Source: Mucilaginibacter saanensis
GTDB taxonomy: Bacteria; Bacteroidota; Bacteroidia; Sphingobacteriales; Sphingobacteriaceae
Assembly: GCF_014200575.1 (NCBI RefSeq)
Contig: NZ_JACHBZ010000005.1
Coordinates: 124,001-188,000 of the forward strand
DNA: 64,000 bases
Direction of reading: 5' to 3'
Each line of letters opens with the position of its first letter. Position 1 is the stretch's first letter. The translations under genes and the position numbers were made by a program. The notes beneath the pieces are model-generated. The model was not told the origin of the DNA. It saw nothing but the letters and a program-made list of their open reading frames with translations, and did no database searches. Positions 1 to 64,000 of the stretch are shown piece by piece.

Positions 1-1
1 G

Positions 2-1147
2 GATCTTGAAAATAAAAAGGTATTAGGTACAAATGAGGAAGCAAAACAAACGAATTTCAAAATTCTTGAAATCACAGTCGATCTTAATAGGCATTTCATA
101 CTATTAAGGGCTCAGTTTGAAAATGTCAAACCTTTAATGGTTAAAAATCTTTATCACGGGTTGTCTGCATTAGATAATAAATTCACTCCAACGAAAGAAT
201 TTAAACATATACCAACCTTACTACAGGTCGTCGACAAACACATTGCAAACTTTGAGGCCATGGTGAATAAGGGAATCAGATCAAATGAAACGCTTAAACA
301 ATGGAATGCGACCAGGAAAAAAATTAAAGAATTTTTAATTACAAAATTTGATTGTATCGATTGCAATTTAGCTGATATTGAGTATTCATTCGCAACAAGT
401 TTTTATAACTACTTAATAGTTGAAAGGAAAAACAACCTGAGTGAAGCAACAGCAAAGAAGCAAATCAAAAATTTAAAAGAGATATTAACCTTTGCGGAAA
501 CGAATACCTGGATCAGCAAAAATCCTATATTAAAGTTTAAATGTGGTAGTGATGAAACGGACATTCCTCCTCTCGAATACCATGAAGTAGAAAGGATTTG
601 GAGTAAAGAAATAACGGTTACTTCGATAGATGAAGTTAGGGATGCATTTATTTTTCAATGCTTTACCGGATTTGCATTTCAGGATGTCTACGCATTAGCA
701 ACTGAAAATATTGTCCGAATTGGTATAAAAGGAGAAAGATGGTTGATTAAAGATCGCGGGAAGACTGGTGTAAGTGAGATGGTTCCAATATTACCTATAA
801 TAGAAACTCTATTGGATAAGTATAAAAGCCATGCTTGTCGCGAAAATGGCTTACTCATCCCTGTAAATAATAATGCGAAATACAATTTCTATCTTAAAGA
901 GCTCGCCGTAATCTGCGGAATCAAGAGAGAGTTAAACACCCATTTGGCAAGGCATACCTTTGCAGATTTAATGCTTAATGTTTTCGGATTCTCTTTGGAG
1001 GAAGTAAGTAAAATGCTGGGACATAAAACTGTTAGAACTACACAGCGATATGCCAAAGTACGTAAAAACAAAATCAGCAAAACTTTGGCAAGAGTTAAGG
1101 GAATTGTGTTTGATAAAGATGGAAAATTGAGAAAAATCTCCATCTGA
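2..1147 (+). CDS. Tyrosine recombinase (integrase), 5' end outside window
   Basis: Site-specific recombinase that would integrate or excise a mobile island. The frame is open from base 2, so the gene starts left of the window; the first internal ATG is at 137 and residues are numbered from it. A SAM-like core-binding domain lies at about 28-125 and the catalytic domain at about 145-320. Visible catalytic residues are H269 and R272 (HLAR), H296 (LGH) and the nucleophile Y305 (TQRY). The first catalytic Arg, usually in TGLR, is replaced in TGFAF (177-181). That substitution is known in Bacteroidota recombinases of the IntDOT type, so the enzyme need not be dead. It lies at the edge of a defence-rich island, so it is the likely mobiliser. 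Confidence 0.9.
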   Translation, partial: DLENKKVLGTNEEAKQTNFKILEITVDLNRHFILLRAQFENVKPLMVKNLYHGLSALDNKFTPTKEFKHIPTLLQVVDKHIANFEAMVNKGIRSNETLKQWNATRKKIKEFLITKFDCIDCNLADIEYSFATSFYNYLIVERKNNLSEATAKKQIKNLKEILTFAETNTWISKNPILKFKCGSDETDIPPLEYHEVERIWSKEITVTSIDEVRDAFIFQCFTGFAFQDVYALATENIVRIGIKGERWLIKDRGKTGVSEMVPILPIIETLLDKYKSHACRENGLLIPVNNNAKYNFYLKELAVICGIKRELNTHLARHTFADLMLNVFGFSLEEVSKMLGHKTVRTTQRYAKVRKNKISKTLARVKGIVFDKDGKLRKISI

Positions 1148-1173
1148 TAAATTTTGATTATAAGTACGCCACG

Positions 1174-1311
1174 GTGTTTTACATCTTGTGGATAAAAAAA
1201 AGCTTTAGAAAAATGATGTATATTGAACTGGATTACGCAGATCCAATTATAAAAATACGATTTGTCGGTACCCATTCAGAATTTATGCGAGTACCGTATA
1301 AGGTTAACTTA
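1174..1311 (+). pseudogene. HigB-type toxin C-terminal remnant
   Basis: Only the C-terminal strand region of a HigB-family mRNA interferase is readable. The segment DPIIKIRFVGTHSEF (about 1234-1278) matches the family pattern in which IRFVGTHAEYDKI closes the protein. The N-terminal two thirds are missing, and the reading frame runs on past the usual end. It is followed directly by a broken HigA antitoxin, the normal toxin-then-antitoxin order. The family assignment rests on this motif and on the neighbour. It is almost certainly non-functional. Confidence 0.6.
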
Positions 1312-1318
1312 TTAAGAT

Positions 1319-1665
1319 ATGACCAAAAAGTATGGGTTTTTACTGGAAACCGAACAACAGTATAATGAGGCTGCTGCCAGGTATGAGACAATCAAAAATG
1401 CAACAGCAGAAGGAGAACATCAGGAAAAACTCCTTTTAGTGCATTTGATTGCCAATTATGAAGAGAAAAACTGGGACCTTCCTGATGTCGACTCGGTTGA
1501 GACGATTAAGATCCGTATGCGAGATTTTGGTTACAAAGCAGCTGATTAAGCTGACGTTTACGGTAATAAGATACCGTCAGTAAAGTATTGAATTATAAAC
1601 AACCCTTATCATGATACCCGTTTGTAATTATCATTCTTGATTAATTTGATATTACCTTACTCAGC
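1319..1665 (+). pseudogene. HigA-type antitoxin, broken by nonsense and frameshift mutations
   Basis: Residues 1-76 read well as the N-terminal half of a HigA antitoxin (COG5499 type): ETEQQYNEAAARYETIKNAT, then a helical LLLVHLIANYEEKNWDLP segment and VETIKIRMRDFGYKAAD. At 1547 a TAA stands where a Leu codon is expected. After it the frame continues as ADVYGNK, then shifts and reads TVSKVLNYKQPLS up to about 1610, ending at TGA. A further shifted stretch (SFLINLILPYS) looks like the last helix. At least two stops and two frame changes are needed, so the HTH domain is lost. It partners the HigB remnant just upstream. Confidence 0.7.
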
Positions 1666-1757
1666 AAAAAAGGTTTTGTCATTGCTTGCCGGCAATGTTA
1701 AAGAACAGAGTATTTAATTCTCATTAATTTTGTAAATTTTTAATCGATAATGTTCAG

Positions 1758-2270
1758 TTATCCCTTATTCGGCTTATTACATGGCCATCTCGAACCGCAT
1801 CCTGGGGTGTTTTTCGGCGAGGATTTTTTTGTTTTTCGAGGTCGACCTGGGTGTAGATCTTGGTGGTCATAATCGAGCCGTAGCCGAGCAGGGACTGGAT
1901 GTATTTGATATCGACGTCGTTTCCAGGAACAGGGTGGCCAAAGTATAGCCGAGGACATGAGGGGTGACTTTCCCCGATCTTGGCCGTCTCTGCCGGGCGA
2001 CTGACAAGTATACGGATCGATTTATCGGAGACTTTTTGCCCAAGGCTGTTGATCAGCAGGAGCCTCCGTTGACGGCGATCTTATCGGCAAGAGCCTGCTA
2101 TAGGTCGAAAGCGTAAACAGCGCGTCAGCATTACAGAGGTGGATCATCCGTTGTTTTCCGCCTTTGGCATGAATTTTCGATCGTATAAAATTTAAGCGTC
2201 TTGGCCCAAAGGTTCTTCTCGTACCGGCAATGATCAAAAAACTCCGTCATCGCCTCTTTAAAAATAAACA
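1758..2270 (-). pseudogene. Tyrosine recombinase remnant, internally deleted
   Basis: Pieces of a XerC/D-like recombinase lie in order on the minus strand. From about 2270 downwards one frame reads FKEAMTEFFDHCRYEKNLWA and KTLKFY, the start of a core-binding domain. A second frame (2237-2022) carries KIHAKGGKQRMIHLCNADAL, the beta-hairpin of the catalytic domain. A third (to about 1758) reads TPHVLGYTLATLFLE, then after a frameshift VDIKYIQSLLGYGSIMTTKI with YTQV, the box-II and tyrosine region. The HxxR motif has become HVLG and LGH has become LGY, so catalytic residues are lost as well as the frame. The middle of the gene is missing. Confidence 0.7.
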
Positions 2271-2392
2271 TAGTTTCATATCGCTAAAAAGTGAATAAAA
2301 CCGAAAGATGGCTCTATTCACGGCAACGAGCAATCTTTATTACAGTTGGTCAGTTAGCGTCGAATCATTCTAGGCTGTTCCCCAATATCCAG

Positions 2393-2611
2393 ACAGCAGC
2401 CTCAAAAACATCTACTGGCTCAAAGTAGCCCACCACGGTAGCCACGACAACAGCTCCCCTGAACTCTTTGATATCATGAAACCCGTATACACCGACATCT
2501 CCGACGGCGACTGTTACCTCGACGAAGAAGTCCCCGGCTGCCTAAGGCGCTAAAGTCCGCACCGCCCTCGACGCCAAAACAGACCTGATCTTCCCTTACA
2601 TAGATAAATGA
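2393..2611 (+). pseudogene. Metallo-beta-lactamase-fold (ComEC-like) C-terminal fragment
   Basis: The frame from about 2397 reads SLKNIYWLKVAHHGSHDNSS followed by PELFDIMKPVYTDIS. The HHGSHDN element is the C-terminal metal-site motif of ComEC/Rec2-like MBL-fold hydrolases (LKVPHHGS type). A stop at 2551 and a frame change follow, after which AKVRTALDAKTDLIFPYIDK ends at 2611. No N-terminal HxHxDH half is found upstream, where the recombinase remnant begins. I read it as a debris fragment from a neighbouring element. Confidence 0.55.
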
Positions 2612-2674
2612 CGGACGATGGTAATAAAACCGTTGAAGATATTTGTTAATTTAGGGGTATAAACCTAGTAGGCC

Positions 2675-3619
2675 ATGTCCAAATTCGGCGTTTTTACTCC
2701 ATACACCATCCGTTTTCATACTGATCTTTACAAGGAGCCGGCAAGCGCACTTTTAAAACGCTCGCTGATCCTGTTTGATCGTAACGTCTACATTGAACCC
2801 CGGACACAAGACGAGGGTTTTTTGAAAGTTGCGCTTGGTTTAGGGGATGGAACCGAACAAAAAGAGGTAATGGAGCTATTCATGCCGGTTACTGAATTTG
2901 TGACACAAGAGTGGTTCGATGAACGGCGTTTCATAGTTAATCCGGAAACCAACTTATGGTATGGGCCAAACGGACAGGCGTTTGGCCGGTTCGTCAAACA
3001 GTTCCTCACTGACCGTTTCGGTTTCGATGCTTTCAATTACAGCACGGCCAAGGAATTTGAAATGATAGATTTTTACACGACTGCTTTGTCGGTAGACGTC
3101 GATTTTTTATTGCAATTATCCAATCATAATCCAGAAATATCTGCTCTTTTTACTGAACTACACCGCGACGCGTATTTCGCCACGTTCAGTAACGATACAA
3201 GTATGCCGGAACGTGCGCTTGACAAAGTTTGCTCGCTGAACTATTTCGACTTTGGTAAATTATCCTGGCACCAAATTTTGGAATTAAAACGCAGTCATTT
3301 TTTAAGTGATTTTCGTATTAAGTTTTTTGAATGGATTGCTGCGTTTGAAAAGAATGGAGACCTGGAGGTGTTCGAAAAAAATATTGATCGCTACCTTCGT
3401 ACATCAAATTTTGATTTTTTGGAGGCTAACAAGCCTACTATTATTAAAGACGGTGCACTTGGAATTTTAGGAAATATCCCTCTGCCTATTCCAGTCAATC
3501 CGGTTTCAATTTATTCTTCGATCATGAGCGTTCGTGAAGATATGTTGAAACGCAAACGATTTGGATGGTTATTCTTTATTCAGGAAGCGTTTAAAAAATA
3601 TCACCAGGTTAGTAATTAA
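2675..3619 (+). CDS. Unrecognised 314-residue protein
   Basis: I do not recognise this family. The product is soluble, has no signal peptide or membrane segment, and is rich in Phe, Asp and Glu. The N-terminal third is mixed in composition (FGVFTPYTIRFHTDLYKEPA) and the remainder looks helical, with WFDERRFIVNP near 80-90 and a Gly/Pro/Ile-rich stretch (ALGILGNIPLPIPVNP) near residues 261-276. The CoiA-like gene starts only 10 bp after its stop, so the two are probably co-transcribed. Its position between recombinase debris and an XRE/ImmA pair suggests an accessory or defence role, but nothing in the sequence defines the activity. Confidence 0.6.
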   Translation: MSKFGVFTPYTIRFHTDLYKEPASALLKRSLILFDRNVYIEPRTQDEGFLKVALGLGDGTEQKEVMELFMPVTEFVTQEWFDERRFIVNPETNLWYGPNGQAFGRFVKQFLTDRFGFDAFNYSTAKEFEMIDFYTTALSVDVDFLLQLSNHNPEISALFTELHRDAYFATFSNDTSMPERALDKVCSLNYFDFGKLSWHQILELKRSHFLSDFRIKFFEWIAAFEKNGDLEVFEKNIDRYLRTSNFDFLEANKPTIIKDGALGILGNIPLPIPVNPVSIYSSIMSVREDMLKRKRFGWLFFIQEAFKKYHQVSN

Positions 3620-3629
3620 ACTATCAAAA

Positions 3630-4433
3630 ATGCAGTCCGCGTTCATAAAAGATACCGATCAAAAAGTTTATGCCTGGCACGCCGAGTTGGAGGGTGAGCG
3701 GTTTGTGTGTACCGGTTGCGCCGGGACCATGTTCCTTAAAAATGGCATGGTGCGTGTGGCACATTTCGCCCACGCGCCGGAAAGCCATTGCGCGTTTGCG
3801 CGGTATGAATCAGAACTGGAAGTAACGTATAAAGTATCAATTTACGAGGCATTGGTTGAGCGGTATGGGGCTAAAGGAAGGATTGATGTGGAACATACGG
3901 GAATCGCTGGCTGCAGACCGGCTGTATTCATCAATGGGCGTAAGCATCGAATAGCCATCGAGCTGTTGGTCGACGCCACAGACGTTCGCGAAATTATAAA
4001 CAAATCTGAAATTTATTTCGCGCTGAATGTCGGTGTGATCTGGGTATTGCCTTTTGATTCTGAACGTTTGAACGGCGACCGCTTAAAAATGAAAGAGCAT
4101 GAAAAACTCCTTTGTTTTATGAATAACAAGCGGCTTTTGTTCTGGCACCTTAGGCGCAAATCATTTTCTGTTGCAGAGTTTGGTGCTGCCTATGGTGAGA
4201 GTACTGAATTTTACGATAAAAACCAGGGCGATATGGTTTACTATGAAGGACGAAAACTGCGAAGTACCTTTAATATTACCAACCTGATCAACAATATTTA
4301 TCCTGAAGACCTGACACGCTGGGTATCTTCGAAACGTTTTGAAATGGAAACCTATAAATACCCGCTACCTAAATCTATTCTATGGAAATATCAGCCTCCC
4401 CCAAAAAACAGGCACCTTAAACGGCTTCGGTAA
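3630..4433 (+). CDS. CoiA-like protein (competence/nuclease-like)
   Basis: The N-terminus carries CTGCAGTMFLKNGMVRVAHF and then AHAPESHCAFARYESE, the Cys-pair plus HFAH...C...ESE pattern of the CoiA family, whose members combine a small zinc-binding-like module with a restriction-endonuclease-like core. The following RIAIELLVDATD segment (about residues 110-121) fits the acidic beta-strand of that core. ATG 3630 is chosen because the longer frame from 3561 would overlap the upstream gene by 59 bp and lacks family similarity. The 3' end overlaps the convergent ImmA gene by 17 bp. The family is known; its role here is inferred, and a DNA-processing function is likely. Confidence 0.6.
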   Translation: MQSAFIKDTDQKVYAWHAELEGERFVCTGCAGTMFLKNGMVRVAHFAHAPESHCAFARYESELEVTYKVSIYEALVERYGAKGRIDVEHTGIAGCRPAVFINGRKHRIAIELLVDATDVREIINKSEIYFALNVGVIWVLPFDSERLNGDRLKMKEHEKLLCFMNNKRLLFWHLRRKSFSVAEFGAAYGESTEFYDKNQGDMVYYEGRKLRSTFNITNLINNIYPEDLTRWVSSKRFEMETYKYPLPKSILWKYQPPPKNRHLKRLR

Positions 4434-5304
4434 AAACAAACCTCGTCCGTGACTTTATAGTTTCGCCCTGAGGAAATATGAGGACAAAACCATTGTATGT
4501 GTTATTAAAAAAATGATAAGTACAGTTTATGTAACCGTTGTCAGTTAAAATAGAAATCTCACTTTGCAAATCCCTGCGCCCATTAATATATTCTTGAACG
4601 AAAGTATAATCAACACCAAGTTCCGTATCCCATGTCAATGTGCCAAATTCTCGTGTGAAAGACGGAGACTGCAGACTATTCCGTAAAGTGATCTTAGGCC
4701 ATCCGAAACCAACCGGATTTTCTTTGTTCAAGATGAGTAATATACATCGCTTAGGGCTATGTTCGACGTACCGCCTGGCAGCTGCATGTACTGATGAACC
4801 AAAGTTTTTCGCGAGTGCCCGTGCCGAAGACATGCCTAAGGGCATGGTCAGCAATTGGTCACTGAACATTTCCTGCTGAAACAAAACAGCCGAGGCGAAA
4901 TAATTCGCCTCGGCCTCAAATAATTCATTTGTTTCCGGTGCAAGTGTCTCGTCATCATCGAGGCAATTGATCAACTTACCTTGCCAGTAGAGCAAGTCGT
5001 GTGCGGTTTCGTGCAGTTTTACAAAATTCTTCCGCTGCGTACTTTGTTCGTTATCCAATAAAATAATGCGATCGTTGCGCACGAGTACACCTCTCACTTT
5101 TGATACTGCCCTTTTTAAGACCAGTCCAAACTTTGCAAGATAATGCTCCGGTACCACGCTAAGGTCTACTTTCGAGTTTACACGTAAATCTGCATACTGC
5201 AATACCTTATCCACCGGGGTAGGGTACTGTCCGAGTGCACTGCTTTTTGTTAGCGCATCAAAAGCGATTTTATCAATGTCCTTTTTTTTCTGTTCACTTA
5301 GCAT
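4417..5304 (-). CDS. ImmA/IrrE-family zinc metallopeptidase
   Basis: A short-consensus zinc protease motif, HETAH, lies at residues 98-102, with a third ligand candidate in FEAEANYFA (about 129-137). This arrangement defines ImmA/IrrE proteins, which cleave or inactivate an XRE-type repressor after a damage or infection cue. The C-terminal 140 residues are an extra domain of unknown function (CILLILNKENPVGFGWPKI onward), perhaps the sensor. The gene overlaps the 3' end of the XRE repressor gene by 11 bp, so the two are translationally coupled. The pair is divergent from the ubiquitin-like operon and probably sets its expression. Confidence 0.87.
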   Translation of the reverse strand: MLSEQKKKDIDKIAFDALTKSSALGQYPTPVDKVLQYADLRVNSKVDLSVVPEHYLAKFGLVLKRAVSKVRGVLVRNDRIILLDNEQSTQRKNFVKLHETAHDLLYWQGKLINCLDDDETLAPETNELFEAEANYFASAVLFQQEMFSDQLLTMPLGMSSARALAKNFGSSVHAAARRYVEHSPKRCILLILNKENPVGFGWPKITLRNSLQSPSFTREFGTLTWDTELGVDYTFVQEYINGRRDLQSEISILTDNGYINCTYHFFNNTYNGFVLIFPQGETIKSRTRFVFTEAV

Positions 5305-5647
5305 CCTTTTGCTGGTATCTTAAAAATTTCAGGTAATCGATCAAAGCCTGCTCCTCTTCTTGGCTCAGGTTATCTGAAGAAAATGCGTAGTGAACATTTT
5401 TATTTCGTTGTTCGCTGGATTGCTCTATGATACCAGCCGAAACCATTAATTCATCGAAAGTGATATTATACAAATCGCCTAGTTTATACAAAGTATTAGC
5501 CGAGGGTTTTTTTATCTTATCATTTTCCAACTGGCTCAGGTAGGCATTGGAAATACCGCTTTTAACTTCCACTTCTCTGAGGGAAAGTTTTTTCAACTCT
5601 CGTGCCTCCCGCAGCATGCCGCCAAGTGTTTTTTCATTTTCCGCCAT
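5294..5647 (-). CDS. XRE-family HTH repressor
   Basis: The helix-turn-helix lies at about residues 10-62 (MLREARELKKLSLREVEVKS then GISNAYLSQLEND), with a helical, acidic C-terminal tail. I chose ATG 5647 (MAENEKT) rather than the ATG at 5656, because a good minus-strand -7 box (5661-5654) would otherwise lie inside the coding region; the transcript would then be nearly leaderless. It is paired with the ImmA-type protease. Four 18-bp TGCT-N10-AGCA operators upstream, and two more at 11,051-11,100, are its presumed targets. Repression relieved by the protease is an inference from known XRE/ImmA switches. Confidence 0.88.
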   Translation of the reverse strand: MAENEKTLGGMLREARELKKLSLREVEVKSGISNAYLSQLENDKIKKPSANTLYKLGDLYNITFDELMVSAGIIEQSSEQRNKNVHYAFSSDNLSQEEEQALIDYLKFLRYQQKDAK

Positions 5648-5653
5648 ATACAA

Positions 5654-5685
5654 CAAAGTTAATATAATCTTAATTAATTATGCAA
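5654..5685 (-). promoter_or_regulatory. Promoter of the XRE/ImmA operon
   Basis: On the minus strand TAACTTTG (5661-5654) matches the Bacteroidota -7 box TAnnTTTG, and TTG (5685-5683) sits 21 bp upstream as the -33 element. The first operator (5687-5704) begins 2 bp beyond the -33. The expected start site falls at or within a few bases of ATG 5647. Confidence 0.55.
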
Positions 5686-5686
5686 G

Positions 5687-5799
5687 TGCTAAATGAAATT
5701 AGCACGATATCAAGCATCGCTAAAAATAATTAGCTTGATATTCAACAAGTTGCTAATTATATCAAGCAATATTAAATAAAGTGCTTGATATAATTAGCA
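5687..5799. promoter_or_regulatory. Four phased 18-bp operators (TGCT-N10-AGCA)
   Basis: Four sites share one architecture: 5687-5704 (TGCTAAATGAAATTAGCA), 5718-5735 (CGCTAAAAATAATTAGCT), 5751-5768 (TGCTAATTATATCAAGCA) and 5782-5799 (TGCTTGATATAATTAGCA). The last two are exact reverse complements of each other. Start-to-start spacings are 31, 33 and 31 bp, about three helical turns, so bound dimers would lie on one DNA face. The array spans the whole gap between the divergent XRE and ubiquitin-like operons, and its two ends touch both promoters. The same site occurs twice more at 11,051-11,100. Confidence 0.8.
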
Positions 5800-5815
5800 T
5801 CGCGTTCTATATTTG
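5785..5815 (+). promoter_or_regulatory. Promoter of the ubiquitin-like operon
   Basis: TATATTTG at 5808-5815 matches the -7 box TAnnTTTG, with TTG at 5785-5787 as the -33 element 20 bp upstream. The -33 lies inside the fourth operator (5782-5799), so repressor binding would exclude sigma factor. The predicted start is about 15 bp before ATG 5838. Confidence 0.6.
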
Positions 5816-5837
5816 ATAAAATTTTAGAACAATTAAT

Positions 5838-6515
5838 ATGAACAATCCAGAAAACGCTGGCCATGAGTCAGCCCAAAACAAACTTCCGCTCAGGATCGAG
5901 GGAAAAGAATTCCAGTGGGCGCACCAGTATATCACTGGTCTGCAAGTTAAAGAATTGATCGGCGCCGCAGCTGAGGTCAAAGTATTTCTGGCCATCGAAA
6001 AGCCTTGGGAAGATGAACATGTGGCTGACGATGACCGGGTGGATTTAGCCAGACCGGGTATCGAACAGTTTTACCTGAAGTACGTCTTATTCCTAACGAT
6101 CGAAGGTCGTAATTACGAATGGGGCAAGCAATACATTACCGGCAAAGAGCTTAGGGAGCTGGCCAATCTGGGTGCTGTGGGTGAGCTTTTTCTTTCGATT
6201 ACCAAGCCGTGGGAAGACGAATTAATCGGCGATGATACAAAAGTAGACTTAGCACGTCCCGGAATCGAGCATTTCTATCTTAAAGCGGCGCACGTACCAC
6301 CCAAAGTGACCATAATCGTTGACCACAATGACCGCGAAATCGAACCGGGCGAACGTGCCGTTGCCGAAATCAAAAAGGTAGGCATGGTTACCAAAGGTTA
6401 CGAATTGGACCAACTGATCAATGGTAGTTTGATACCATTAAAAGATGATGGTACGGTTTGCATTAAAGGTGGCGAAGAGTTTTTAAGCAGAGTTAAGGAC
6501 GGCACATCATCATAA
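5838..6515 (+). CDS. Polyubiquitin-like protein (multiubiquitin domain repeats)
   Basis: Three tandem ubiquitin-like modules make up the protein: residues 15-81, 82-149 and a divergent third at 154-220. The first two are close copies, each with an IEGKEFQW or IEGRNYEW strand, a YITG turn, KPWEDE, and VDLARPGIE followed by FYLK. This is the pattern of the bacterial multiubiquitin family, whose members are substrates of E1/E2/JAB cassettes. The third module contains GG at 211-212, followed by EEFLSRVKDGTSS. If GG is the conjugation site, the fused JAB domain two genes downstream could expose it by trimming. It is the first gene of the operon; the stop is 1 bp from the E2-like start. Confidence 0.88.
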   Translation: MNNPENAGHESAQNKLPLRIEGKEFQWAHQYITGLQVKELIGAAAEVKVFLAIEKPWEDEHVADDDRVDLARPGIEQFYLKYVLFLTIEGRNYEWGKQYITGKELRELANLGAVGELFLSITKPWEDELIGDDTKVDLARPGIEHFYLKAAHVPPKVTIIVDHNDREIEPGERAVAEIKKVGMVTKGYELDQLINGSLIPLKDDGTVCIKGGEEFLSRVKDGTSS

Positions 6516-6516
6516 T

Positions 6517-6855
6517 ATGGCATTCTCGGAACAAGAAATCCAGGAACTTAAGGAAATAGTCCCTTCGTTAAGCGCAGCTGACGAGGGCGGCTATACTTAT
6601 ATTCTCATGGAAAATCTAAAATTACCGGCAAATTGCAAACCCGCATTGGTTGATGCGCTTTTGTGCCCTATGTTGAAGGAGGGTTATCAGTCACGATTGT
6701 ATTTTTCCGAAAAGCCTGTAGGATGTAATACGACATTGAACTGGAACGCCAATGTCCGGATACTTGGCCGCACATGGTACGGTATCTCCTGGCAGACGCC
6801 AGCCGGGCTGAAATTAAAAGAAATGTTACTGGTCCACCTTAAAGCTTTTAGTTAA
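6517..6855 (+). CDS. E2-like ubiquitin-conjugating protein
   Basis: The short product fits the prokaryotic E2/UBC family E fold by size, by its place between a multiubiquitin gene and a JAB-E1 gene, and by the closing segment GRTWYGISWQTPAGLKLKEM (84-103), which resembles the conserved Trp-containing tail of that family. Three cysteines are present (C40, C50, C70); I cannot tell which, if any, would carry the thioester, and the classical HPN motif is absent. Its last base is the first base of the next gene (TAATG), indicating tight coupling. The role, passing an adenylated ubiquitin-like tail to a target, is inferred from the cassette. Confidence 0.7.
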   Translation: MAFSEQEIQELKEIVPSLSAADEGGYTYILMENLKLPANCKPALVDALLCPMLKEGYQSRLYFSEKPVGCNTTLNWNANVRILGRTWYGISWQTPAGLKLKEMLLVHLKAFS

Positions 6856-8183
6856 TGAAAACACCTAAATTACATGTCAAAATATCATCCGCATTATACG
6901 AAAGAATGTTAAGCGATCTGAAGCGGCCGCATGAGTTTGCCAGCGAAAGGGCAGGTTTTATCTATACTACCCACAAAACTATCAACGGAGATATTTACGT
7001 GTGGATCAATTCTTACCACCCGTTAAACGAAGCACACTATATAGATGATCCGTCAGTAGGTGTACGGTTCAGCGGGGCGGCAATCCGTGATGCCATGGAA
7101 CACGTTTTAAGGGGTCAATTCGGTAGCCTTTATGTACATCTTCATGATCATAAAGGTATGCCCTTGCCGAGTAGTACGGATATAAAGAGTATACCTGGTG
7201 TTGTACAAAGTTTGGTTAACGCAACCCCAAAAGAAACACATGGCTTCCTGATACTCAGTAAAAATGCTTTCTATTTAAAAATGCGGGTGCCAGGCAGTAA
7301 AAACTTTATAGAGACATCCAGTATTTCCGTAGTAGGGAAACCGATGTTATTTCAATACGCCCAACGTAAAGGCAAAATAATTAATGATAGGTATAGCCGC
7401 CAGTCATTTTTAGGGCCCGATTCGGAATACCTGTTCAGTAAGGTCCGTGTAGGGGTCGTTGGGCTTGGCGGAGGCGGTTCTCACGTTTCGCAACAACTCG
7501 CTCATATAGGTATACTTAATCCGCTGATTTTTGATGGCGACCGAGTAGAATTATCTAACCTAAACAGGTTAATTGGAGCCTGGTTTACCGATGTGGTTCG
7601 AAAAACATCGAAGACGCGTGTCGCCCGCCGTTTAATTAAAAAATTACTGCCTAAAGCAAACGTGCTATGTTTCGACGGCAGGTGGCAGGATTATGCTGAA
7701 GCGTTACAAACCTGTGATATTATAATTGGCTGTGTGGACGATTTTGCTTCCCGCGCTGAGTTGGAAGCGGAGTGCCGTAGATATTTGATACCTTATATTG
7801 ACATAGGCATGGATGTACATCGTGCGCATCAGCATACTGCTATGTCGGGCCAGATTATCACATCGGTACCGGGTATGCCCTGCATGCGCTGTATGCAATA
7901 TATTACTGAAGAAAAATTGGCAACTGAAGCCGCCAAATATGGTGATGTCGGTATACGGCCGCAAGTGGTTTGGCCAAATGGTGTGCTGGCATCGACAGCG
8001 GTTGGTATGGTGATGGAATTGATTACTGGTTGGACGATGCAGGCTGCGGAAAACATTTATCTTGCCTATGATGGCAATAAAGGAACCGTAACAACACATC
8101 ACCGGCTGAATTATTTGAAGGTAAATTGCTGCCCGCACTATCCAGATGATCAAACTGGACGTCCTGGTTATAAGACATTGTAA
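6855..8183 (+). CDS. JAB metalloprotease-E1 (ThiF-type) fusion
   Basis: Two enzymes in one chain. Residues 1-165 form a JAB/MPN-like deubiquitinase domain with E31 (ASERAGF), HLHDH at 95-99 and a downstream SSTD (106-109), i.e. the Glu, His-x-His and Asp needed for the JAMM zinc site, although the His-to-Ser spacing is slightly unusual. Residues 185-442 form an E1-like adenylating domain: glycine-rich loop GLGGGGSH (203-210), FDGDRVELSNLNR (226-238), acidic CVDD (293-296), and cysteine pairs C343/C346 and C425/C426 that probably bind zinc or act as catalytic Cys. It would mature, activate and remove the ubiquitin-like protein made by the first gene. Confidence 0.9.
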   Translation: MKTPKLHVKISSALYERMLSDLKRPHEFASERAGFIYTTHKTINGDIYVWINSYHPLNEAHYIDDPSVGVRFSGAAIRDAMEHVLRGQFGSLYVHLHDHKGMPLPSSTDIKSIPGVVQSLVNATPKETHGFLILSKNAFYLKMRVPGSKNFIETSSISVVGKPMLFQYAQRKGKIINDRYSRQSFLGPDSEYLFSKVRVGVVGLGGGGSHVSQQLAHIGILNPLIFDGDRVELSNLNRLIGAWFTDVVRKTSKTRVARRLIKKLLPKANVLCFDGRWQDYAEALQTCDIIIGCVDDFASRAELEAECRRYLIPYIDIGMDVHRAHQHTAMSGQIITSVPGMPCMRCMQYITEEKLATEAAKYGDVGIRPQVVWPNGVLASTAVGMVMELITGWTMQAAENIYLAYDGNKGTVTTHHRLNYLKVNCCPHYPDDQTGRPGYKTL

Positions 8184-8243
8184 GTAATTTGTTTTACTTA
8201 AAAAATTGCTTATCCTTGTTTACTTATAAACCTGTTTACATAC

Positions 8244-8708
8244 ATGCGCTTGATTGGTATTCGCGTGAACCCTCACAAGGTTCTGTATTCCATTGTTGAA
8301 GATAATAATGATAGCTATGAAGTTATAAATCAGGAGCTTATCATACCAGTTTCCTTTAATCTACCACAAAAGCTGAAGTATATCCGCAAAACATTTCTGG
8401 ACATTTTAAATGAATATGTCGTATTGCGTGCTGGAATAAAATTAACCGAGTATTCTGGTTATCAAAGTCCTGATGTGAACCGAGTAATGATTGAGGGGGT
8501 AATTTTAGAAATGTTAGCCAGCAGCAAAGTTGAACGGTATTTTGCTGGTACCAAAGTATCTATTGCAGCCAGCTTGGGACTTGCTGCTGATGGAACCATT
8601 ACGCGTATTATAGATGGGCACGAGACATATGCTGGCATTGCTGACTGGCCCACAATCAGTAAGGAACACCGCGAATGTATTATGACCGCATTGGCTACAA
8701 ATACTTAA
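8244..8708 (+). CDS. Uncharacterised operon protein (possible RNase H/RuvC-like fold)
   Basis: The 154-residue product has no signal or membrane segment. Its opening beta-strand (MRLIGIRVNPHKVLYSIVED), a central strand (EYVVLRAGIKLTEY), a helix with VMIEGVILEMLA and a final helix (KEHRECIMTALA) give the order of an RNase H-like fold. The acidic residue expected after the first strand is not evident, so nuclease activity is doubtful. This is a fold guess only. The gene follows the JAB-E1 fusion by 60 bp and ends 2 bp before the likely kinase start, so it belongs to the same transcript. It is the least understood member of the cassette. Confidence 0.55.
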   Translation: MRLIGIRVNPHKVLYSIVEDNNDSYEVINQELIIPVSFNLPQKLKYIRKTFLDILNEYVVLRAGIKLTEYSGYQSPDVNRVMIEGVILEMLASSKVERYFAGTKVSIAASLGLAADGTITRIIDGHETYAGIADWPTISKEHRECIMTALATNT

Positions 8709-8710
8709 AC

Positions 8711-9772
8711 ATGCTCGACTATACCAACACCAGCCTGCACTTTAAAAAATTGATGGACATTACGGAACAGGGTAAAAATTCTGAAGTTTTTCGTGCACAT
8801 GATTATCAATTGGACGCTGTTATAGTCGTCAAAAAAATCAAGAAGTCAGATTTAAACGGCCCGGAGCATTTTTTCAAAGAAGCCAAGATGCTCTATGCAT
8901 CCTCTCATGACAATATTGTGCCGATACAATATGCTTGTCAGGATGAAGATCATATTTACATCAGCATGCCGGATTATGAGCGTGGCTCATTGAATAAGCT
9001 TATTTCCGAACGTTTTTTGACCCCTCGCGAAATCATACGTTACGGCATTGACTTCTTAAGTGGCTTGCACCATATCCATGCCAAAGGTTTAATTCACTGT
9101 GATGTTAAAGCAAATAATATTCTGATATCAGCATCGGATGACGCAACTTTAACAGACTTTGGGTTGGCAAAATATTTGAATTTACACGGTTTCGCTGTAG
9201 CAGATGAATTTTATTATCTCACCCAGGCTCCTGAAAATTTTCAGGCTGAAGAGGTTACCCATCAAACTGATATTTATCAAGCTGGACTTACGCTTTACAG
9301 CATGTGTAATGGTAACGAGGAGTTGAAAAGACAATTGAAGCCGTTTCTTATTGGTGGATTGTTTAACGAGGACTTATTCAAAAAAGCCGTATTAAAAGGG
9401 AAATTTCCAGAACGCACGCAATATCCACCCCACATTCCACAAAAGCTAAAAAACTACATTCGTAAAGCTTTAGAGCCCGACCCTTCTAAACGTTACGAAT
9501 CTGTATTAGACCTGCTTAATGATCTTGCTGGAATAGATATTCCCTACGACTGGCAATTTTTACCCGAAAAGGACCGTTATAAATGGAGTTGCGAAAATGA
9601 CGGAAAAACTTATGTTACAGAAGTCACATTTATAGATGATAAACACGCTGGCATTTCAGTCACTAAAACATTAAATAAAACGCAACAGATTAACGCATAT
9701 TTCCGTAAAAAAGTAACGCATGATGAGGCGTTTACGCTTGCTAAGCAAGCGCTTAATAATAAGGATTTATAA
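8711..9772 (+). CDS. Eukaryotic-type Ser/Thr protein kinase
   Basis: From ATG 8711 (2 bp after the previous stop; an earlier start at 8675 would overlap that gene), the 353-residue product shows a complete kinase core: the lysine in VIVVKKIKK (K41), helix-C Glu in FFKEAKML (E57), catalytic loop HCDVKANNIL (D131), DFG (149-151) and an APE segment (173-175). The HRD arginine is replaced by Cys, which often means no activation-loop phosphorylation requirement. Residues beyond about 270 form a small C-terminal domain with beta-strands (YKWSCENDGKTYVTEVTFID). No membrane anchor is present. It is in the ubiquitin-like operon, suggesting signalling or effector control by phosphorylation. Confidence 0.87.
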   Translation: MLDYTNTSLHFKKLMDITEQGKNSEVFRAHDYQLDAVIVVKKIKKSDLNGPEHFFKEAKMLYASSHDNIVPIQYACQDEDHIYISMPDYERGSLNKLISERFLTPREIIRYGIDFLSGLHHIHAKGLIHCDVKANNILISASDDATLTDFGLAKYLNLHGFAVADEFYYLTQAPENFQAEEVTHQTDIYQAGLTLYSMCNGNEELKRQLKPFLIGGLFNEDLFKKAVLKGKFPERTQYPPHIPQKLKNYIRKALEPDPSKRYESVLDLLNDLAGIDIPYDWQFLPEKDRYKWSCENDGKTYVTEVTFIDDKHAGISVTKTLNKTQQINAYFRKKVTHDEAFTLAKQALNNKDL

Positions 9773-9780
9773 TCTGAACT

Positions 9781-9954
9781 ATGAAGCATCAGCCGAATAA
9801 ATCAAATAATCTATTTGCTAGAAACACTTCCGAAGGCAGGGTGAGCGGACAGGCTTATAGTTATTATCTTAAAAGATCTCATGAAGCAGGTTTCGACCAA
9901 AAGTTTGAACGAACGCCTCCAAAAAACGGCTATATTAAATTGAAAAAGAAGTAA
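9781..9954 (+). CDS. Small basic protein (57 aa) at operon end
   Basis: An ATG 8 bp after the kinase stop opens a 57-residue frame (MKHQPNKSNNLFARNTSEGR ... GYIKLKKK). It is rich in Lys, Asn, Ser and Tyr with a very basic tail. I recognise no family. Its spacing and strand fit the operon, and it stops 3 bp before the convergent membrane-protein gene ends, so it is bounded neatly on both sides. It could be a substrate, adaptor or nucleic-acid binder; that is not decidable here. Confidence 0.55.
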   Translation: MKHQPNKSNNLFARNTSEGRVSGQAYSYYLKRSHEAGFDQKFERTPPKNGYIKLKKK

Positions 9955-9957
9955 TGG

Positions 9958-10821
9958 TTAGCCTACGGGTACCAACGTAGTGGTAACATTCCCTGCAGCA
10001 TCCGTTACTGTCTGGACATCGATGTAGGTTACATTTACATTCGAAATTTTGCTACCCGGAATTGTAAAATATTTCCCTGGAATTACAATCATGTCACCGC
10101 TATCATTGTCATAGGATGTGATTTTTATACCGCTCCCGGCTACTTCGGTTACTTGGCTATTTTTTCTTAAATCTCTTCTTCTTGCTGCACTAATTGTGAT
10201 ATAAGTCAATTCGTTTTTATCGGGGCTAATATCAAATTTTTCGAGAATGCCCGAATAGATCACCGTAGCCTCCTTGGTTTCTGAAACTACATCTACGAGC
10301 ACGAGATCTACATTTTTACGTTTGTCCGTATCAAGCAACAGGCCTGTAAATAAACGTAAATACATATTTTCTCCAACCAACCACAAATTCAATGAAGGAA
10401 TCCAAATAAAACATTGGGTGACCAAAAGACCCAATAAAAAACCAGCTAACGTTTCCCACAAAACATATTTCAAGAATGAGGTTAGTTCCACGTTAAATAC
10501 TGCATTATTCTGTATGACGTCTTTTTGACTGGAAAAAATATTAAGTAATAACTGGAAATCGATTTCATAACCAAACCGGTCTATTAAGCAAACTGAAAGC
10601 AGATGCTGCATTAATGGTATGATGGAGAAAAAAAACAGCGTTTCAGAGAAATTAAGCTTAGAAAGAAGATTGATAAAGTTTCTACGTGCAAGTTCTCCAG
10701 GGAATGAGGAAGAAGCTTTGTCTCCTTTATTGGAATATCTTCGACAAACAACTCCAATCCGAAAAAAAAAAGCAGGAAGCAATAGCAAAAGGATAATAAG
10801 TGCTCCTAAGGCTATATTCAT
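9958..10821 (-). CDS. Membrane protein with cytoplasmic beta-rich tail
   Basis: Three hydrophobic segments are visible, at about residues 4-22, 58-78 and 113-136, followed by a soluble tail of 150 residues rich in beta-strands (VDLVLVDVVSETKEATVIYS, then YITISAARRRDL). The organisation resembles uncharacterised bacterial membrane proteins found in accessory regions; I assign no function. The gene converges on the ubiquitin-like operon and lies 15 bp downstream of a 59-residue gene on the same strand. Two copies of the repressor operator precede that pair. A membrane effector controlled with the conjugation cassette is a reasonable inference. Confidence 0.72.
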   Translation of the reverse strand: MNIALGALIILLLLLPAFFFRIGVVCRRYSNKGDKASSSFPGELARRNFINLLSKLNFSETLFFFSIIPLMQHLLSVCLIDRFGYEIDFQLLLNIFSSQKDVIQNNAVFNVELTSFLKYVLWETLAGFLLGLLVTQCFIWIPSLNLWLVGENMYLRLFTGLLLDTDKRKNVDLVLVDVVSETKEATVIYSGILEKFDISPDKNELTYITISAARRRDLRKNSQVTEVAGSGIKITSYDNDSGDMIVIPGKYFTIPGSKISNVNVTYIDVQTVTDAAGNVTTTLVPVG

Positions 10822-10836
10822 TACAATAAAAAAAAA

Positions 10837-11016
10837 TTAACGTTTACCAGTTTCTGATACAGAATGGTCTTGAGCGGACGGAGTAGCAGAACCCTTAGCA
10901 TGGTGTGGATCAGATACAACATACCCCATTTGCTCATAAAAATCATTCAGCAAATCGTTCGATTTCTTAGTGTCCTCGACAATCTGATAGCCCTCAAAAG
11001 TCATTATTGGTTCCAT
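10837..11016 (-). CDS. Small acidic/polar protein (59 aa) before membrane gene
   Basis: An ATG at 11,016 opens a 59-codon frame: MEPIMTFEGYQIVEDTKKSN then DLLNDFYEQMGYVVSDPHHA, ending in a polar tail. It has no recognised family. A -7 box (CAAATATA on the plus strand, 11,035-11,042) lies 18 bp upstream and the downstream membrane gene starts 15 bp later, so the two form a short operon. It was too short for routine gene calling, but the promoter, operators and spacing support it. Confidence 0.6.
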   Translation of the reverse strand: MEPIMTFEGYQIVEDTKKSNDLLNDFYEQMGYVVSDPHHAKGSATPSAQDHSVSETGKR

Positions 11017-11034
11017 GTCGCTTCAATTAATAAT

Positions 11035-11100
11035 CAAATATAATAAGATTTGCTAAATATACCAAGCAAAAATCTAAACTTTTGTTTGATAAATTTAGCA
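11035..11100 (-). promoter_or_regulatory. Promoter with two more TGCT-N10-AGCA operators
   Basis: Operators at 11,051-11,068 (TGCTAAATATACCAAGCA) and 11,083-11,100 (TGTTTGATAAATTTAGCA) are 32 bp apart and match the four sites at 5687-5799. On the minus strand TATATTTG (11,042-11,035) fits the -7 box, and TTG (11,065-11,063) fits the -33, which is buried in the first operator. The minus-strand small gene and membrane gene should therefore respond to the same XRE repressor as the ubiquitin-like operon. Confidence 0.72.
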
Positions 11101-11157
11101 TTTGACAACCAAATCACAATCATGTTTAAAATGTATTGTAATAATATGAAAAATAAA

Positions 11158-11189
11158 TTTGGAATGGTAAGATTTTCTTACCATATTTG
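11158..11189 (+). promoter_or_regulatory. Promoter and palindromic operator of the second cluster
   Basis: TTTG at 11,158-11,161 and CATATTTG at 11,182-11,189 (one mismatch to TAnnTTTG) are 20 bp apart. Between them is a perfect 9-bp inverted repeat, ATGGTAAGA-TTT-TCTTACCAT (11,164-11,184). This operator differs from the TGCT-N10-AGCA type, so the second XRE protein, encoded just downstream, is the natural candidate to bind it. Confidence 0.5.
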
Positions 11190-11206
11190 ATGGAAATTAT
11201 ATCATC

Positions 11207-11488
11207 ATGATAGCAGCAAGTTATGATTCTGTAGAAAAAGAAATTGTTAATTCAATTGATGAGGTTAAGAATGTCTTTAGGTTAAAGGCAGCCTTTGATG
11301 CGGATTCTTGTCCCGGTACCATGCTAACGAGTCAAGTGTTAGTTACGGTGATTGCAAGAATTGCAAAAAAACTTGGAGTAATACTCCCAAATGGGTGTTA
11401 TATCTTTTATGACAAGAAAACCAAAAGACAACTTTCGATTAAAGAAGGAACCGAAAAATTCATAAAGGAAGCACAAAATGGAAAATAA
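11207..11488 (+). CDS. Small protein, weak acyl-carrier-like resemblance
   Basis: The 93-residue product is mostly helical. The segment MLTSQVLVTVIARIAKKLGV (about 39-58) followed by a turn with ILPNG has the rhythm of acyl carrier protein helix II, where a Ser in DSL carries phosphopantetheine; here Ser41 would be in that place, but the Asp is Thr. This is a loose similarity and may be chance. A holo-ACP-synthase-like gene at the other end of the cluster makes the idea worth testing. The gene overlaps the XRE gene by 11 bp and is first in its operon. Confidence 0.5.
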   Translation: MIAASYDSVEKEIVNSIDEVKNVFRLKAAFDADSCPGTMLTSQVLVTVIARIAKKLGVILPNGCYIFYDKKTKRQLSIKEGTEKFIKEAQNGK

Positions 11489-11819
11489 TAATAATTTATC
11501 CGATCGCGAGAAGATTGCCGGCCGATTAAAAGAGGCCAGGTTGTTGTCTGGTTTATCACAGGCTCAGGCGGCAGATAAACTTGGACTCCTTAGACCTGCT
11601 ATTACGGAAATCGAGGCTGGGAAGAGAAAAGTAAGCGCTGAAGAGATAATTCAATTCGCTGAGATATACAAGGTAGACACTTCGTGGCTTTTACTTCGAG
11701 AAGAAGAGGACGATTCTTATATGAATCAGCAGATAAAGGTCGCGGCACGCGAACTCGGAAAGATGAAACCGGAAGACATGAAAAAGCTATTACACGTTTT
11801 AAAAATCCTTCCGAAATAA
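11478..11819 (+). CDS. XRE-family HTH regulator (second)
   Basis: A canonical HTH occupies about residues 13-68: IAGRLKEARLLSGLSQAQAA, then DKLGLLRPAITEIEAGKRKV. The C-terminal 40 residues are helical. It overlaps the preceding small gene by 11 bp and ends 4 bp before an ImmA-type gene, so the three are coupled. By analogy with known XRE/ImmA switches it probably represses this operon through the palindrome at 11,164-11,184. It is unlike the repressor at 5294-5647 in sequence. Confidence 0.87.
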   Translation: MENNNNLSDREKIAGRLKEARLLSGLSQAQAADKLGLLRPAITEIEAGKRKVSAEEIIQFAEIYKVDTSWLLLREEEDDSYMNQQIKVAARELGKMKPEDMKKLLHVLKILPK

Positions 11820-11823
11820 ATTG

Positions 11824-12693
11824 ATGAACGCAATCTATGAAAAGGCCATTCTCGCAGCAGATGAGGTGCGGATGCAAATAGGAGCTAGTATCTATGAGCC
11901 AGTAAACATATTTGATATATGCGACGAATTGGGCTTAAATGTTTTATTCGTTGACATAAGTATGGAAGGACTGTACGTGAAACAGGAAGGCGGCTCCAAG
12001 AATGCTATTCTCATATCTTGCCAACGGCCCTTTCCACGGAGAGTTTTTACCTGCGCCCACGAATTGGGCCATCATAGCTTTTCACATGGCTTAAAAATAG
12101 ATATTTTAGAAAAAAGTCCGGATCCAACAGAAAAACGCGATATAGACGAATACCTGGTAGACTTATTTGCCGGGAGTCTTTTAATGCCAATAGCCGGTTT
12201 ACAAGCCGAAGCAGCTATTAGGAATTTGTCATGGAGGAGAATAACACCGCTGAGTTTATATAAATTATGTTCTGTGTTTGGCACGGGTTATACAACTTTG
12301 ATTACGCATGCGCGCGCTAATAATCTGATAGATGATGTGACTGCTGCGTCGTTGGACAAGTATGGCCCAGCAAAAATTCTTAGCGACATCTTTGGCTCGG
12401 ATACAAAAAAAGCCTATTTTAAAATCATTGATGAACACGCTCAGTTAAAGGTCATAGATTTAGAGGTTGGCAATTACCTCGTGCTACCGCAGCATATTGA
12501 GATAGAAGGCGATCATTTACAAAAATTTAAAAATACGGCTGTAGGCGTGGGTTATACCGCAGTCAAGCCAGGAATAGTTAGAGCGGCATCACGTGATGGG
12601 AATTTTGCTACCTTTATTCGTATCCAACGTTACCGGTATGCTGGCTTAGCGAAATACCGACATTTAGAAACCCCTGTAGAAGAAATTTCATGA
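11824..12693 (+). CDS. ImmA/IrrE-family metallopeptidase (second)
   Basis: CAHELGHHSFSHG (about residues 78-90) holds the HExxH zinc site, and YLVDLFAGSLLMP about 30 residues on provides the Asp/Glu-containing third-ligand helix. The order, an N-terminal ImmA domain then a long C-terminal region ending in a basic RIQRYRYAGLAKYRHL, differs from the first ImmA protein. ATG 11,824 is preferred over an in-frame TTG at 11,821. The final 4 bp overlap the thymidylate-synthase-like gene (ATGA), so protease and enzymes are on one transcript. It is expected to relieve repression by the XRE protein upstream. Confidence 0.87.
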   Translation: MNAIYEKAILAADEVRMQIGASIYEPVNIFDICDELGLNVLFVDISMEGLYVKQEGGSKNAILISCQRPFPRRVFTCAHELGHHSFSHGLKIDILEKSPDPTEKRDIDEYLVDLFAGSLLMPIAGLQAEAAIRNLSWRRITPLSLYKLCSVFGTGYTTLITHARANNLIDDVTAASLDKYGPAKILSDIFGSDTKKAYFKIIDEHAQLKVIDLEVGNYLVLPQHIEIEGDHLQKFKNTAVGVGYTAVKPGIVRAASRDGNFATFIRIQRYRYAGLAKYRHLETPVEEIS

Positions 12694-13436
12694 GAAACGT
12701 ACCCGTATTAATTGAGGATGATAACATATCTTCGGCTTGGTGTAAAGTTGTTGGATACATTTTAAACCATCCCGGCAAAGAGATCACACCTTTAATCTTG
12801 TCCTTAACCGGGTTTGATGAGAAAGAGGCGGTAAGGGACGCCCTTGATGCCGACTTAGCCAAACGTGAAGAATTTTCCATCACGACAGTATCTGAAACCA
12901 TTTTTCCGGAGTCCGTTTATATTTTATGCGGAGAGGACCGGGAAGCCCTGTACAATCAGTACATGGAGAATTTACCAAGATTGAAAGCGATTGACAAGCG
13001 AAATAAGCGTGGTATTTACTTTGAGCGCCTAATAGCATTTGAAAACCCGCGAAAACCTGCCATGCCGGTAAACCAACTCGATGTTATTATTAACGGTCTT
13101 AAAAATGAAAAGGGGAAACGTCGTTCCGCCCTTCAGGCCTCCCTGTTTGACCCAGGGGTTGATCATATGAATTCACCTTACCTCGGCTTTCCTTGTTTAC
13201 AACAGATCTCCTGTTATAAATCTGAGAATGGTGGTTTGATATTGAATGCCTTTTATGCTGTGCAACTATTGCATCGCAAAGCTTATGGTAACTGGTTGGG
13301 GCTTACCAACTTAGGTAAGTTTATCGCGAAAGAAGCAGGAATTGCTTTTGAGCGTTTCAATTGCTACGTAGGTGTAGAACAATTAGATGGCCTCACCAAA
13401 GCGGACGCAAAACGATTTATTGCATTGGATGTATAG
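12690..13436 (+). CDS. Thymidylate-synthase-like (nucleotide hydroxymethylase-type) protein
   Basis: The product follows the thymidylate synthase fold family: phosphate-binding RRSALQASLFDP (144-155), an active-site-like GFPCLQ (166-171) with Cys169, and NAFYAVQLLHRKAYGNWLGL (186-205) corresponding to the nucleotide-binding helix. It is shorter than ThyA, and these motifs are those of divergent members found with DNA-base modification genes, where a dUMP or dCMP hydroxymethylation is the model reaction. It is not the housekeeping enzyme. It lies between an ImmA gene (4-bp overlap) and the hydroxymethyl-dU kinase homologue, and these two neighbours support a base-modification role. Confidence 0.75.
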   Translation: MRNVPVLIEDDNISSAWCKVVGYILNHPGKEITPLILSLTGFDEKEAVRDALDADLAKREEFSITTVSETIFPESVYILCGEDREALYNQYMENLPRLKAIDKRNKRGIYFERLIAFENPRKPAMPVNQLDVIINGLKNEKGKRRSALQASLFDPGVDHMNSPYLGFPCLQQISCYKSENGGLILNAFYAVQLLHRKAYGNWLGLTNLGKFIAKEAGIAFERFNCYVGVEQLDGLTKADAKRFIALDV

Positions 13437-13471
13437 TTTCGGTCTAATAAAATCTAATTTTGACCACTCAT

Positions 13472-14518
13472 ATGAAACCAAGTTTAGCTATAGAAAATAA
13501 TATTTTGCCTGACAAATTAGATATCATTCATCAACACCTATTACCTGCCAAAATCACGAAAGTTTTTGATACTTACTGGCGATTTGCTGTTTTACGTCAG
13601 GAAGCTTTCTTTAACCGGGTTAATGAACACGAACAACCCTGGTCTGAAGATCCGATTTTAAAACATTATAAGTTTACCAATGCATATCGTGCGGCTGACC
13701 GGGTTAGCCAGTACCTGATCAAAAATGTGATCTACGCTGCAGATCTTCCTAATACGCCGGAAGAGGTTTTTTTCAGGATAATGTTATTCAAACTTTTTAA
13801 TAAGATTGAAACCTGGGAACTGCTTAATGCAGAATTTGGTGAAATGGTCTTAGCCAATTATAATTTTAAAAAGTTTGATGAATTACTTAAGCAAACTATG
13901 GCAAGTGGCGAAACGATTTACTCCGCGGCCTATATCATGCCATCAGGTAAATCATTCTTTGGAATGGCTAAAAAACACAGCAATCATTTGAAATTGATTG
14001 AATTAATGTTGAAAAAGGAAACCCATAAGCAACTGATGGATGCCAAGACCATGGAGAGAGCATTTGAGATTATCAAAAGTTTCCCGGGACTCGGCGATTT
14101 CTTAGCCTATCAATTATTAATTGATATCAATTATTCTACCATAACGAACTTTTCAGAATCTGAGTTCGTGGTAGCCGGTCCAGGTGCGAAAGGCGGCATA
14201 AGCAAATGCTTTTCAGATACCGGAGGGTTGAGCGCTGTTGAGATTATAAAACTGATGACTGACCGGCAAGAACGCGAATTTGAACGCCTTGGTTTGGTTT
14301 TTCCAACTCTTTGGAGCCGTCCTCTTCAACTTATTGATTGTCAAAACTTGTTTTGCGAAGTTGATAAGTACTCCAGGGTAAAACATCCGGATATTAAAGG
14401 TAGCAGCGACCGTACCAGGATTAAACAAATCTTTAAACCGACTTACGAACCGATTGATTATTGGTTTCCTCCCAAATGGGGTATCAACCAAAATATTAAC
14501 AATACCGTAAATTTGTAA
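13472..14518 (+). CDS. 5-hmdU DNA kinase helical-domain / aGPT-pyrophosphorylase homologue
   Basis: The sequence matches a family first seen in phages with hypermodified thymine (alpha-glutamyl/putrescinyl-thymine pyrophosphorylase; 5-hydroxymethyl-deoxyuridine DNA kinase helical domain). Family-typical segments are YWRFAVLRQEAFFNR, PILKHYKFTNAYRAADRVSQ followed by YLIKNVIY, KLFNKIETWELL, YSAAYIMPSG, EFVVAGPGAKGGI and RPLQLIDCQNLFCEVDKYSR. At 348 residues from ATG 13,472 it covers the whole helical domain but no separate P-loop kinase domain is evident. A TTG 12 bp earlier is a less likely start. Known phage members act on hmdU in DNA; the bacterial substrate is unknown. Confidence 0.8.
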   Translation: MKPSLAIENNILPDKLDIIHQHLLPAKITKVFDTYWRFAVLRQEAFFNRVNEHEQPWSEDPILKHYKFTNAYRAADRVSQYLIKNVIYAADLPNTPEEVFFRIMLFKLFNKIETWELLNAEFGEMVLANYNFKKFDELLKQTMASGETIYSAAYIMPSGKSFFGMAKKHSNHLKLIELMLKKETHKQLMDAKTMERAFEIIKSFPGLGDFLAYQLLIDINYSTITNFSESEFVVAGPGAKGGISKCFSDTGGLSAVEIIKLMTDRQEREFERLGLVFPTLWSRPLQLIDCQNLFCEVDKYSRVKHPDIKGSSDRTRIKQIFKPTYEPIDYWFPPKWGINQNINNTVNL

Positions 14519-14521
14519 TAT

Positions 14522-15412
14522 ATGGAATTGAATGAATATCAAAAAAAAGCATTAGAGACCGATCTCAACCCTAACACCCGTGAAGGTTTAATGATCAGTT
14601 TACTGGGTGTAGCAGGTGAAGCAGGTGAGTTGCTTAGTATTTATAAAAAACATCTTCGGGATGGAGATTCCTATACCGCATTCAATAAAGCTGTCGTGGA
14701 GGAGCTCGGTGATGTGCTTTGGTATCTTACCAATATTGCCTCAAAATTCGGCATATCACTCGAAGATATTGCCAATAGCAATCTTTCGAAAACTCGCAAA
14801 AGATGGGTAGGAGAGCCAAAAGAACTTCAAGGATTGATCAGTTTTGATGAACAATTGCCCCTGAGCCAACAGTGGCCAAGTAAACTTGATTTCTCTATAC
14901 GCGAGAAGTCTGGCGGACCGTTCGCTGCCGTTGTTACCTATCACAATGAAATACCTGTAGGGGACCCTTTAACTGATAACTCTTATACGGATGACGGATA
15001 CCGCTATCATGATGTATTTCACATGTCCTACCTCGCTGTTTTGGGGTGGTCTCCTGTGTTGAGAAAAAACCTCAGTAGAAAGAGAAAAAGCAATCAAAAA
15101 ATAGATGAAGTGGAGGACGGGGGAAGAGCTGCGGTCATTGAAGAAGGCATAGCGGCATTAATCTATGGGGTTGCTCGCGACCACAATTGGTTTGAAAAAA
15201 TCAACCATGTAGATGGTGACCTGTTAAAAACCATAAAGAAAATGACAGCACATCTGGAAGTAAACGATCGGACGGAAAAACAATGGGAACAAGCTATATT
15301 ACAAGGATTTAAAGTATGGCGCAAATTTCAGCACTTTAAAGAGGGAACAGTTATCATTGATATGGACAAATCAACTTTGAGTTTTGAACCCTTCGGCAAC
15401 GACAAAAGCTAA
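14522..15412 (+). CDS. MazG-like nucleotide pyrophosphohydrolase, extended
   Basis: Residues 8-100 are a MazG-type NTP pyrophosphohydrolase: GVAGEAGELLSIYKK and VVEELGDVLWYLTNIASKFG supply the E-x2-E and E-x2-D metal-binding helices. Residues 140-285 form a second all-alpha unit (DDGYRYHDVFHMSYLAVLGW; AAVIEEGIAALIYGVARDHN) that again has paired acidic helices and may be a second, diverged MazG module. Such enzymes hydrolyse dNTPs to dNMPs, which in modification systems removes a canonical nucleotide from the pool. The start is 3 bp after the previous stop, so it is operonic with the thymidylate-synthase-like and hmdU-kinase-like genes. Confidence 0.85.
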   Translation: MELNEYQKKALETDLNPNTREGLMISLLGVAGEAGELLSIYKKHLRDGDSYTAFNKAVVEELGDVLWYLTNIASKFGISLEDIANSNLSKTRKRWVGEPKELQGLISFDEQLPLSQQWPSKLDFSIREKSGGPFAAVVTYHNEIPVGDPLTDNSYTDDGYRYHDVFHMSYLAVLGWSPVLRKNLSRKRKSNQKIDEVEDGGRAAVIEEGIAALIYGVARDHNWFEKINHVDGDLLKTIKKMTAHLEVNDRTEKQWEQAILQGFKVWRKFQHFKEGTVIIDMDKSTLSFEPFGNDKS

Positions 15413-15761
15413 CGAATTTGCCGGCGCGTGTGTAATGGATACGAACCAGGATTCTATACCCAAGGAATGGGCCACTTTTTGTATTTCGCCAGATAGTCGA
15501 ATTTCAGGTTTATTGCTATCGCTATCTAGTATCTCAATATGGGTAAGCGCGAGGCCATCTTCCATTCCGCATCCAAGACATTTTAATACCGCTTCTTTGG
15601 CTGCATACCTGCCTGCTAGATAACGCACGTTTTTTTTTTAATTTGTAAACGCCTAATTCCCTATCTGAAAAAATTCTTTCCAGGACATCAACGTCCGTTT
15701 CCCATTTAAGTTTTTTCGTAACTGCATGACTTACAAAGTCGCAGCCTATTCCTATTATCAT
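15371..15761 (-). pseudogene. Holo-ACP synthase-like phosphopantetheinyl transferase, frameshifted
   Basis: Two overlapping minus-strand frames make one AcpS-like protein. From 15,761 the first reads MIIGIGCDFVSHAVTKKLKW ... RIFSDRELGVYKLKKK, with the GIGxD and FSDRE motifs. After the shift the second reads VRYLAGRYAAKEAVLKCLGC ... SITHAPANSLAFVVAEGF, with AAKEA and the SITH strand. The break is in a run of ten A (15,639-15,630); one more A would restore KLKKKNVRYLAGRYAAKEA. It may be a sequencing error, a recent mutation or a phase-variable tract. Motifs are otherwise intact. It overlaps the MazG-like gene tail by 42 bp, convergently. Confidence 0.75.
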
Positions 15762-15796
15762 ATTGCGAGCGGGGTTGTTATAATAAAAATAAGGTT

Positions 15797-16528
15797 TTAT
15801 TCTTCCATTGTGTCATGAATGCCTCTTAACATTTCGGAAACCGCTTTTATTCGGTCATCGTTGGGATCCAAAGCAATATATTCCGGAAATTTCTTAAGTG
15901 ATTTTACAGTACATTTTACGATTTTAATGGCCATTTCAAATAGAAAGTCCGCATTGGTGTAATAGTCATCTGTTCCAATTTTTATCTCGTCTTTGAAAGG
16001 TTTCACAGTCAAAGCCTTGGGACCTTTCCTGCTTACATATTGATGGGTTAAGTAGCCGCCATGATGTACAATCAAATTACGCCGATGAATGATTTCATTC
16101 ATTGTTTTTTCTTCGTCTTTTGAAAACGGAGATACTTTGAGAATATCGCAAAATAAAGAGTTTATCGCCTTAGGAGAGCCGAAATCGTAGCTTTCGGCCA
16201 AGAGAAAACCGACATTTTTTTTGAAATTATCACCGTAGCCAACAACAGTCGAAATTTCAATTTTTGGTTCGCCTCGTTTCGTCGCGAAGTCTAAAATTAT
16301 TGAAGGGAACAAATTTAATATCGCCGCAAACTGATGTTTGCAAAAGGCTTCAAAATAGGAAAGCAGGCCAATGTTCGCAACCTGCGCTGCAGGGTTTATA
16401 TCGGGATACCAGCGATCATTTTTGTGATTTTCCACCACATAGCTTAGGCCGTGGAATTCCATTTCAAAAAGTAGAAAGGGTGCAATTTTGCCGACGAAAT
16501 ATTCGTAAGACGTGTAATTCTCTTTCAT
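15797..16528 (-). CDS. HEPN-like domain protein
   Basis: The C-terminal half has the HEPN signature Rx4H, here HRRNLIVHHGGY (R150 to H155), in a helical context (SKDEEKTMNEII before; FEMAIKIVKCTVKSLKKF after). HEPN domains are commonly RNases in toxin-antitoxin and abortive infection systems. The N-terminal half (residues 1-110) is also helical and may be a regulatory or membrane-apposed part; no signal peptide is present. It lies 16 bp downstream of the dCTP-deaminase-like gene on the same strand, so they form a two-gene operon. Nucleolytic activity is inferred from the motif alone. Confidence 0.7.
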   Translation of the reverse strand: MKENYTSYEYFVGKIAPFLLFEMEFHGLSYVVENHKNDRWYPDINPAAQVANIGLLSYFEAFCKHQFAAILNLFPSIILDFATKRGEPKIEISTVVGYGDNFKKNVGFLLAESYDFGSPKAINSLFCDILKVSPFSKDEEKTMNEIIHRRNLIVHHGGYLTHQYVSRKGPKALTVKPFKDEIKIGTDDYYTNADFLFEMAIKIVKCTVKSLKKFPEYIALDPNDDRIKAVSEMLRGIHDTMEE

Positions 16529-16544
16529 ATTTTGATGGTCCTAT

Positions 16545-17360
16545 TTATTTTGAAGTGCGGCGTATTTTTTGAATACTGTCTATTTGAAGCAATAAACCTT
16601 TCTTTTCTTTCAGGCGGGCATTAATAGTTGAATCAATGAGCATCTCCTGTTTTTTTTGGTCAACGCGTATGTTAACGCCTTGGTTAAAAAAACACCAATC
16701 GATCCCGAGTTTTAACAAAATGGTAATTGCTATACCTAAGGCAGTTGCTGACAAATAATGGATAGCTTTTTGATCGCGCTCTAAAAGGCCAATTCTCCGA
16801 TCTGCATCCTGCCGCACCTCATCAATTTTGCCGCTTAATACAATTGGGGCGTTTATTTCTCCTTGACTTAATGCAGCGATAGGATCGTCAGGAATACGGT
16901 TTTGTGCTTCGTGGACACCGTTATATTCTTGCTCGCCGTCCAATTCGGCAAACCATATGGGAAAATATTTAGACCCCCTGCTCAAAATAATATTGTAAGA
17001 CCCTGCATTATAAACTGAGAATAATAATTTCCCTTCAAAACCCGGGTCAACGTGAAAGCCCGAAACATTTACTAAGCCTTTGAATTTTATAGATGCCTTG
17101 ATTGAAATAAAAGCAATTTTGTCTTTTGGAATCTTTACGGTTTCTGCGGTAAGAAGTAAAGCGAAGTGTCCGGGTTCAATATATATTTCATCATGGTCGG
17201 TTAATTTTGTAACTCCGCGAGGGGACGAATTGGTTTGAAATACTTCATCACCCAAGGTCAGTTCATAGGCGCCATTTTTTACTGCGCTTAACTCAAAGGG
17301 AGTAATAATTTGTTCGGCCGCATTTAAGTCAATAAGACTGGCACTACTTAGAAATGACAT
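16545..17360 (-). CDS. dCTP-deaminase/dUTPase-fold protein with membrane anchor
   Basis: Residues 30-125 follow the trimeric dCTP deaminase/dUTPase fold: AYELTLGDEVF, an IEPGHFALLL strand, SIKASIKFKGLVNVSGFHVD and PGFEGKLLFSVYNAG. The family's catalytic ITLE glutamate appears replaced (LLFS), so deamination may be lost and nucleotide binding kept. After a linker with DEVRQDADRRIGLLERDQKA comes a transmembrane helix at about 201-222 and a basic coiled tail. A membrane-fused member is unusual. dCTP deaminases are known antiphage nucleotide-depletion enzymes; the pairing with a HEPN protein suggests a sensor plus RNase toxin. Confidence 0.68.
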   Translation of the reverse strand: MSFLSSASLIDLNAAEQIITPFELSAVKNGAYELTLGDEVFQTNSSPRGVTKLTDHDEIYIEPGHFALLLTAETVKIPKDKIAFISIKASIKFKGLVNVSGFHVDPGFEGKLLFSVYNAGSYNIILSRGSKYFPIWFAELDGEQEYNGVHEAQNRIPDDPIAALSQGEINAPIVLSGKIDEVRQDADRRIGLLERDQKAIHYLSATALGIAITILLKLGIDWCFFNQGVNIRVDQKKQEMLIDSTINARLKEKKGLLLQIDSIQKIRRTSK

Positions 17361-17536
17361 AGATAATAAGGTTTGGTTAAAAATAACTATAAACCTTTAG
17401 AAATAATACTACTATCTTAAATTCAATTTAAACGCAGCTAAAGGAAGCAAACTCTTCCAAACTTTCAGCGTCCTTCGGCTTAGAACTCTGTATAACACCA
17501 ACTAATGAAACAGACCTTCACTTAAACACATTCATT

Positions 17537-17727
17537 ATGAAAAACAAAGAACAAACCCATGATATTAAAAATAAGGAATTAACTAAAACGAAACCAATAT
17601 GAGCAGTTGGCGAAATTATAAAAACTGAGGGTTTTGATGCGCTTAAAAGTGCCAGCAAGACTGCACGATTTCGTCGGTATGGACAGGTTGCTGAATTACA
17701 CAAAATATCGTCACCATTCCGTCATTG
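17537..17727 (+). pseudogene. TetR-like regulator N-terminal remnant
   Basis: A short frame (MKNKEQTHDIKNKELTKTKPI) stops at TGA, then continues as AVGEIIKTEGFDALK, which matches the first helices of TetR-type HTH domains (EIIKTEGFDALKVSKIA). A frame change follows, and the other frame reads FVGMDRLLNYTKY, reminiscent of the VDRKLIYRYFG recognition helix. Nothing beyond the HTH is preserved. I consider it a decayed fragment; the similarity is short. Confidence 0.4.
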
Positions 17728-17730
17728 AAA

Positions 17731-18204
17731 TTAGCTGCAAAAGTAAAAATATAGGCAAATTAGCTTAAGCAAGTCAAAAACGCTGTTTTTGCCAAGATAT
17801 TCCGAGCCAACTCGACCACTCATAATCCTTTGTTCTCCTTTGGTTATTCATTAAAACCTCATTACCAAAAAACTTTAGTAAAATAGTTTATCATGTATTT
17901 ATGCAACTAATCAAATTAGTTCGTTTTCAACAATAGATAACTATTTATTATCACTAGGAGTATTTTAATGACCACTCGACGTGATTGATAAGTTTATCAA
18001 TAGTATTAACTTCAACTTGAAATCAATAAGTTTCCCTAGTTTGGAAATGGGATTACGAAACATTCTTTAAAACTACCGAAATCGTTTAAATGATTGGTGC
18101 CACTTATGGTGCTCTGTTTTAATTTCAAATGAATAAAAATGCTTTTTGAGCTAACCCGAATGAGTGCTGGTTCTATACACTTATTTTAAGGTCACTATAT
18201 TAAG
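17731..18204. other. Gene-free AT-rich spacer
   Basis: I see no convincing gene, RNA or repeat here. Frames are short and unlike any family. It separates the minus-strand HEPN/dCTP-deaminase operon and the TetR debris from the AbiE locus. Confidence 0.4.
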
Positions 18205-18239
18205 ATAAACCATGTTCATGTAACATGAACATGGTTTAT
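18205..18239. promoter_or_regulatory. 16-bp inverted repeat upstream of AbiEi-like gene
   Basis: ATAAACCATGTTCATG and its exact reverse complement are separated by TAA. GTTCATG half-sites recur nearer the gene (TGTTCATGTTTGTTGAAC at about 18,286-18,303). AbiEi antitoxins are known to bind inverted repeats in their own promoters, so this is the likely autoregulatory operator. Confidence 0.6.
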
Positions 18240-18315
18240 TTCTGAACAAATATTTGCATTTAAACATAATGTTCATTATTTTTGATTGTTCATGTTTGTT
18301 GAACGCCATTAAAAA

Positions 18316-19323
18316 ATGAACATAAAAGAAAGAAATTTGCTTTATCACGCCACGGACAAGCTACAAGAACTAACTGGCGCAACAATGCGCGATCTGAGCA
18401 TAAAGGCTAAAGATAATTATGCTGAACGTGACGGCACGATTGCCCTGACCTTTGGCGGAACCACCGTGGAATTTTATGTAGAGATCAAAAACGAAGTTCG
18501 TGGCAACACCATACCTGTGGTACAGACCCCAAACTTTTACAGAAGACGGGATACCCTGCTGATCTGCGGATATATCACCAAACCCATGAAAGATGAGCTA
18601 CGACACCGTCAGATTAATTACCTGGAATTGGCCGGAAATTGTTATATCCAGACCAAGGGCATCTATATTTATATCAATGACCAGCAAGTCACCGAAACCC
18701 GCACCGCACCGCAGGGCAAACTCTGGAAAACAGCCGGTATTAAATTCCTGTTTGCCCTGCTCAACGACCCCGAACTTCTAAGACAGCCTTACCGCACAGT
18801 CGCTGACCGGGCAGATATTGCGCTGGGCAATGTCGGTGCGCTGATGGACGAAATAGGTCGTGAAGGCTATTTAAAAGAAGGGCCAAATAAAACCGTATTC
18901 ATTGAGCGCCGGGAAGAATTGTTTGGCCGTTGGGCCGAAGCTTATCGCAATACCCTCCGCCCGAAGATCACCGCGGGCACTTATCGATTTGTGGATAAAA
19001 GCCTTACCGATCACTGGAAAGAACTGCAACCCAAAACATTTCACTGGGGCGGGGAAAATGCCGGAGCACTGCTGACGGGCTATCTGAGGCCGGAAAAATT
19101 CACCATATACGCAATAAACTTCCGACAGGAAGTTATGAAAGAGCTAAAATTGTTACCCGATCCTGATGGGCCGGTGGAAATTCTGCATCAGTTCTGGAAA
19201 GACATCCCGGAAGAAACGCAAGTTACTGTCCCGCCTTTGCTGGCTTACGCCGACCTGGCCACCAGCCTGGACAGCAGGAACCGCGAAACCGCTGAAAGAT
19301 TAAAAAAACAATACTTAGATTAA
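18316..19323 (+). CDS. AbiEi-like type IV antitoxin/regulator
   Basis: The 335-residue product lacks signal or membrane segments and has the layout of AbiEi-family antitoxins: an N-terminal region with a central LRHRQINYLELAGNCYIQTK segment, then a winged-helix-like unit (GIKFLFALLNDPELLRQPYR; TVADRADIALGNVGALMDEI) and a C-terminal part with GGENAGALLTGYLRPEKF (249-266), a motif recurrent in this group. It ends 1 bp before the nucleotidyltransferase partner, the expected antitoxin-toxin order of AbiE. It probably represses its own promoter through the inverted repeat 77-111 bp upstream and neutralises the toxin. Confidence 0.8.
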   Translation: MNIKERNLLYHATDKLQELTGATMRDLSIKAKDNYAERDGTIALTFGGTTVEFYVEIKNEVRGNTIPVVQTPNFYRRRDTLLICGYITKPMKDELRHRQINYLELAGNCYIQTKGIYIYINDQQVTETRTAPQGKLWKTAGIKFLFALLNDPELLRQPYRTVADRADIALGNVGALMDEIGREGYLKEGPNKTVFIERREELFGRWAEAYRNTLRPKITAGTYRFVDKSLTDHWKELQPKTFHWGGENAGALLTGYLRPEKFTIYAINFRQEVMKELKLLPDPDGPVEILHQFWKDIPEETQVTVPPLLAYADLATSLDSRNRETAERLKKQYLD

Positions 19324-19324
19324 C

Positions 19325-20083
19325 ATGCTGACCCAACCATTATTAAACATGCTGGCTGGCCTAGAAAAGGTATTTGCTGAATTGGACATCGACTTTTACA
19401 TTGTAGGTGCCGTTGCCCGTGATATCCAGTTTTCATTAAAAGACGAAAATATACGCGCACGGGCGACGGAAGACGTTGACATCGCTGTAATGGTGAGCGA
19501 CCAAGCGCAGTACACGACCATAAAAAATGCATTGATCACTTCCGGTGAATTTACTGCCCATGAAACCGAAGCTATTAAACTATATTATCAGAATGCTATT
19601 GAAATTGACCTACTACCCTTTGGCGATATCGAAAACGAACAGCGTGAGATCAAATTGACCGACCCCATGTTTATCCTGAATATGCCGGGCTTCAGCGAGG
19701 TGTTTCCCTATGCCGAAGCTATACAGCTTAGCGAAGAACTGAATATACGGGTCTGCACTTTGGAAGGCATAATTCTCCTCAAACTGATCGCCAATAACGA
19801 CAGGCCAAGCCGCACCAAGGACATCACGGATATCGAGCACATTATCGCCAATTACTTTGATATCTCAGACGCGGATATTTATAGCGACCATTTCGAGGTC
19901 ATGGACTATTATGACACGAAGGATCGTGAATATATTCCATTAGTCTGCGCCCGGGTCATCGGCCGCAAGATCGGGCAGCTCCTGCAGGAATCACCTGAAT
20001 TACATGAACGGATAGCCAAAATACTGACAGGCCGCCCGACTACTTTATGGAACGCCATGCTTGATGGACTGAATGATAATTGA
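19325..20083 (+). CDS. AbiEii-like nucleotidyltransferase toxin
   Basis: A DNA polymerase beta-type nucleotidyltransferase core is clear: VGAVARD (27-33), TEDVDIAVMV with D50 and D52, and the third acid D95 in AIEIDLLPFG. The segment ILLKLIANNDRPSRTKDITDIEHII (146 onward) is the conserved Lys/Asp helix found in AbiEii and related toxins. Known relatives transfer nucleotides to tRNA or other targets and cause abortive infection. The start is 2 bp after the AbiEi stop. The product is slightly shorter than many AbiEii proteins but all catalytic positions are present, so the pair is likely functional. Confidence 0.83.
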   Translation: MLTQPLLNMLAGLEKVFAELDIDFYIVGAVARDIQFSLKDENIRARATEDVDIAVMVSDQAQYTTIKNALITSGEFTAHETEAIKLYYQNAIEIDLLPFGDIENEQREIKLTDPMFILNMPGFSEVFPYAEAIQLSEELNIRVCTLEGIILLKLIANNDRPSRTKDITDIEHIIANYFDISDADIYSDHFEVMDYYDTKDREYIPLVCARVIGRKIGQLLQESPELHERIAKILTGRPTTLWNAMLDGLNDN

Positions 20084-20565
20084 ATTACTACTCAAGCTCA
20101 ATTTATATGAAAATTTTGCTGCTGAACACAAATCTGAGTTTATATGCAATTGCATATAAGAATGCCACTTTAGATATATTTATATGCAATTACATATAAT
20201 TTGAATCAACCAAGCCAGAGAGTTTTAAAAAGATTTTTACAGGGGTCACGGGTCGTAATTCGGCAGGATCACTTTCAAAAACGACAAAAAAATACAATTA
20301 TTAAAAATGAATATTTTATTATTAAGTAATTGAATATTAAACAATTATGTAATATAAATATTAAAATTAAGGCATCAATTTGTCGGACATTTGAGCACCA
20401 AAATCCAGCACTATTTTATCAATCAATGCCCAAAACAGTGCCCATATTTTTACGGGGCACCTTTATACTTTTGCAAGTATCTGTGTGCTAATTACTTGTA
20501 AAATGGCCCGAATAAATGATTTCTCGTTCCAGCGGGATCACAGAAACCTAAAAGAAGGTCACTGA
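20084..20565. other. Spacer at probable island end; no certain gene
   Basis: This AT-rich stretch holds two phased palindromes (listed separately), a segment at about 20,243-20,275 (GGTCACGGGTCGTAATTCGG and following) that resembles a degenerate tRNA T-arm and 3' end, and a 20-codon frame at 20,503-20,565 (MARINDFSFQRDHRNLKEGH) that stops one base before a strong hairpin. None is certain. The tRNA-like piece, if real, would be a relic of an integration site. Confidence 0.3.
20140..20199. repeat. Two 20-bp palindromes 40 bp apart
   Basis: TTATATGCAATTGCATATAA (20,140-20,159) is a perfect palindrome. TTATATGCAATTACATATAA (20,180-20,199) is the same with one change. The exact 40-bp period suggests two dimer sites. 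They lie downstream of the AbiE pair, with no gene start nearby, so their role is unclear. Confidence 0.65.
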
Positions 20566-20615
20566 TTAAACAGAAAAGGCGCATGAAAATGCGCCTTTTC
20601 TGTTTAAAATGGATT
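20566..20615 (+). terminator. Strong hairpin, 19-bp perfect stem
   Basis: Arms 20,566-20,584 (TTAAACAGAAAAGGCGCAT) and 20,589-20,607 are perfectly complementary around a GAAA loop. The T-rich tail is about 6 bases further on. It is a likely bidirectional terminator between the island and the prophage remnant. Confidence 0.65.
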
Positions 20616-20644
20616 TTTTTTCCATATTCAAAAAAAATAAATAG

Positions 20645-20845
20645 ATCCTTTCAAGGATCAGTCGGAAAAGTTGGGGGATTTAAAAGTTAAGCATAGATAT
20701 TAGTAAGCCTGAATAAGAAGAAAGTAGTATCCCTTATGCCTCTTGAAGTAGCCCTTAAAGCATTAATCTTGGCGTTGAATGATTCAGCAGAGGCATTGGT
20801 GGCCCTGTTATCGAAGAAGTTGAGGATCGACTCATCTTCAATATA
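20645..20845 (-). mobile_element. ISL3-family insertion sequence, 3' remnant
   Basis: Minus-strand codons from about 20,845 to 20,687 encode the last 50 or so residues of an ISL3/IS204-type DDE transposase (ILNFFDNRATNASAESFNAK then FFLFRLTNIYA). After the stop, the DNA GGATCAGTCGGAAAAGTTGG (from 20,656) could be the terminal inverted repeat. The rest of the IS is missing, replaced by phage coding sequence in the same frame. Confidence 0.6.
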
Positions 20846-21316
20846 TTTTTGCCGAACAGTTTTATTGACTGGCAGTTTTAAATTTCTGTTCATAATACCA
20901 TTGCGATAAATAAACACCATCTCGCCAGCTAATTTACCATCTGCCGCCATTTGCGCTATGAGGATAGATAACTGATGCAGGACACCCGGTTTGATATCGT
21001 TATTCATTGTTTTTATAACGTCTGACGCTGCTTTTACTATGGCATCGGGCTGGGTTAAGTTTAAAGAGCTTTCAACCAGTTTTAATTCGGTTAAAAATAC
21101 GGGGATAGCTGTTCTGAGTTTATCTTTTATTGCATCGTCAACATTACCTGGGATCAGTGTGGTTAGGATATCTGCAATGGGAGAGTCGACAGCCATTTTA
21201 ATATTTTCGGTAATGGTAACGCCAATTTGTATGGCTGTTTTAATTTGGTTAGGAAGGCCTCCAAAAAGGTTTTTAATCTGGTCCCAGATTTTTGTCAGAA
21301 AATTTTTTAAGCTCAT
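20687..21316 (-). CDS. Phage small protein fused to transposase C-terminus
   Basis: Residues 1 to about 140 (MSLKNFLTKIWDQIKNLFGG; helical, with DDAIKDKLRTAIPVFL) look like a phage-encoded helical protein. From about residue 160 the chain is the C-terminal tail of an ISL3 transposase (IEDESILNFFDNRATNASAE and FLFRLTNIYA). The junction is in frame, giving a 209-residue chimera through an IS insertion followed by deletion. The catalytic Glu helix of the transposase is present but the rest of the DDE domain is absent, so no transposase activity is possible. The gene overlaps the upstream 55-codon gene by 4 bp, an original phage arrangement. Confidence 0.75.
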   Translation of the reverse strand: MSLKNFLTKIWDQIKNLFGGLPNQIKTAIQIGVTITENIKMAVDSPIADILTTLIPGNVDDAIKDKLRTAIPVFLTELKLVESSLNLTQPDAIVKAASDVIKTMNNDIKPGVLHQLSILIAQMAADGKLAGEMVFIYRNGIMNRNLKLPVNKTVRQKYIEDESILNFFDNRATNASAESFNAKINALRATSRGIRDTTFFLFRLTNIYA

Positions 21317-21480
21317 GATTTTTTGTTGTCTTTAAGTTTATTTACCTCTTGTTGTAGTATGGCTACCTGGCCTTCTAAAACTCTGAGCCTGATTTCATTA
21401 ATTCGTGTCTGAGTTTCCTGGGTTGAGCGTACATCTTTAATGTCGTTCTTTAACTGAAAATATGTCGTCATCACAGACAT
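21313..21480 (-). CDS. Small coiled-coil prophage protein (55 aa)
   Basis: MSVMTTYFQLKNDIKDVRST ... EGQVAILQQEVNKLKDNKKS: a single amphipathic helix or coiled coil ending in a basic tail. The ATG is on the boundary of the upstream gene's stop and its own stop overlaps the next start (ATGA), so it is tightly packed between two prophage genes. I recognise no family. The size and context suggest a lysis or structural accessory protein. Confidence 0.65.
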   Translation of the reverse strand: MSVMTTYFQLKNDIKDVRSTQETQTRINEIRLRVLEGQVAILQQEVNKLKDNKKS

Positions 21481-22073
21481 TACGATGCGATGGGCAGTGC
21501 CTCCGTTACCCGCATTTTTTTTATTTCGTTACAAAATTCTTCAGCCTGGTATTCATCATATTTTTTGCCAGTTGCACGGCAAAAAAAATAGTGTGCCAAT
21601 ACCTGGCAGCATGCATTTAATGAGAGGTTAAAGCTTTCCTGCCAGTTTTGCTCTCCATGGTTTTTAATGTGTTTATTGATCTCGTCGGTAATAATCTCCC
21701 TCGCTGCCATAAAGGCCCCTGTGGGCTCAACTGAGAGGTTTTGCATTACCTTTACCTTTGTCGATACTGTTTTTTTGCTGGCCTGGTCAGTTGTAAAAAT
21801 GACTTCCTCAGGTATGGTTTCGCTACTGTAGAGGTGTTTGATCTGGTGCGATAAGGATAGCACAGCATCGCCAAACAGATGGAAGTCATTAATATTGGTT
21901 ACCGTGTACAATTCATGTGCAGCAATGCCCGAAAGTATACTGATAGCCTCGATGTCATTCAGTTCGGGCTTTTCCTGCATAGCTATCATTTGGCCTAAGG
22001 TGACCTCGCCTAATTGGGTGGGCATTTTTACCCTTAACTTTCCGTGGGTAGTTTTAAGTGTTTTTTCGATCAT
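21480..22073 (-). CDS. Uncharacterised prophage protein
   Basis: From ATG 22,073 (MIEKTLKTTHGKLRVKMPTQ) the protein is 197 residues; an in-frame TTG at 22,121 would add 16. The strand-turn start KLRVKMPTQLGEVTLGQMIA and a helical rest, with DIEAISILSGIAAHEL, suggest a tail-assembly or head-accessory protein as found downstream of terminase in Bacteroidota phages. The last third has several Cys (NACCQVLAHYFFCRATGKKY). It follows the terminase large subunit and shares a base with the next gene. The exact function is not decidable. Confidence 0.65.
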   Translation of the reverse strand: MIEKTLKTTHGKLRVKMPTQLGEVTLGQMIAMQEKPELNDIEAISILSGIAAHELYTVTNINDFHLFGDAVLSLSHQIKHLYSSETIPEEVIFTTDQASKKTVSTKVKVMQNLSVEPTGAFMAAREIITDEINKHIKNHGEQNWQESFNLSLNACCQVLAHYFFCRATGKKYDEYQAEEFCNEIKKMRVTEALPIAS

Positions 22074-22158
22074 GATTTTTGTGCCGCCGGTTAGCGGGGT
22101 ATTTAATTTGATATGCGGCAAAAGCCGGCGAAGAAGATTTGATTAAGAAAGTGATAAG

Positions 22159-23556
22159 CTACGCAAGGCCGTAGGAGCCAATAAGCTCATCAAAAACACC
22201 ATTGTTTGCCAATGGCCTGGGGGTGAACGGTAATCGTGATTTTAACTTTACATCGTTACCCATCTTTAATTTGTTAAGTGCCACATAGCGTAAGGGATCA
22301 ATTAAATGATTACAGGCATCAACAGGTTCGTTAACGGTTTTCCCTCGGTTGTCAACCCGCCATTTATAGCGCTCCAGCTCGTTACGTAAATTGACACTGG
22401 CGCGGGTGATGTTTATCTTATAACGTTTTAATATATCAATGGAGTGTTTAACACTATCGGCTCCTTTTTTTGCTCCGGTTACATACCAGCCCAGCCGTTT
22501 TAGTTCCTCTATTGATTTTGGTTCGGCGCTGTCAGCTATGATTTCTGATTTTTTGCTTACACCATGTGCTTTAAGTTTGGCAGCAATATCGGTGTTGGTT
22601 AAGCTGGTTTCGTAAAACAGTTCATTGACCCAAAGTTCGCCGTTTTGCTGATAAACCTGCAGGCAACCGGTTTGATCATTAGTAAAACCAAAATCGAGGC
22701 CGGTGGCAATGAGGCGGGCATCAGGCGGTATTTGATTGCAAACGTACCAGTTGTTAAATATGAGTCCCGTAATTTTACCTGTAAGTCCGCGGGCATATAC
22801 TTTCCAGAGTTCAATATCAACCTCCTTTAACGACTCAATTTTGTCCCTCACTTCCTGTAACAGAAAAGGGTTGTGCCGGTGATCAGATATAATAAGTGCT
22901 ATATTGGGTTTACCTACCAGGTGTTCGTGCACCCAGAAGCCGGTATTAGGATTATAGTCGATAAAAATGCGAAGCTTGGTACGCAAGGCCAGTTCAGTGT
23001 AAACATCCCATGATATACCATTGGCCTCGTTAATAAATAAATAATCGCGCTTACCAGATTTGGCATCTTGTGCATTATCATAACTCTTAAATTCAATGAT
23101 TGATCCATTATTGAACTCAAATATGCGATCTGTTTTATTATAGCTTTTTACGGCCGCTTGTAATGCCGCGGATGTGTTATAAATATTTAGGGCATCGCGC
23201 AGGGCCCCTGCCTTTAGGTTGGGAATATCCTGAGCAACAACTGTTATAACTAACTTGGGGTTCTGACATGCTATACAAAATAACACTTGTTCAATGGCGT
23301 ACGTTTTACCTGAGCTTGTACCGCCCTGGTTAATAACTACGTGCGCGGTTGACATATAATTTTGCATAAAAAGGACAGAGCCTCCCAGATGATGAAAAGG
23401 AGGAGCATTAATATCGGTCATATTGGTAATATGGTTAATTGAAGGTTTTATATAAGGTTTGTAATTATAGAGTTGTGTTTCCAAATAACCGACTGTTTGA
23501 TTTGGAAATAGCTGTTGAGAATGTTTTATATGCTTATTGGCATAAGCATGATTCAA
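22159..23556 (-). CDS. Phage terminase large subunit
   Basis: The packaging ATPase-nuclease. Walker A is GGTSSGKT (78-85), Walker B is DYLFINEAN (171-179), and the nuclease domain shows LDFGFTND, IIADSAEPKSIEEL and DACNHLIDPLRYV, which give the acidic metal-binding residues. At 465 residues it is of normal length and appears intact. The N-terminal 46 residues before MTDINAPPFHHLGGS are unlike the family, so ATG 23,418 is an alternative start. It follows the small subunit on the same strand. No portal or capsid genes are seen, so the prophage is incomplete. Confidence 0.92.
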   Translation of the reverse strand: MNHAYANKHIKHSQQLFPNQTVGYLETQLYNYKPYIKPSINHITNMTDINAPPFHHLGGSVLFMQNYMSTAHVVINQGGTSSGKTYAIEQVLFCIACQNPKLVITVVAQDIPNLKAGALRDALNIYNTSAALQAAVKSYNKTDRIFEFNNGSIIEFKSYDNAQDAKSGKRDYLFINEANGISWDVYTELALRTKLRIFIDYNPNTGFWVHEHLVGKPNIALIISDHRHNPFLLQEVRDKIESLKEVDIELWKVYARGLTGKITGLIFNNWYVCNQIPPDARLIATGLDFGFTNDQTGCLQVYQQNGELWVNELFYETSLTNTDIAAKLKAHGVSKKSEIIADSAEPKSIEELKRLGWYVTGAKKGADSVKHSIDILKRYKINITRASVNLRNELERYKWRVDNRGKTVNEPVDACNHLIDPLRYVALNKLKMGNDVKLKSRLPFTPRPLANNGVFDELIGSYGLA

Positions 23557-23611
23557 ATATACTAAAAATATTGGTCAGGATCAAATAAAAAGTAAAATAA
23601 ACAGAGTTTTA

Positions 23612-24085
23612 TTAAAGGGTTACTTCCTTTTCATTACCAGCCGGGAACGGGCCGCTGTTTATAATTTCAACCTTTAGTGTGTTATCGGCAGGAGTGGGTG
23701 GTGTGCGGATTTCGGGTTTATCATTCCACCCCATAGTTTTCAGGGCAAATATTACGCCGGTTGGAGTTTGATGCAGCCGAGCTTCATAAGCAGCCTCTAC
23801 ACGCAGGCAGCCCCGTTTAAGTATGTCAGCATATTTACCGGTTTCCTGGTAGGTTTCAAATTCATGTTTACTGCTAAAACCCAGAAAAAGGGCCATACCC
23901 GCAATGGTTGCCGGTTCTGGCTCACGATCATAAATTTTATGTTCTATTATGGTTTCAGCTTTTCCACTGGTTGGTTTTTGTGATTTTTGCTCCAGGTGAT
24001 AAATGCCCTCAATAGATAAAAAATACTCATCTATACGCCGGGCAAGGGTTGTAGCTGTTTTTAAATAAAGTGATTGGTTTTTCAT
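23612..24085 (-). CDS. Phage terminase small subunit
   Basis: DNA-recognition partner of the packaging motor. The central TIAGMALFLGFSSKHEFETY then ADILKRGCLRVEAAYEARLH and TGVIFALKTMGWNDK match the terminase small-subunit/gp3-like family found in Bacteroidota prophages. ATG 24,085 (MKNQSLYLK) is preferred to a start 12 codons upstream, since family similarity begins there. It lies 55 bp from the large-subunit gene, in the usual small-then-large order. Confidence 0.85.
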   Translation of the reverse strand: MKNQSLYLKTATTLARRIDEYFLSIEGIYHLEQKSQKPTSGKAETIIEHKIYDREPEPATIAGMALFLGFSSKHEFETYQETGKYADILKRGCLRVEAAYEARLHQTPTGVIFALKTMGWNDKPEIRTPPTPADNTLKVEIINSGPFPAGNEKEVTL

Positions 24086-24308
24086 TATGAATAAAATGCT
24101 GAATGGCATAATTAACACCAAAGATACATGGAATTTTTAATAAATGCTAATTTTATTGGTATTTATTATGGCTGGCTTTGTATCAAAATAAGGATTTTTT
24201 TTTGTATAAACAGACGCTATAGTATTATTTGCTTATCGGACTGAGGGTTGGTTAAGAAATAAAAAGAAAAATATTTTTGTTTTAAATAGAAAATAATTAC
24301 ATTTGTGT

Positions 24309-24812
24309 ATGAGCAAAATAATTAAAAATCACGGAGCAGGTATGGAGGCTAAGCGCGCAGCGCCCCGCCCTTATGTAATACATGAAACCACCACATTGCC
24401 AATTGTGAGTGATCTTTTAGTGCCTTATGAAGCTTATTTTAAATCACCACTGGCTAAGTTAGGGGCCATAAAACAAGGGCTGCGTTCAGATGCTATTACG
24501 GATCTGTTGCAGGTTACCGGCGCCACACAAATTGATATTGCCAAGTGGCTTGATATTACAGAGCCTACGCTACGCAAACATATACAAGGGTCACGTGAAT
24601 TAAACCGTGGCCTTAGTGAACACATTATACAACTTTTTGAGCTTTTTGACAAAGGCCTTGATACCTTTGGCTCGCTTGATGAATTTAAGAGCTGGCTTAA
24701 ACAATATAACCCGGGTATTGATGCTGTGCCTTTTGAATTGCTTGATACGCTTACAGGCATAGGCATCGTACAAAATCAGCTTATTCGTATTGATTACGGT
24801 GTATTGGCATAA
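24309..24812 (+). CDS. Xre/ParS-type antitoxin (DUF2384)
   Basis: An N-terminal extension is followed by a helix-turn-helix (ATQIDIAKWLDITEPTLRKH, about 74-93) and the C-terminal DUF2384 antitoxin domain (IIQLFELFDKGLDTFGSLDE ... SWLKQYNPGIDAVPFELLDT ending GIVQNQLIRIDYGV). This is the Xre-MbcA-ParS architecture that pairs with RES toxins. The RES gene begins 66 bp later. ATG 24,309 is chosen over an in-frame TTG 6 bp earlier. It should autorepress the pair. Confidence 0.9.
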   Translation: MSKIIKNHGAGMEAKRAAPRPYVIHETTTLPIVSDLLVPYEAYFKSPLAKLGAIKQGLRSDAITDLLQVTGATQIDIAKWLDITEPTLRKHIQGSRELNRGLSEHIIQLFELFDKGLDTFGSLDEFKSWLKQYNPGIDAVPFELLDTLTGIGIVQNQLIRIDYGVLA

Positions 24813-24878
24813 TTGATAATTATAGATTCAGTTACACACCGAATGCTAATTGTATAATAAACAAATACACCAATAAAT

Positions 24879-25343
24879 TTGAACGTTTACCGCATAAGCC
24901 AAACCAAGTATGCCCATGACCGAAAAGGATCGGGCATTGACGGGCGGTGGAACTCGTTGGGCCAATATATGATCTATACCGGCGGCTCGCTGGCGCTTTC
25001 ATGCCTTGAAAAATTAGCTCATACTCCAGGCACCTCATTATACGCTGGTGATTTTTCGGTTATTATATTGCAAATACCGGATGATGTACCTGTTTTTGAA
25101 ATTACTATAACGCGCCTTAATAAGCTTAATGCAAACTGGCATAAAGTAATTAACTACCCCATTACCCAGCTTATGGGCGACACCTGGTTGCGTAAAATGG
25201 AAACAGCTGTTTTGAAGGTTCCCTCAGCTATTATTGATCTGGAATATAATTATCTCTTAAATCCAGCTCATTCGGATTACGAACGAATAAAGATCAGTAG
25301 TGTAAGCAAATTTACTTTTGATCCGCGGTTAAAAGCCCGTTAG
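24879..25343 (+). CDS. RES-domain toxin (NAD-degrading type)
   Basis: RES toxins degrade cellular NAD. The protein shows the family Arg-Tyr start (NVYRISQTKYAHDRKGSGID), GGRWNS-like DGRWNSLGQYMIYTGGSLAL with a SCLEKLAH helix holding the conserved Glu, and a C-terminal SAIIDLEYNYLLNPAHSDY with Asn-Pro-x-His. Length (154) is typical. The start is TTG at 24,879, as no ATG lies near the family N-terminus. With the upstream Xre antitoxin it makes a complete type II pair next to the prophage remnant. Confidence 0.9.
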   Translation: MNVYRISQTKYAHDRKGSGIDGRWNSLGQYMIYTGGSLALSCLEKLAHTPGTSLYAGDFSVIILQIPDDVPVFEITITRLNKLNANWHKVINYPITQLMGDTWLRKMETAVLKVPSAIIDLEYNYLLNPAHSDYERIKISSVSKFTFDPRLKAR

Positions 25344-25437
25344 CGGCATTTATTAAAACAGATATTCGGGGGTTATTATTTAATAATTATTTATAATTGC
25401 AATTTATCGCCCTTTTGTGCTGTTTTGATGATATTAT

Positions 25438-26688
25438 ATGCGCGTAAAAAAACTTATTTTAGGCTTTGCTTTTGCAACATTATTGTTGAGTAATGCAAAG
25501 GTTCATGCGCAGGATAAAAGATATATTCCTCTGGGGCAACCCAAATTTAAAGACACACTTGTAGTTGCCCATCCCGATACCACTTTTGAGAAGGACCTGT
25601 TTGACGTAATACGATCAATATTTGAAAAAAACTACAAGCAAACTAAAGCTGACTCTGTAACTACCAAGCCTGTTATATCAATTGTGCCTGCGGTAGGGTA
25701 TACCCTGCAAACCGATTTTGCCGGAACATTATCTGGTAATGTGGTATTTCGCACAGGCCCCAATACACGTATATCAACCATAACGGTTAATCCGGCCTAT
25801 ACGCAAAAAAAGCAAATAATTATTCCGTTGCAATCCAACATCTGGACAAAAAATAACGAATACAACCTCATTGGCGATTTCAGGTTTTATAAATATCCGC
25901 AAAGCAGTTTTGGTTTGGGTAGCAACTCCCAGCTGGCCAACGAAAACCCGCTTGATTATAGTTTTTTCCGTTTTTATGAAACCGTGTTAAAACATATTGC
26001 AGGTAATTTTTACGCGGGGCTGGGTTATATATTTGATGACAGATGGAACATGTCTGAAAGAGGGCAGCTTAACGGCGGGGTTTCTGATTTTGAAAGATAC
26101 GGACCTGTGAGCCGTTCTATTTCAACCGGGATTACATTTAGTGGCCTGTTTGATAGCCGGGACAACTCCATAAACGCCTCGCGGGGTTTTTATGCCTCGC
26201 TGCAATATCGTGACAACTACTCTTTTTTGGGAAGTACTACACCCTGGCGCTCGTTAATTATTGATATGCGCAAGTATTATAAATTTCCGGAGAGTTCAGA
26301 TAACGTGTTGGCTTTTTGGTCATACGATTGGCTAGTACTTAACGGGCGACCTGCCTATCTTGATTTGCCTGCGACAGGACATGATCCGGCAAATACTACA
26401 GGCAGGGGGTATATACAAGGACGTTTCAGAGGAGCTCAAATGGTATACCTGGAGAGCGAATACCGTTTTAAAATAAGCCGCAACGGATTATTGGGCGGGG
26501 TGGTATTTGTAAATGCCCAGTCTTTTTCGGCTGCGCCGGGCACCCGTTTACAAAGCATACAACCAGGTTTTGGTCCGGGTTTGCGTATTAAGCTCAATAA
26601 GGTATCTAAAACAAATATAGCTGTTGATTATGGCTTTGGCCGCGAAGGTTCCAGGGGGCTGTTTATTAACGTTGGGGAGGTTTTTTAG
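25438..26688 (+). CDS. BamA/TamA-like (D15) outer membrane beta-barrel
   Basis: A signal peptide (residues 1-24, ending KVHAQ) precedes a long beta-rich chain with FRTGPNTRISTITVNPAYT, RGFYASLQYRDNY and a C-terminal ATP-independent barrel closing in GLFINVGEVF, with terminal Phe as for Bam substrates. This is the bacterial surface antigen (D15) class without visible POTRA repeats, found in many Bacteroidota as stand-alone barrel proteins. The 5' neighbour is the RES toxin and it probably has its own promoter. Substrate or partner is unknown. Confidence 0.8.
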   Translation: MRVKKLILGFAFATLLLSNAKVHAQDKRYIPLGQPKFKDTLVVAHPDTTFEKDLFDVIRSIFEKNYKQTKADSVTTKPVISIVPAVGYTLQTDFAGTLSGNVVFRTGPNTRISTITVNPAYTQKKQIIIPLQSNIWTKNNEYNLIGDFRFYKYPQSSFGLGSNSQLANENPLDYSFFRFYETVLKHIAGNFYAGLGYIFDDRWNMSERGQLNGGVSDFERYGPVSRSISTGITFSGLFDSRDNSINASRGFYASLQYRDNYSFLGSTTPWRSLIIDMRKYYKFPESSDNVLAFWSYDWLVLNGRPAYLDLPATGHDPANTTGRGYIQGRFRGAQMVYLESEYRFKISRNGLLGGVVFVNAQSFSAAPGTRLQSIQPGFGPGLRIKLNKVSKTNIAVDYGFGREGSRGLFINVGEVF

Positions 26689-26913
26689 CCCGCGCCGATT
26701 ACTGCAATCTCATTATTTATCTCCGGGAGCACCATCTGTATAATTACTTTTTACGTTATTATTTTGACTGCCATTTTTATTTTAAAATAGCACGAACATT
26801 TTATATTCCTATAATGTTTATCATGTGTAAAAAAGTGTTAAATATTTATTAAAGTTATTTGTATTGGTGAAAATTTAAATTATTTATCGTTAGCTTTAAC
26901 CATCTAATTGCCT

Positions 26914-27510
26914 ATGAACAGTATCCGGTTTACCAAATGGTTTGTTTCTTTCATTTTGCTCCTTTCGGTGATGGTATCGTCATGTCAGAAAGATGAGAGT
27001 GTGAAGGATCCTGCTGCTGTTAAACAGGTGGCTATCAGCGATAGCGTATCAACTGTAGGCATTAATAATGCTCCAGGTAATTTTTTGGCGGGTAAGGGCA
27101 CATTGAAAGTCACTATTGAAGATTCAACTTATACATTTAATGCCGCTACCGATTCTATTGCATTTATCAATGTACATAATGGCGATAATAAATATTTTGG
27201 TATTACTGCCATTAATAAAGCCCACACCATGAGTTTCGGTATTAGTTCGGTTGGTTTTGCATCAAGTAATGTTAACAGTAAAGTTGCCGGAAGCCAGTTT
27301 CTTTTTGGATTTGATGATAAAAAACCATTACTTCAGTATACCCTTACACAATTTGCGGGACAAGATGATTCGGGTAAAATAAGTATTGAAAAATATAACA
27401 CCGAAAATGAAATAGCCAAAGGTACATTTTTTACTTTCCTGGCTAAGGACGATAAACCAAATTCTCCTTTTTATCGTGTTGAGGGCAGTTTTGACCTTCA
27501 GCAGAAGTAA
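26914..27510 (+). CDS. Lipoprotein of unknown function
   Basis: A lipoprotein signal peptide with lipobox VSSC (about residues 21-24) is followed by KDESVKDPAAVKQ and a beta-rich soluble domain with a Gly/Ser/Asn-rich turn set (STVGINNAPGNFLAGKGTLK). ATG 26,914 is chosen over TTG 26,908. The rest looks like a small beta-sandwich typical of secreted Sphingobacteriaceae lipoproteins. No family named. It would be exported and anchored by its acyl chain, facing periplasm or cell surface. Confidence 0.7.
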   Translation: MNSIRFTKWFVSFILLLSVMVSSCQKDESVKDPAAVKQVAISDSVSTVGINNAPGNFLAGKGTLKVTIEDSTYTFNAATDSIAFINVHNGDNKYFGITAINKAHTMSFGISSVGFASSNVNSKVAGSQFLFGFDDKKPLLQYTLTQFAGQDDSGKISIEKYNTENEIAKGTFFTFLAKDDKPNSPFYRVEGSFDLQQK

Positions 27511-27665
27511 TTATCACTGAAATAATAATTAATTTTAACAACCTCAAATTAAATTACTCTGCGTAATTTAAAGGTAAAAAAAGTCTTACATAAGCACCAT
27601 TTGGTGAGGTGGGCACGGTAATGCGGGCATTTTTTTGTACCTTTATGCAAATTTTAAAGACATTG

Positions 27666-27968
27666 ATGAAAGTATTTATTGCAGGGCTTCCTTTAGAAGT
27701 AGATGAGGCCGAATTAACAGCAGTTTTTGGAGATTTTGGGCCGGTTAAATCGCTCAGGATAATCAAGGATCGCGAAACAAAAGAGAGTAAGGGTTTTGGG
27801 TTTGTTGAAATGGTTAATGATAACGAGGCAAAAGAAGCGATAAGGTGTATGAATGGTGCAAGTTATTATGGCCGCAGAATTACAGTTAACGTTGCCGAAG
27901 ATAAAGGCCCAGGCTTTAACGGCGGTAATAATAATGGCGGCGGTAAAGGTGGTTTCAGACGTAACTAA
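27666..27968 (+). CDS. RRM-type RNA-binding protein
   Basis: A single RNA recognition motif covers residues 1-78, with RNP2 (VFIAGLP) and RNP1 (KGFGFVEM). A Gly/Asn-rich basic tail (GPGFNGGNNNGGGKGGFRRN) follows, as in cyanobacterial and Bacteroidota cold-inducible RBPs. ATG 27,666 starts at the RNP2 strand and is preferred to upstream in-frame starts. A hairpin with a T-run at 28,002-28,027 follows the stop. Function: RNA chaperone or post-transcriptional regulator, probably in the cytoplasm. Confidence 0.93.
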   Translation: MKVFIAGLPLEVDEAELTAVFGDFGPVKSLRIIKDRETKESKGFGFVEMVNDNEAKEAIRCMNGASYYGRRITVNVAEDKGPGFNGGNNNGGGKGGFRRN

Positions 27969-28001
27969 CGGCTAATAAAATATTATTCTTTTTTAAGTAT
28001 A

Positions 28002-28027
28002 AGCCGGCAACTGCCCGGCTTTTTTTG
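28002..28027 (+). terminator. Intrinsic terminator after the RRM gene
   Basis: AGCCGG (28,002-28,007) and CCGGCT (28,015-28,020) form a stem, followed by a run of T. Confidence 0.7.
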
Positions 28028-28171
28028 TGCCTTATAAAATAATGGGTGAGTAAGCATGATTTTACCCACCCAGCAGCGGCCCCGCTTGTAAGCAGCGCGG
28101 GTTGGTGAGAAACCCGGTTGCTCAATAGTATCATCCCCCTGATGATTTGTTCTGTATGCAAGTACACGCAA

Positions 28172-28516
28172 CTAATAGGCCTGAACCATAGAGGAGCTGC
28201 TTATATTAAGCTCATTCAGTAAATAATCAAGTCTTGAATTTAGTTCGTTAATAGCTAATTCACCGCTTTCAAAGGCAGTGGTGAGCTGGTGTAGTTCCAG
28301 GGCAATATCAGGTATGCCAGATATGGTATTATCGGTAAGGTGTTGCTGATTTTCTAAGGCATTAATTTTATACTCGGCTGCGGTAAGCTGGTAAAGTTGT
28401 TGTACATCATCTGTGTACAAATGACTACTCATTTTACTTTCCTGTTGTTTATTAATTGCAACTAAAATTATAGCAGCAATAATAATTGCGATTACTAACA
28501 TCATCATTGGATCCAT
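28172..28516 (-). CDS. Small membrane-anchored coiled-coil protein
   Basis: One N-terminal transmembrane helix (MMMLVIAIIIAAIILVA) precedes a helical cytoplasmic part that closes in LNSRLDYLLNELN, which resembles a SHOCT-like tail. The product of 32,102-32,413 has the same layout, so the two may be paralogues. No function is known to me. A terminator-separated RRM gene converges on it from the left. Confidence 0.55.
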   Translation of the reverse strand: MDPMMMLVIAIIIAAIILVAINKQQESKMSSHLYTDDVQQLYQLTAAEYKINALENQQHLTDNTISGIPDIALELHQLTTAFESGELAINELNSRLDYLLNELNISSSSMVQAY

Positions 28517-28875
28517 CTTCTCAATTGTTATAATTAGGTTTTACCGTAGGCTGGGGGATAGCCTGTGGTTATTTATTAAACTAAATATATGAGTATTGTA
28601 GAATATTTTTTACCTCAATGTTGATAAAATGGATAAATGTTGATAAGTTATTAAATTAAAGTTACGGGAGTGTATAAAATCGATTGCATGTAGGTGGTTG
28701 TGCTTTGTTTGAGGTTAAATTAATGTTTTGTGCTTTCTTTTAAGTAGCTTATTTTATTAATAAGTTAATAAATTGTTTGAGCCAGCTTTTAGTAACAATA
28801 GCGTCTTAATCCCTGGTGGAATCAAAATCAAAAACGGGAGTGAATTAAGTTATTTGGGAAGCCGTGGAGTTGAGA
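28517..28875. other. Gene-free spacer
   Basis: AT-rich DNA with no frame of interest. It includes the presumed promoter region of the minus-strand small membrane protein at its left end. Confidence 0.35.
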
Positions 28876-29037
28876 TTATTTCTTAGGCGAGCGCAAAGCT
28901 TTAAACGCGGTTTTTGCATGGCGTTGTGCCGCTAATAAAAAAAACAGAAACACCAATGTTCCATAAAATGCAATATTCTGAAATGCATTTCCAACACTAA
29001 GTTCGCGAACAATAAGCTGTAGCATAGCTGCCAACAT
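28876..29037 (-). CDS. Small hydrophobic protein (53 aa), tentative
   Basis: MLAAMLQLIVRELSVGNAFQ then FYGTLVFLFFLLAAQRHAKT and a basic tail (FKALRSPKK): one membrane helix with a positive C-terminus. The frame is closed upstream by a stop 24 bp before the ATG. It could be a genuine small membrane protein or a chance frame; only the hydrophobic pattern and the positive-inside tail support it. Confidence 0.35.
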   Translation of the reverse strand: MLAAMLQLIVRELSVGNAFQNIAFYGTLVFLFFLLAAQRHAKTAFKALRSPKK

Positions 29038-29469
29038 AAAGTTGTTAATAAGTTGAAGTTAACAATGTACGTGGTTAATTGCTTTTCAGTTTTAACGATA
29101 TTCTTGCTTTTTAATTATTGTATTTATTTAACCGGCTATGAATATGCTATACAGATGCAATAGCACTGCATGTATAATTACAGAGTGCCGGCGGATTTTA
29201 TACTTCCTGAATAGCTTTAGTATACTGATCAACAATAGCTAACCGAGGTGGTAAAGGCAAGCAAGCATGGTAATATATATTAAGATTTGAGGCCTGTGAG
29301 CCGCTTCAATAATTGAAGAAACAAATTGCCATTACAGCAAAAAGCAATATACAACGGTGCGGTAAAGTGGTATCAGTAATAAATTACTTAAGGCGGATGA
29401 GCGGTTGTTGTCATTGTTCATATATTTACTTCTTCCTTTGCTAAATAGAGGCCTTAAATATAAATAAGT
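29038..29469. other. Gene-free spacer
   Basis: I see no gene, RNA or repeat that I can support. Frames are short and low in codon bias. Confidence 0.35.
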
Positions 29470-29763
29470 ATGACTCTTGATGAATTTCTAAAACGCCTGA
29501 AAAAGGAATCGAATGATATGGAAGGGTTAACCAGGCGTAATTACTATGCCTATCTTAATTCGCTATTTAAGTTGATAGCCTATGATGGGGATCGGCTAAA
29601 TAAAAAGCATGACCTGATGATCATGCCTTATTTGCAATATATTAATAACACGCAGCGCGACGACTTTAGGGAAGATTTGTCTAAAGCCGAGGTGGAGGAG
29701 ATTCTGGAGAGTTTAAAAACCGATATTGATTGTATGATATTCAGGATTGAGCAAAAGAGTTAA
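29470..29763 (+). CDS. Uncharacterised small helical protein
   Basis: The 97-residue product is helical and charged (MTLDEFLKRLKKESNDMEGL; DDFREDLSKAEVEEILESLK). I recognise no family and see no signal or membrane segment. It lies just left of the S24 repressor, with a 38-bp convergent gap, in a group of small phage-like genes, which hints at a mobile-element origin. Confidence 0.55.
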   Translation: MTLDEFLKRLKKESNDMEGLTRRNYYAYLNSLFKLIAYDGDRLNKKHDLMIMPYLQYINNTQRDDFREDLSKAEVEEILESLKTDIDCMIFRIEQKS

Positions 29764-29801
29764 CCGGTACTTATAAATTGAATATGTTATCTTCATGGTA
29801 T

Positions 29802-30503
29802 TTAATGGTTGTGTTTTTTATGGATATCCTTAACAAGACATAGTTTTTTAATGTCGGCAATTTTAATAACAAAAGGAGCATACTTAAGCCGGCTGCCAAT
29901 CATTTCCGTAGTGTTGTCTGAGTGGGCAATCACCTCGTCCGGATTATCGCTGGCAAGTAACCGTTTGTACATCCTATATTCTCCCCATTCAATATAGTAT
30001 ACTTCGCCCGGGAGTATCTTTTTATCATGTATTACTTTTAAAGCCACCCAGCAGCCATTTTCAAGATATGGATACATGGAGTGCCCCCAAACAGGTAATG
30101 CAAAGTCGCAGTCTTCAATGCCCGGGAAATTCATGCGGCCCACTGGCATGGAGTCATTAATATCATTATATACTTCTACACCAGATGCAGTAGCCGAAAT
30201 TTCATACATCGGGATACCGTCTTCTGTTTTTTTATCTGTGGTCTTTTCTGTATTTTCTACTGGTTTATTGCTTGAAATGAACTCTCTGTATTTTTCTTTA
30301 AATATTCTGAATTTTTCAGGATCGATGTTTTGTCTGCTCTTGATTATTTCGGTAATTGAACTTGGGGAATTGAACCCCAGGGTCTCGGCTAATTGCGCAT
30401 TACCTATAAACGCAAGTCCCTTCAATTGGTTGTAAAGTATAATAAATTCCAACGTTTCGGGGCGTATAATTTTAATCTTATTGGGTTTTAAAGCGTTATT
30501 CAT
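29802..30503 (-). CDS. CI/LexA-like S24 peptidase repressor
   Basis: A phage-type repressor. The N-terminal 60 residues contain a divergent HTH (NAQLAETLGFNSPSSITEII), and the C-terminal half is a LexA/CI S24 domain with catalytic Ser in PVWGHSMYPYLENGC (about 139-152) and Lys in YRMYKRLL. RecA-triggered self-cleavage would inactivate it. It is divergent from the small gene at 30,629, with the promoter/operator region between, as in lambda-like switches. Only small genes follow, so the parent phage is largely gone. Confidence 0.88.
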   Translation of the reverse strand: MNNALKPNKIKIIRPETLEFIILYNQLKGLAFIGNAQLAETLGFNSPSSITEIIKSRQNIDPEKFRIFKEKYREFISSNKPVENTEKTTDKKTEDGIPMYEISATASGVEVYNDINDSMPVGRMNFPGIEDCDFALPVWGHSMYPYLENGCWVALKVIHDKKILPGEVYYIEWGEYRMYKRLLASDNPDEVIAHSDNTTEMIGSRLKYAPFVIKIADIKKLCLVKDIHKKHNH

Positions 30504-30529
30504 AGTAAAGAAATATTTAAAGATTTTTC

Positions 30530-30614
30530 TTGATATTTATAAAGATATTTCTGTATATTTGTTTTGTTGATTCTGCTAAAGTAATACAAATTTTATTAAA
30601 AACAAATATTTGTT
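30530..30614 (+). promoter_or_regulatory. Rightward promoter and palindrome beside the S24 repressor
   Basis: TTG at 30,530-30,532 and TATATTTG at 30,554-30,561 fit the -33/-7 pattern with 21-bp spacing. AACAAATATTTGTT (30,601-30,614) is a perfect 14-bp palindrome between promoter and gene start, a candidate repressor site. Confidence 0.5.
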
Positions 30615-30628
30615 ACAGAATTAAAGAA

Positions 30629-30844
30629 ATGCTTATTACAGAAAAATCAAATAATAAACCAATGCATATAGCTTACTCCGCCATGCAGCAATTAACAGAT
30701 CGGCATCCGCATGAAGATACAAACCAGGCAGATCAGGAGATATTATTGCGCTATGAGGCCTACCAGGCCGCCTGTATTAAATACAATAAAGAAATTTCTG
30801 ATATACAGAAATATATCCCCGGTTGGCTACCTGCCTTCAGGTAG
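30629..30844 (+). CDS. Small phage-like protein
   Basis: From ATG 30,629 (MLITEKSNNKPMHIAYSAMQ) the product is 71 residues, helical and acidic, ending in IQKYIPGWLPAFR. It is the first gene rightward of the S24 repressor, where phage early genes such as cro or anti-repressors sit, but it lacks a visible HTH. The longer frame from 30,530 starts inside the promoter, so I reject it. Confidence 0.5.
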   Translation: MLITEKSNNKPMHIAYSAMQQLTDRHPHEDTNQADQEILLRYEAYQAACIKYNKEISDIQKYIPGWLPAFR

Positions 30845-30925
30845 TTATTTAAAGCCAGAAGATTATAATTAGCGCTCGCTAACGTGGCTTTACAGCACCA
30901 ATTCAACATTACTAAAACCAATAAA

Positions 30926-31285
30926 ATGATAAAGATTGCTCAAAAATTGAAGAACAAATTATGGTGGCTTATTATCTCGGTAGATTATAATTATAGCCGG
31001 ATTGCCATTGCCGATTATGACCTTACCGAAGACACACTCACACTTTGGCTGGAAGATAAGCACGATTTTAAAAATTCATTAGATGAATGCCTGCAGGTTG
31101 ATATTAAAGCGCGGGAGTTTGCCAGGATAATTAAAACAGAAAACCTTAACAGCTATGAGGGGAGTAAAATGCACCCGACCAAGAACTTTGTATACAAGGC
31201 CCGTATTGAAATAAATGCACCGCTCAAATGTACATGGATGATGCATCTGTTGTTGAACAGCAGTGGGCACGCGAAGCCGTTTTAA
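30926..31285 (+). CDS. Uncharacterised phage-like protein, C-terminus in doubt
   Basis: From ATG 30,926 (MIKIAQKLKNKLWWLIISVD) the product has 119 residues and no known family. Its last 20 residues (KCTWMMHLLLNSSGHAKPF) look unlike the preceding part. At 31,228 another frame, overlapping by 58 bp, reads MYMDDASVVEQQWAREAVLK, a more natural continuation. So this may be one gene with a frameshift near 31,225, or two overlapping genes. It lies in the small-gene cluster beside the S24 repressor. Confidence 0.5.
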   Translation: MIKIAQKLKNKLWWLIISVDYNYSRIAIADYDLTEDTLTLWLEDKHDFKNSLDECLQVDIKAREFARIIKTENLNSYEGSKMHPTKNFVYKARIEINAPLKCTWMMHLLLNSSGHAKPF

Positions 31286-31338
31286 AGGCTATGCTTACCC
31301 AGCTTGTTGAAACGGAAGCTGCCGGGATGTACGATTAG
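31228..31338 (+). CDS. Overlapping 36-codon frame, or continuation of the gene before
   Basis: MYMDDASVVEQQWAREAVLK then AMLTQLVETEAAGMYD, helical and acidic, ending at TAG. Its codon pattern is better than that of the frame it overlaps. A single-base indel near 31,225 would join it to the upstream gene, whose current end would then be spurious. I list it separately because the evidence does not decide. Confidence 0.4.
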   Translation: MYMDDASVVEQQWAREAVLKAMLTQLVETEAAGMYD

Positions 31339-31499
31339 ACTATTTTCACCCCAATTATGCCAAATGGCATAATTGGGTGCGGCTCATTCTGAGCTTTTTT
31401 AAATATAGTTATTCAGTAAAAACATAAAGACCGGTGCCTGCGCTGTAATATAAATATGGCGTAGGCGTATATTGAAGTTAATCAGTTAGATTGGCCTGA

Positions 31500-31838
31500 T
31501 TATTTAACTTTTACCTGTTGTTTCTCTTCTTGCCCAACCTCCACTAATTCATCTACTTCAGCAATCGCTTCGGCTGGCTTACTGGCATAGTTTAGCTTAC
31601 GGAAACGCCACTGTGCAAATGCCGGCTCCTGAAAACGATTGATCAGTTTAAAAAATTTAGGAAAATTGTGCACCTCCTCCAATAACACACCGGTTACTAT
31701 GCCATTATTGTCCAGTATCTCGCGGATAGTGTATTCCTTATCTTTGGTTATCCAGATCTCAAAATCCCGCCTTATTTCTTCGCTTTTTTCAGGATCAATC
31801 CTGTCATTTACGCAAATTACCTTATCTCCTGGTTTCAT
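31500..31838 (-). CDS. Uncharacterised small protein with SH3-like start
   Basis: Residues 1-60 begin MKPGDKVICVNDRIDPEKSE, and continue with KEYTIREILDNNGIVTGVLL, a pattern of small SH3-like beta-barrels seen in phage and mobile-element proteins. The tail is charged and helical (EVDELVEVGQEEKQQVKVK). I cannot give a function. It faces left, on the strand opposite the neighbouring small genes. Confidence 0.5.
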   Translation of the reverse strand: MKPGDKVICVNDRIDPEKSEEIRRDFEIWITKDKEYTIREILDNNGIVTGVLLEEVHNFPKFFKLINRFQEPAFAQWRFRKLNYASKPAEAIAEVDELVEVGQEEKQQVKVK

Positions 31839-32101
31839 AATACTATAGCGGTTAAAGCAGTTATTTGTTTTATTATAGCCGCTGTTTATAGTTTACAAAG
31901 TACCGCTTTTAAAACGGGAATTTAAAAAACATCTCCACAAAATAATGCACTGATCAAAGGAAAAAGTACCTTAAACGATGTGGTAATAAGGTTTTGCAGT
32001 TGTTGTAGTGTGCAATATGTATTGTAAAAAGTAAAACTTTACCGCAACTTATGGGTTAAAACTGTCGTAATAACATATTATTTACCAAAAAATATAATGC
32101 T

Positions 32102-32413
32102 ATGGATCACTTTTATTGGTTTTTGATTGCCGGATTAGTGTTGGTGTATTTGATTTTACAGTTTGATAAACAACAACGCCATAAAGCAAATACCTTAAAG
32201 AAACAAACGAATGATGTGCAGCCATTGCTATTAATGCAGAGTTTAGGGAGAAAGCTTAATCGCTTAAATGAAGCACTCACTATGGCAAAAACCGGCGGGC
32301 ATATAGAAGATCAGCTAAAAAAAATAACTGCCGACTATAATTGCGGACGAATTGATATGCAAACTTACAATAATCGGTTAAACGAGTTGCTGCAAAAAGC
32401 AGAGGCAAAATAA
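32102..32413 (+). CDS. Small membrane protein with SHOCT-like tail
   Basis: One N-terminal transmembrane helix (FYWFLIAGLVLVYLILQF), a helical linker and a C-terminal segment ITADYNCGRIDMQTYNNRLN then ELLQKAEAK, which has the rhythm of SHOCT domains (short C-terminal helical hairpins). It shares its layout with the product of 28,172-28,516. I know no function. It stands between the S24 region and a HTH gene. Confidence 0.55.
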   Translation: MDHFYWFLIAGLVLVYLILQFDKQQRHKANTLKKQTNDVQPLLLMQSLGRKLNRLNEALTMAKTGGHIEDQLKKITADYNCGRIDMQTYNNRLNELLQKAEAK

Positions 32414-32487
32414 TTTTCGGCAGCGTGGTTTATTAAAATAAATAAATATTTGCTGAATGAACAAATTGTTTATTATTGCAGTCATAT

Positions 32488-32847
32488 ATGTCTGACGAAG
32501 CTATAATAAAGCGATTAAAGGTAATTGTAAAGGAGTACGGCGGTCAGCTGGGCCTTGCGGGGGCCATTGGCGTTGATCAGGGTTTTATAAGCAAGGTGAT
32601 CAATCAAAAGCAAGATATCAGCTACTATCTTATCCGTAAGCTTTGTTTTCAGCTCAAGTATTCGCCGGAGTGGCTTATTTTAGGTACCGGCGAAAAAAAG
32701 ATAGATAAGCCAGAATCGGCCAAGTTAATTACAGAGATCCAGATGATGCGGACAGAGGTAGATATCTTACACGCTCGTATGCGTGCTTACGAAATAGAGA
32801 TCAAGGAACTACGTGATCAGCTACAGCTTGATAAAAAAGCAGGGTAA
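32488..32847 (+). CDS. Small HTH regulator with coiled-coil tail
   Basis: From ATG 32,488 (MSDEAIIKRLKVIVKEYGGQ) the first 70 residues form an XRE/Cro-like HTH: LGLAGAIGVDQGFISKVINQ and DISYYLIRKLCFQLKYSPEW, followed by LILGTGEKK. The last 45 are a coiled coil (IQMMRTEVDILHARMRAYEI). This arrangement is common in phage-derived regulators of Bacteroidota. The gene ends at a strong bidirectional terminator. Confidence 0.8.
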   Translation: MSDEAIIKRLKVIVKEYGGQLGLAGAIGVDQGFISKVINQKQDISYYLIRKLCFQLKYSPEWLILGTGEKKIDKPESAKLITEIQMMRTEVDILHARMRAYEIEIKELRDQLQLDKKAG

Positions 32848-32869
32848 TTAATACGAAATTTATAAATTT

Positions 32870-32905
32870 AAAAAGACCGGTTTTATATATAAAACCGGTC
32901 TTTTT
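32870..32905. terminator. Bidirectional terminator
   Basis: AAAAAGACCGGTTTTA and TAAAACCGGTCTTTTT form a perfect hairpin with A and T runs on both sides, between the convergent HTH and TPR genes. Confidence 0.85.
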
Positions 32906-32925
32906 AGTATTGGCGCTGCCTGGGT

Positions 32926-35160
32926 TTACTTGCAATAACGTGCTGCCACAGCCGTAGCATTTTTTGATCCTAACTGGGCCGCCTTGCTAAAATCGGCACA
33001 GGCTTGTGTTTTTTCATTAAGTGCTAATTTAACAAGGCCGCGTTGCAGATACGTCGCTGCGTTTTTACTATCAAAATTGATAGCGGTTGCACAATCATTA
33101 AGAGCACCGGCCGTATCGTTCAGGGTGAGCTTTAGTGCCGCCAGATCGGCATAAGTATCGGCACTGCCGGAGCTTAATTTTAAGGCGGTAGCTAAATCGT
33201 CGGCTGCTCCCTGTTTATCACCAAGGTAATTTTTAGCAATACTGTTATGTGCGTATGCCTGGCTATATTTTGCATTCATATAAATGGCATTATAAAAATC
33301 ATCAGTAGCTCCTGCATAATCTTTTAACGCCAGTTTCACATCGCCTCTGAATAAAAAGGTTTCATCATTTGAGCTAATGGAAACCGCCTTGTCTAGATCG
33401 GCGAGGGCTGCTTTATAGTTTTTTAACTTTGCCTGTATATGCCCGCGGTTTTGGTATAAAACTGCTGAGGTATCTGATATTGGATCAATTTTTATCGCGG
33501 CATTTAAATCAGCCAGTGCCCCGTTGTTATCTTCAAAAGCAGCACGGTTTAATGCTCTTTTTAACAGGAGTGCTATATTTTGGGGATCTTTGGCAATACC
33601 GGCATCATAATCTGCCATGGCCCCGTTGTTATCGCCCGCGGCTGCTTTTGCCTCCCCTCTGAAAAAGTAAAAGTTGCCATTTGCAGGGTTTAGGGCAATG
33701 GCATTGGTAAATAGTTGTATCCCTTGGTTGGTATAGTTAAAAAAATCAGCCACTTTTCCAAGGCGCATATAAGCATCTTCGCGCTGCGGCGAAAGTGCTA
33801 TCAGCTTCTCAAAGTCCTTTACAGCACCGGCCACATCGTTTATCTTATTTTTTTCGATACCCCTGTTTAAATAGGCATAGGTGTATGAGGGGTTTATCTG
33901 TATAGCAGTGCTGTAATCACGGATGGCGGCCAGCCTGTTGCCCAGATTACGGAATGCATCCCCGCGTACCAGGTAAGCCTCGTCGCTTTTATTATTGATA
34001 TTGATGGCCATTGTAAGGTCTGCTATTACACCAGCGGTATCTTTTAAGGCCATTTTTGCCTTGCTGCGGCTGATGTAACCTTTTATATTGCTGGGGCTTA
34101 ATACTATAACAGTGTCTGCATCTGATTTGGCACCCTGGTTATCCTTAAGCTCCAGTTTCAGACCAGACCTCCGCTGGTAAGTTTCCGGGTTTTTAGGATC
34201 AAGCATAACCGCTCTATTCAGATCCACCATGGCACCATCAAAATCTTTCAGTTTCTCCTTTAATAAACCGCGGTTTAAGTAAATATCGGCCTTGTTGGGA
34301 TACTGTGCCGCCGCCTTATCAAAATAATCAAGCGTGCCTTTGCTATCACCTAATTTTCCCTGGGCGTTGGCCATGTACAAAAACAGGTTCTCTAAATTCG
34401 GGTTTATGGCGGCTGCCTTTTTATAATCCTCAATGGCACTTTTTAAATCGCCAAGATTAGCTTTGGTATTGCCACGGTAAAAATAGGCTTCGGCATTTTG
34501 AGGATTATGGTTGAGGGCAGTAGTATAATCAGCAACGGCACCACGGTAATCATTAAGGTTTACTTTGGCACCCGCCCGGTACTGATATAATTCGCCCTTT
34601 TGGGGCGTATATTTTATGGCTGTGTTGTAATCATCAATAGCTCCCTTAAAATCACCTTTGTTGTTTTTAGCCAATGCTCTTGATTCAAACAGGTCAGCGT
34701 CATTAGGGTTAAATTTTAATGCCTGGGTAAAATCGGCAATAGCACCATCAAAATCCCGGGTGTTTGATTTTGCATTCCCCCGGTAACGGTATATTTTGGC
34801 GTTTTGGGGTTCCAATATTATGGCTTTAGTAAAATCGGCTATAGCGTTAGGGTAGTCGCCTACATTGCTTTCGCAATTGGCTTTATAATAATAAGCGGTA
34901 GCAAAATTAGGCCTTAGGCTTATCGCGCTTGCATAATCATCAATGGCGGCCTTATTATCTTTTAAATTACCGTATGCATTGGCCCTGTAAAAATAAGCTT
35001 CGCTGTTTTTATCATTAAGTTGAATAGCCTGTGTAAAATACTGAATTGCTCCTTTATAATCTTTAGCATTGGCCCTGGCATTTCCATTTTGAATATAAGT
35101 GCCCGCAGTTTGCGCAAATGCAGATAAAGGGAAAAGCACAAAGAATAAGATTTTTTTCAT
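32926..35160 (-). CDS. Secreted protein with about 20 tandem TPR repeats
   Basis: A signal peptide (MKKILFFVLFPLSAFAQ) precedes 34-residue TPR units over almost the whole 744-residue chain; repeated elements such as AIxDYxxAIxxxPxxAxAYxxRG are obvious, for example GDYPNAIADFTKAIILEPQN. Solenoids of this kind are protein-interaction scaffolds in the periplasm or at the surface of Bacteroidota. The repeat number is near 20 and spacing is regular. No enzyme domain is present. It is monocistronic, with a terminator after it. Confidence 0.9.
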   Translation of the reverse strand: MKKILFFVLFPLSAFAQTAGTYIQNGNARANAKDYKGAIQYFTQAIQLNDKNSEAYFYRANAYGNLKDNKAAIDDYASAISLRPNFATAYYYKANCESNVGDYPNAIADFTKAIILEPQNAKIYRYRGNAKSNTRDFDGAIADFTQALKFNPNDADLFESRALAKNNKGDFKGAIDDYNTAIKYTPQKGELYQYRAGAKVNLNDYRGAVADYTTALNHNPQNAEAYFYRGNTKANLGDLKSAIEDYKKAAAINPNLENLFLYMANAQGKLGDSKGTLDYFDKAAAQYPNKADIYLNRGLLKEKLKDFDGAMVDLNRAVMLDPKNPETYQRRSGLKLELKDNQGAKSDADTVIVLSPSNIKGYISRSKAKMALKDTAGVIADLTMAININNKSDEAYLVRGDAFRNLGNRLAAIRDYSTAIQINPSYTYAYLNRGIEKNKINDVAGAVKDFEKLIALSPQREDAYMRLGKVADFFNYTNQGIQLFTNAIALNPANGNFYFFRGEAKAAAGDNNGAMADYDAGIAKDPQNIALLLKRALNRAAFEDNNGALADLNAAIKIDPISDTSAVLYQNRGHIQAKLKNYKAALADLDKAVSISSNDETFLFRGDVKLALKDYAGATDDFYNAIYMNAKYSQAYAHNSIAKNYLGDKQGAADDLATALKLSSGSADTYADLAALKLTLNDTAGALNDCATAINFDSKNAATYLQRGLVKLALNEKTQACADFSKAAQLGSKNATAVAARYCK

Positions 35161-35359
35161 TTAAGAATAACGGTTTACAAATATCAATAAAAAAACCATT
35201 AACAGATACAGCAAAGCTTATACCGGAAACAAAAGCCTGGTAGTGTTAGCCTAAAGGCGGTTGCGAGGATCTTAAATGAAAATAGATGGGGTATAAAAAC
35301 CCCATAATTAATTGCTTTTGTGTAGCAATCCCGTAGGAGTAATAAGTAACTAACAGATA

Positions 35360-35566
35360 TTAATGAGCATGATTTGCACTACGTCTTTTGCCGTATGCCA
35401 TAGCGGCAGTACATATCAAAATACAAAAGATAAGCGCCATTTCAATCCCAAAATGTATTAATGGGATGCGTCCTTGGTTATTTGAGAGTAAAATGCCTGC
35501 ATCTGGCAGCAGCAACCCGAACAAAGGGAAGCAGAAAAACATTCTCAATATTATTAATTTTTCCAT
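35360..35566 (-). CDS. Small two-helix membrane protein (paralogue A)
   Basis: From ATG 35,566 (MEKLIILRMFFCFPLFGLLL) the product of 68 residues has two hydrophobic stretches: about 5-25 and 43-60. The segment RMFFCFPLFGLLLPDAGILL is nearly repeated in the product of 37,451-37,675 (RIFSSFPLFGLLLPEISSLL), so the two are paralogues. No function is known. Confidence 0.55.
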   Translation of the reverse strand: MEKLIILRMFFCFPLFGLLLPDAGILLSNNQGRIPLIHFGIEMALIFCILICTAAMAYGKRRSANHAH

Positions 35567-35859
35567 AATTATTAACATTTAGTATGATAATGCTAAGGTA
35601 CACATAAAATCATTACTATTTAAATAAAAATTTAACCTTTTGCTCATTAGTACAAATGAGGGTTCTAATTTGTTTGAAGTTTGTTCTACTTTATTTTAAA
35701 GTTTATCAGTAGTAAAATAACTTAACTACTACGAAGGGTTAAACTGACTGAAAAGGCTGTTTCGCGAGTTGAACCAGTTTGTCATTTTTGATAAAAACTA
35801 TCTGCGAGGAGTTATCAGCGATTGTTAGTGAAAATTATTTTAAAATAAATTAGTTAATG

Positions 35860-35875
35860 AATGAACGCTCACTTA
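35860..35875. promoter_or_regulatory. Operator of the TetR regulator (own promoter)
   Basis: The plus strand reads AATGAACGCTCACTTA. Its complement TAAGTGAGCGTTCATT matches TAAACGAGCACTCATT at 36,502-36,517 at 12 of 16 positions. It ends 16 bp before the TetR start codon, consistent with autorepression. Confidence 0.5.
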
Positions 35876-35891
35876 TATTTGTATTGTAATT

Positions 35892-36482
35892 ATGAGGCCA
35901 CGCGACGAAAATAAAGAACAGCTGATACGCCAAATGGCTATTGAAATGATAGTGAAGCATGGTTTAGATGGGTTTGGGGTTAATAAACTGGCTAAAGCAG
36001 CGGGAGTTTCGCCCGCTACTATTTATATTTATTATAAGGATAAGGACGATTTGATTAACCGGTTATGTGTTGCTGTAGCGGGTAAAATGATGAGTCACGG
36101 TTTTAAGGGTTTTTCGCCGGAGATGGATTTTGCTGAAGGGCTAAAGATTCAATGGAAAAACCGGATGGAATACTTTATCAACTTTCCGGCCGAAATGGAG
36201 TTTATCGAGATCATGAGGTATACTCATTATTATGAAGAGGTAAGTAAATCTATCACGAAGGACTTTGGCGCGATTTTGGGCCCATTTATGGAAAACTCCA
36301 TCGCAAAAAAACAACTGATCCCATTGCCTTTTGAGATTTACTGGGCCATAGCTTTTGCACCTTTGTATCAATTAATTAAGTATCACTATCAGGGTAAAAG
36401 TTACGTGAATACTACTTTTGAACTTAATGACACATTAATGACGCAGACGCTTGAATTGGTTTTAAAGGCACTCAAACCATAA
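35892..36482 (+). CDS. TetR/AcrR-family regulator
   Basis: The HTH covers residues 8-55: LIRQMAIEMIVKHGLDGFGV then NKLAKAAGVSPATIYIYYKD, with KDDLINRL completing it. The C-terminal 130 residues are the helical ligand domain. Two related 16-bp sites, one before this gene and one before the VOC gene, suggest that it represses itself and the small operon of VOC and YciI proteins that follows. The ligand is unknown. Confidence 0.92.
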   Translation: MRPRDENKEQLIRQMAIEMIVKHGLDGFGVNKLAKAAGVSPATIYIYYKDKDDLINRLCVAVAGKMMSHGFKGFSPEMDFAEGLKIQWKNRMEYFINFPAEMEFIEIMRYTHYYEEVSKSITKDFGAILGPFMENSIAKKQLIPLPFEIYWAIAFAPLYQLIKYHYQGKSYVNTTFELNDTLMTQTLELVLKALKP

Positions 36483-36501
36483 AAAAATTTAATTTGATAA
36501 G

Positions 36502-36517
36502 TAAACGAGCACTCATT
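36502..36517. promoter_or_regulatory. Operator upstream of the VOC gene
   Basis: TAAACGAGCACTCATT shares the consensus TAARYGAGCRYTCATT with the complement of 35,860-35,875. It is 17 bp before the VOC ATG. Confidence 0.5.
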
Positions 36518-36533
36518 TATATTAATTGAAATA

Positions 36534-36902
36534 ATGAAACTTAACCACATTAATTTGCCTGTAACCGATGTAGCCGCCAGCATTAGTTTTTTTGAACAAT
36601 ACTTTAATTTTAAATGTATTGAAACCAAAGGCGATAATTTACTAGCAGTTTTACAAGGCACCGATGGATTTATACTGGTTTTAATGAGTAATAGTTTTAA
36701 CCGTAAAGGCGACTCAACCTATCCGGACGCATTTCACATCGGTTTTTTTGTTGACAGCCGCCAACAGGTAGTTGATCTGTATGATAGCCTTGTTGCCGGG
36801 GGCATTGCCATGGAGCATCCACCGGGGAGTATGCGGGGCAGTTATGGGTTTTACTTTATTGCACCAGGTAATATTCTAACTGAAGTAGCCAGTCATGTGT
36901 AA
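36534..36902 (+). CDS. VOC (glyoxalase/bleomycin-resistance-type) protein
   Basis: A single-chain VOC fold with the N-terminal metal-site His in LNHINLPVTDVAASISFFEQ and a C-terminal half closing in YGFYFIAPGNILTEVAS, where Glu is the last metal ligand. At 122 residues it is normal for a VOC protomer that dimerises. Substrate unknown: a glyoxalase or dioxygenase-like reaction on a small electrophile is possible. It sits behind the TetR-type operator, so it may protect against a compound sensed by that regulator. Confidence 0.88.
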   Translation: MKLNHINLPVTDVAASISFFEQYFNFKCIETKGDNLLAVLQGTDGFILVLMSNSFNRKGDSTYPDAFHIGFFVDSRQQVVDLYDSLVAGGIAMEHPPGSMRGSYGFYFIAPGNILTEVASHV

Positions 36903-36945
36903 CAATTTGTTTTAAATAAACTCAAATATAAATCATTCCGTTTTT

Positions 36946-37227
36946 ATGATACAAGCATCAGCCTATAAGAACCCCCACCATGTAATGCTGTTTTTTGCAG
37001 AAAAGGAAATAACCGGCGCAGAGCCCCAATGTATTTCAGAACGTATTAACTATTATGAAAGTCTTAAAAACGCTGGTAAAGTGCTTATCAGTGGTAATTT
37101 CTGGAACCAGGCCCGCAACTTTGTTATTGTATACGTATCCTCAGATATTGAACTGGAACAGATTATTGATAATGACCCGGCTATACGCCAAAACGTACTT
37201 GAATTAGTTAAGGCAATGCCTTTTTAA
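36946..37227 (+). CDS. YciI-like protein
   Basis: A ferredoxin-like alpha-beta fold of the YciI type: HHVMLFFAEKEITGAEPQ, helix RINYYESLKNAGKVLISGNF and VIVYVSSDIELEQIIDNDPA then ELVKAMPF. YciI domain proteins are small dimers of uncertain function, with some known as enzymes on chlorinated or keto compounds. It follows the VOC gene by 43 bp and is probably in the same TetR-controlled unit. Confidence 0.72.
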   Translation: MIQASAYKNPHHVMLFFAEKEITGAEPQCISERINYYESLKNAGKVLISGNFWNQARNFVIVYVSSDIELEQIIDNDPAIRQNVLELVKAMPF

Positions 37228-37450
37228 GGTTACTGCCATAGTATAGATGGTATCTTCAATAATGCCCTGTGCTATTTTTTAACAACTCATTGTGTAAAGA
37301 CAGCGTGAGTACCTGGTTATTGTTTTCATAATTATTTTCAACATTAATTATGAAATTTTAACCATTCTGAAATATTATTTTTCTTTTTACGAAAAAATAT
37401 TTGTGATATATTCCTGAAAGTTGTAAATTGAGCCTATCAAATTGTTGGAT

Positions 37451-37675
37451 ATGGAAGAATTAGCAATTTTCAGAATATTTTCAAGTTTTCCACTGTTCGG
37501 CCTGCTATTGCCCGAGATCTCGTCCCTCTTGATTACTCCTGGTAAAGGAATAGCGCCGGATCATATTTATGTGGAAGGTTTCCTGTTACTAAGCGTAATA
37601 ATTTGCACCGCAGGCATCCGGTATCATCAAAAACAGGAGCGTATTGTTAATCTGGAAATAACAACCAGCGCTTAA
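37451..37675 (+). CDS. Small two-helix membrane protein (paralogue B)
   Basis: From ATG 37,451 (MEELAIFRIFSSFPLFGLLL) the 74-residue product has two hydrophobic parts and a polar tail. It parallels the product of 35,360-35,566 in its first 25 residues and in a later ...VIICTAGIRY / LICTAAMAYG segment. The pair flanks the TetR/VOC/YciI group. No function known. Confidence 0.55.
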   Translation: MEELAIFRIFSSFPLFGLLLPEISSLLITPGKGIAPDHIYVEGFLLLSVIICTAGIRYHQKQERIVNLEITTSA

Positions 37676-37922
37676 CATTTGTATTTTGATGATTTAGGAA
37701 TCCGCTTCTAAAAGATCCTTTTATAAACCTGCATATATTTATTACCCCTTAGCCCGGTTTATTAAGCCGGGCTTATGTACTGTACTTTAGCGTCAATTCT
37801 ATCGCAAAAATTCTGTAGTTTAAAATATTATAATATACTGATGGATAGCCAATGAATTAAGGTTTTTTTATACTTTTACTGTAATGAACCTTAGTCAATT
37901 TAATCGCCGCAACCTACGTTAT

Positions 37923-38660
37923 ATGTCCTTTAATGTTTGTTCAACAAAAGCTGCATTCTTGTTTAAAGTAATACTTATCGGAGCGTTTATCTGCTGTTCT
38001 GTTACGGCTATGGCGCAGCGCAGATCGCATGCTGCATTAACTTATGGCGGCGGGGGCGGAGGCACCAATTTTGATTCGGGCTATGGTGTTACTTTTGGTT
38101 TTGGGGTTGACGCACCGTTGGGGAATCTTAAAGATGTGTATAAAGCGGCACCTGCTTATGATTTAAGCGTAGTGCGTTTCCTGGGCGATTTTACCGTAGG
38201 CCTTAACTTAGGTTATCATGTTTATAAGCCAAAAGATGACGTTGCCAGTGCAGGCGACATTACCATTGACGGTAATGCGGATGGCACTGTTACTGTTGAC
38301 AACGGTACCACAGTTTTTAGTAATTATAAGGTATACTCTGCATATGCCAGCGCTGTTTATAATGTTGACCTGTCTGATGACACCAGGCTTTACGGAGGTG
38401 CCAATATTGGTCTTTACGTTACCCATTACGCGTTTGCTTTTACTACAGATGACGGCAATTATGCCGTAGCTGAATTACGCGACAGGAATATTTATCTTGC
38501 CCCACGCCTGGGGGTTATATTTGCCCTTACTGAAAATATTGGGTTAAGTTTTGATGCCCGGTATAACTTTTTTGCCCCAACTTCCAATACACAGTATGAA
38601 AGTTCAGGCTCATTTTATACCTCAATGGCAGGTCAGGTGGGTTTAACTTATAAATTTTAA
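37923..38660 (+). CDS. Outer membrane beta-barrel protein
   Basis: From ATG 37,923 a signal peptide (about 1-31, ending VTAMAQ) leads a beta-rich chain with alternating Tyr/Val/Leu strands (FTVGLNLGYHVYKPK; YGGANIGLYVTHYAFAFTTD; NIGLSFDARYNFFAP) and a C-terminal GQVGLTYKF, the terminal Phe expected for barrel assembly. It has about eight to ten strands by eye. It resembles OmpA-like or porin-family outer-membrane barrels of Bacteroidota but has no OmpA peptidoglycan domain. Confidence 0.8.
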   Translation: MSFNVCSTKAAFLFKVILIGAFICCSVTAMAQRRSHAALTYGGGGGGTNFDSGYGVTFGFGVDAPLGNLKDVYKAAPAYDLSVVRFLGDFTVGLNLGYHVYKPKDDVASAGDITIDGNADGTVTVDNGTTVFSNYKVYSAYASAVYNVDLSDDTRLYGGANIGLYVTHYAFAFTTDDGNYAVAELRDRNIYLAPRLGVIFALTENIGLSFDARYNFFAPTSNTQYESSGSFYTSMAGQVGLTYKF

Positions 38661-38676
38661 AAATTAAGCTGCAACC

Positions 38677-39504
38677 TTAGCGGTTGTTATAGGGCTGTTC
38701 AAAAAACTCATCTACCTTTTTATTAAACTCGTCGCGGTGCTCAATAAGTGTTCCGTGGCCAGAGTTGGGTACTATCCACAAATAAGCTTTAGGTATATTT
38801 TGCGAAATAAGTACAGTATGTTGAGTAGGGATCAGGTCATGGTCGCCGCCAATTATTAACGCGGGGCATTTAATTGCCTTTAACTCCGTTAATTTGATGT
38901 TGGGCTGCAGCCAGTCAAGCATGAATACTTTCCAGTCGTTCTTCTCCTTTGCCGTTTTACGTACGTTATTCTTTTTTGCATTATAGTCTGTCTGTTCCTG
39001 TTTCCAGTAGGAAGGAATTAAACCTGTAGAATCGGGCCATAGGTTGGCCCCGGTAGCTGCAAATTTTATCACCTTTTGTGGATGGCGCATAGTCAGTTCA
39101 ATAGCATTAATGCCGCCATCGCTCCAGCCAATAACATAAGCCGAGTCAATGTGCATAGCATCAAGCAATCCTGCAAAGTCATCCGCCATCATCTCAAAGC
39201 TCAGGGAGTCACGGTCATCGCGCGATTTGCCGTGCGCCCGGCTGTCTACAGCAATAACCTTATATTTTTTTGAAAAATAGGGTATCGTATTTTCAAAAGC
39301 ATGTATGCTGCTTCCGTTACCATGAATCAATAACAGCGGTTTACCGGTACCATAAACCTCGGTATAAAATTTTATGCCGCGTACATCATAATACTTACCT
39401 GCTGCGGGGTTATTGCCATATAACGACTCTTTTTGCTGGCTGTAACCAAGCTGTGTAAACATGAAAAACACCAGTAATAAAAACAGCAATTTTTGTGCTT
39501 GCAT
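38677..39504 (-). CDS. Secreted alpha/beta hydrolase
   Basis: A signal peptide (MQAQKLLFLLLVFFMFTQLG YSQ region) is followed by an alpha/beta hydrolase: LLLIHGNGSS oxyanion segment, DSRAHGKSRDD, nucleophile elbow GWSDGG, an acid in LIIGGDHDLIP and a His in VPNSGHGTLIEH. All triad positions are present. The family spans esterases, haloperoxidase-like and C-C hydrolases; the substrate is not evident. It faces the beta-barrel gene across a short convergent gap. Confidence 0.88.
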   Translation of the reverse strand: MQAQKLLFLLLVFFMFTQLGYSQQKESLYGNNPAAGKYYDVRGIKFYTEVYGTGKPLLLIHGNGSSIHAFENTIPYFSKKYKVIAVDSRAHGKSRDDRDSLSFEMMADDFAGLLDAMHIDSAYVIGWSDGGINAIELTMRHPQKVIKFAATGANLWPDSTGLIPSYWKQEQTDYNAKKNNVRKTAKEKNDWKVFMLDWLQPNIKLTELKAIKCPALIIGGDHDLIPTQHTVLISQNIPKAYLWIVPNSGHGTLIEHRDEFNKKVDEFFEQPYNNR

Positions 39505-39743
39505 AATGATAGAGGAGTATGATATAAAAAGCTAATATATAATTTAAGTGCTAAAGCCGTGCCCTTACTTTTGAGCAGACGGGCAATTTAAAGTTGCGTT
39601 TTGATAAAAATATATGCTAACACGCTAACTAATATTACTTTTGCAACATTATTTAAGCACATTTAAATGATATAAGTAAAACAATATGCTTGTAAATATA
39701 TTTTAGATAGCATGTTTATGATACCTGTATTAATATTTTTTTC

Positions 39744-40568
39744 ATGCCAGCCTTTTTCCTGAAAAGTAATTATATAACCGCCTTTCTTTTTTCTATCATC
39801 AGCCTGTTAGCTACCACCGTTTGTTTGGGGCAGCAGGAAACCGCGGCAAAACCTAATAGCAGCTTTAAATTTAAAACCGTTATTATTGATGCCGGGCACG
39901 GGGGGAAAGATCCGGGGGCGCATGGCGCCTACTCCAAAGAAAAAAATGTAGCGCTTAGCATTGCCAAAAAGCTGCGCGACCTGATAAATAATGAAATGAG
40001 CGGTATTAAAGTAGTAATGACCCGCAGTACCGACGTTTTTATTGAGCTGCATAAACGTACCGATATTGCTAATGATAATCATGGCAACCTGTTTATATCC
40101 ATACATTGTAACTCGTCGCCACAGCGCCACGGAACCGAACGCGGAACCTTACTGCTGGTATATGGTTTTCACCGCAGCCAGGAACAGCGTGAGGCCCTGC
40201 GTGAAAATGCTTCCATTTATATTGAAAAGGATTACAAAAACAAATATAACGGCTATGGTAACGATGCCGTGGTTAATACCATTGTGCTAAACGCTTTTCA
40301 GCAAAAGTTCCGTAAGCAAAGCATCCAGTTTGGCGATCTGGTGAACCATGAGTTTAAAAAGACCGATGGCCGGCACAGCTTGGGGGTAAAGGAGCAGGGT
40401 GTGCTGGTGCTTGCTCAAAGCGGTATGCCTGCCGTACTGGTTGAAACCGGGTTTATAAACAGTCCCGCTGATGAGGAGTACTTAAACTCCAGCGCCGGGC
40501 AAAATGAAATTGCACGATCAATATTAAGAGCCTTGAAACAATACCGCAATAACCTGGAAGGGCGGTAA
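39744..40568 (+). CDS. N-acetylmuramoyl-L-alanine amidase (Amidase_3)
   Basis: Peptidoglycan amidase. Zinc ligands are His in IDAGHGGKDPGAHG, a Glu in SKEKNVALSIAKKL, and His in FISIHCNSS, with a final catalytic Glu in AVLVETGFINSPADEEYL. The signal sequence at the start (FLFSIISLLATTVCLGQ) exports it. Length 274 is normal for a stand-alone Amidase_3 enzyme, with a moderate insert between the second and third ligand regions (TERGTLLLVYGFHRSQEQRE). Cell-wall cleavage at division is the expected role. Confidence 0.93.
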   Translation: MPAFFLKSNYITAFLFSIISLLATTVCLGQQETAAKPNSSFKFKTVIIDAGHGGKDPGAHGAYSKEKNVALSIAKKLRDLINNEMSGIKVVMTRSTDVFIELHKRTDIANDNHGNLFISIHCNSSPQRHGTERGTLLLVYGFHRSQEQREALRENASIYIEKDYKNKYNGYGNDAVVNTIVLNAFQQKFRKQSIQFGDLVNHEFKKTDGRHSLGVKEQGVLVLAQSGMPAVLVETGFINSPADEEYLNSSAGQNEIARSILRALKQYRNNLEGR

Positions 40569-40772
40569 TTGGTAAGGAATGATTGAATTGAGGGGATGAT
40601 TTGGCGGCTTGTATGATCATCAGTTTACCAAATTAATGGCACCGATGGTGCTGGCTTTGTTATGGCGGTAGGGGTGTTCAAATCTGTCAAACAAAATCTT
40701 GTAATAACTTGTATTTTATATAGCAGTAACCAAGTCATATCAATCATACACTTTCAACTCAATTATTCCGAA

Positions 40773-41876
40773 ATGGCACTACAAAAAACATCCCGCAGAG
40801 ATTTTATCCGCAATGCCTCAATAGGTATTGGGGCATTGGCTATGGGGCCTGCACTGGCACAATTGGCATTGGCAAAACCTGGTAAAAAACTGGGCATAGC
40901 ATTGGTAGGTTTGGGCAGTTATGCCGGTGGTCAATTAGCACCGGCCCTGCAGAAAACCCAAAACTGCTACCTGGCCGGCATAGTCACCGGTACACCAGCC
41001 AAGGCTATTGATTGGGCAAAGAAGTATAACATCCCTGAAAAAAATATTTATAACTATCAGAACTTTGATGAGATAGCCAAAAATCCGGATATTGATATTG
41101 TGTATGTAGTGTTGCCCGTATCGCTGCATAAAGAGTACACCATAAGGGCTGCGCAGGCCGGTAAGCATGTTATTTGCGAGAAACCGATGGCGCTTAACGC
41201 CCGCGACTGCGAAGCCATGATAGCCGCCTGTAAAAAAGCAAACCGCCTGTTATCTATCGGTTACCGCCTGCATTTTGAACCCCATACTATTGAAATTATG
41301 CGCCTTGGGCAAAAAGAGATTTTTGGCAAGGTGAAAAGTATTGAAACCGGCAACGGATTTACCTATAATGGCGACCCTAACGCCTGGAGGTTAAAAAAGG
41401 CGCTGGCCGGTGGCGGCGGGTTGATGGACATGGGCATATATGCTATACAGGGATCGCGGTATACCCTGGGGCAGGAGCCCATAGCTGTAAAGGCTACCCA
41501 GGAAAAAAACCGCCCCGATTTTTTTAAGGAGGTTGATGAAACTGTTTTTTGGGAGCTGCAGTTTCCGGGCGGACAAAAAGTTACGGGCAAGTCAAGTTAT
41601 AATCATGACTGGGGGTACTTAAAGGCCGAAGCGGAGCGCGGTAAGTTTCAGTTAGAACCCGCTTACGGCTATGGCGGTATTGATGGTTTTACCAGCAATG
41701 GTCCCCTGCAGTTTCCGCAAATTGTGCAGCAGGCTGCCCAGATGGATGATTTTGCTACCTGTGTAAACCAGAATAAACAGAGCCGCGTACCAGGCGAGGA
41801 GGGTTTGAAGGATATGAAGGTGGTTGACGCCATTTACCGCAGTCTTGACTCGGGTAATTGGGAAAAAATAAGCTAA
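40773..41876 (+). CDS. Gfo/Idh/MocA-type oxidoreductase with Tat signal
   Basis: From ATG 40,773 a twin-arginine signal (SRRDFIRNASIGIGALAMGP) is followed by a Rossmann fold with LGIALVGLGSYAGGQLAPAL, EKP in VICEKPMALNARDCEAMIAA, and RLHFEPHTIEIM, typical of the Gfo/Idh/MocA family; GLMDMGIYAIQGSRY contains the conserved DMG region. NAD(P)-dependent sugar oxidoreduction is the likely activity, with cofactor loaded before export. An earlier in-frame start at 40,662 adds 37 unlikely residues. The gene is followed by a terminator. Confidence 0.92.
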   Translation: MALQKTSRRDFIRNASIGIGALAMGPALAQLALAKPGKKLGIALVGLGSYAGGQLAPALQKTQNCYLAGIVTGTPAKAIDWAKKYNIPEKNIYNYQNFDEIAKNPDIDIVYVVLPVSLHKEYTIRAAQAGKHVICEKPMALNARDCEAMIAACKKANRLLSIGYRLHFEPHTIEIMRLGQKEIFGKVKSIETGNGFTYNGDPNAWRLKKALAGGGGLMDMGIYAIQGSRYTLGQEPIAVKATQEKNRPDFFKEVDETVFWELQFPGGQKVTGKSSYNHDWGYLKAEAERGKFQLEPAYGYGGIDGFTSNGPLQFPQIVQQAAQMDDFATCVNQNKQSRVPGEEGLKDMKVVDAIYRSLDSGNWEKIS

Positions 41877-41881
41877 AAAAT

Positions 41882-41908
41882 AAAACCGGTGTGTATAGAC
41901 CGGTTTTA
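41882..41908 (+). terminator. Bidirectional terminator
   Basis: AAAACCGGT (41,882-41,890) pairs with ACCGGTTTT, followed by T-rich DNA, between convergent genes. Confidence 0.65.
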
Positions 41909-41934
41909 TCATGTATTCAATATGTTTAGTACAA

Positions 41935-42399
41935 TTACTGACTAATCCTTATATATTTTAGGGTAGTGTTTGACATAACAGTAAGCGTGTCAGTATCCTT
42001 ACTTATTTTATAAGGCGTTGTATCAAAAAACGTTTGATTAATGGCGGTACCGCTGCCATTAGGATCTGTTGAATCTAATTTTAAATTCAGTTTCAAATAA
42101 AGCTGGGTAGTATTGGTATTATAAGTACCTCTGTAAAGCGTAGTGGTTGGCGTAGTGGTAAGCGGGGTAGGGTAAACATCAATTTTTAAGGTTGATAAAG
42201 TACCGTCATAAAAAGCAAGGGTTTGTACGCTATCACCCTGCGCTACACGGGGTATAGTTCTTTTCCATGCACCAATCAGGTTTGCATCCTCTTTTGCATC
42301 AGGTAATACACTTTTTTTTGTGCATGATTGCATTGCTGTAAGCAAACCTAAAGAAACAAACAGCATTACTGCTTTTGTATAGTAATTTTTAACGTTCAT
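41935..42399 (-). CDS. Lipoprotein, unknown
   Basis: A lipoprotein signal with lipobox AMQSC (about 22-26) is followed by a Thr-rich beta-sheet domain (DVYPTPLTTTPTTTLYRGTY; KISKDTDTLTVMSN). It resembles small secreted beta-sandwich lipoproteins common in Sphingobacteriaceae. Function unknown. Confidence 0.7.
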   Translation of the reverse strand: MNVKNYYTKAVMLFVSLGLLTAMQSCTKKSVLPDAKEDANLIGAWKRTIPRVAQGDSVQTLAFYDGTLSTLKIDVYPTPLTTTPTTTLYRGTYNTNTTQLYLKLNLKLDSTDPNGSGTAINQTFFDTTPYKISKDTDTLTVMSNTTLKYIRISQ

Positions 42400-42600
42400 A
42401 GTAAAATTTTAAGTTACCGATTCTGTGTTTTTTTATTAATAACGCAAATTAAACATGGTTGAGTACAAAAAGTTTTATAAAAAATGAATTTTGTACTTCA
42501 GTTTTATAAAAAATACAAGGCAAATAGATAATAATAAGATGATTTAGGGTTTGTTGAGTGCGGCTTATTTGCTTAGCTTAGATTATAAATTTTTATAATT

Positions 42601-42834
42601 ATGGAGCCATTTACCCTAACCATTAACGAAGTGAATTACTTGGTAAATCTTCACTCTGCGTTCCCCAGGTTATTTGATGTTTCTAATAAGGATATTTTTT
42701 ACACCGTAGGTAAAACAGATGCAGGTAATTGGGTTTATGTAAAACATGAGCCAGCGTCGGCCGTTATCCCTTTAGCGGAAATTGGCGATGCTATAGATGG
42801 TTATATTTCTGATAAACAGTTATTTGAAAGTTAG
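42601..42834 (+). CDS. Uncharacterised small protein
   Basis: 77 residues, soluble, starting MEPFTLTINEVNYLVNLHSA, with FYTVGKTDAGNWVYVKHEPA. A beta-strand-turn pattern suggests a compact alpha/beta fold. No family recognised. It stands alone upstream of the YceI gene, with its own AT-rich promoter region. Confidence 0.55.
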   Translation: MEPFTLTINEVNYLVNLHSAFPRLFDVSNKDIFYTVGKTDAGNWVYVKHEPASAVIPLAEIGDAIDGYISDKQLFES

Positions 42835-42991
42835 AATATTGTGCTTTAATGTTAAAAATCTACTAAAATGGTAGAGATTTGTCATTAAATTTCAATAAAA
42901 AGATGTTTAAACATATATTTATGAAAAGATCCGAATCATTTATATACTTTTGAGCCATAAACAAAAAGAAATTTAAAAAACTCAAAACACA

Positions 42992-43567
42992 ATGAAAAAG
43001 ATTTTTATCCTGTTGGCATCAGCATTTTTGTACACAGCAGCATCGGCACAAACTACCTGGACTGTTGACAAAGCACATTCAAACGTTAAATTTACCGTAA
43101 CTCACTTATTAGTTTCTGATGTTGATGGTGTTTTTAAAAATTATGACGCTACTATTACTTCATCAAAACCAGATTTCAGTGATGCTAAATTTCAAATCGT
43201 TATCCAATCTGCTTCAGTAAGCACTGATAATGATCAACGTGATAAACACATTTCAAGTCCTGACTTTTTTGATGTAACAGCATACCCAACACTTACTTTC
43301 ACCAGTACAGCTATCACCAAAACATCTGATAAACATTACAAACTTACCGGTAACGTTACTTTACATGGCGTAACAAAATCGGCTACCTTTGATTTATGGT
43401 ACCGTGGTACAATTGTTAACCCAATGAGCAAAGCAGATGATGCAGGTTTCCAGCTAACAGGTGTTATCAAACGTTCTGACTTTAACTTCGGATCAAAATT
43501 CCCTTCGGCTGTAGTTAGCGACGAAGTAACTATTAAAGCTAACGGCGAGTTCGGTAAAGCAAAATAA
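42992..43567 (+). CDS. YceI-family lipid-binding protein
   Basis: After a signal peptide (about 1-19, ASAQ end) the chain shows YceI features: TWTVDKAHSNVKFTVTHLLV, DFFDVTAYPTLTFTSTAITK and NVTLHGVTKSATFDLWY near the end, with the FPSAVVSDEVTIKANGEFG closing strand. YceI proteins are lipocalin-like carriers of isoprenoid or fatty molecules in the periplasm. The length is normal. A terminator follows at 43,591-43,627. Confidence 0.93.
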   Translation: MKKIFILLASAFLYTAASAQTTWTVDKAHSNVKFTVTHLLVSDVDGVFKNYDATITSSKPDFSDAKFQIVIQSASVSTDNDQRDKHISSPDFFDVTAYPTLTFTSTAITKTSDKHYKLTGNVTLHGVTKSATFDLWYRGTIVNPMSKADDAGFQLTGVIKRSDFNFGSKFPSAVVSDEVTIKANGEFGKAK

Positions 43568-43590
43568 TTATTACAGGAATATATTAATGC

Positions 43591-43627
43591 AAACGGCGTA
43601 TCCATATACATGGGTACGCCGTTTGTT
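43591..43627 (+). terminator. Terminator after the YceI gene
   Basis: AAACGGCGTA (43,591-43,600) pairs with TACGCCGTTT (43,615-43,624); T-rich tail. It can serve both convergent genes. Confidence 0.75.
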
Positions 43628-43645
43628 TTACTGGCAGCGAGTATT

Positions 43646-44041
43646 TTATTCGTCAGACAGGAGTTGTTTTATAGTATCAAACCAAAGTTGGTTTTTAGTG
43701 CCAAAAAGGGCATGATCAATAATCAGATACACGGTATTGTAGCCATCGGCTGTTTTGTAGCGCAGCCTTAGCGGTTGCCAAAACATGCCATGGCTTTTAA
43801 CAAGCGAACGGGTGTACACCTCATCAAACCCTAAATATACCTGTTCCAGCTCATCAAGTGGGATATTTAAATAATTATAGCCATCAATAACCAGTGTTTG
43901 GGGGGTTAGTATAATTTCGCCCTCGCGATGATGTAGCGGCGGTGTAAGCGAAAATAACCCTCCTGTACCATCAATAATGGTACAGGCTGCAATTTCATAA
44001 TCGTAGCTCCAAAGGACCTTGCCTATTTGTAAAATTTGCAT
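43646..44041 (-). CDS. Uncharacterised beta-rich protein
   Basis: 131 residues, soluble, with a short strand set (LWSYDYEIAACTIIDGTGGL; GEIILTPQTLVIDGYNYLNI; VYLGFDEVYTRSLVKSHGMF; LRYKTADGYNTVYLIIDHAL). It looks like a PH-like or small beta-sandwich domain. I recognise no family. It faces left from its own promoter, diverging from the DUF2130 gene. Confidence 0.55.
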   Translation of the reverse strand: MQILQIGKVLWSYDYEIAACTIIDGTGGLFSLTPPLHHREGEIILTPQTLVIDGYNYLNIPLDELEQVYLGFDEVYTRSLVKSHGMFWQPLRLRYKTADGYNTVYLIIDHALFGTKNQLWFDTIKQLLSDE

Positions 44042-44158
44042 CGTTTAAATTTCAACATTATTATTGATAACTGCAACCAGGCAATTTTGTTGTATCTGAT
44101 GCACTAAGTAAATCCTTATCTTTGGTCTGCGAACTACTTTTTCGCAATATTTTACATT

Positions 44159-45409
44159 ATGGCTACAGAAGTTAAGTGTCCGAGTTGTGGTTTTGGTTTT
44201 CCGATAGAGGAGGTGATGGCCGAGGAGTATAAGAAAGAACTCCGGAATAAGATGCAGGATTATACCCGCCAAAAAGAAGATGAGTACCGTAAAAAGGACG
44301 AAGAATTTTTAACCAGGGAACGCCAGCAGAAAGAAATTTTTGAACAACGGCTAACCGACGAAAAAAAACAGCTGCAACTGGCTATGGAGCAAAATCTGCG
44401 TAAATCAATCAGCGAAGATTTTGAGAACCAATTGCTGATGGCTAAAACAGCGGCGCAGGAAAGCGAAGAAAAGCTAAAACTGTCGCGCCAAAAGGAGCTT
44501 GAATTTTTACAGCGCGAAAAGCAACTGCAACATAAAGAAGAGGAAATGGAGCTTTCCCTGGAGCGTAAACTGCAGGAGCAGCGAAACGAACTGGGTGAAC
44601 AGATCAGGAAGCAGGAAAATGAGCGCCATAGTATAAAAGATACCGAGTACCAGTTAAAGGTAAAAGAGCTGGAGAAACAGCTTGATGACCAGAAAAAGCT
44701 GGCCGAGGAAATGAAACGGAAAGCAGAGCAAGGATCAATGCAACTGCAAGGCGAAGCCCAGGAATTGATATTGGAGGAGCTGCTGCGCAATTATTTCCCG
44801 TTTGACGTAATTAGCGAGGTTGGGAAAGGTGTGCGGGGTGCCGATTGTATACAAACCGTACGCAACCAGTTTGGGCAGGAGTGCGGCCGTATTATATATG
44901 AAAGCAAGCGTACCAAGGATTTTGGTGCCGATTGGATTGAGAAGCTTAAAAAGGACATGCGGAGCGTTGGGGTTGATGTAGCTGTAATTGTTACCCAGTG
45001 TTATCCCAAAGGGATGGATTGCTTTGGCGAGAAGGATGGTGTTTGGATCTGCAGTTTTGATGAGGTAAAAGCGGTTTCATACATCCTGCGCGATGGTGTT
45101 ATCAAATTGTCAAACCTGTCGCGGTCGCAGGATAATAAGGGCGATAAGATGCACCTGTTGTATGATTATTTGACCAGCAGCGAGTTTTCTGAACAGTGGA
45201 AAGCCATCCGCGAGGGGTATATGAGTATGCGCCTGTCTATCCAAAAGGAGCGTGATGCAATGGAGAAGATGTGGAAATCGCGCGAGAAACAACTGGAAAA
45301 GGTTTTGCTTAACGCCGCCCATATCAAAGGCAGCATTGAAGGTATTGCCGGTAATGATACCATACAGCTAAGTTTAACTGATGACGAAGATGCCCTGTTG
45401 CTGGAATAA
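44159..45409 (+). CDS. DUF2130 coiled-coil protein
   Basis: Residues 1-20 start MATEVKCPSCGFGFPIEEV, a small Cys-pair module. Residues 22-200 form a long charged coiled coil, followed by the DUF2130 domain (ILEELLRNYFPFDVISEVGK; IIYESKRTKDFGADWIEKLK with Asp and Lys on the restriction-endonuclease-like strand; FDEVKAVSYILRDG). The domain is widespread and thought to bind or cut DNA, but the role is unproven. 416 residues is a normal length. Confidence 0.85.
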   Translation: MATEVKCPSCGFGFPIEEVMAEEYKKELRNKMQDYTRQKEDEYRKKDEEFLTRERQQKEIFEQRLTDEKKQLQLAMEQNLRKSISEDFENQLLMAKTAAQESEEKLKLSRQKELEFLQREKQLQHKEEEMELSLERKLQEQRNELGEQIRKQENERHSIKDTEYQLKVKELEKQLDDQKKLAEEMKRKAEQGSMQLQGEAQELILEELLRNYFPFDVISEVGKGVRGADCIQTVRNQFGQECGRIIYESKRTKDFGADWIEKLKKDMRSVGVDVAVIVTQCYPKGMDCFGEKDGVWICSFDEVKAVSYILRDGVIKLSNLSRSQDNKGDKMHLLYDYLTSSEFSEQWKAIREGYMSMRLSIQKERDAMEKMWKSREKQLEKVLLNAAHIKGSIEGIAGNDTIQLSLTDDEDALLLE

Positions 45410-45440
45410 TATCCTGTTGATCAATTTAAAATATAATATA

Positions 45441-45471
45441 GGGCTGCTCAGTAAAATGAGCAGCCCTTTTT
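45441..45471 (+). terminator. Terminator after the DUF2130 gene
   Basis: GGGCTGCTCA and TGAGCAGCCC form a 10-bp stem with a 6-base loop, followed by TTTTT. Confidence 0.85.
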
Positions 45472-45484
45472 ATGCCAACGGGAA

Positions 45485-45694
45485 TTATTTTTTTGATGTA
45501 GCCACAATTACAATCCCACCAATGAGTAGTATACCACCCAGGTAAGGGGGCCAGTTTACCGTTTTTTGCCTGTCGGCAGATACTTGTATGGGGCCGGCAT
45601 CAATAATTTTTTCTTTTTTGGTATAAGTAAAGCCAGTCCACACAAGCATTACTACACCAATAATAATGAGTACTAAGCCAATGGCTTTGTTCAT
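45485..45694 (-). CDS. Small two-helix membrane protein
   Basis: 69 residues: a first transmembrane helix (IGLVLIIIGVVMLVWTGFTY), a polar loop (TKKEKIIDAGPIQVSADRQK) and a second (PPYLGGILLIGGIVIVATSK). Such two-helix proteins are common in Bacteroidota and remain uncharacterised. It converges on the DUF2130 gene across the terminator. Confidence 0.7.
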   Translation of the reverse strand: MNKAIGLVLIIIGVVMLVWTGFTYTKKEKIIDAGPIQVSADRQKTVNWPPYLGGILLIGGIVIVATSKK

Positions 45695-45882
45695 GATGGT
45701 TAGTTTTTAGGTGTTAATATGCATATGAATAGCAATTGCAATAATTTGTTTGCCATATATAGTAAATACCCTGATAACGGCTTTTTTGAACAGCAAACTT
45801 TTTATAGCTTAGGCCAAGGATCGGCAACGGTTTATTTTTCCTGTACAACAGCCAATTAAAATATAAAAAACACTCCTTTTTA

Positions 45883-46890
45883 ATGAATGATGATTTAATA
45901 CTGGAAACCATATCGGTTACTAAAAACTACTTTGGCAATAAATCATCTGGCGTTAATAACGTAACCATATTTATACCCAAAGGCAAAATAACTGCTATTG
46001 TGGGCGAGAGCGGCAGCGGTAAAACTACCCTGCTCAATTTATTATACGGCCAGTTGGAGCCCGATCATGGCGAGGTGTTTTTTAAGGAGCAAAGGGTTTT
46101 AAACCGGGCCATGGGTTTACAGCATGCCCATAAGGTAATGCGTATGGTAAGCCAAAACTGGAGCGATGTGGATAGCCATTTGTCTGTTTGGGATAATATA
46201 AGTGACGGCCTGCCCGATGAGGATAAAAGCCTGACCATACAGCGGGTAACCGAAGCTTTAAATATGCTGGGTATTTATCAGCTTAAAGAGCTGCCTTTTA
46301 ATAAGCTAAGCGGGGGCGAAAAACAGCGGGTAACCATTGCTAAGGCGCTCATCAGCCGTCCGGAGGTGTTGCTGCTTGATGAACCCTTTAACCAGGTTGA
46401 TGCTACCTACCGCGAAGGCTTGCAGCACGACATCAGAAATATAGTACAGGAATGGGGCGTTACGGTGGTGCTGGTATCGCATGATCCGGCCGAGATATTA
46501 TCCATGGCCGATGAATTGATTGTACTTAAGGAGGGCGAAATTGTAGAAAACGGCAGTCCTGAACAGCTTTATCATTCGCCCAAGTTGTTATACACCTCGC
46601 AAATACTGGCCAGCTGCAGCCAGCTTACATCTACGCAGGCAAGGGTTTGCGGCATTAAAAGTAAACGCGGTGTAGTGGTTATATACGCCGAACATATTAG
46701 GGTTGGCAAACTAGGCAGTAAATGGCTGGTAAAAAGGGTACTGTTTAAAGGCGTTTATGAAGAGCTGATTATTGAACGGAATGAAGTTGTGCTGCGAGTA
46801 ATTAATTATGACAGGGGCAAATACACCAAAGGGAGTAAAATCAGTATCAGCATTAATAAATATTTTGAGTTTGGGAAGTGGGAGAATTAA
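45883..46890 (+). CDS. ABC transporter ATP-binding protein with TOBE-like tail
   Basis: Walker A is GESGSGKTTLL (49-59 region), the signature is LSGGEKQRVTIAKAL and Walker B VLLLDEPFNQVD, with a switch His in VVLVSHDPAEIL. The C-terminal 90 residues (VCGIKSKRGVVVIYAEHIRV ... KISISINKYFEFGK) fit a TOBE-like domain seen in MalK/PotA-type importers. No permease or binding protein is encoded next to it, which is unusual for that type. It may energise a permease elsewhere. Confidence 0.9.
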   Translation: MNDDLILETISVTKNYFGNKSSGVNNVTIFIPKGKITAIVGESGSGKTTLLNLLYGQLEPDHGEVFFKEQRVLNRAMGLQHAHKVMRMVSQNWSDVDSHLSVWDNISDGLPDEDKSLTIQRVTEALNMLGIYQLKELPFNKLSGGEKQRVTIAKALISRPEVLLLDEPFNQVDATYREGLQHDIRNIVQEWGVTVVLVSHDPAEILSMADELIVLKEGEIVENGSPEQLYHSPKLLYTSQILASCSQLTSTQARVCGIKSKRGVVVIYAEHIRVGKLGSKWLVKRVLFKGVYEELIIERNEVVLRVINYDRGKYTKGSKISISINKYFEFGKWEN

Positions 46891-46905
46891 GAGAACCAAT
46901 AAAAC

Positions 46906-46948
46906 GGATACAAGAATCAAGATAATTGATTAGCTGATTCTTGCATCC
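46906..46948. repeat. Intergenic hairpin (ATCAAGA-type)
   Basis: GGATACAAGAATCA (46,906-46,919) pairs at 13 of 14 positions with TGATTCTTGCATCC (46,935-46,948). It lies between the convergent ABC and EamA genes and shares the AGAATCAAGA core with the hairpins at 54,188 and 63,016. Confidence 0.55.
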
Positions 46949-46955
46949 TGATCCT

Positions 46956-47918
46956 TTATTTGGCGGCAACCAGTTCTGTTTTAGCTTGTTTTTCTTTGCG
47001 GTATTTGCTTAAATTGATCAGCAATACACTGCTTAATATGATCACCAAACCGCTTATCTGTAATAATGTAATGCTTTCGTGTGCAAACAATACGCCTAAT
47101 ATAACTGCTATAACGGGGTTAACGTAGGCATAGGTACTTACCTGGGTTGCAGGCCTCACCTGCAAAAGCCATACATAGGCGCTAAAAGCCGCTATCGATC
47201 CAAAAAATATGAGGTAAAGCAGGGCATACCAGCTATGCGCCGGGATATTTTGCCATTGCAGGTGCTGTACCTCTTGGTGTAAAAAGCTTGATGGTAAAAA
47301 TACCAGGCCTGCAACCAGCATTTGCCAGGCTGTATTTACCGGTGCCGATCCCTGTGTGTTAAAATATTTGGAGTACAATGAGCCCGCTGCCCATGATACC
47401 GAACCCACAAACAGCAGTATCATTCCGGGTAGTTTGGAGTTGGCTGTTGATGCACCAAATAAAGCACCTAATTGTTCGCTAAATAGTAATATGACACCGG
47501 CAAAGCCAATAGTTAAGCCAATAATGGTGGATGTGCTTTTAAAGTTCACGCTCCAGTTTTGTCTATCAAGCAGCACAAACCATATTGGCGGCGATGATAC
47601 CATAATGGCTACCATGGCGCTTGGCAGGGTTTGCTCGGCCCAAATTACGGCACCATTACCTATTACCAGTAATAAAAAGCCGCTTACCGCAGCGTGTATG
47701 ATATTGCGTTTTACAAATATTTTTTCGCCTTTGGCAGCGCTCCAGGCAAGTAATAAAATACCGGCCGTAAAAAAACGCAGCGCGCCCAGTATAAAAGGCG
47801 GAAAACCATCAATTGCAATTTTTATAAAAAAGTAGGTGGAGCCCCAAACCAGATACACAATTGCGAATGCTATAATAACCAATAAGGGCGATGCGGATTT
47901 TTGAGGAGTTGTGGCCAT
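46956..47918 (-). CDS. EamA/DMT-family transporter
   Basis: Ten hydrophobic segments in two similar halves, the EamA layout, starting LLVIIAFAIVYLVWGSTYFF with the conserved WGS region near residue 27 and a second half opening near MILLFVGSVSWAAGSLYSKY. The C-terminus is short and basic (KYRKEKQAKTELVAAK). Drug/metabolite export is the general role; substrates cannot be told. The Lrp gene ends 8 bp before it on the same strand, so that regulator probably controls it as an amino-acid or metabolite exporter. Confidence 0.92.
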   Translation of the reverse strand: MATTPQKSASPLLVIIAFAIVYLVWGSTYFFIKIAIDGFPPFILGALRFFTAGILLLAWSAAKGEKIFVKRNIIHAAVSGFLLLVIGNGAVIWAEQTLPSAMVAIMVSSPPIWFVLLDRQNWSVNFKSTSTIIGLTIGFAGVILLFSEQLGALFGASTANSKLPGMILLFVGSVSWAAGSLYSKYFNTQGSAPVNTAWQMLVAGLVFLPSSFLHQEVQHLQWQNIPAHSWYALLYLIFFGSIAAFSAYVWLLQVRPATQVSTYAYVNPVIAVILGVLFAHESITLLQISGLVIILSSVLLINLSKYRKEKQAKTELVAAK

Positions 47919-47926
47919 GGTAATAT

Positions 47927-48406
47927 TTATTTTTCGGGTATAACCAATTGTTGTTGTTCTTTAACCGTTTCAAGCACTATGGTAGTGCGGGTGCTTAAAA
48001 TATTAGGTATTTTGCTAAAACGCTCCCGCATAATATGCATGAGCGAAGCCGAATCATAGGTACGTACCTTAACCAGGTAACAGTCATCACCTGCTACGTG
48101 ATGCACTTCCTGTACTTCGGGTATTTTAGCCAGCTCAAGTGTGGCATTACTGTAACCCGGGCCATCAGAGGCTTTCATGAATATAAAAGCCAGCATTTTT
48201 TGCTGTAAAGCAACCGGATTTATGCGTGCTGTATATTGCTGTATCACATTTTTTTGTTCCAGTTTTTTTACCCTTTCAAGTACACCAGAAGGGGCCATCC
48301 CCAGTTCACGGGCAAGGTCGGCGTTTGATATGCGGGCGTTTTCCTGCATCAGGCGTAAAATATGCAGGTCCGTTTTGTCTAAGACTATTTCTGTTTCGCT
48401 AATCAT
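47927..48406 (-). CDS. Lrp/AsnC-family regulator
   Basis: An N-terminal HTH (DKTDLHILRLMQENARISNA then DLARELGMAPSGVLERVKKL) and a C-terminal RAM/AsnC domain (VALQQKMLAFIFMKASDGPG; VHHVAGDDCYLVKVRTYDSA). The length, 159 residues, is typical of octameric Lrp relatives that sense amino acids. It is co-directional with the EamA transporter 8 bp downstream. A perfect inverted repeat 24 bp upstream of the start is its likely autoregulatory site. Confidence 0.93.
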   Translation of the reverse strand: MISETEIVLDKTDLHILRLMQENARISNADLARELGMAPSGVLERVKKLEQKNVIQQYTARINPVALQQKMLAFIFMKASDGPGYSNATLELAKIPEVQEVHHVAGDDCYLVKVRTYDSASLMHIMRERFSKIPNILSTRTTIVLETVKEQQQLVIPEK

Positions 48407-48429
48407 TCTGTAATAATAGTTAATTGCAG

Positions 48430-48470
48430 AATTAAATTCAATATATTTTTCAATAAATGAATTTAATTCG
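48430..48470. promoter_or_regulatory. Inverted repeat upstream of the Lrp gene
   Basis: GAATTAAATTCA (48,430-48,441) and its exact complement TGAATTTAATTC (48,459-48,470) are 29 bp apart centre to centre; each half is itself close to palindromic. This suits a dimer-of-dimers such as Lrp. Confidence 0.55.
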
Positions 48471-48631
48471 ACAAAAGTACCTTATTGGTGTTTTGACAAC
48501 TAATTTGATGCCGCTGAAAAAGGCAAAAGCAGGATATAATGAAGCATACAAAAGAATTGCGCTTAAGTATGGATTTTAATGGGATAGGGGCAGTAAAGTT
48601 TGTTATTGTGAGGCCTGGCGCAATAGCGGGA

Positions 48632-49852
48632 TTAGTCGTTTGTTTTAAGCCAGCCTTTGCCTTCGCTAAAGCGTGTTACCAGCATTGCTGCAACGGTATC
48701 GCCTGTGGCGTTTAAAAGGGTAGCCATAGGGTCAACCAGGGTGCCGATGATCATGGCCGGCGGCAGCGCCTCCGGTGGGAAGCCATAAGCCGATATAAAC
48801 AAAATTTCGCCTATGTAGCCACCGTTAGGGATGCCACCTTCAACCAGGCTCACCAAAACAGTCATGGCAAGTGCCATAGTTATAACATCAACGCTGTTAA
48901 AGCTTTTGCCAAATAGCGCAAACACCACCACCATTTTTACAATGGATGATATGCTGGAGCCGTCTTTATGCAAAGTGCCCCCAAGCGGGATAGTTACATT
49001 GGCAATAAAATCGGGGATCCCTATTTTCTTGGCGGCATCAAGGTTGGCGGGTATAGTAGCTATGCTGCTGCAGGTACCCACGGCTGTTGCCGATGGAATG
49101 ATGTTGTTGCGCCAGTATTTTTTTATGCCGGTTATACCTCCTGCTATAAAAGCGTACAAACTAAAAATCACCACAAAATAAAATGCCCCTAAACCGTAAT
49201 ACAACGCCATGGAGCGGGCGTAACCACCAAACAACTGCGGCCCGAATACACCAACCTGGTAGGCAAAATAGGCACCCAAACCAATTGGTCCCAGTTTCAT
49301 GATCAGTATAAATATGTTTTTAAACACTTCGTTGCCGCTATGTAAAAACTGGGCAAAAGGAGCGCCTTTTGCGCCCGACTTTAAGGTGGCAAAGCCTATC
49401 AGTATCGAAAAAATAATGGCAGCAAGCATGCTTTTTCTGGATAGCAGCTCATAAAACTCGCCGGTGGTAAATAATTGGGTAAGCTGGTCGCCAAATGGTT
49501 TTTTAGCAATGGCTTCGGTAATGGGAGCGGCCACCAGGTGTTGATGTATTGGGAATATCCAGGCTGCTATAATTGTTAAAATAGCTGCAACCAATACGGT
49601 TGATACAAATACGATGGAAGTGATACCTAATAAATGGCCCAGTTTTTTAGAGCCATCAAGACTGGCAATGGCCGATGCTATGGCAAAAAATACCAGCGGA
49701 ACAACGGCTGTGAATAGCAGGTTCAGAAAAATATCGCCGATGGGTTTGATCACTTGCACCTTATTACCAAGGAACAAGCCGGCAATACTGCCGGTAACAA
49801 TGCCAATCATGAGCAGGATAATACCCTTATAATTTTGAAACCAGCCATTCAT
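48632..49852 (-). CDS. Dicarboxylate/amino acid:cation symporter
   Basis: Eight hydrophobic segments with two re-entrant-loop regions, of the DAACS (glutamate transporter) fold: VFFAIASAIASLDGSKKLGH early, TCSSIATIPANLDAAKKIGI holding the serine-rich motif, NVTIPLGGTLHKDGSSISSI corresponding to NMDGTA-type motif region, and GGIPNGGYIGEILFISAYGF. Na+- or H+-coupled uptake of dicarboxylates or amino acids is expected. 406 residues is normal. No linked genes point to the substrate. Confidence 0.9.
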   Translation of the reverse strand: MNGWFQNYKGIILLMIGIVTGSIAGLFLGNKVQVIKPIGDIFLNLLFTAVVPLVFFAIASAIASLDGSKKLGHLLGITSIVFVSTVLVAAILTIIAAWIFPIHQHLVAAPITEAIAKKPFGDQLTQLFTTGEFYELLSRKSMLAAIIFSILIGFATLKSGAKGAPFAQFLHSGNEVFKNIFILIMKLGPIGLGAYFAYQVGVFGPQLFGGYARSMALYYGLGAFYFVVIFSLYAFIAGGITGIKKYWRNNIIPSATAVGTCSSIATIPANLDAAKKIGIPDFIANVTIPLGGTLHKDGSSISSIVKMVVVFALFGKSFNSVDVITMALAMTVLVSLVEGGIPNGGYIGEILFISAYGFPPEALPPAMIIGTLVDPMATLLNATGDTVAAMLVTRFSEGKGWLKTND

Positions 49853-50010
49853 ATGGCTAATATACTTGTTTGAACCGCAACTTGGTAAGGGATTGGAGGG
49901 ATTTGAATTAGTTATGCTCAGGGTGTGGATTTAGTAATCCTTTTGTGGAAATTCCCTTATTAATCAATGATTTTACGGGTTTCTAATAGGTGTAAATAAA
50001 ATCGTAAGTC

Positions 50011-50044
50011 TTATTTGTATTTATTCTAAATAAAAATAACTTTG
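50011..50044 (+). promoter_or_regulatory. Promoter with candidate Fur box
   Basis: TTATTTGTATTTA - TTC - TAAATAAAAATAA (50,011-50,039) is an inverted repeat with one mismatch per arm and resembles Bacteroidota Fur-like sites. TAACTTTG (50,037-50,044) is the -7 box and TTTG (50,014-50,017) the -33, spacing 19. The repeat covers the promoter of a siderophore-type receptor, so iron repression is plausible. Confidence 0.55.
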
Positions 50045-50115
50045 CGCCTTGTTAAACGGATACTGGTTTAAACACACATATATACACACTATTGATTTCT
50101 TTAATCCCCTGATAA

Positions 50116-52539
50116 ATGATACATTTTTTACAAAGGAAAAACCTCTTCGGCGTTAAAATCCCATTTTTATCACCTAATTTTTTAAATCTGTTTGTTATCT
50201 GTTTTTCGGCACTGGTTTTTACCCCTGGTATAGCATCTGCACAAAACGGATCGTTTGGTAGTATTAAAGGAACGGTAAAAACATCAGATGGCAAAGCTGC
50301 TGAATATGTTAATATTATCATTACGGCAACCAGCCAGGGCACAACTTCCGGACAAAATGGTCACTTTACTATTAAAAATATAGCGACTGGCGCTTATGAT
50401 GTTGCAGCCAGCTTTATTGGCCTGCAAACGCAAACCAAACAGGTTGTAGTAATTGCCGGCGAAGCCGTAACCATAAACTTTGTTTTGGCCGAAGGAGGTA
50501 AGGAGCTACAGGAGGTTTATGTTAAAAGTGCGAAACACAATAAGTTTTTGAAAAAAGAAACCGAAGATGTGGCCCGCTTACCTATTAAAAATCTCGAAAA
50601 TCCGCAGGTTTACAGCGTTGTAACCAGCGAACTGATGAAGGAGCAGGTAGTAACCAGCTATGCAGATGGTTTTAAAAATATCCCCGGCACAGGTGTACCT
50701 TTGTTATACAATAACGGGCGTACCACCCTTTTATCACGTGGGTTTACCACGGGTAACTTTATCCGTAACAGCGTTGCCGGTTACAACTTTAACGCCATTG
50801 ACCCTGCCGATATCGAAAAAATAGAAGCCATAAAAGGTCCTACCGGTACCTTATTTAACAGTAGCCTTGCCTCATTTGGTGGCCTTTTTAATCGTGTTAC
50901 CAAACAGCCGTTTGAGGCAACGCGTACTGAAATTACCTATCAAACAGGTAGTTTTGACCTTAACCGCCTGACCGCTGATGTAAACATGCCCTTAAATAAG
51001 GAAAAAACAATATTATTCCGCGTTAATACAGCATTACATAATGAACACAGCTTTCAGGATGCAGGTTTTACCCGTAGCTTTTTTGTAGCACCAAGCATTA
51101 CCTATATTGTTAACGATCGTTTATCAGTTGATGTTGACGCTGAAATAGGCAACGGAAATGCCACCTCGGCTTATCGTCTGGCACCGGATCCTAAAGCAAA
51201 AATATACAATATTAAAGATCTTGGTATCGACTATAAACGTTCGTTCGCCAATAATAACCTTGATTACCAGAGCCGTCAAATTGATATTTACGCGTTGGTC
51301 AATTACAAAATATCTGATAAATGGAAATCACAAACCATGTTCAACAAAACCTTCTCCACCACAAAAGGCTTTGTTACATCGTTCACAATATCAGACACCG
51401 CAATAAGACGACAGGCAATCAAAGAAGATTATCCGTATTATATTACCAATATTCAGCAAAATTTTATTGGCGACTTTAAGATAGGCCAATTCCGTAACCG
51501 CATTGTTGTCGGTATGGAGTACTACAACCAAAAAAGCAATTGGTCAAACCTTACCGCAAATATGCCGCTCATCAACTACAAAACACCAGGAGCTGCTTAC
51601 AATAGTTTTACTCCTGAAAAGGTTTCGGCTCTGCTTGCTGCCACCGCGCCAAAGCCGGGTGATTATGTTCAAAACAACCAGAGTTCATACGCGGCCTACG
51701 TATCTGACGTGTTTAACATTACCGAAAGGCTGAATGCCATGGCCAGTATACGTATTGACCGGTTTGAAAACAAAGGTGCTTATACCCCGGCCGATGGCAA
51801 GACTACAGGTAACTTTAATCAAACTGCTTGGTCGCCAAAGCTTGGCCTGGTTTATCAGGTTGTTAAAGATCAGGTATCATTATTTGGTAACTATATGAAC
51901 GGTTTTAACAATGTTACCGCAACCAGCTTTGATAACACGCCTTTTAAACCGCAATATGCCAATCAATGGGAAGCAGGTGTAAAGATTGACGCCTGGGATC
52001 ATAAGATAAGCTCAACAGTAAGTTATTATGATATTTCGGTAACCAATACAACTATGGATGATCCTGCACATTCGGGATTTTCAACCCAGGCCGGTACTCA
52101 GCTGAGTAAAGGTATTGAGGCCGAAGTAATAGCCAACCCTTTTGCAGGATTCAATATTGTGGGCGGCTTTGCCTATAACAATAGTAAAATAACAAACGCA
52201 GCAACCGGAACCGGATTGCAAGGTTTACGCCCTGCCGCCTCCGGCCCTGCCAGATTAGCTAATTTATGGATGAGCTACCGCATTACCAATGGCAAAGTGC
52301 AGGGATTAGGGCTTGGTGTTGGCGGTAACTATGGCAGCTCATCCTACCAAACCAATACGGCAACGTTTAAATTCACCATACCATCATATACTACGGTTGA
52401 CGCAACAGCTTTTTATGATCAACCTAAATATCGTATAGGCGTAAAGGTTGACAACCTGACTAATGAAAAATACTGGTCGTTCCGTTTGGCACCTCAAAAT
52501 CCAACACGTTTTACACTGAGCTTGAATTTAAAGTTTTAA
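50116..52539 (+). CDS. TonB-dependent (siderophore-type) outer membrane receptor
   Basis: An uncleaved-looking N-terminal segment leads to a signal region (FVICFSALVFTPGIASAQN), then a carboxypeptidase-regulatory-like domain (GSIKGTVKTSDGKAAEYVNI, about 51-130), a plug (VTSELMKEQVVTSYADGFKN and IEKIEAIKGPTGTLF) and a 22-strand barrel ending NPTRFTLSLNLKF. The plug and IKGPTGTLFNSS are typical of TonB-dependent siderophore receptors. A Fur-like promoter supports iron uptake. It is monocistronic, with a terminator after it. Confidence 0.93.
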   Translation: MIHFLQRKNLFGVKIPFLSPNFLNLFVICFSALVFTPGIASAQNGSFGSIKGTVKTSDGKAAEYVNIIITATSQGTTSGQNGHFTIKNIATGAYDVAASFIGLQTQTKQVVVIAGEAVTINFVLAEGGKELQEVYVKSAKHNKFLKKETEDVARLPIKNLENPQVYSVVTSELMKEQVVTSYADGFKNIPGTGVPLLYNNGRTTLLSRGFTTGNFIRNSVAGYNFNAIDPADIEKIEAIKGPTGTLFNSSLASFGGLFNRVTKQPFEATRTEITYQTGSFDLNRLTADVNMPLNKEKTILFRVNTALHNEHSFQDAGFTRSFFVAPSITYIVNDRLSVDVDAEIGNGNATSAYRLAPDPKAKIYNIKDLGIDYKRSFANNNLDYQSRQIDIYALVNYKISDKWKSQTMFNKTFSTTKGFVTSFTISDTAIRRQAIKEDYPYYITNIQQNFIGDFKIGQFRNRIVVGMEYYNQKSNWSNLTANMPLINYKTPGAAYNSFTPEKVSALLAATAPKPGDYVQNNQSSYAAYVSDVFNITERLNAMASIRIDRFENKGAYTPADGKTTGNFNQTAWSPKLGLVYQVVKDQVSLFGNYMNGFNNVTATSFDNTPFKPQYANQWEAGVKIDAWDHKISSTVSYYDISVTNTTMDDPAHSGFSTQAGTQLSKGIEAEVIANPFAGFNIVGGFAYNNSKITNAATGTGLQGLRPAASGPARLANLWMSYRITNGKVQGLGLGVGGNYGSSSYQTNTATFKFTIPSYTTVDATAFYDQPKYRIGVKVDNLTNEKYWSFRLAPQNPTRFTLSLNLKF

Positions 52540-52551
52540 GTAAAAACAAAT

Positions 52552-52594
52552 AAAAAAGCGTGCTGATTACGGATGTAGTCAGCACGCTTTTTTT
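52552..52594 (+). terminator. Terminator after the receptor gene
   Basis: AAAAAAGCGTGCTGA and TCAGCACGCTTTTTT enclose a 12-base loop; T-run on one side, A-run on the other. Confidence 0.85.
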
Positions 52595-52708
52595 ATTATT
52601 ATCTGCTGGGAAAGTAGAAATATACTTCCTCAATTACCAAAATGCAGCGGCATCTATTTGCGTCGCTACTAATGCATTTTATTATATTAGCAACCAATTT
52701 AATAGCAG

Positions 52709-53287
52709 ATGCAGATTGAACAGGCCGGAGAATTTATCCTGGAAAAATTAAACAGGGAGCTTTCTGAAAATTTTAAATACCACAATGCTGCACATGCAAT
52801 TGATGTATATACAGCTGCTAAGTTAATTGCCGGGAACGAGCATGTAGGCGAACAGGAAACACGATTATTACTTACGGCTGCTTTATACCATGATTCCGGA
52901 TTTTTATTTGGACAAAAGGATCACGAAACCCGCTCATGCGATAACGCCCGCTTATATTTACCCGGTTTTGGATATGAGGCCAATGAGGTAGAGCAGATAT
53001 GTGATATTATTATGGCCACCAAAATGCCGCAAGACCCGCATAGTCATTTAGGTCAGATTATTTGTGATGCTGATTTGGATTATTTGGGCCGGAATGATTT
53101 TTTTGTACTCAGTAAAAAGCTATTTTCGGAACTTGTAATTACCGGTGGTTTAAAAACAGAACAGGAGTGGGATAAACTCCAGATAGTTTTTCTTGAAAAT
53201 CATCATTATTTTACCAAAACAGCCATTGAAACACGTGGCCCGGTAAAGCAGGAACATTTGAAAGAGATCATTAAAACAACATATTAA
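52709..53287 (+). CDS. HD-domain phosphohydrolase-like protein
   Basis: HNAAHAIDVYTAAKLIAG carries an early His/Asp, AALYHDSGFLFGQKDHETRS is the HD motif (H-D at about 58-59) and CDIIMATKMPQDPHSHLGQI then ADLDYLGRND supply the C-terminal metal residues. HD enzymes hydrolyse nucleotides or cyclic dinucleotides. The 192-residue chain has only the HD core, no partner domain. The YitT gene follows 11 bp later on the same strand. Confidence 0.87.
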   Translation: MQIEQAGEFILEKLNRELSENFKYHNAAHAIDVYTAAKLIAGNEHVGEQETRLLLTAALYHDSGFLFGQKDHETRSCDNARLYLPGFGYEANEVEQICDIIMATKMPQDPHSHLGQIICDADLDYLGRNDFFVLSKKLFSELVITGGLKTEQEWDKLQIVFLENHHYFTKTAIETRGPVKQEHLKEIIKTTY

Positions 53288-53298
53288 AGATATAATTC

Positions 53299-54177
53299 AT
53301 GACAAAAGCAGAACACAGTTTACCCGAAATTATTAAGGATGTAGTAACTGTTTTGGCCGGGATTTTATTTTGCGGTTTTGCACTAAAAGGCTTTTTGGTA
53401 CCTAATAGCTTTTTTGATGGCGGGGTAACGGGTATATCATTACTCATTCATGAACTGTATCATATTAACATCGCTTTTGTTATTATAGTAGCCAATATCC
53501 CGCTTATTATTTTGGGCGCCTACCAGGTTAACCGGGTGTTTGCTTTAAAAACCTTTGTATGTGTTATAGCGCTGGGTATTTGCCTGTTATATGTGCCATA
53601 CCCGGTAATTACGTCAGACAAGTTGCTGGTTTCTATTTTTGGAGGGGTGTTTATGGGGCTTGGTGTAGGGCTTTCCATACGTGGCGGCTGCGCACTTGAC
53701 GGTATTGAGATACTAGCGCTTTACACCCTGAAACGGAGCAGTTTTACCATCAGCGAAATTATTCTGGGCATCAACATCGTTATATTTCTGATAGCCGCCA
53801 TTGAGCTTGGTTTACCTACGGCATTATACTCTATTTTAACCTATTATACGGCATCACGCACCATCAGCTTTGTAATTGATGGCCTGGAAGAATATACTGC
53901 TGTTAATATTATATCGGCCAAAAGCGAGATCATAAAGGAAAGGCTGGTAATGGAACTGGGACGTGGTATTACGGTTTATAAAGGCGAGCGTGGTTTTCTG
54001 AAAGAAAGCTTTGATGTGAGCCACCCGGTTGATATTATTTTCACCGTAATAACCCGTTTGGAAGTAAGGCGGCTAAAAAACCTTGTTCACAGTATTGATC
54101 CAAAAGCTTTTGTGTTTACCAACAGTATTAAGGAAGCTGCCGGCGGTGTACTTAAAAAACGTGTAAGGGAACATTGA
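53299..54177 (+). CDS. YitT-family membrane protein (DUF161/DUF2179)
   Basis: Five to six hydrophobic segments (VVTVLAGILFCGFALKGFLV; INIAFVIIVANIPLIILGAY; FVCVIALGICLLYVPYPVIT; FTISEIILGINIVIFLIAAI) are followed by a cytoplasmic C-terminal DUF2179 domain (LVMELGRGITVYKGERGFLK; LKNLVHSIDPKAFVFTNSIK). This is the YitT architecture, widespread but uncharacterised, thought to transport or regulate. Co-directional with the HD gene, so probably co-transcribed. Confidence 0.9.
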   Translation: MTKAEHSLPEIIKDVVTVLAGILFCGFALKGFLVPNSFFDGGVTGISLLIHELYHINIAFVIIVANIPLIILGAYQVNRVFALKTFVCVIALGICLLYVPYPVITSDKLLVSIFGGVFMGLGVGLSIRGGCALDGIEILALYTLKRSSFTISEIILGINIVIFLIAAIELGLPTALYSILTYYTASRTISFVIDGLEEYTAVNIISAKSEIIKERLVMELGRGITVYKGERGFLKESFDVSHPVDIIFTVITRLEVRRLKNLVHSIDPKAFVFTNSIKEAAGGVLKKRVREH

Positions 54178-54187
54178 GTTTCTATTT

Positions 54188-54290
54188 AGTATCAGGTAGT
54201 TAGTATTAATATCAAGTATCAAGATTATTTTGGAGTGCGAGTGACACTTTTGGAAGCTGTCGTGATACTTGATACTAACTACTTGATACT
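54188..54290. repeat. Intergenic inverted repeat (AGTATCAAGTA type)
   Basis: The left arm (AGTATCAGGTAGTTAGTATT from 54,188) is an imperfect complement of the right arm ending ACTAACTACTTGATACT at 54,290. It fills the gap between convergent YitT and cyclase genes and could fold as a long hairpin terminator or REP-like element. Confidence 0.6.
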
Positions 54291-54293
54291 CTT

Positions 54294-55337
54294 TTAAGAC
54301 ACCACCTCATAAATCTGTACCGGTTTAGCTTTGTTCTTGAGGTTTACTTCGCCAATTTTTTTGAAGGTAAATGATTCTTTTGCCTTTTCATAAACTTCGT
54401 CCGTTACGATGATCTGATTGGCATGTGCAACCGACTGCAGGCGCTGGGCCAGGTTAACGGCATCGCCTATTACGGTATAATCCAAACGCTTTAACGATTC
54501 AGAGCCGATATTACCCGAGATCATTTCGCCGGAGTTGATACCAATGGAAACCTCCGGTTTAAAAGATTTGCCGCCATAAATTACAGCCTCGCCGGCATGT
54601 AGTTTGTCTTTAACAGATAATGCGGCATCAATGGCACGGTCAAGGTGGTACTCGCCCCTAAAAACCGCCATTACCGCATCGCCCATAAACTTATCAATAT
54701 GCCCGTTTTGTGCTATAATTTCCTGAACCATTAAATCAAACAGCTTGTTAACCAGGCCAACAACTGTATTGGCAGGCACATGCTCTGAAATGGCTGTAAA
54801 ACCGCATATATCAATAAATAACACGGTGGCATCAATGGTTTCGTTGGAGAGCAGGCTGGCTTCAAACTCCTTACGGGTCATGAAGTTTAAAACGTTTTCA
54901 TCAACATACATGCGCAGTATGTTGTTTTCTTTAATAGCCTGTAATGTTTTTTTAAGTTCAATAACATGCAGGAGGGTTTTCTCTATGGTGATATCGAGGT
55001 CATCAAAATTAACAGGCTTACACACAAAATCAAAAGCACCCCGGTTCATGGCCGTGCGGATGTTATCCATATCGCTATAGGCCGATACCATCACTGCCTT
55101 TAATATGGGGTTGGCGACCGGTAGTTTGGTAAGCAGGGTAAGCCCATCCATCTCGGGCATGTTGATGTCACTTAAAACCACATCAATATCAGGTTCTTCG
55201 GCCAATTTTTTTAACGCATCAAAACCGTTTTGGGCAAATAAAAAATCATATACCTTTTCACGTATCTTTTTTCTGAACTTCTGTTTAATCAGTAATTCCA
55301 GATCCGATTCATCATCAACCACCAGTATCTTGGCCAT
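54294..55337 (-). CDS. Response regulator-adenylate cyclase
   Basis: Residues 1-120 are a receiver domain with the phospho-acceptor Asp in DVVLSDINMPEMDG and a Lys in DFVCKPVNFDD. Residues 165-345 form a class III cyclase: VLFIDICGFTAISEHV and IDKFMGDAVMAVFRG hold the two metal Asp residues, and YTVIGDAVNLAQRL the Asn and Arg needed for catalysis, with Lys before FMGD suggesting ATP as substrate. Phosphorylation would turn cAMP synthesis on or off. It shares its first base with the upstream receiver gene's stop and so follows it directly. Confidence 0.92.
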   Translation of the reverse strand: MAKILVVDDESDLELLIKQKFRKKIREKVYDFLFAQNGFDALKKLAEEPDIDVVLSDINMPEMDGLTLLTKLPVANPILKAVMVSAYSDMDNIRTAMNRGAFDFVCKPVNFDDLDITIEKTLLHVIELKKTLQAIKENNILRMYVDENVLNFMTRKEFEASLLSNETIDATVLFIDICGFTAISEHVPANTVVGLVNKLFDLMVQEIIAQNGHIDKFMGDAVMAVFRGEYHLDRAIDAALSVKDKLHAGEAVIYGGKSFKPEVSIGINSGEMISGNIGSESLKRLDYTVIGDAVNLAQRLQSVAHANQIIVTDEVYEKAKESFTFKKIGEVNLKNKAKPVQIYEVVS

Positions 55338-55720
55338 TATTCTTGGTTTATGTGTTTTAGTTTTTCTTTAAGATCATTAAAATCAAGCGGCTTGGTTAAA
55401 AAGTCATTAGCCCCCAACTCCATTGATTGCGTGTAATTTTCATTGTCGCCATAGGCGGTTATCATCATCACTACCGGTGGCGGTTTTTCGTAGGTGCTTC
55501 TGATATTTTTAAGCAGCTCCAGGCCGCTCATTCCCGGCATATTAATGTCAGATAAAATAAGCACAACCTCCGAGTGATTCATCTCGAGATAGGTCATGGC
55601 CTCCTCGCCCGATAGCGCAAAGGTAAAGGTAACTTCGCCGTTTTTTATCTCCTTTCTGAACCTTTGCGTAAACAATGGCTGTACATCCACTTCATCATCA
55701 ACAACAAGTATTTTCATCAA
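55337..55720 (-). CDS. Single-domain response regulator
   Basis: A stand-alone receiver: DDE in VVDDEVDVQPLF, phospho-acceptor Asp in LILSDINMPGMSG, Thr in VMMITAYGD and Lys in FLTKPLDFNDLK. No output domain. It lies between the histidine kinase and the cyclase response regulator, so it may relay phosphate between them or act on the shared cascade. Confidence 0.93.
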   Translation of the reverse strand: MMKILVVDDEVDVQPLFTQRFRKEIKNGEVTFTFALSGEEAMTYLEMNHSEVVLILSDINMPGMSGLELLKNIRSTYEKPPPVVMMITAYGDNENYTQSMELGANDFLTKPLDFNDLKEKLKHINQE

Positions 55721-55735
55721 ACTATAATTTGTGTT

Positions 55736-57121
55736 TTAAATATTGGCAACAGGGATGGTGATCACAAACCGGGCATATTCACCTTCGGCTGTTTCAACTG
55801 TCAGTTCGCCATTATGTGCCTTGGTAATAATATCATAACTCATGGATAGGCCAAGTCCGGTTCCCTGCCCGGTTGGCTTGGTAGTAAAAAACGGTTGATA
55901 AATTTTATCAAGTACCTTTTGCGGTATACCCATTCCGTTGTCGGCAACCGTAATTTCAACCGCGCTGCTGCCCGATGGTAGTTTTACGTGTTTGGTGCTC
56001 ACGCTTACCGTAGGGCTGTAGCCTTCGCCAAGCAGGTTTTTCTTTTCGGCAACAGAATAAAACGAGTTATTATATAAATTGAGCAGCACCCTGCCTAAAT
56101 CCTGAGCCATCGCTTCAATATTACCAATGTTGGGGTCAAAACTGGTTTTCATGGCTGCGTTAAATGATTTATCCTTGGCACGTAAGCCGTGATAGCTTAG
56201 GCGCAGGTATTCATCAGCAAGTGCATTAATATCTGTCGATTCCTTTTTGCTGGTGGTGGCCCTGGAGTGTTGCAGCATCCCCTTAACAATAGCATCTGCA
56301 CGTTTGCCATGCTGATTTATCTTGGTCAGATTTTGCGTAATATCATTCATAATCTCATCGGCCTCCTCCCTGATATCGTCGGGCAGGTTTCTAAACACGC
56401 CCTCTTTAAGTTCGTCAAGTAATTCAATACTTACCTCGCTAAAGTTGTTTACAAAATTTAACGGGTTCTGAATTTCATGTGCAATACCGGCTGTAAGTTC
56501 ACCCAGGGAGGCCATTTTTTCTTGCTGCACCAGTTGCGCCTGCGTACTTTTAAGCTCTGCAAGTGCTTGTTGCAATTCTTCTTTTTGTTGAGTTATCTCG
56601 GCAGTGCGTTGCTTTACTTCACTCTCCAGGTTAACTTTCATGGCGGCCATCATGCGGTTTTGCTCTTCCTCGTCGCGCCGTCTTTTACGTTCCAGTTCAA
56701 GTACCTTGTTTTGCCTGCGGTTAATAAACCACATGGCACAAAACCATAATATGGCAAACCAGGTCGCACTATCAAAAAAGCTATTATAATTATTATAAAA
56801 ATTAATGAACAGTAACTTTATAACATCTGAAAAAAAGGCAACTACTACCGCGGGCAATACTGCGTTAACAATTGGTCGGTCCGTTTTAAATTCGTCCCGT
56901 TTAAAGGGTAATGCAACAAGCCCGAATACCAGAAAATGGCCCAGAAACGCAAATATCTTCAGGTGATCAAAACTAACCCCCAGGCACATGATGGCAATAG
57001 CTGCCCATAGGGCATATAATAGGTACTGGTTCCAATCGTTACGTATACCTTCATTTTTTAAGGTTTTACGAAATTGTGTAACCAGGATAATAGCAACAAA
57101 TGGTTCTAATCCAATATCCAT
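55736..57121 (-). CDS. Membrane histidine kinase
   Basis: About four hydrophobic segments cover the first 140 residues, followed by a basic coiled coil (NRRQNKVLELERKRRRDEEE; LESEVKQRTAEITQQKEELQ), the H-box AGIAHEIQNPLNFVNNFSEV with phospho-His, and an ATPase domain with N-box (LLNLYNNSFYSV), G1 (DNGMGIPQKVL) and G2 (GQGTGLGLSMS). It is a hybrid-free sensor kinase that probably phosphorylates the receiver at 55,337-55,720 and the cyclase regulator. The ligand is unknown. Confidence 0.94.
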   Translation of the reverse strand: MDIGLEPFVAIILVTQFRKTLKNEGIRNDWNQYLLYALWAAIAIMCLGVSFDHLKIFAFLGHFLVFGLVALPFKRDEFKTDRPIVNAVLPAVVVAFFSDVIKLLFINFYNNYNSFFDSATWFAILWFCAMWFINRRQNKVLELERKRRRDEEEQNRMMAAMKVNLESEVKQRTAEITQQKEELQQALAELKSTQAQLVQQEKMASLGELTAGIAHEIQNPLNFVNNFSEVSIELLDELKEGVFRNLPDDIREEADEIMNDITQNLTKINQHGKRADAIVKGMLQHSRATTSKKESTDINALADEYLRLSYHGLRAKDKSFNAAMKTSFDPNIGNIEAMAQDLGRVLLNLYNNSFYSVAEKKNLLGEGYSPTVSVSTKHVKLPSGSSAVEITVADNGMGIPQKVLDKIYQPFFTTKPTGQGTGLGLSMSYDIITKAHNGELTVETAEGEYARFVITIPVANI

Positions 57122-57219
57122 AAAAAGTAGTTAGCATCACTGTTTCAGATGCAGGTTAAAAGGTAACAATTTAAAACTAATATTTTAATTCAATTAATTC
57201 AATTTATTCAGTACCCGGT

Positions 57220-58098
57220 TTATATAACCAGGCTGTGCTTTTTGTACGCACTGGGTGTTTGTCCGGTTATGTTTTTAAATATGCGCGAAAAATAGGAGAG
57301 GCTCTCGAAACCGGTTTCGGTAGCTATTTCATAAAACGGCATATTGGTAGTGGTTAACAGTAACTGTGCCCGTTCAATTCTTTTTGATTGTATATAGGTT
57401 AACGGCCGCTCGCCGGTACTTTCATAAAATAGCCTCGAAAAATAATCAGGGTTATGATTGGCCCGCCTGGCCAGCTCAGCTACAGTGATGGCTGATTGTA
57501 AATTGGTTTGTATATAATTAATGGCATCAGATAGTTTGGAGCGGATAACGCTGTTATCCTCTATCAAAAAAAGCTCAGGTGTCAGGAACCGTGATATCAG
57601 CTGCAATAATACCCCATACGTTTCTACATAAGCAGATACGTTCATAAATTCATTTAATTCCTCAAAGTTTTTTAACATCGGTCGTTTTTCATATACCAAT
57701 GGGTTGTAAGAAACATGCTGCAAACTCCGGTTAGGGTTTAAATACAGTATTTTTTTAAAGCAGGCAATGTCATCATCAGTAGCCTTTATTTTAATTATTT
57801 TTCTGTTTGATACAAAGAGTGACACTCCATCTGCCGATTGTTCCAGAAACGTAATGTAATACTGACTTAAATAGCTGTCGCAAAAATAATTGCAGGTGGT
57901 AAAACTCGGCACCAGGTACACAAATCCCTCTTCCAGTTTAACGGTATCAGCCGTATTGTATAGCTTTCCTTCGCCTCCGTCAATATAGTACAGCCGGTAA
58001 AATGTACTGGTCACATTTTTATAATTCCAGTTTTTGTTCAACTTAACATGGTCGGTGTTTAAAAGGGCAAAATTGGATTTTAAAACGCTTTTGTTCAT
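57220..58098 (-). CDS. AraC-family regulator
   Basis: From ATG 58,098 (an in-frame TTG 18 bp earlier is less likely) the first 190 residues are a cupin-like ligand domain (YYIDGGEGKLYNTADTVKLE), and the C-terminal 100 hold two HTHs (TVAELARRANHNPDYFSRLF; FYEIATETGFESLSYFSRIF then KNITGQTPSAYKK), the AraC signature. It faces left and diverges from the cytochrome-domain gene at 58,246, so it may control that cluster, as AraC regulators often sit beside catabolic operons. Confidence 0.92.
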   Translation of the reverse strand: MNKSVLKSNFALLNTDHVKLNKNWNYKNVTSTFYRLYYIDGGEGKLYNTADTVKLEEGFVYLVPSFTTCNYFCDSYLSQYYITFLEQSADGVSLFVSNRKIIKIKATDDDIACFKKILYLNPNRSLQHVSYNPLVYEKRPMLKNFEELNEFMNVSAYVETYGVLLQLISRFLTPELFLIEDNSVIRSKLSDAINYIQTNLQSAITVAELARRANHNPDYFSRLFYESTGERPLTYIQSKRIERAQLLLTTTNMPFYEIATETGFESLSYFSRIFKNITGQTPSAYKKHSLVI

Positions 58099-58245
58099 GG
58101 CTATAAGGGAACGCAATTTAGATAATATTCAGATGTATTTTAAATATAAAGTCGGATTTGTGCAAATTTTGGTGGTGTTTGTGAAATTTTTACTTAAGTA
58201 CGGCGTGTAGCTTTATAAAATTATAAACCGAATAAATTTTACTTC

Positions 58246-61200
58246 ATGCGAAGGCTTTTTTTTATACTGCTTGGTGCCGTATTGGTGCTGGCGGCAGGTA
58301 TATATTTTTATTCATCTGCCGTTAATTTGCCACCCGATGTAAAGGAAGCGTATGATGCTTTGCCTAAAGCGTTAGATTATAATGTGGATGTTAAGCCCAT
58401 CCTGTCTGATAAATGCTTTGCCTGCCATGGTCCGGATAAGGCAAAACAAAAGGCGGGTTTAAGGTTGGATATTGCCCAGTTTGCCTATGCCGATCTCCCC
58501 GAAGACAAGGGTAAGGTAGCCATTACCCCCGGAAACCTGGAGGGCAGTGAGTTTTTTCACCGTATCCTGTCGGCCGATCCTAAATATGTAATGCCCTCGC
58601 CCGAATCACATCATACCCTTACTGCTACAGAAAAGGCTATCCTGATTAAATGGATAAAAGACGGGGCCGTTTATAAACCACATTGGGCCTTTGTAAAACC
58701 CGTAAAAGCCGATGTACCTGAGGTGGACGACAAAAACAGCACCGTCAACAACCCGATTGACAATTTTGTATTGGCAAAACTGCAGCAAAAAAAGTTGCAG
58801 CCATCTGCCCAAGCCGGTAAAGAGTTACTGTTGCGCCGGGTTTCGTTAGATTTAACCGGCCTGCCGCCTACGTTAAAAGAGATTGACGATTTTTTAAAGG
58901 ATAACTCAGCCAATGCCTACGAAAAACAGGTTGACCGGCTGCTGAATTCCCCGCATTATGGTGAGAGAATGGCGGTTGACTGGCTGGATGTGGCCCGTTA
59001 TGCCGACTCGCACGGTTACACTGTCGATCGGCTAAGGGATATGTCACCATACCGCGATTGGGTGATCAAGGCTTTTAATACCAATTTTAGGTATGATAAG
59101 TTTATACAATGGCAACTGGCCGGCGATCTGATGCCGCACCCAACCCGCGATATGATTATTGCTACGGCTTTTAACCGTAACCATCAGCAAAATATGGAGG
59201 GCGGTATTGTAGAGGAGGAGTTTCAGACCGAATATGTGATTGACCGTACCAATACCTTTGGTACAGCTATGCTAGGCATGTCTGTAGGCTGTGCCAAATG
59301 TCATGATCATAAATTCGACCCGATATCACAAAAAAACTACTACCAGCTTTTTAGTTTTTTTAATAATGTAAAAGAGGCCGGCCAAATTTCATGGGACGAT
59401 GCCCTGCCTACGCCTACACTGATGCTACCCACCAAACAAAAGGAAAAGATACTGCAATTTATAAACAACAATATTGTACAGGAACAGCATAACATCACGG
59501 CAACAGAAAATAAGGCTGCCGCAGATTTTGACCAATGGCTAAATACAGGTGGTTATAAAAAACTGACCGTTAATAAAATTCCTGCCGATGGCTTACAGGT
59601 CTGTTACAATTTTGATAAAGGCAACCTCACCAATACGGTAAACAGTAAAGAAACCGGCGTAATGAAACGCGAAAGCGGCCTGCCAGGCGATAAGCCTGTT
59701 TTTCAACCCAGAAATAATGGCAAAGCGTTGTTATTGAATGGTGATACCTGGCTTGATCTGAACCAGGTTGGTGTTTTCAGGCGGTCGGAGCCATTTAGCA
59801 TTGGTATTTGGGTAAATATTCCTCAACAACTTACAGAGGGTGTTATTTTTCATAAAAGCAGTGCCGAACGGTTATATAATTTTAGGGGATATCACCTGTA
59901 TCTGAAAAATAATAAGCTGGAACTGAACATGGCGCACACCGGGCCATCCAATGCCATTACCAAGGTTAGTGTTGATAATGTACCGCGTAATAAATGGATC
60001 CAGCTTACGGTAACTTATGATGGTTCATCAAAGGCAGGCGGCTATAAGTTATATCTGGACGGTGCCGAAATGAAGATGGAAACCACCATGGATCAGCTTA
60101 CCAAGGATATTTTATTTGTGTCGGGCACGCAACCTGGATTGCAAATCGGCGGCTGGTGGCGCGGGCGTGGTTTTAAAGATGGCAAAGCCGATGATATTAC
60201 TGTTTATAACCGCACGCTTACATCATTTGAAGTTAAAACGCTGGCACAAAAGGCAAGCTGGGCAACCATTGCGGCTAAGGATAAATCATCATTATCTGCT
60301 GATGAAATGAATGCGCTCAAAACCTATTACCTGGCAGCTGTTGACCCGGATATGCGGGCCGAAGCGCAAAAGTTGAAAGCCCTGCGCACCACCTTATCAG
60401 ACTCCACCGAAAACATTGCCGAGTTGATGGTAATGCAGGAAATGCCGAAACCTAAAAAAACATTCCTGCTTAAAAGGGGCAACTATGATATGCCGGGCGA
60501 GCAGGTGTACCCTAACACGCCCGAAGCTATTTTGCCGTATGCCAAAAATCTGCCTAAAAACAGGCTTGGGCTGGCCAAATGGGTAACAGACCCTAACAAT
60601 CCGCTGGCCGCCAGGGTGGCCGTGAACCGCTTTTGGCAAAACTTTTTTGGTGTGGGTTTAGTAAAAACCGCCGAAGACTTTGGTAACCAGGGTGAAATGC
60701 CAAGTCATCCTGAATTGCTGGACTGGCTGGCGGTTAAATTCATGGAATCGGGCTGGAACGTGAAGGCTTTGAACAAGCTTATCGTGATGTCGGCAACCTA
60801 CCGGCAGGATTCCCGCGCAAGCAAGGAGGCTTTTGAAAAAGATGTGGAGAACCGTTTTCTGTCACATGGTCCGGCTTACCGCATGAGTGCCGAAATGATA
60901 CGTGATAATGCGTTAATGGCCAGTGGGTTATTAAATGCCAAAATTGGTGGTAAAAGTGTAAAACCATACCAACCCGATGGCTTGTGGGAAATAAATAATA
61001 CCACCTATACCCCTGATACGGGCCAGGCTGTTTACCGGCGCAGCTTATATGTAGTGATCAAAAGATCGGTCCCAAATCCAACACTGGCAACATTTGATGC
61101 CCCATCGCGCAGTTATTGCATTATGCGCAGGCAGCAAACCAATACGCCGTTACAGGCTTTGGTAACGCTTAATGACCCCACGTTTGTGGAGGCTTCAAAG

Positions 61201-61485
61201 GTAATGGGCGAGCAAATAAGCCGTTCGGGCAATAGCCGCGCGGCTATAACCGATACCTATCGCAAGCTTACCGGCCGTACCCCTTTACCTAAAGAGGTTG
61301 AGCTGCTGTTAACGGTGCAGCAGGTGGAGCTTAAAAAATTCAGGGAGCATCCCGAAAAGGAAAATGGCTGGCTCAACACCGGGCAGTATAAAATTGATAA
61401 AAAAATGGATAGTGCCCTGATAGCTGCCAATACGGTTGTTGCCAGTACTATATTAAACTCTGATGCATCATTAACCAAAAGATAA
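58246..61485 (+). CDS. PSCyt1/DUF1549/LamG/DUF1553 protein
   Basis: A signal-anchor (1-22) leads a multi-domain chain: a c-type cytochrome-like segment with CFACH at 57-61 (PSCyt1, residues 45-145), DUF1549 (about 170-375) with [13 protein letters not shown] as a second CxxCH, a LamG/concanavalin-like domain (about 500-650) and DUF1553 (about 765-1030, [20 protein letters not shown]). This planctomycete-type layout is found in secreted proteins linked to polysaccharide or sugar-oxidation clusters. It lies 7 bp from the DUF1501 gene, so they are co-transcribed. Confidence 0.92.
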   Translation: [1079 protein letters not shown]

Positions 61486-61491
61486 AACGGT

Positions 61492-63009
61492 ATGTCGAAT
61501 TTTCATCATGACGAGGAGTTCAGGTTGCACACCCCTGAATTTAATGAGCTTAATAAAAAGCTTGACCGGCGGCAGTTTTTAACCAAAACCTCGCTGGGGT
61601 TAGGGGCGCTGGCCGTTGGGTCATTGTTTGGCAACAGTCTTTTTGGTAATGCGCCCAAGGCTGCTGCCGCTGCATCAACTGGCGATCTGGAGGCCGATAT
61701 TTTAAGGGCGTTACCGCATTTTGCTCCAAAGGCCAAAAGGGTGGTATACCTTTTTCAAAGCGGCGGCCCATCGCAATTTGAACTGTTTGACTATAAGCCC
61801 AAGTTAAGCACCATGTTTGGCCAAAACCTGCCCGATTCGGTGCGTAAGGGGCAACGCCTTACGGGGATGAGCGCCAACCAAAGCGCCCTGCCCATGGTAC
61901 CCTCTTTTTGTAAATTTAACCAGCATGGCCAAAGCCAAACCTGGATGAGCGAACTGATGCCGCATACGGCTCAGGTGGTTGATGATCTTTGCATCATCAA
62001 GTCAATGCATTCAGAAGCTATTAATCACGATCCGGCCATTACCTTTTTTCAGACCGGTAACCAGTTGCCTGGCAGGCCATCCATAGGTTCATGGATCAGT
62101 TACGGTTTGGGGTCCGATAATCAGAACCTGCCCACGTTTATTGTGCTGGTATCCAAAAACGGGCAAAAAGATCAGCCGCTGTATGCCAGGCTTTGGGGTA
62201 ACGGTTTCCTGCCGTCACGGCATCAGGGAGTTCAGTTCAGGGCCGGTAAAGATCCGGTGCTGTATTTGAACAACCCGGATGGTTATGACGGTAAAGACAG
62301 GAAGGAGATGCTGGAATACCTTTCAAAACTAAATCAGCTGCAAAACGCAGCCTATGGCGATCCGGAGGTAGATGCCCGCATAGCACAATATGAAATGGCC
62401 TACCGCATGCAAACATCGGTACCCGAAGTAATGAGCACTGCCGATGAGCCAGATGAAGTTTTTGAAATGTACGGACCCGATAGTCGCGATTCTGGTACTT
62501 ATGCCGCCAATTGCCTGCTGGCCCGTAAACTACTGGAGAAAGACGTGAAGTTTGTACAGCTCTATCACCAGGGATGGGATCAGCATACTAACTTACCCGG
62601 CGGTATAGCTACGCAATGCAAGGCTACGGACCAGGCCACGGCTGCGCTCATTAAAGACCTTAAAAGACGTGGCTTACTGGAAGATACCCTGGTAATATGG
62701 GGTGGCGAATTTGGCCGCACCGTGTATTCGCAGGGTAAGTTGACTGCCAATGATTACGGGCGCGATCATCACCCGCGCTGCTTTACCATGTGGATGGCCG
62801 GGGCTGGTGTAAAACCGGGTATAACCTATGGCGAAACTGATGACTTTAGCTATAACATTACCAAAGATCCCGTTCATGTGCATGATTTTCAGGCTACCTT
62901 ACTGCACCTGATGGGGATTGATCATGAAAGGCTTACCTATAAATTTCAGGGCAGGCGTTTCAGGCTTACTGATGTGGAAGGTAAGGTTGTAAGCAATATA
63001 TTATCTTAA
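61492..63009 (+). CDS. DUF1501 protein with Tat signal
   Basis: LDRRQFLTKTSLGLGALAVG (24-43) is a twin-arginine signal, so the folded, probably metal-loaded protein is exported. The rest matches DUF1501, a sulfatase/alkaline-phosphatase-like fold: VVYLFQSGGPSQFELFDYKP with the conserved Gly-Gly-Pro-Ser/Asp region, LYHQGWDQHTNLP, and VIWGGEFGRTVYSQG and GRDHHPRCFTMWMAGAGVKP with metal-binding Glu/His. DUF1501 genes habitually accompany DUF1549/DUF1553 genes, as here. The substrate is unknown. Confidence 0.93.
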   Translation: MSNFHHDEEFRLHTPEFNELNKKLDRRQFLTKTSLGLGALAVGSLFGNSLFGNAPKAAAAASTGDLEADILRALPHFAPKAKRVVYLFQSGGPSQFELFDYKPKLSTMFGQNLPDSVRKGQRLTGMSANQSALPMVPSFCKFNQHGQSQTWMSELMPHTAQVVDDLCIIKSMHSEAINHDPAITFFQTGNQLPGRPSIGSWISYGLGSDNQNLPTFIVLVSKNGQKDQPLYARLWGNGFLPSRHQGVQFRAGKDPVLYLNNPDGYDGKDRKEMLEYLSKLNQLQNAAYGDPEVDARIAQYEMAYRMQTSVPEVMSTADEPDEVFEMYGPDSRDSGTYAANCLLARKLLEKDVKFVQLYHQGWDQHTNLPGGIATQCKATDQATAALIKDLKRRGLLEDTLVIWGGEFGRTVYSQGKLTANDYGRDHHPRCFTMWMAGAGVKPGITYGETDDFSYNITKDPVHVHDFQATLLHLMGIDHERLTYKFQGRRFRLTDVEGKVVSNILS

Positions 63010-63015
63010 ATAAAA

Positions 63016-63117
63016 GAGTTAGGAATCAAGATGCCCGATTACATAAAAGCAACAGAACCCATGCAGGGAAAATATATTTATTTTCCTTATCTCTTGGTTC
63101 TTAATTCTTGATTTCTT
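63016..63117. repeat. Intergenic ATCAAGA-type inverted repeat
   Basis: GAGTTAGGAATCAAGA (from 63,016) and a right arm CTTGGTTCTTAATTCTTGAT (63,092-63,111) can pair loosely. The motif ATCAAGA is shared with the hairpins at 46,906 and 54,188. Confidence 0.4.
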
Positions 63118-63151
63118 TCCTTTATGTCCAAACAATTGAACAATTAAAACC

Positions 63152-64000
63152 ATGGGAAATTCAAGAAGAAATTTTATAAAAAACACCGTAATTGCATCGG
63201 CCTTAGCGGCAACTACACCTGCAAAAAGCTTTGCTATATTACATAAAGATATGAAGTCTGAAGATCAAACGATAGGCCACGGCGGCTTTACCTACAAGGC
63301 CGATAAGAACTGGGCAAAAATAAGCGTGAACAGCAACCCGCTGGCCAATTGTCACGAAATGGTGCAGGACAGCAAGGGGCGCCTTATTATGCTGGGCGAC
63401 CATACTCATAACAACGTGCTGATTTTTGATAAATCGGGTAAATTGCTGGATTACTGGGGCACGGCTTTACCGGGTGGTCACGGCCTGAGCATTAGTAAAG
63501 AGGGCGGCGAAGACTTTTTATTACTTACCGACTGCGGCTGGGCATTGGATCGCACGGGTAACAACTACGGTCAATCTGGTCAGGTATTAAAAACCACTTT
63601 GGATGGCAAGCTGATATTTGCTATCGGGCATCCGCGTACCATTGGTGTTTATAAAGACGATGAACCATTTAAACCTACCGAAACTGCTGTGGCACCCAAC
63701 GGTGATATTTATGTAGCCGACGGTTATGGCTCTGATTATATTATTCAATACGACAGCAAGGGGCAATACATCCGCCATTTTGGGGGGCACCATAACGTTA
63801 ACAAGGATCATAATTTAGTTAATGCACACGGTGTAACGGTTGATACACGCGATAAAAATAACCCAACGCTGATCTGTACCTCGCGTGAGGAAAACTGTTT
63901 TAAGGTATTTACGCTCGATGGTAAGTTTATTAAACGGATTGATATGCCCGGCATGTACGTATGCAGGGCCGTAATTAACGAACAGAATATTTATGCCGGT
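63152..64000 (+). CDS. Tat-exported beta-propeller (NHL-like) protein, truncated by window end
   Basis: MGNSRRNFIKNTVIASALAA is a twin-arginine signal; ATG 63,152 is the only suitable start. The rest has repeated beta-propeller strands: GRLIMLGDHTHNNVLIFDKS, TAVAPNGDIYVADGYGSDYI (NHL-type GDIYVADGYG), IQYDSKGQYIRHFGGHHN and LVNAHGVTVDTRDKNNPTLI. Such six-bladed propellers act as lyases or binding proteins in DUF1501-linked clusters. The gene runs past base 64,000 with the frame still open. It belongs to the same cluster as the two genes before it, 142 bp downstream. Confidence 0.9.
   Translation, partial: MGNSRRNFIKNTVIASALAATTPAKSFAILHKDMKSEDQTIGHGGFTYKADKNWAKISVNSNPLANCHEMVQDSKGRLIMLGDHTHNNVLIFDKSGKLLDYWGTALPGGHGLSISKEGGEDFLLLTDCGWALDRTGNNYGQSGQVLKTTLDGKLIFAIGHPRTIGVYKDDEPFKPTETAVAPNGDIYVADGYGSDYIIQYDSKGQYIRHFGGHHNVNKDHNLVNAHGVTVDTRDKNNPTLICTSREENCFKVFTLDGKFIKRIDMPGMYVCRAVINEQNIYAG

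What the first reader, a model, noticed from the sequence alone, without database searches (positions are those of the whole stretch)
5687..11100. Six copies of one 18-bp operator tie two convergent operons to one repressor
TGCT-N10-AGCA sites occur at 5687, 5718, 5751 and 5782, spaced 31, 33 and 31 bp, and again at 11,051 and 11,083, spaced 32 bp. In both places they overlap or abut -33/-7 elements (sequence). The first group serves the XRE/ImmA and ubiquitin-like promoters, the second the promoter of a 59-residue protein and a membrane protein on the opposite strand. The two operons meet tail to tail at 9954-9958. So the membrane protein is likely a co-regulated part of the same system, with the XRE protein at 5294-5647 as the repressor (inference).
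Basis: partly seen in the sequence, partly recalled or inferred. Interest (0 to 1): 0.85.

Follow-up and report, generated by a model that had tools for sequence, protein, structure and literature searches.

The report
CapH operators link two defence operons
In a soil-type bacterium, one probably DNA-damage-sensitive repressor appears to hold down both a bacterial ubiquitin-like operon and a separate, facing two-gene membrane-protein operon, so that both would switch on together.

Summary
The six sites are at the stated places and far beyond chance, but only four fit TGCT-N10-AGCA exactly; 5718 and 11083 are variants, and that loose pattern is not specific (136 places in the 6.24 Mb genome). 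The full site is specific: a matrix trained only on capH-bubA intergenic sites ranks exactly these six on top, and operator plus Bacteroidetes -7 element occurs at just two places in the genome, the bubA and p59/membrane-protein promoters, and at the same two in relative G285.

The XRE/ImmA pair is CapH+CapP-like. The main operon is Bub-type (multi-ubiquitin, E2-like, JAB-E1) plus a RuvC-fold protein, a kinase and a 57-residue protein. The second operon, a small protein plus a membrane protein with an Sm-like domain, is a two-gene unit found elsewhere without Bub; M. robiniae keeps it without an operator there. It seems to have been captured into the CapH regulon. CapH+CapP at Bub operons is published; the detached second promoter is the new part. 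Binding, cleavage, trigger and function are inferred.

The parts
4417..5304 (-). CapP-type ImmA/IrrE (M78) metallopeptidase, 295 aa
   Evidence: Pfam PF06114 1.4e-12; PADLOC capP 1.7e-21; HExxH (HETAH) conserved
5294..5647 (-). CapH-type XRE repressor, 117 aa
   Evidence: Pfam HTH_3 1.7e-13; PADLOC capH 6.2e-10, HTH_VI 6.2e-11; HTH stretch GISNAYLSQLENDKIKKPSAN identical in the 4 orthologues aligned
5687..5704 (.). operator 1 (TGCTAAATGAAATTAGCA), next to the capH promoter
   Evidence: conserved in G285
5718..5735 (.). operator 2, degenerate (CGCTAAAAATAATTAGCT)
   Evidence: in G285 AGTTAAAAATAATTAGCT
5751..5768 (.). operator 3 (TGCTAATTATATCAAGCA)
5782..5799 (.). operator 4 (TGCTTGATATAATTAGCA), contains the TTG of the bubA promoter -33 region
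5808..5815 (+). -7 element TATATTTG of the bubA promoter
   Evidence: consensus from PMC7366714, PMC6847099 (passages)
5838..6515 (+). BubA-type multi-ubiquitin protein, 225 aa
   Evidence: Pfam Multi_ubiq 4.3e-25, 2 stretches; PDB multi-ubiquitin/BilA chains, best 3.1e-7
6517..6855 (+). E2-like protein, 112 aa
   Evidence: position; Prok-E2_E only 0.079 in 1 of 7 orthologues; no PDB match
6855..8183 (+). JAB + E1 (ThiF) protein, BubCD-like, 442 aa
   Evidence: ThiF 2.8e-31; best PDB match Citrobacter BubCD 5.2e-18; E31, H95, H97, S106, D109 invariant in 7 of 7
8244..8708 (+). RuvC-fold protein, 154 aa; Arg where RuvC's first catalytic Asp would be (position from recall)
   Evidence: model pLDDT 92; RuvC chains top Foldseek, E 4.8e-8; R7 invariant in 12 of 12
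8711..9772 (+). Ser/Thr protein kinase, 353 aa
   Evidence: Pfam Pkinase 1e-38
9781..9954 (+). 57-aa protein, last gene of the Bub operon
   Evidence: 52% identical orthologue in G285; no family match
9958..10821 (-). membrane protein, 287 aa: helical N-terminal half (three hydrophobic helices by eye) + Sm/LSm-like C-terminal domain
10837..11016 (-). 59-aa protein, first gene of the second operon
   Evidence: orthologues in G285 and G195; a small ORF lies upstream in 16 of 16 loci of the membrane family examined
11035..11042 (-). -7 element TATATTTG of the p59 promoter
11051..11068 (.). operator 5 (TGCTAAATATACCAAGCA), contains the TTG of the p59 promoter -33 region
   Evidence: conserved in G285 at L012:9677
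11083..11100 (.). operator 6 (TGTTTGATAAATTTAGCA), 32 bp further upstream of p59
   Evidence: conserved in G285 at L012:9709

Best explanation
One CapH-type repressor controls three promoters at this locus: its own (capH-capP), that of a Bub-type ubiquitin-like conjugation operon, and, 5 kb away on the opposite strand, that of a two-gene unit encoding a 59-residue protein and a membrane protein with an Sm-like domain. CapH dimers bind 18-bp palindromes TGCTwRwTATAwYwAGCA set about three helical turns apart (31-33 bp), covering the -33 region so that RNA polymerase cannot start. When CapP is activated (by single-stranded DNA, as published for other CapH+CapP pairs) it cuts CapH and all three units come on together. 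Shown here: the sites, their specificity, their geometry and their conservation. Inferred: binding by CapH, cleavage by CapP, the trigger, and that the membrane protein works in the same response.
For: A matrix trained without the 11 kb sites finds them. The composite operator-promoter hits exactly two places in G000 and the same two in G285, one in G336 (bubA), none in G195; the reversed-pattern control gives no hit in the first three and one strand hit in G195. The same TTG-N20-TATATTTG geometry is at both promoters in both species. Operators are better conserved than the rest between G000 and G285: 65/72 vs 89/124 (capH-bubA) and 33/36 vs 60/85 (p59). Array spacing recurs: 31/33/31 (G000, G285), 31/32/31 (G171), 32/31 (three sites, G336). 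A strict operator scan of 399 genomes gave 11 places in 8 genomes; 7 places in 4 genomes are capH-multiubiquitin loci, one of them (G171) found by the operator alone. CapP relatives at E <= 1e-40: 7 of 387 genomes, all 7 beside capH and a multi-ubiquitin gene. Published: 219 of 544 Bub operons carry CapW or CapH+CapP (PMC13373217, section 7 read).
Against: No binding or expression data. 4 of the 11 strict-operator places (G195, G046, G322, G211) have no CapH, CapP or multi-ubiquitin relative in the 16.0-16.5 kb fetched. Sites are weak in Runella and G176 and nearly absent in G091 and G342 although CapH is there; no null was run for the four-mismatch scan. Operators are not better kept than the rest in the alignments with G336 (45/72 vs 65/124, with a deleted segment) or G195 (19/36 vs 35/85, no operator there) to any useful degree. 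In G285 the CapP gene is cut short after HETGH, so protease control may be lost there. The matrix includes four of the window's own sites.
Confidence: 0.8

Rival explanations
1. The sites at 11051/11083 belong to the second XRE protein (11478-11819), encoded nearby with its own ImmA-type partner, and not to CapH.
For: XRE2 is nearer (HTH_3 1.6e-13, M78 partner 7.1e-8); the first ORF of its presumed operon (11207) starts about 106 bp beyond the 11083 site.
Against: The sites match the matrix built from capH-bubA sites. G285 keeps both sites at its p59 promoter but has no XRE2 match (E <= 0.01) in its 19-kb locus; there the ORF on that side (L012:9740-10357, minus) ends at the sites, so p59 is the only neighbouring gene served. 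The capH loci of G171 and Runella also have no XRE2 match; the only match in all fetched loci outside the window's own genome is a weak one in Niabella (E 0.002).
Confidence: 0.06
2. The sites are bound by a general chromosomal regulator, and their presence at both operons says nothing about a private regulon.
For: The loose motif occurs 136 times in the genome; the degenerate motif with up to one mismatch occurs at 43 places, 5 of them the sites here.
Against: Only 5 exact degenerate-motif places in the genome, 3 of them here. Of the 38 other places I read five: four lie inside long ORFs and one is intergenic. The composite pattern is found at 2 places only.
Confidence: 0.05
3. The second operon is co-regulated but does not act in the Bub response: it is a bystander two-gene unit that came under CapH by recombination, or a protective (immunity) partner.
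For: The unit occurs without Bub: 11 of 399 family genomes carry a relative of the membrane protein (E <= 1e-3) against 3 of 399 with this E1 (E <= 1e-30). In 14 loci with distant relatives, plus G195, tblastn of the fetched stretches found no CapH, CapP or Bub relative. G195's p59 promoter has no operator.
Against: The operator pair at p59 is kept in two species with 33/36 identity inside the sites against 60/85 outside, which suggests selection for co-expression. Contig lengths suggest a further species with E1, RuvC-fold and membrane genes on one 400,633-bp contig.
Confidence: 0.35

Closest known systems
CapH+CapP control of CBASS and Bub operons (Lau et al. 2022, as cited in PMC13373217; the original not seen)
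   Same: Divergent HTH repressor with a metallopeptidase gene, sites over the promoter of the neighbouring operon; Bub operons are a published target class
   Different: Here the same operator also sits at a second, detached promoter 5 kb away on the other strand, and the upstream array has four sites at about three-turn spacing
Bub (bacterial ubiquitination-like) operons; Citrobacter BubCD (PDB 9ea4)
   Same: Multi-ubiquitin protein, E2-like protein, JAB-E1 protein in that order
   Different: Carries a RuvC-fold protein, Ser/Thr kinase and a 57-aa protein, and has a co-regulated convergent membrane-protein operon. The two Bub papers are not held, so whether these additions are already listed is unknown
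CapK+CapS (PMC13373217; section 7 and passages seen)
   Same: Palindromic repressor sites at two promoters, released by DNA damage
   Different: Kinase-repressor pair, not HTH-protease; the two promoters lie between capK and capS and just downstream of capS, not at a detached convergent operon
Sm/LSm proteins (e.g. PDB 4emh, 1i4k)
   Same: Predicted fold of residues about 150-268 of the membrane protein
   Different: Fused behind hydrophobic helices; no sequence family match, RNA binding unknown

Membership tests
CapH+CapP regulator pair | HTH repressor gene next to, and divergent from, the regulated operon | tested here: met
   HTH_3 1.7e-13, PADLOC capH 6.2e-10 (HTH_VI scores slightly better, 6.2e-11); 5294-5647 (-) faces 5838 (+)
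CapH+CapP regulator pair | Adjacent zinc metallopeptidase with HExxH | tested here: met
   M78 1.4e-12, PADLOC capP 1.7e-21; H98, E99, H102 invariant in 4 of 4
CapH+CapP regulator pair | Repressor sites in the target promoter | tested here: met
   Sequence level only: sites overlap the -33 region at bubA and p59; binding not tested
CapH+CapP regulator pair | ssDNA-activated cleavage of CapH by CapP | not testable with these tools
   needs biochemistry
Bub operon | Multi-ubiquitin protein (BubA) | tested here: met
   Pfam Multi_ubiq 4.3e-25
Bub operon | E2-like protein | tested here: inconclusive
   Prok-E2_E E 0.079 in 1 of 7 members, none for the window's own; no PDB match; gene order fits
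Bub operon | E1 and JAB-type protease | tested here: met
   ThiF 2.8e-31; Citrobacter BubCD best PDB match 5.2e-18; E-HxH-S-D set (motif recalled) invariant in 7 of 7; no JAB family was hit by the Pfam scan
Bub operon | Conjugation activity / phage defence | not testable with these tools
   PMC13373217 itself says Bub has not been shown to protect against phage (passage)
Sm/LSm fold (membrane protein C-terminal domain) | Sm-type beta barrel | tested here: met

The most novel reading that the evidence does not exclude
The p59-membrane operon is the effector arm of a DNA-damage-triggered Bub response: a ring-forming, membrane-anchored Sm-fold protein (hydrophobic helices plus an Sm barrel, in plan like the membrane-plus-beta-domain part of MscS channels, a resemblance from memory) held inactive by its small partner and released together with the ubiquitin-like conjugation machinery, so that conjugation and membrane action are coupled by one repressor at two separate promoters.
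Probability: 0.18. Interest if true: 0.75.

Novelty: new variant of a known kind. Interest (0 to 1): 0.5.

Why it matters
It suggests that CapH+CapP control need not stop at the adjacent operon: a separate unit can be wired in by placing two operators at its promoter. That gives a way to look for missing effectors of ubiquitin-like systems by their operators and not by adjacency, and it puts forward a two-gene membrane module (small protein plus Sm-fold membrane protein), for which no Pfam family was hit and which occurs in several families of the class, as a candidate.

Tried and rejected
Rejected: (1) the loose TGCT-N10-AGCA motif as a regulon marker (136 places). (2) XRE2 as the owner of the 11 kb sites (no match at the G285 locus). 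(3) A third promoter in the regulon beyond capH's own: the degenerate motif with 0-1 mismatch gave 43 places, 38 besides the sites here; I read five of the 38 (4 intragenic, 1 intergenic single site), and the composite pattern gave no further place. (4) The membrane protein as a general Bub component: no match to it in the fetched stretches at Runella, Niabella, B1, Bacteroidales, G171, G381, G176, G091 and G342; G336's contig is too short to tell. (5) A Pfam family for the membrane protein (28 members scanned, none passing a cut-off). (6) Virus contigs: one E1 relative, no membrane-protein relative.

Limits of the counts: of 18 genomes other than G000 with a membrane-protein relative (10, 8) large stretches were fetched for 16; G113 and G620 were not. 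L053 (G653) was left out of the small-ORF count because its ORF was not set. The E1 protein search listed the best 120 of 3838, so contig-length matches further down were not seen.

Led nowhere: E1 search in the small family of G599 (0 of 13); two literature searches that returned mostly unrelated work. The two primary Bub papers are not held, so novelty of the accessory genes within Bub operons could not be checked. MscS was not among the rows shown.
Full report
WHAT IS THERE. Between the divergent genes at 5294-5647 (-) and 5838-6515 (+) lie four 18-bp palindromes (5687, 5718, 5751, 5782), and upstream of the minus-strand gene 10837-11016 lie two more (11051, 11083). Four fit TGCT-N10-AGCA exactly; 5718 and 11083 are variants. 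Consensus from the six: TGCTwRwTATAwYwAGCA.

IS IT MORE THAN CHANCE. The loose pattern is common: 136 places in the 6,242,960-base genome. The degenerate pattern TGCTWRWWNNWWYWAGCA has 5 exact places, 3 of them here, and 43 with up to one mismatch, 5 of them here. A matrix trained on ten capH-bubA intergenic sites (window, G285, G336) and not on the 11 kb sites ranks the six first in the window, 18.7-25.0 bits, next 12.6. 400 shuffles gave 5 hits >=18.6 in all, no pair within 60 bp; of 40 earlier shuffles the best single score was 18.0. The composite pattern TGCTW-N8-WAGCA-N7-9-TANNTTTG was searched in four whole genomes: 2 places in G000 (bubA, p59), 2 in G285 (the same), 1 in G336 (bubA), 0 in G195; reversed control none in the first three and one strand hit in G195.

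GEOMETRY. At bubA and at p59, in G000 and in G285, the promoter reads TTG-N20-TATATTTG with the TTG inside the operator; G336 has N19. TTTG/TAnnTTTG is the Bacteroidetes consensus (PMC7366714 and PMC6847099, passages). Sites follow each other at 31/33/31 bp (G000, G285), 31/32/31 (G171) and 32/31 (three sites, G336), and the p59 pair at 32 bp in both species, i.e. about three helical turns. Between G000 and G285 operators are better conserved than the rest: 65/72 against 89/124, and 33/36 against 60/85. Against G336 (45/72 vs 65/124, one segment missing there) and G195 (19/36 vs 35/85, no operator there) there is no clear excess.

WHO BINDS. The 117-aa XRE protein is CapH-like and the overlapping peptidase CapP-like. 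The stretch GISNAYLSQLENDKIKKPSAN is identical in the window, G285, Runella and Niabella and, read, in G171 and G176; G381 differs by one residue, and G091 and G342, whose promoters have diverged sites, read NEK for NDK within it. A strict operator scan of 399 family genomes gave 11 places in 8 genomes: 7 places in G000 (3), G285 (2), G336 (1) and G171 (1) are capH-multiubiquitin loci; 4 places in G195, G046, G322 and G211 are single sites with no CapH, CapP or multi-ubiquitin relative in the fetched 16.0-16.5 kb (G322 has a weak E1-like match, E 9e-5). G171 was found by the operator alone; its E1 is only 23% identical over the matched part, so the sites go with CapH and not with the E1. A CapP search of 387 family genomes (E <= 1e-40) gave 7, all 7 beside capH and a multi-ubiquitin gene. 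With the matrix, sites of 15 bits or more lie beside capH in G336, G171, G381 and Niabella as well as G000 and G285; G176's best there is 12.1; Runella, G091 and G342 have none at the cut-offs used there. With up to four mismatches to the consensus (a loose test without a null), Runella has two, G342 one, G091 none. B1 and a Bacteroidales contig have the operon but no CapH match and no high-scoring site (best 12.2 and 11.3 bits in the whole stretch); the Bacteroidales contig holds only 158 bases upstream of its ubiquitin-like ORF.

THE MAIN OPERON. Multi_ubiq protein, 112-aa E2-like protein, JAB-E1 protein whose best solved relative is Citrobacter BubCD, then a RuvC-fold protein (model pLDDT 92; RuvC chains from E 4.8e-8) with Arg at the first catalytic position (position judged from recall of RuvC), a Ser/Thr kinase and a 57-aa protein. 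It is therefore a Bub-type operon with accessory genes. PMC13373217 (section 7 read, other passages seen) reports CapW or CapH+CapP at 219 of 544 Bub operons and that Bub has not been shown to protect against phage.

HOW IT WORKS (inference from here on). CapH sits on the arrays and shuts capH-capP, bub and p59-membrane. DNA damage activates CapP, CapH is cut, and the three units come on together. Probability that CapH represses both promoters: about 0.8; that DNA damage through CapP is the trigger: about 0.65; that the membrane protein acts in the same response: about 0.6; that it is a membrane effector held by p59: about 0.2.

NOVELTY. CapH+CapP at Bub operons is known. A private second promoter on the opposite strand, with conserved operators and identical promoter geometry, is a new variant in what I could read; the primary Bub papers were not available, so this is not a claim that nobody has seen it.

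Noticed in passing
L012:3548-3904 (G285): The CapP gene is cut short right after HETGH, overlapping a TetR-like ORF (by eye) on the other strand, while capH and all operators are kept; the repressor may be unreleasable there.
   Followed up: partly
L025:8720-8850, L026:8700-8835, L084:11050-11160, L085:8620-8735 (-): A similar GC-rich non-coding element (hairpin GCCCAATC..GATTGGGC, then a stretch around GGCGACT) just upstream of the multi-ubiquitin gene in four loci where no capH operator lies directly at that gene; no Rfam family; 4 of 10 predicted pairs show changes on both sides in 4 sequences.
   Followed up: partly
window 11478-15412: A second XRE + ImmA pair followed by a 248-aa protein, a 5-hmdU DNA kinase helical-domain protein (PF18723, 6e-111) and a MazG_C protein (PF18722, 6e-73): a neighbouring, apparently separate gene cluster.
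   Followed up: no
L025:8443-8718: In Niabella the capH operators face a DUF2188 (PF09954, 4.6e-22) gene and not the multi-ubiquitin gene directly.
   Followed up: no
L026:6312-8678 and L070:4728-6929: Large proteins that read like subtilisin-type proteases (by eye) lie beside the multi-ubiquitin operon in B1 and beside CapP in G171.
   Followed up: no
window 8244-8708: The RuvC-fold protein has only 12 hits in the protein search, its own included, and Arg where RuvC has its first catalytic Asp (recalled), so it may not be a nuclease.
   Followed up: partly
L058:3945-5663: A Rhizobium leguminosarum plasmid shows the same HTH + ImmA/IrrE pair divergent from a multiubiquitin gene, followed downstream by PD-(D/E)XK nuclease and UvrD genes.
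   Followed up: no
window 137-1147 and 3636-4433: Tyrosine recombinase and a CoiA-like protein lie to the left of the locus; in G285 a serine-recombinase-like ORF (by eye) lies at L012:10539-12014, suggesting mobile surroundings.
   Followed up: no
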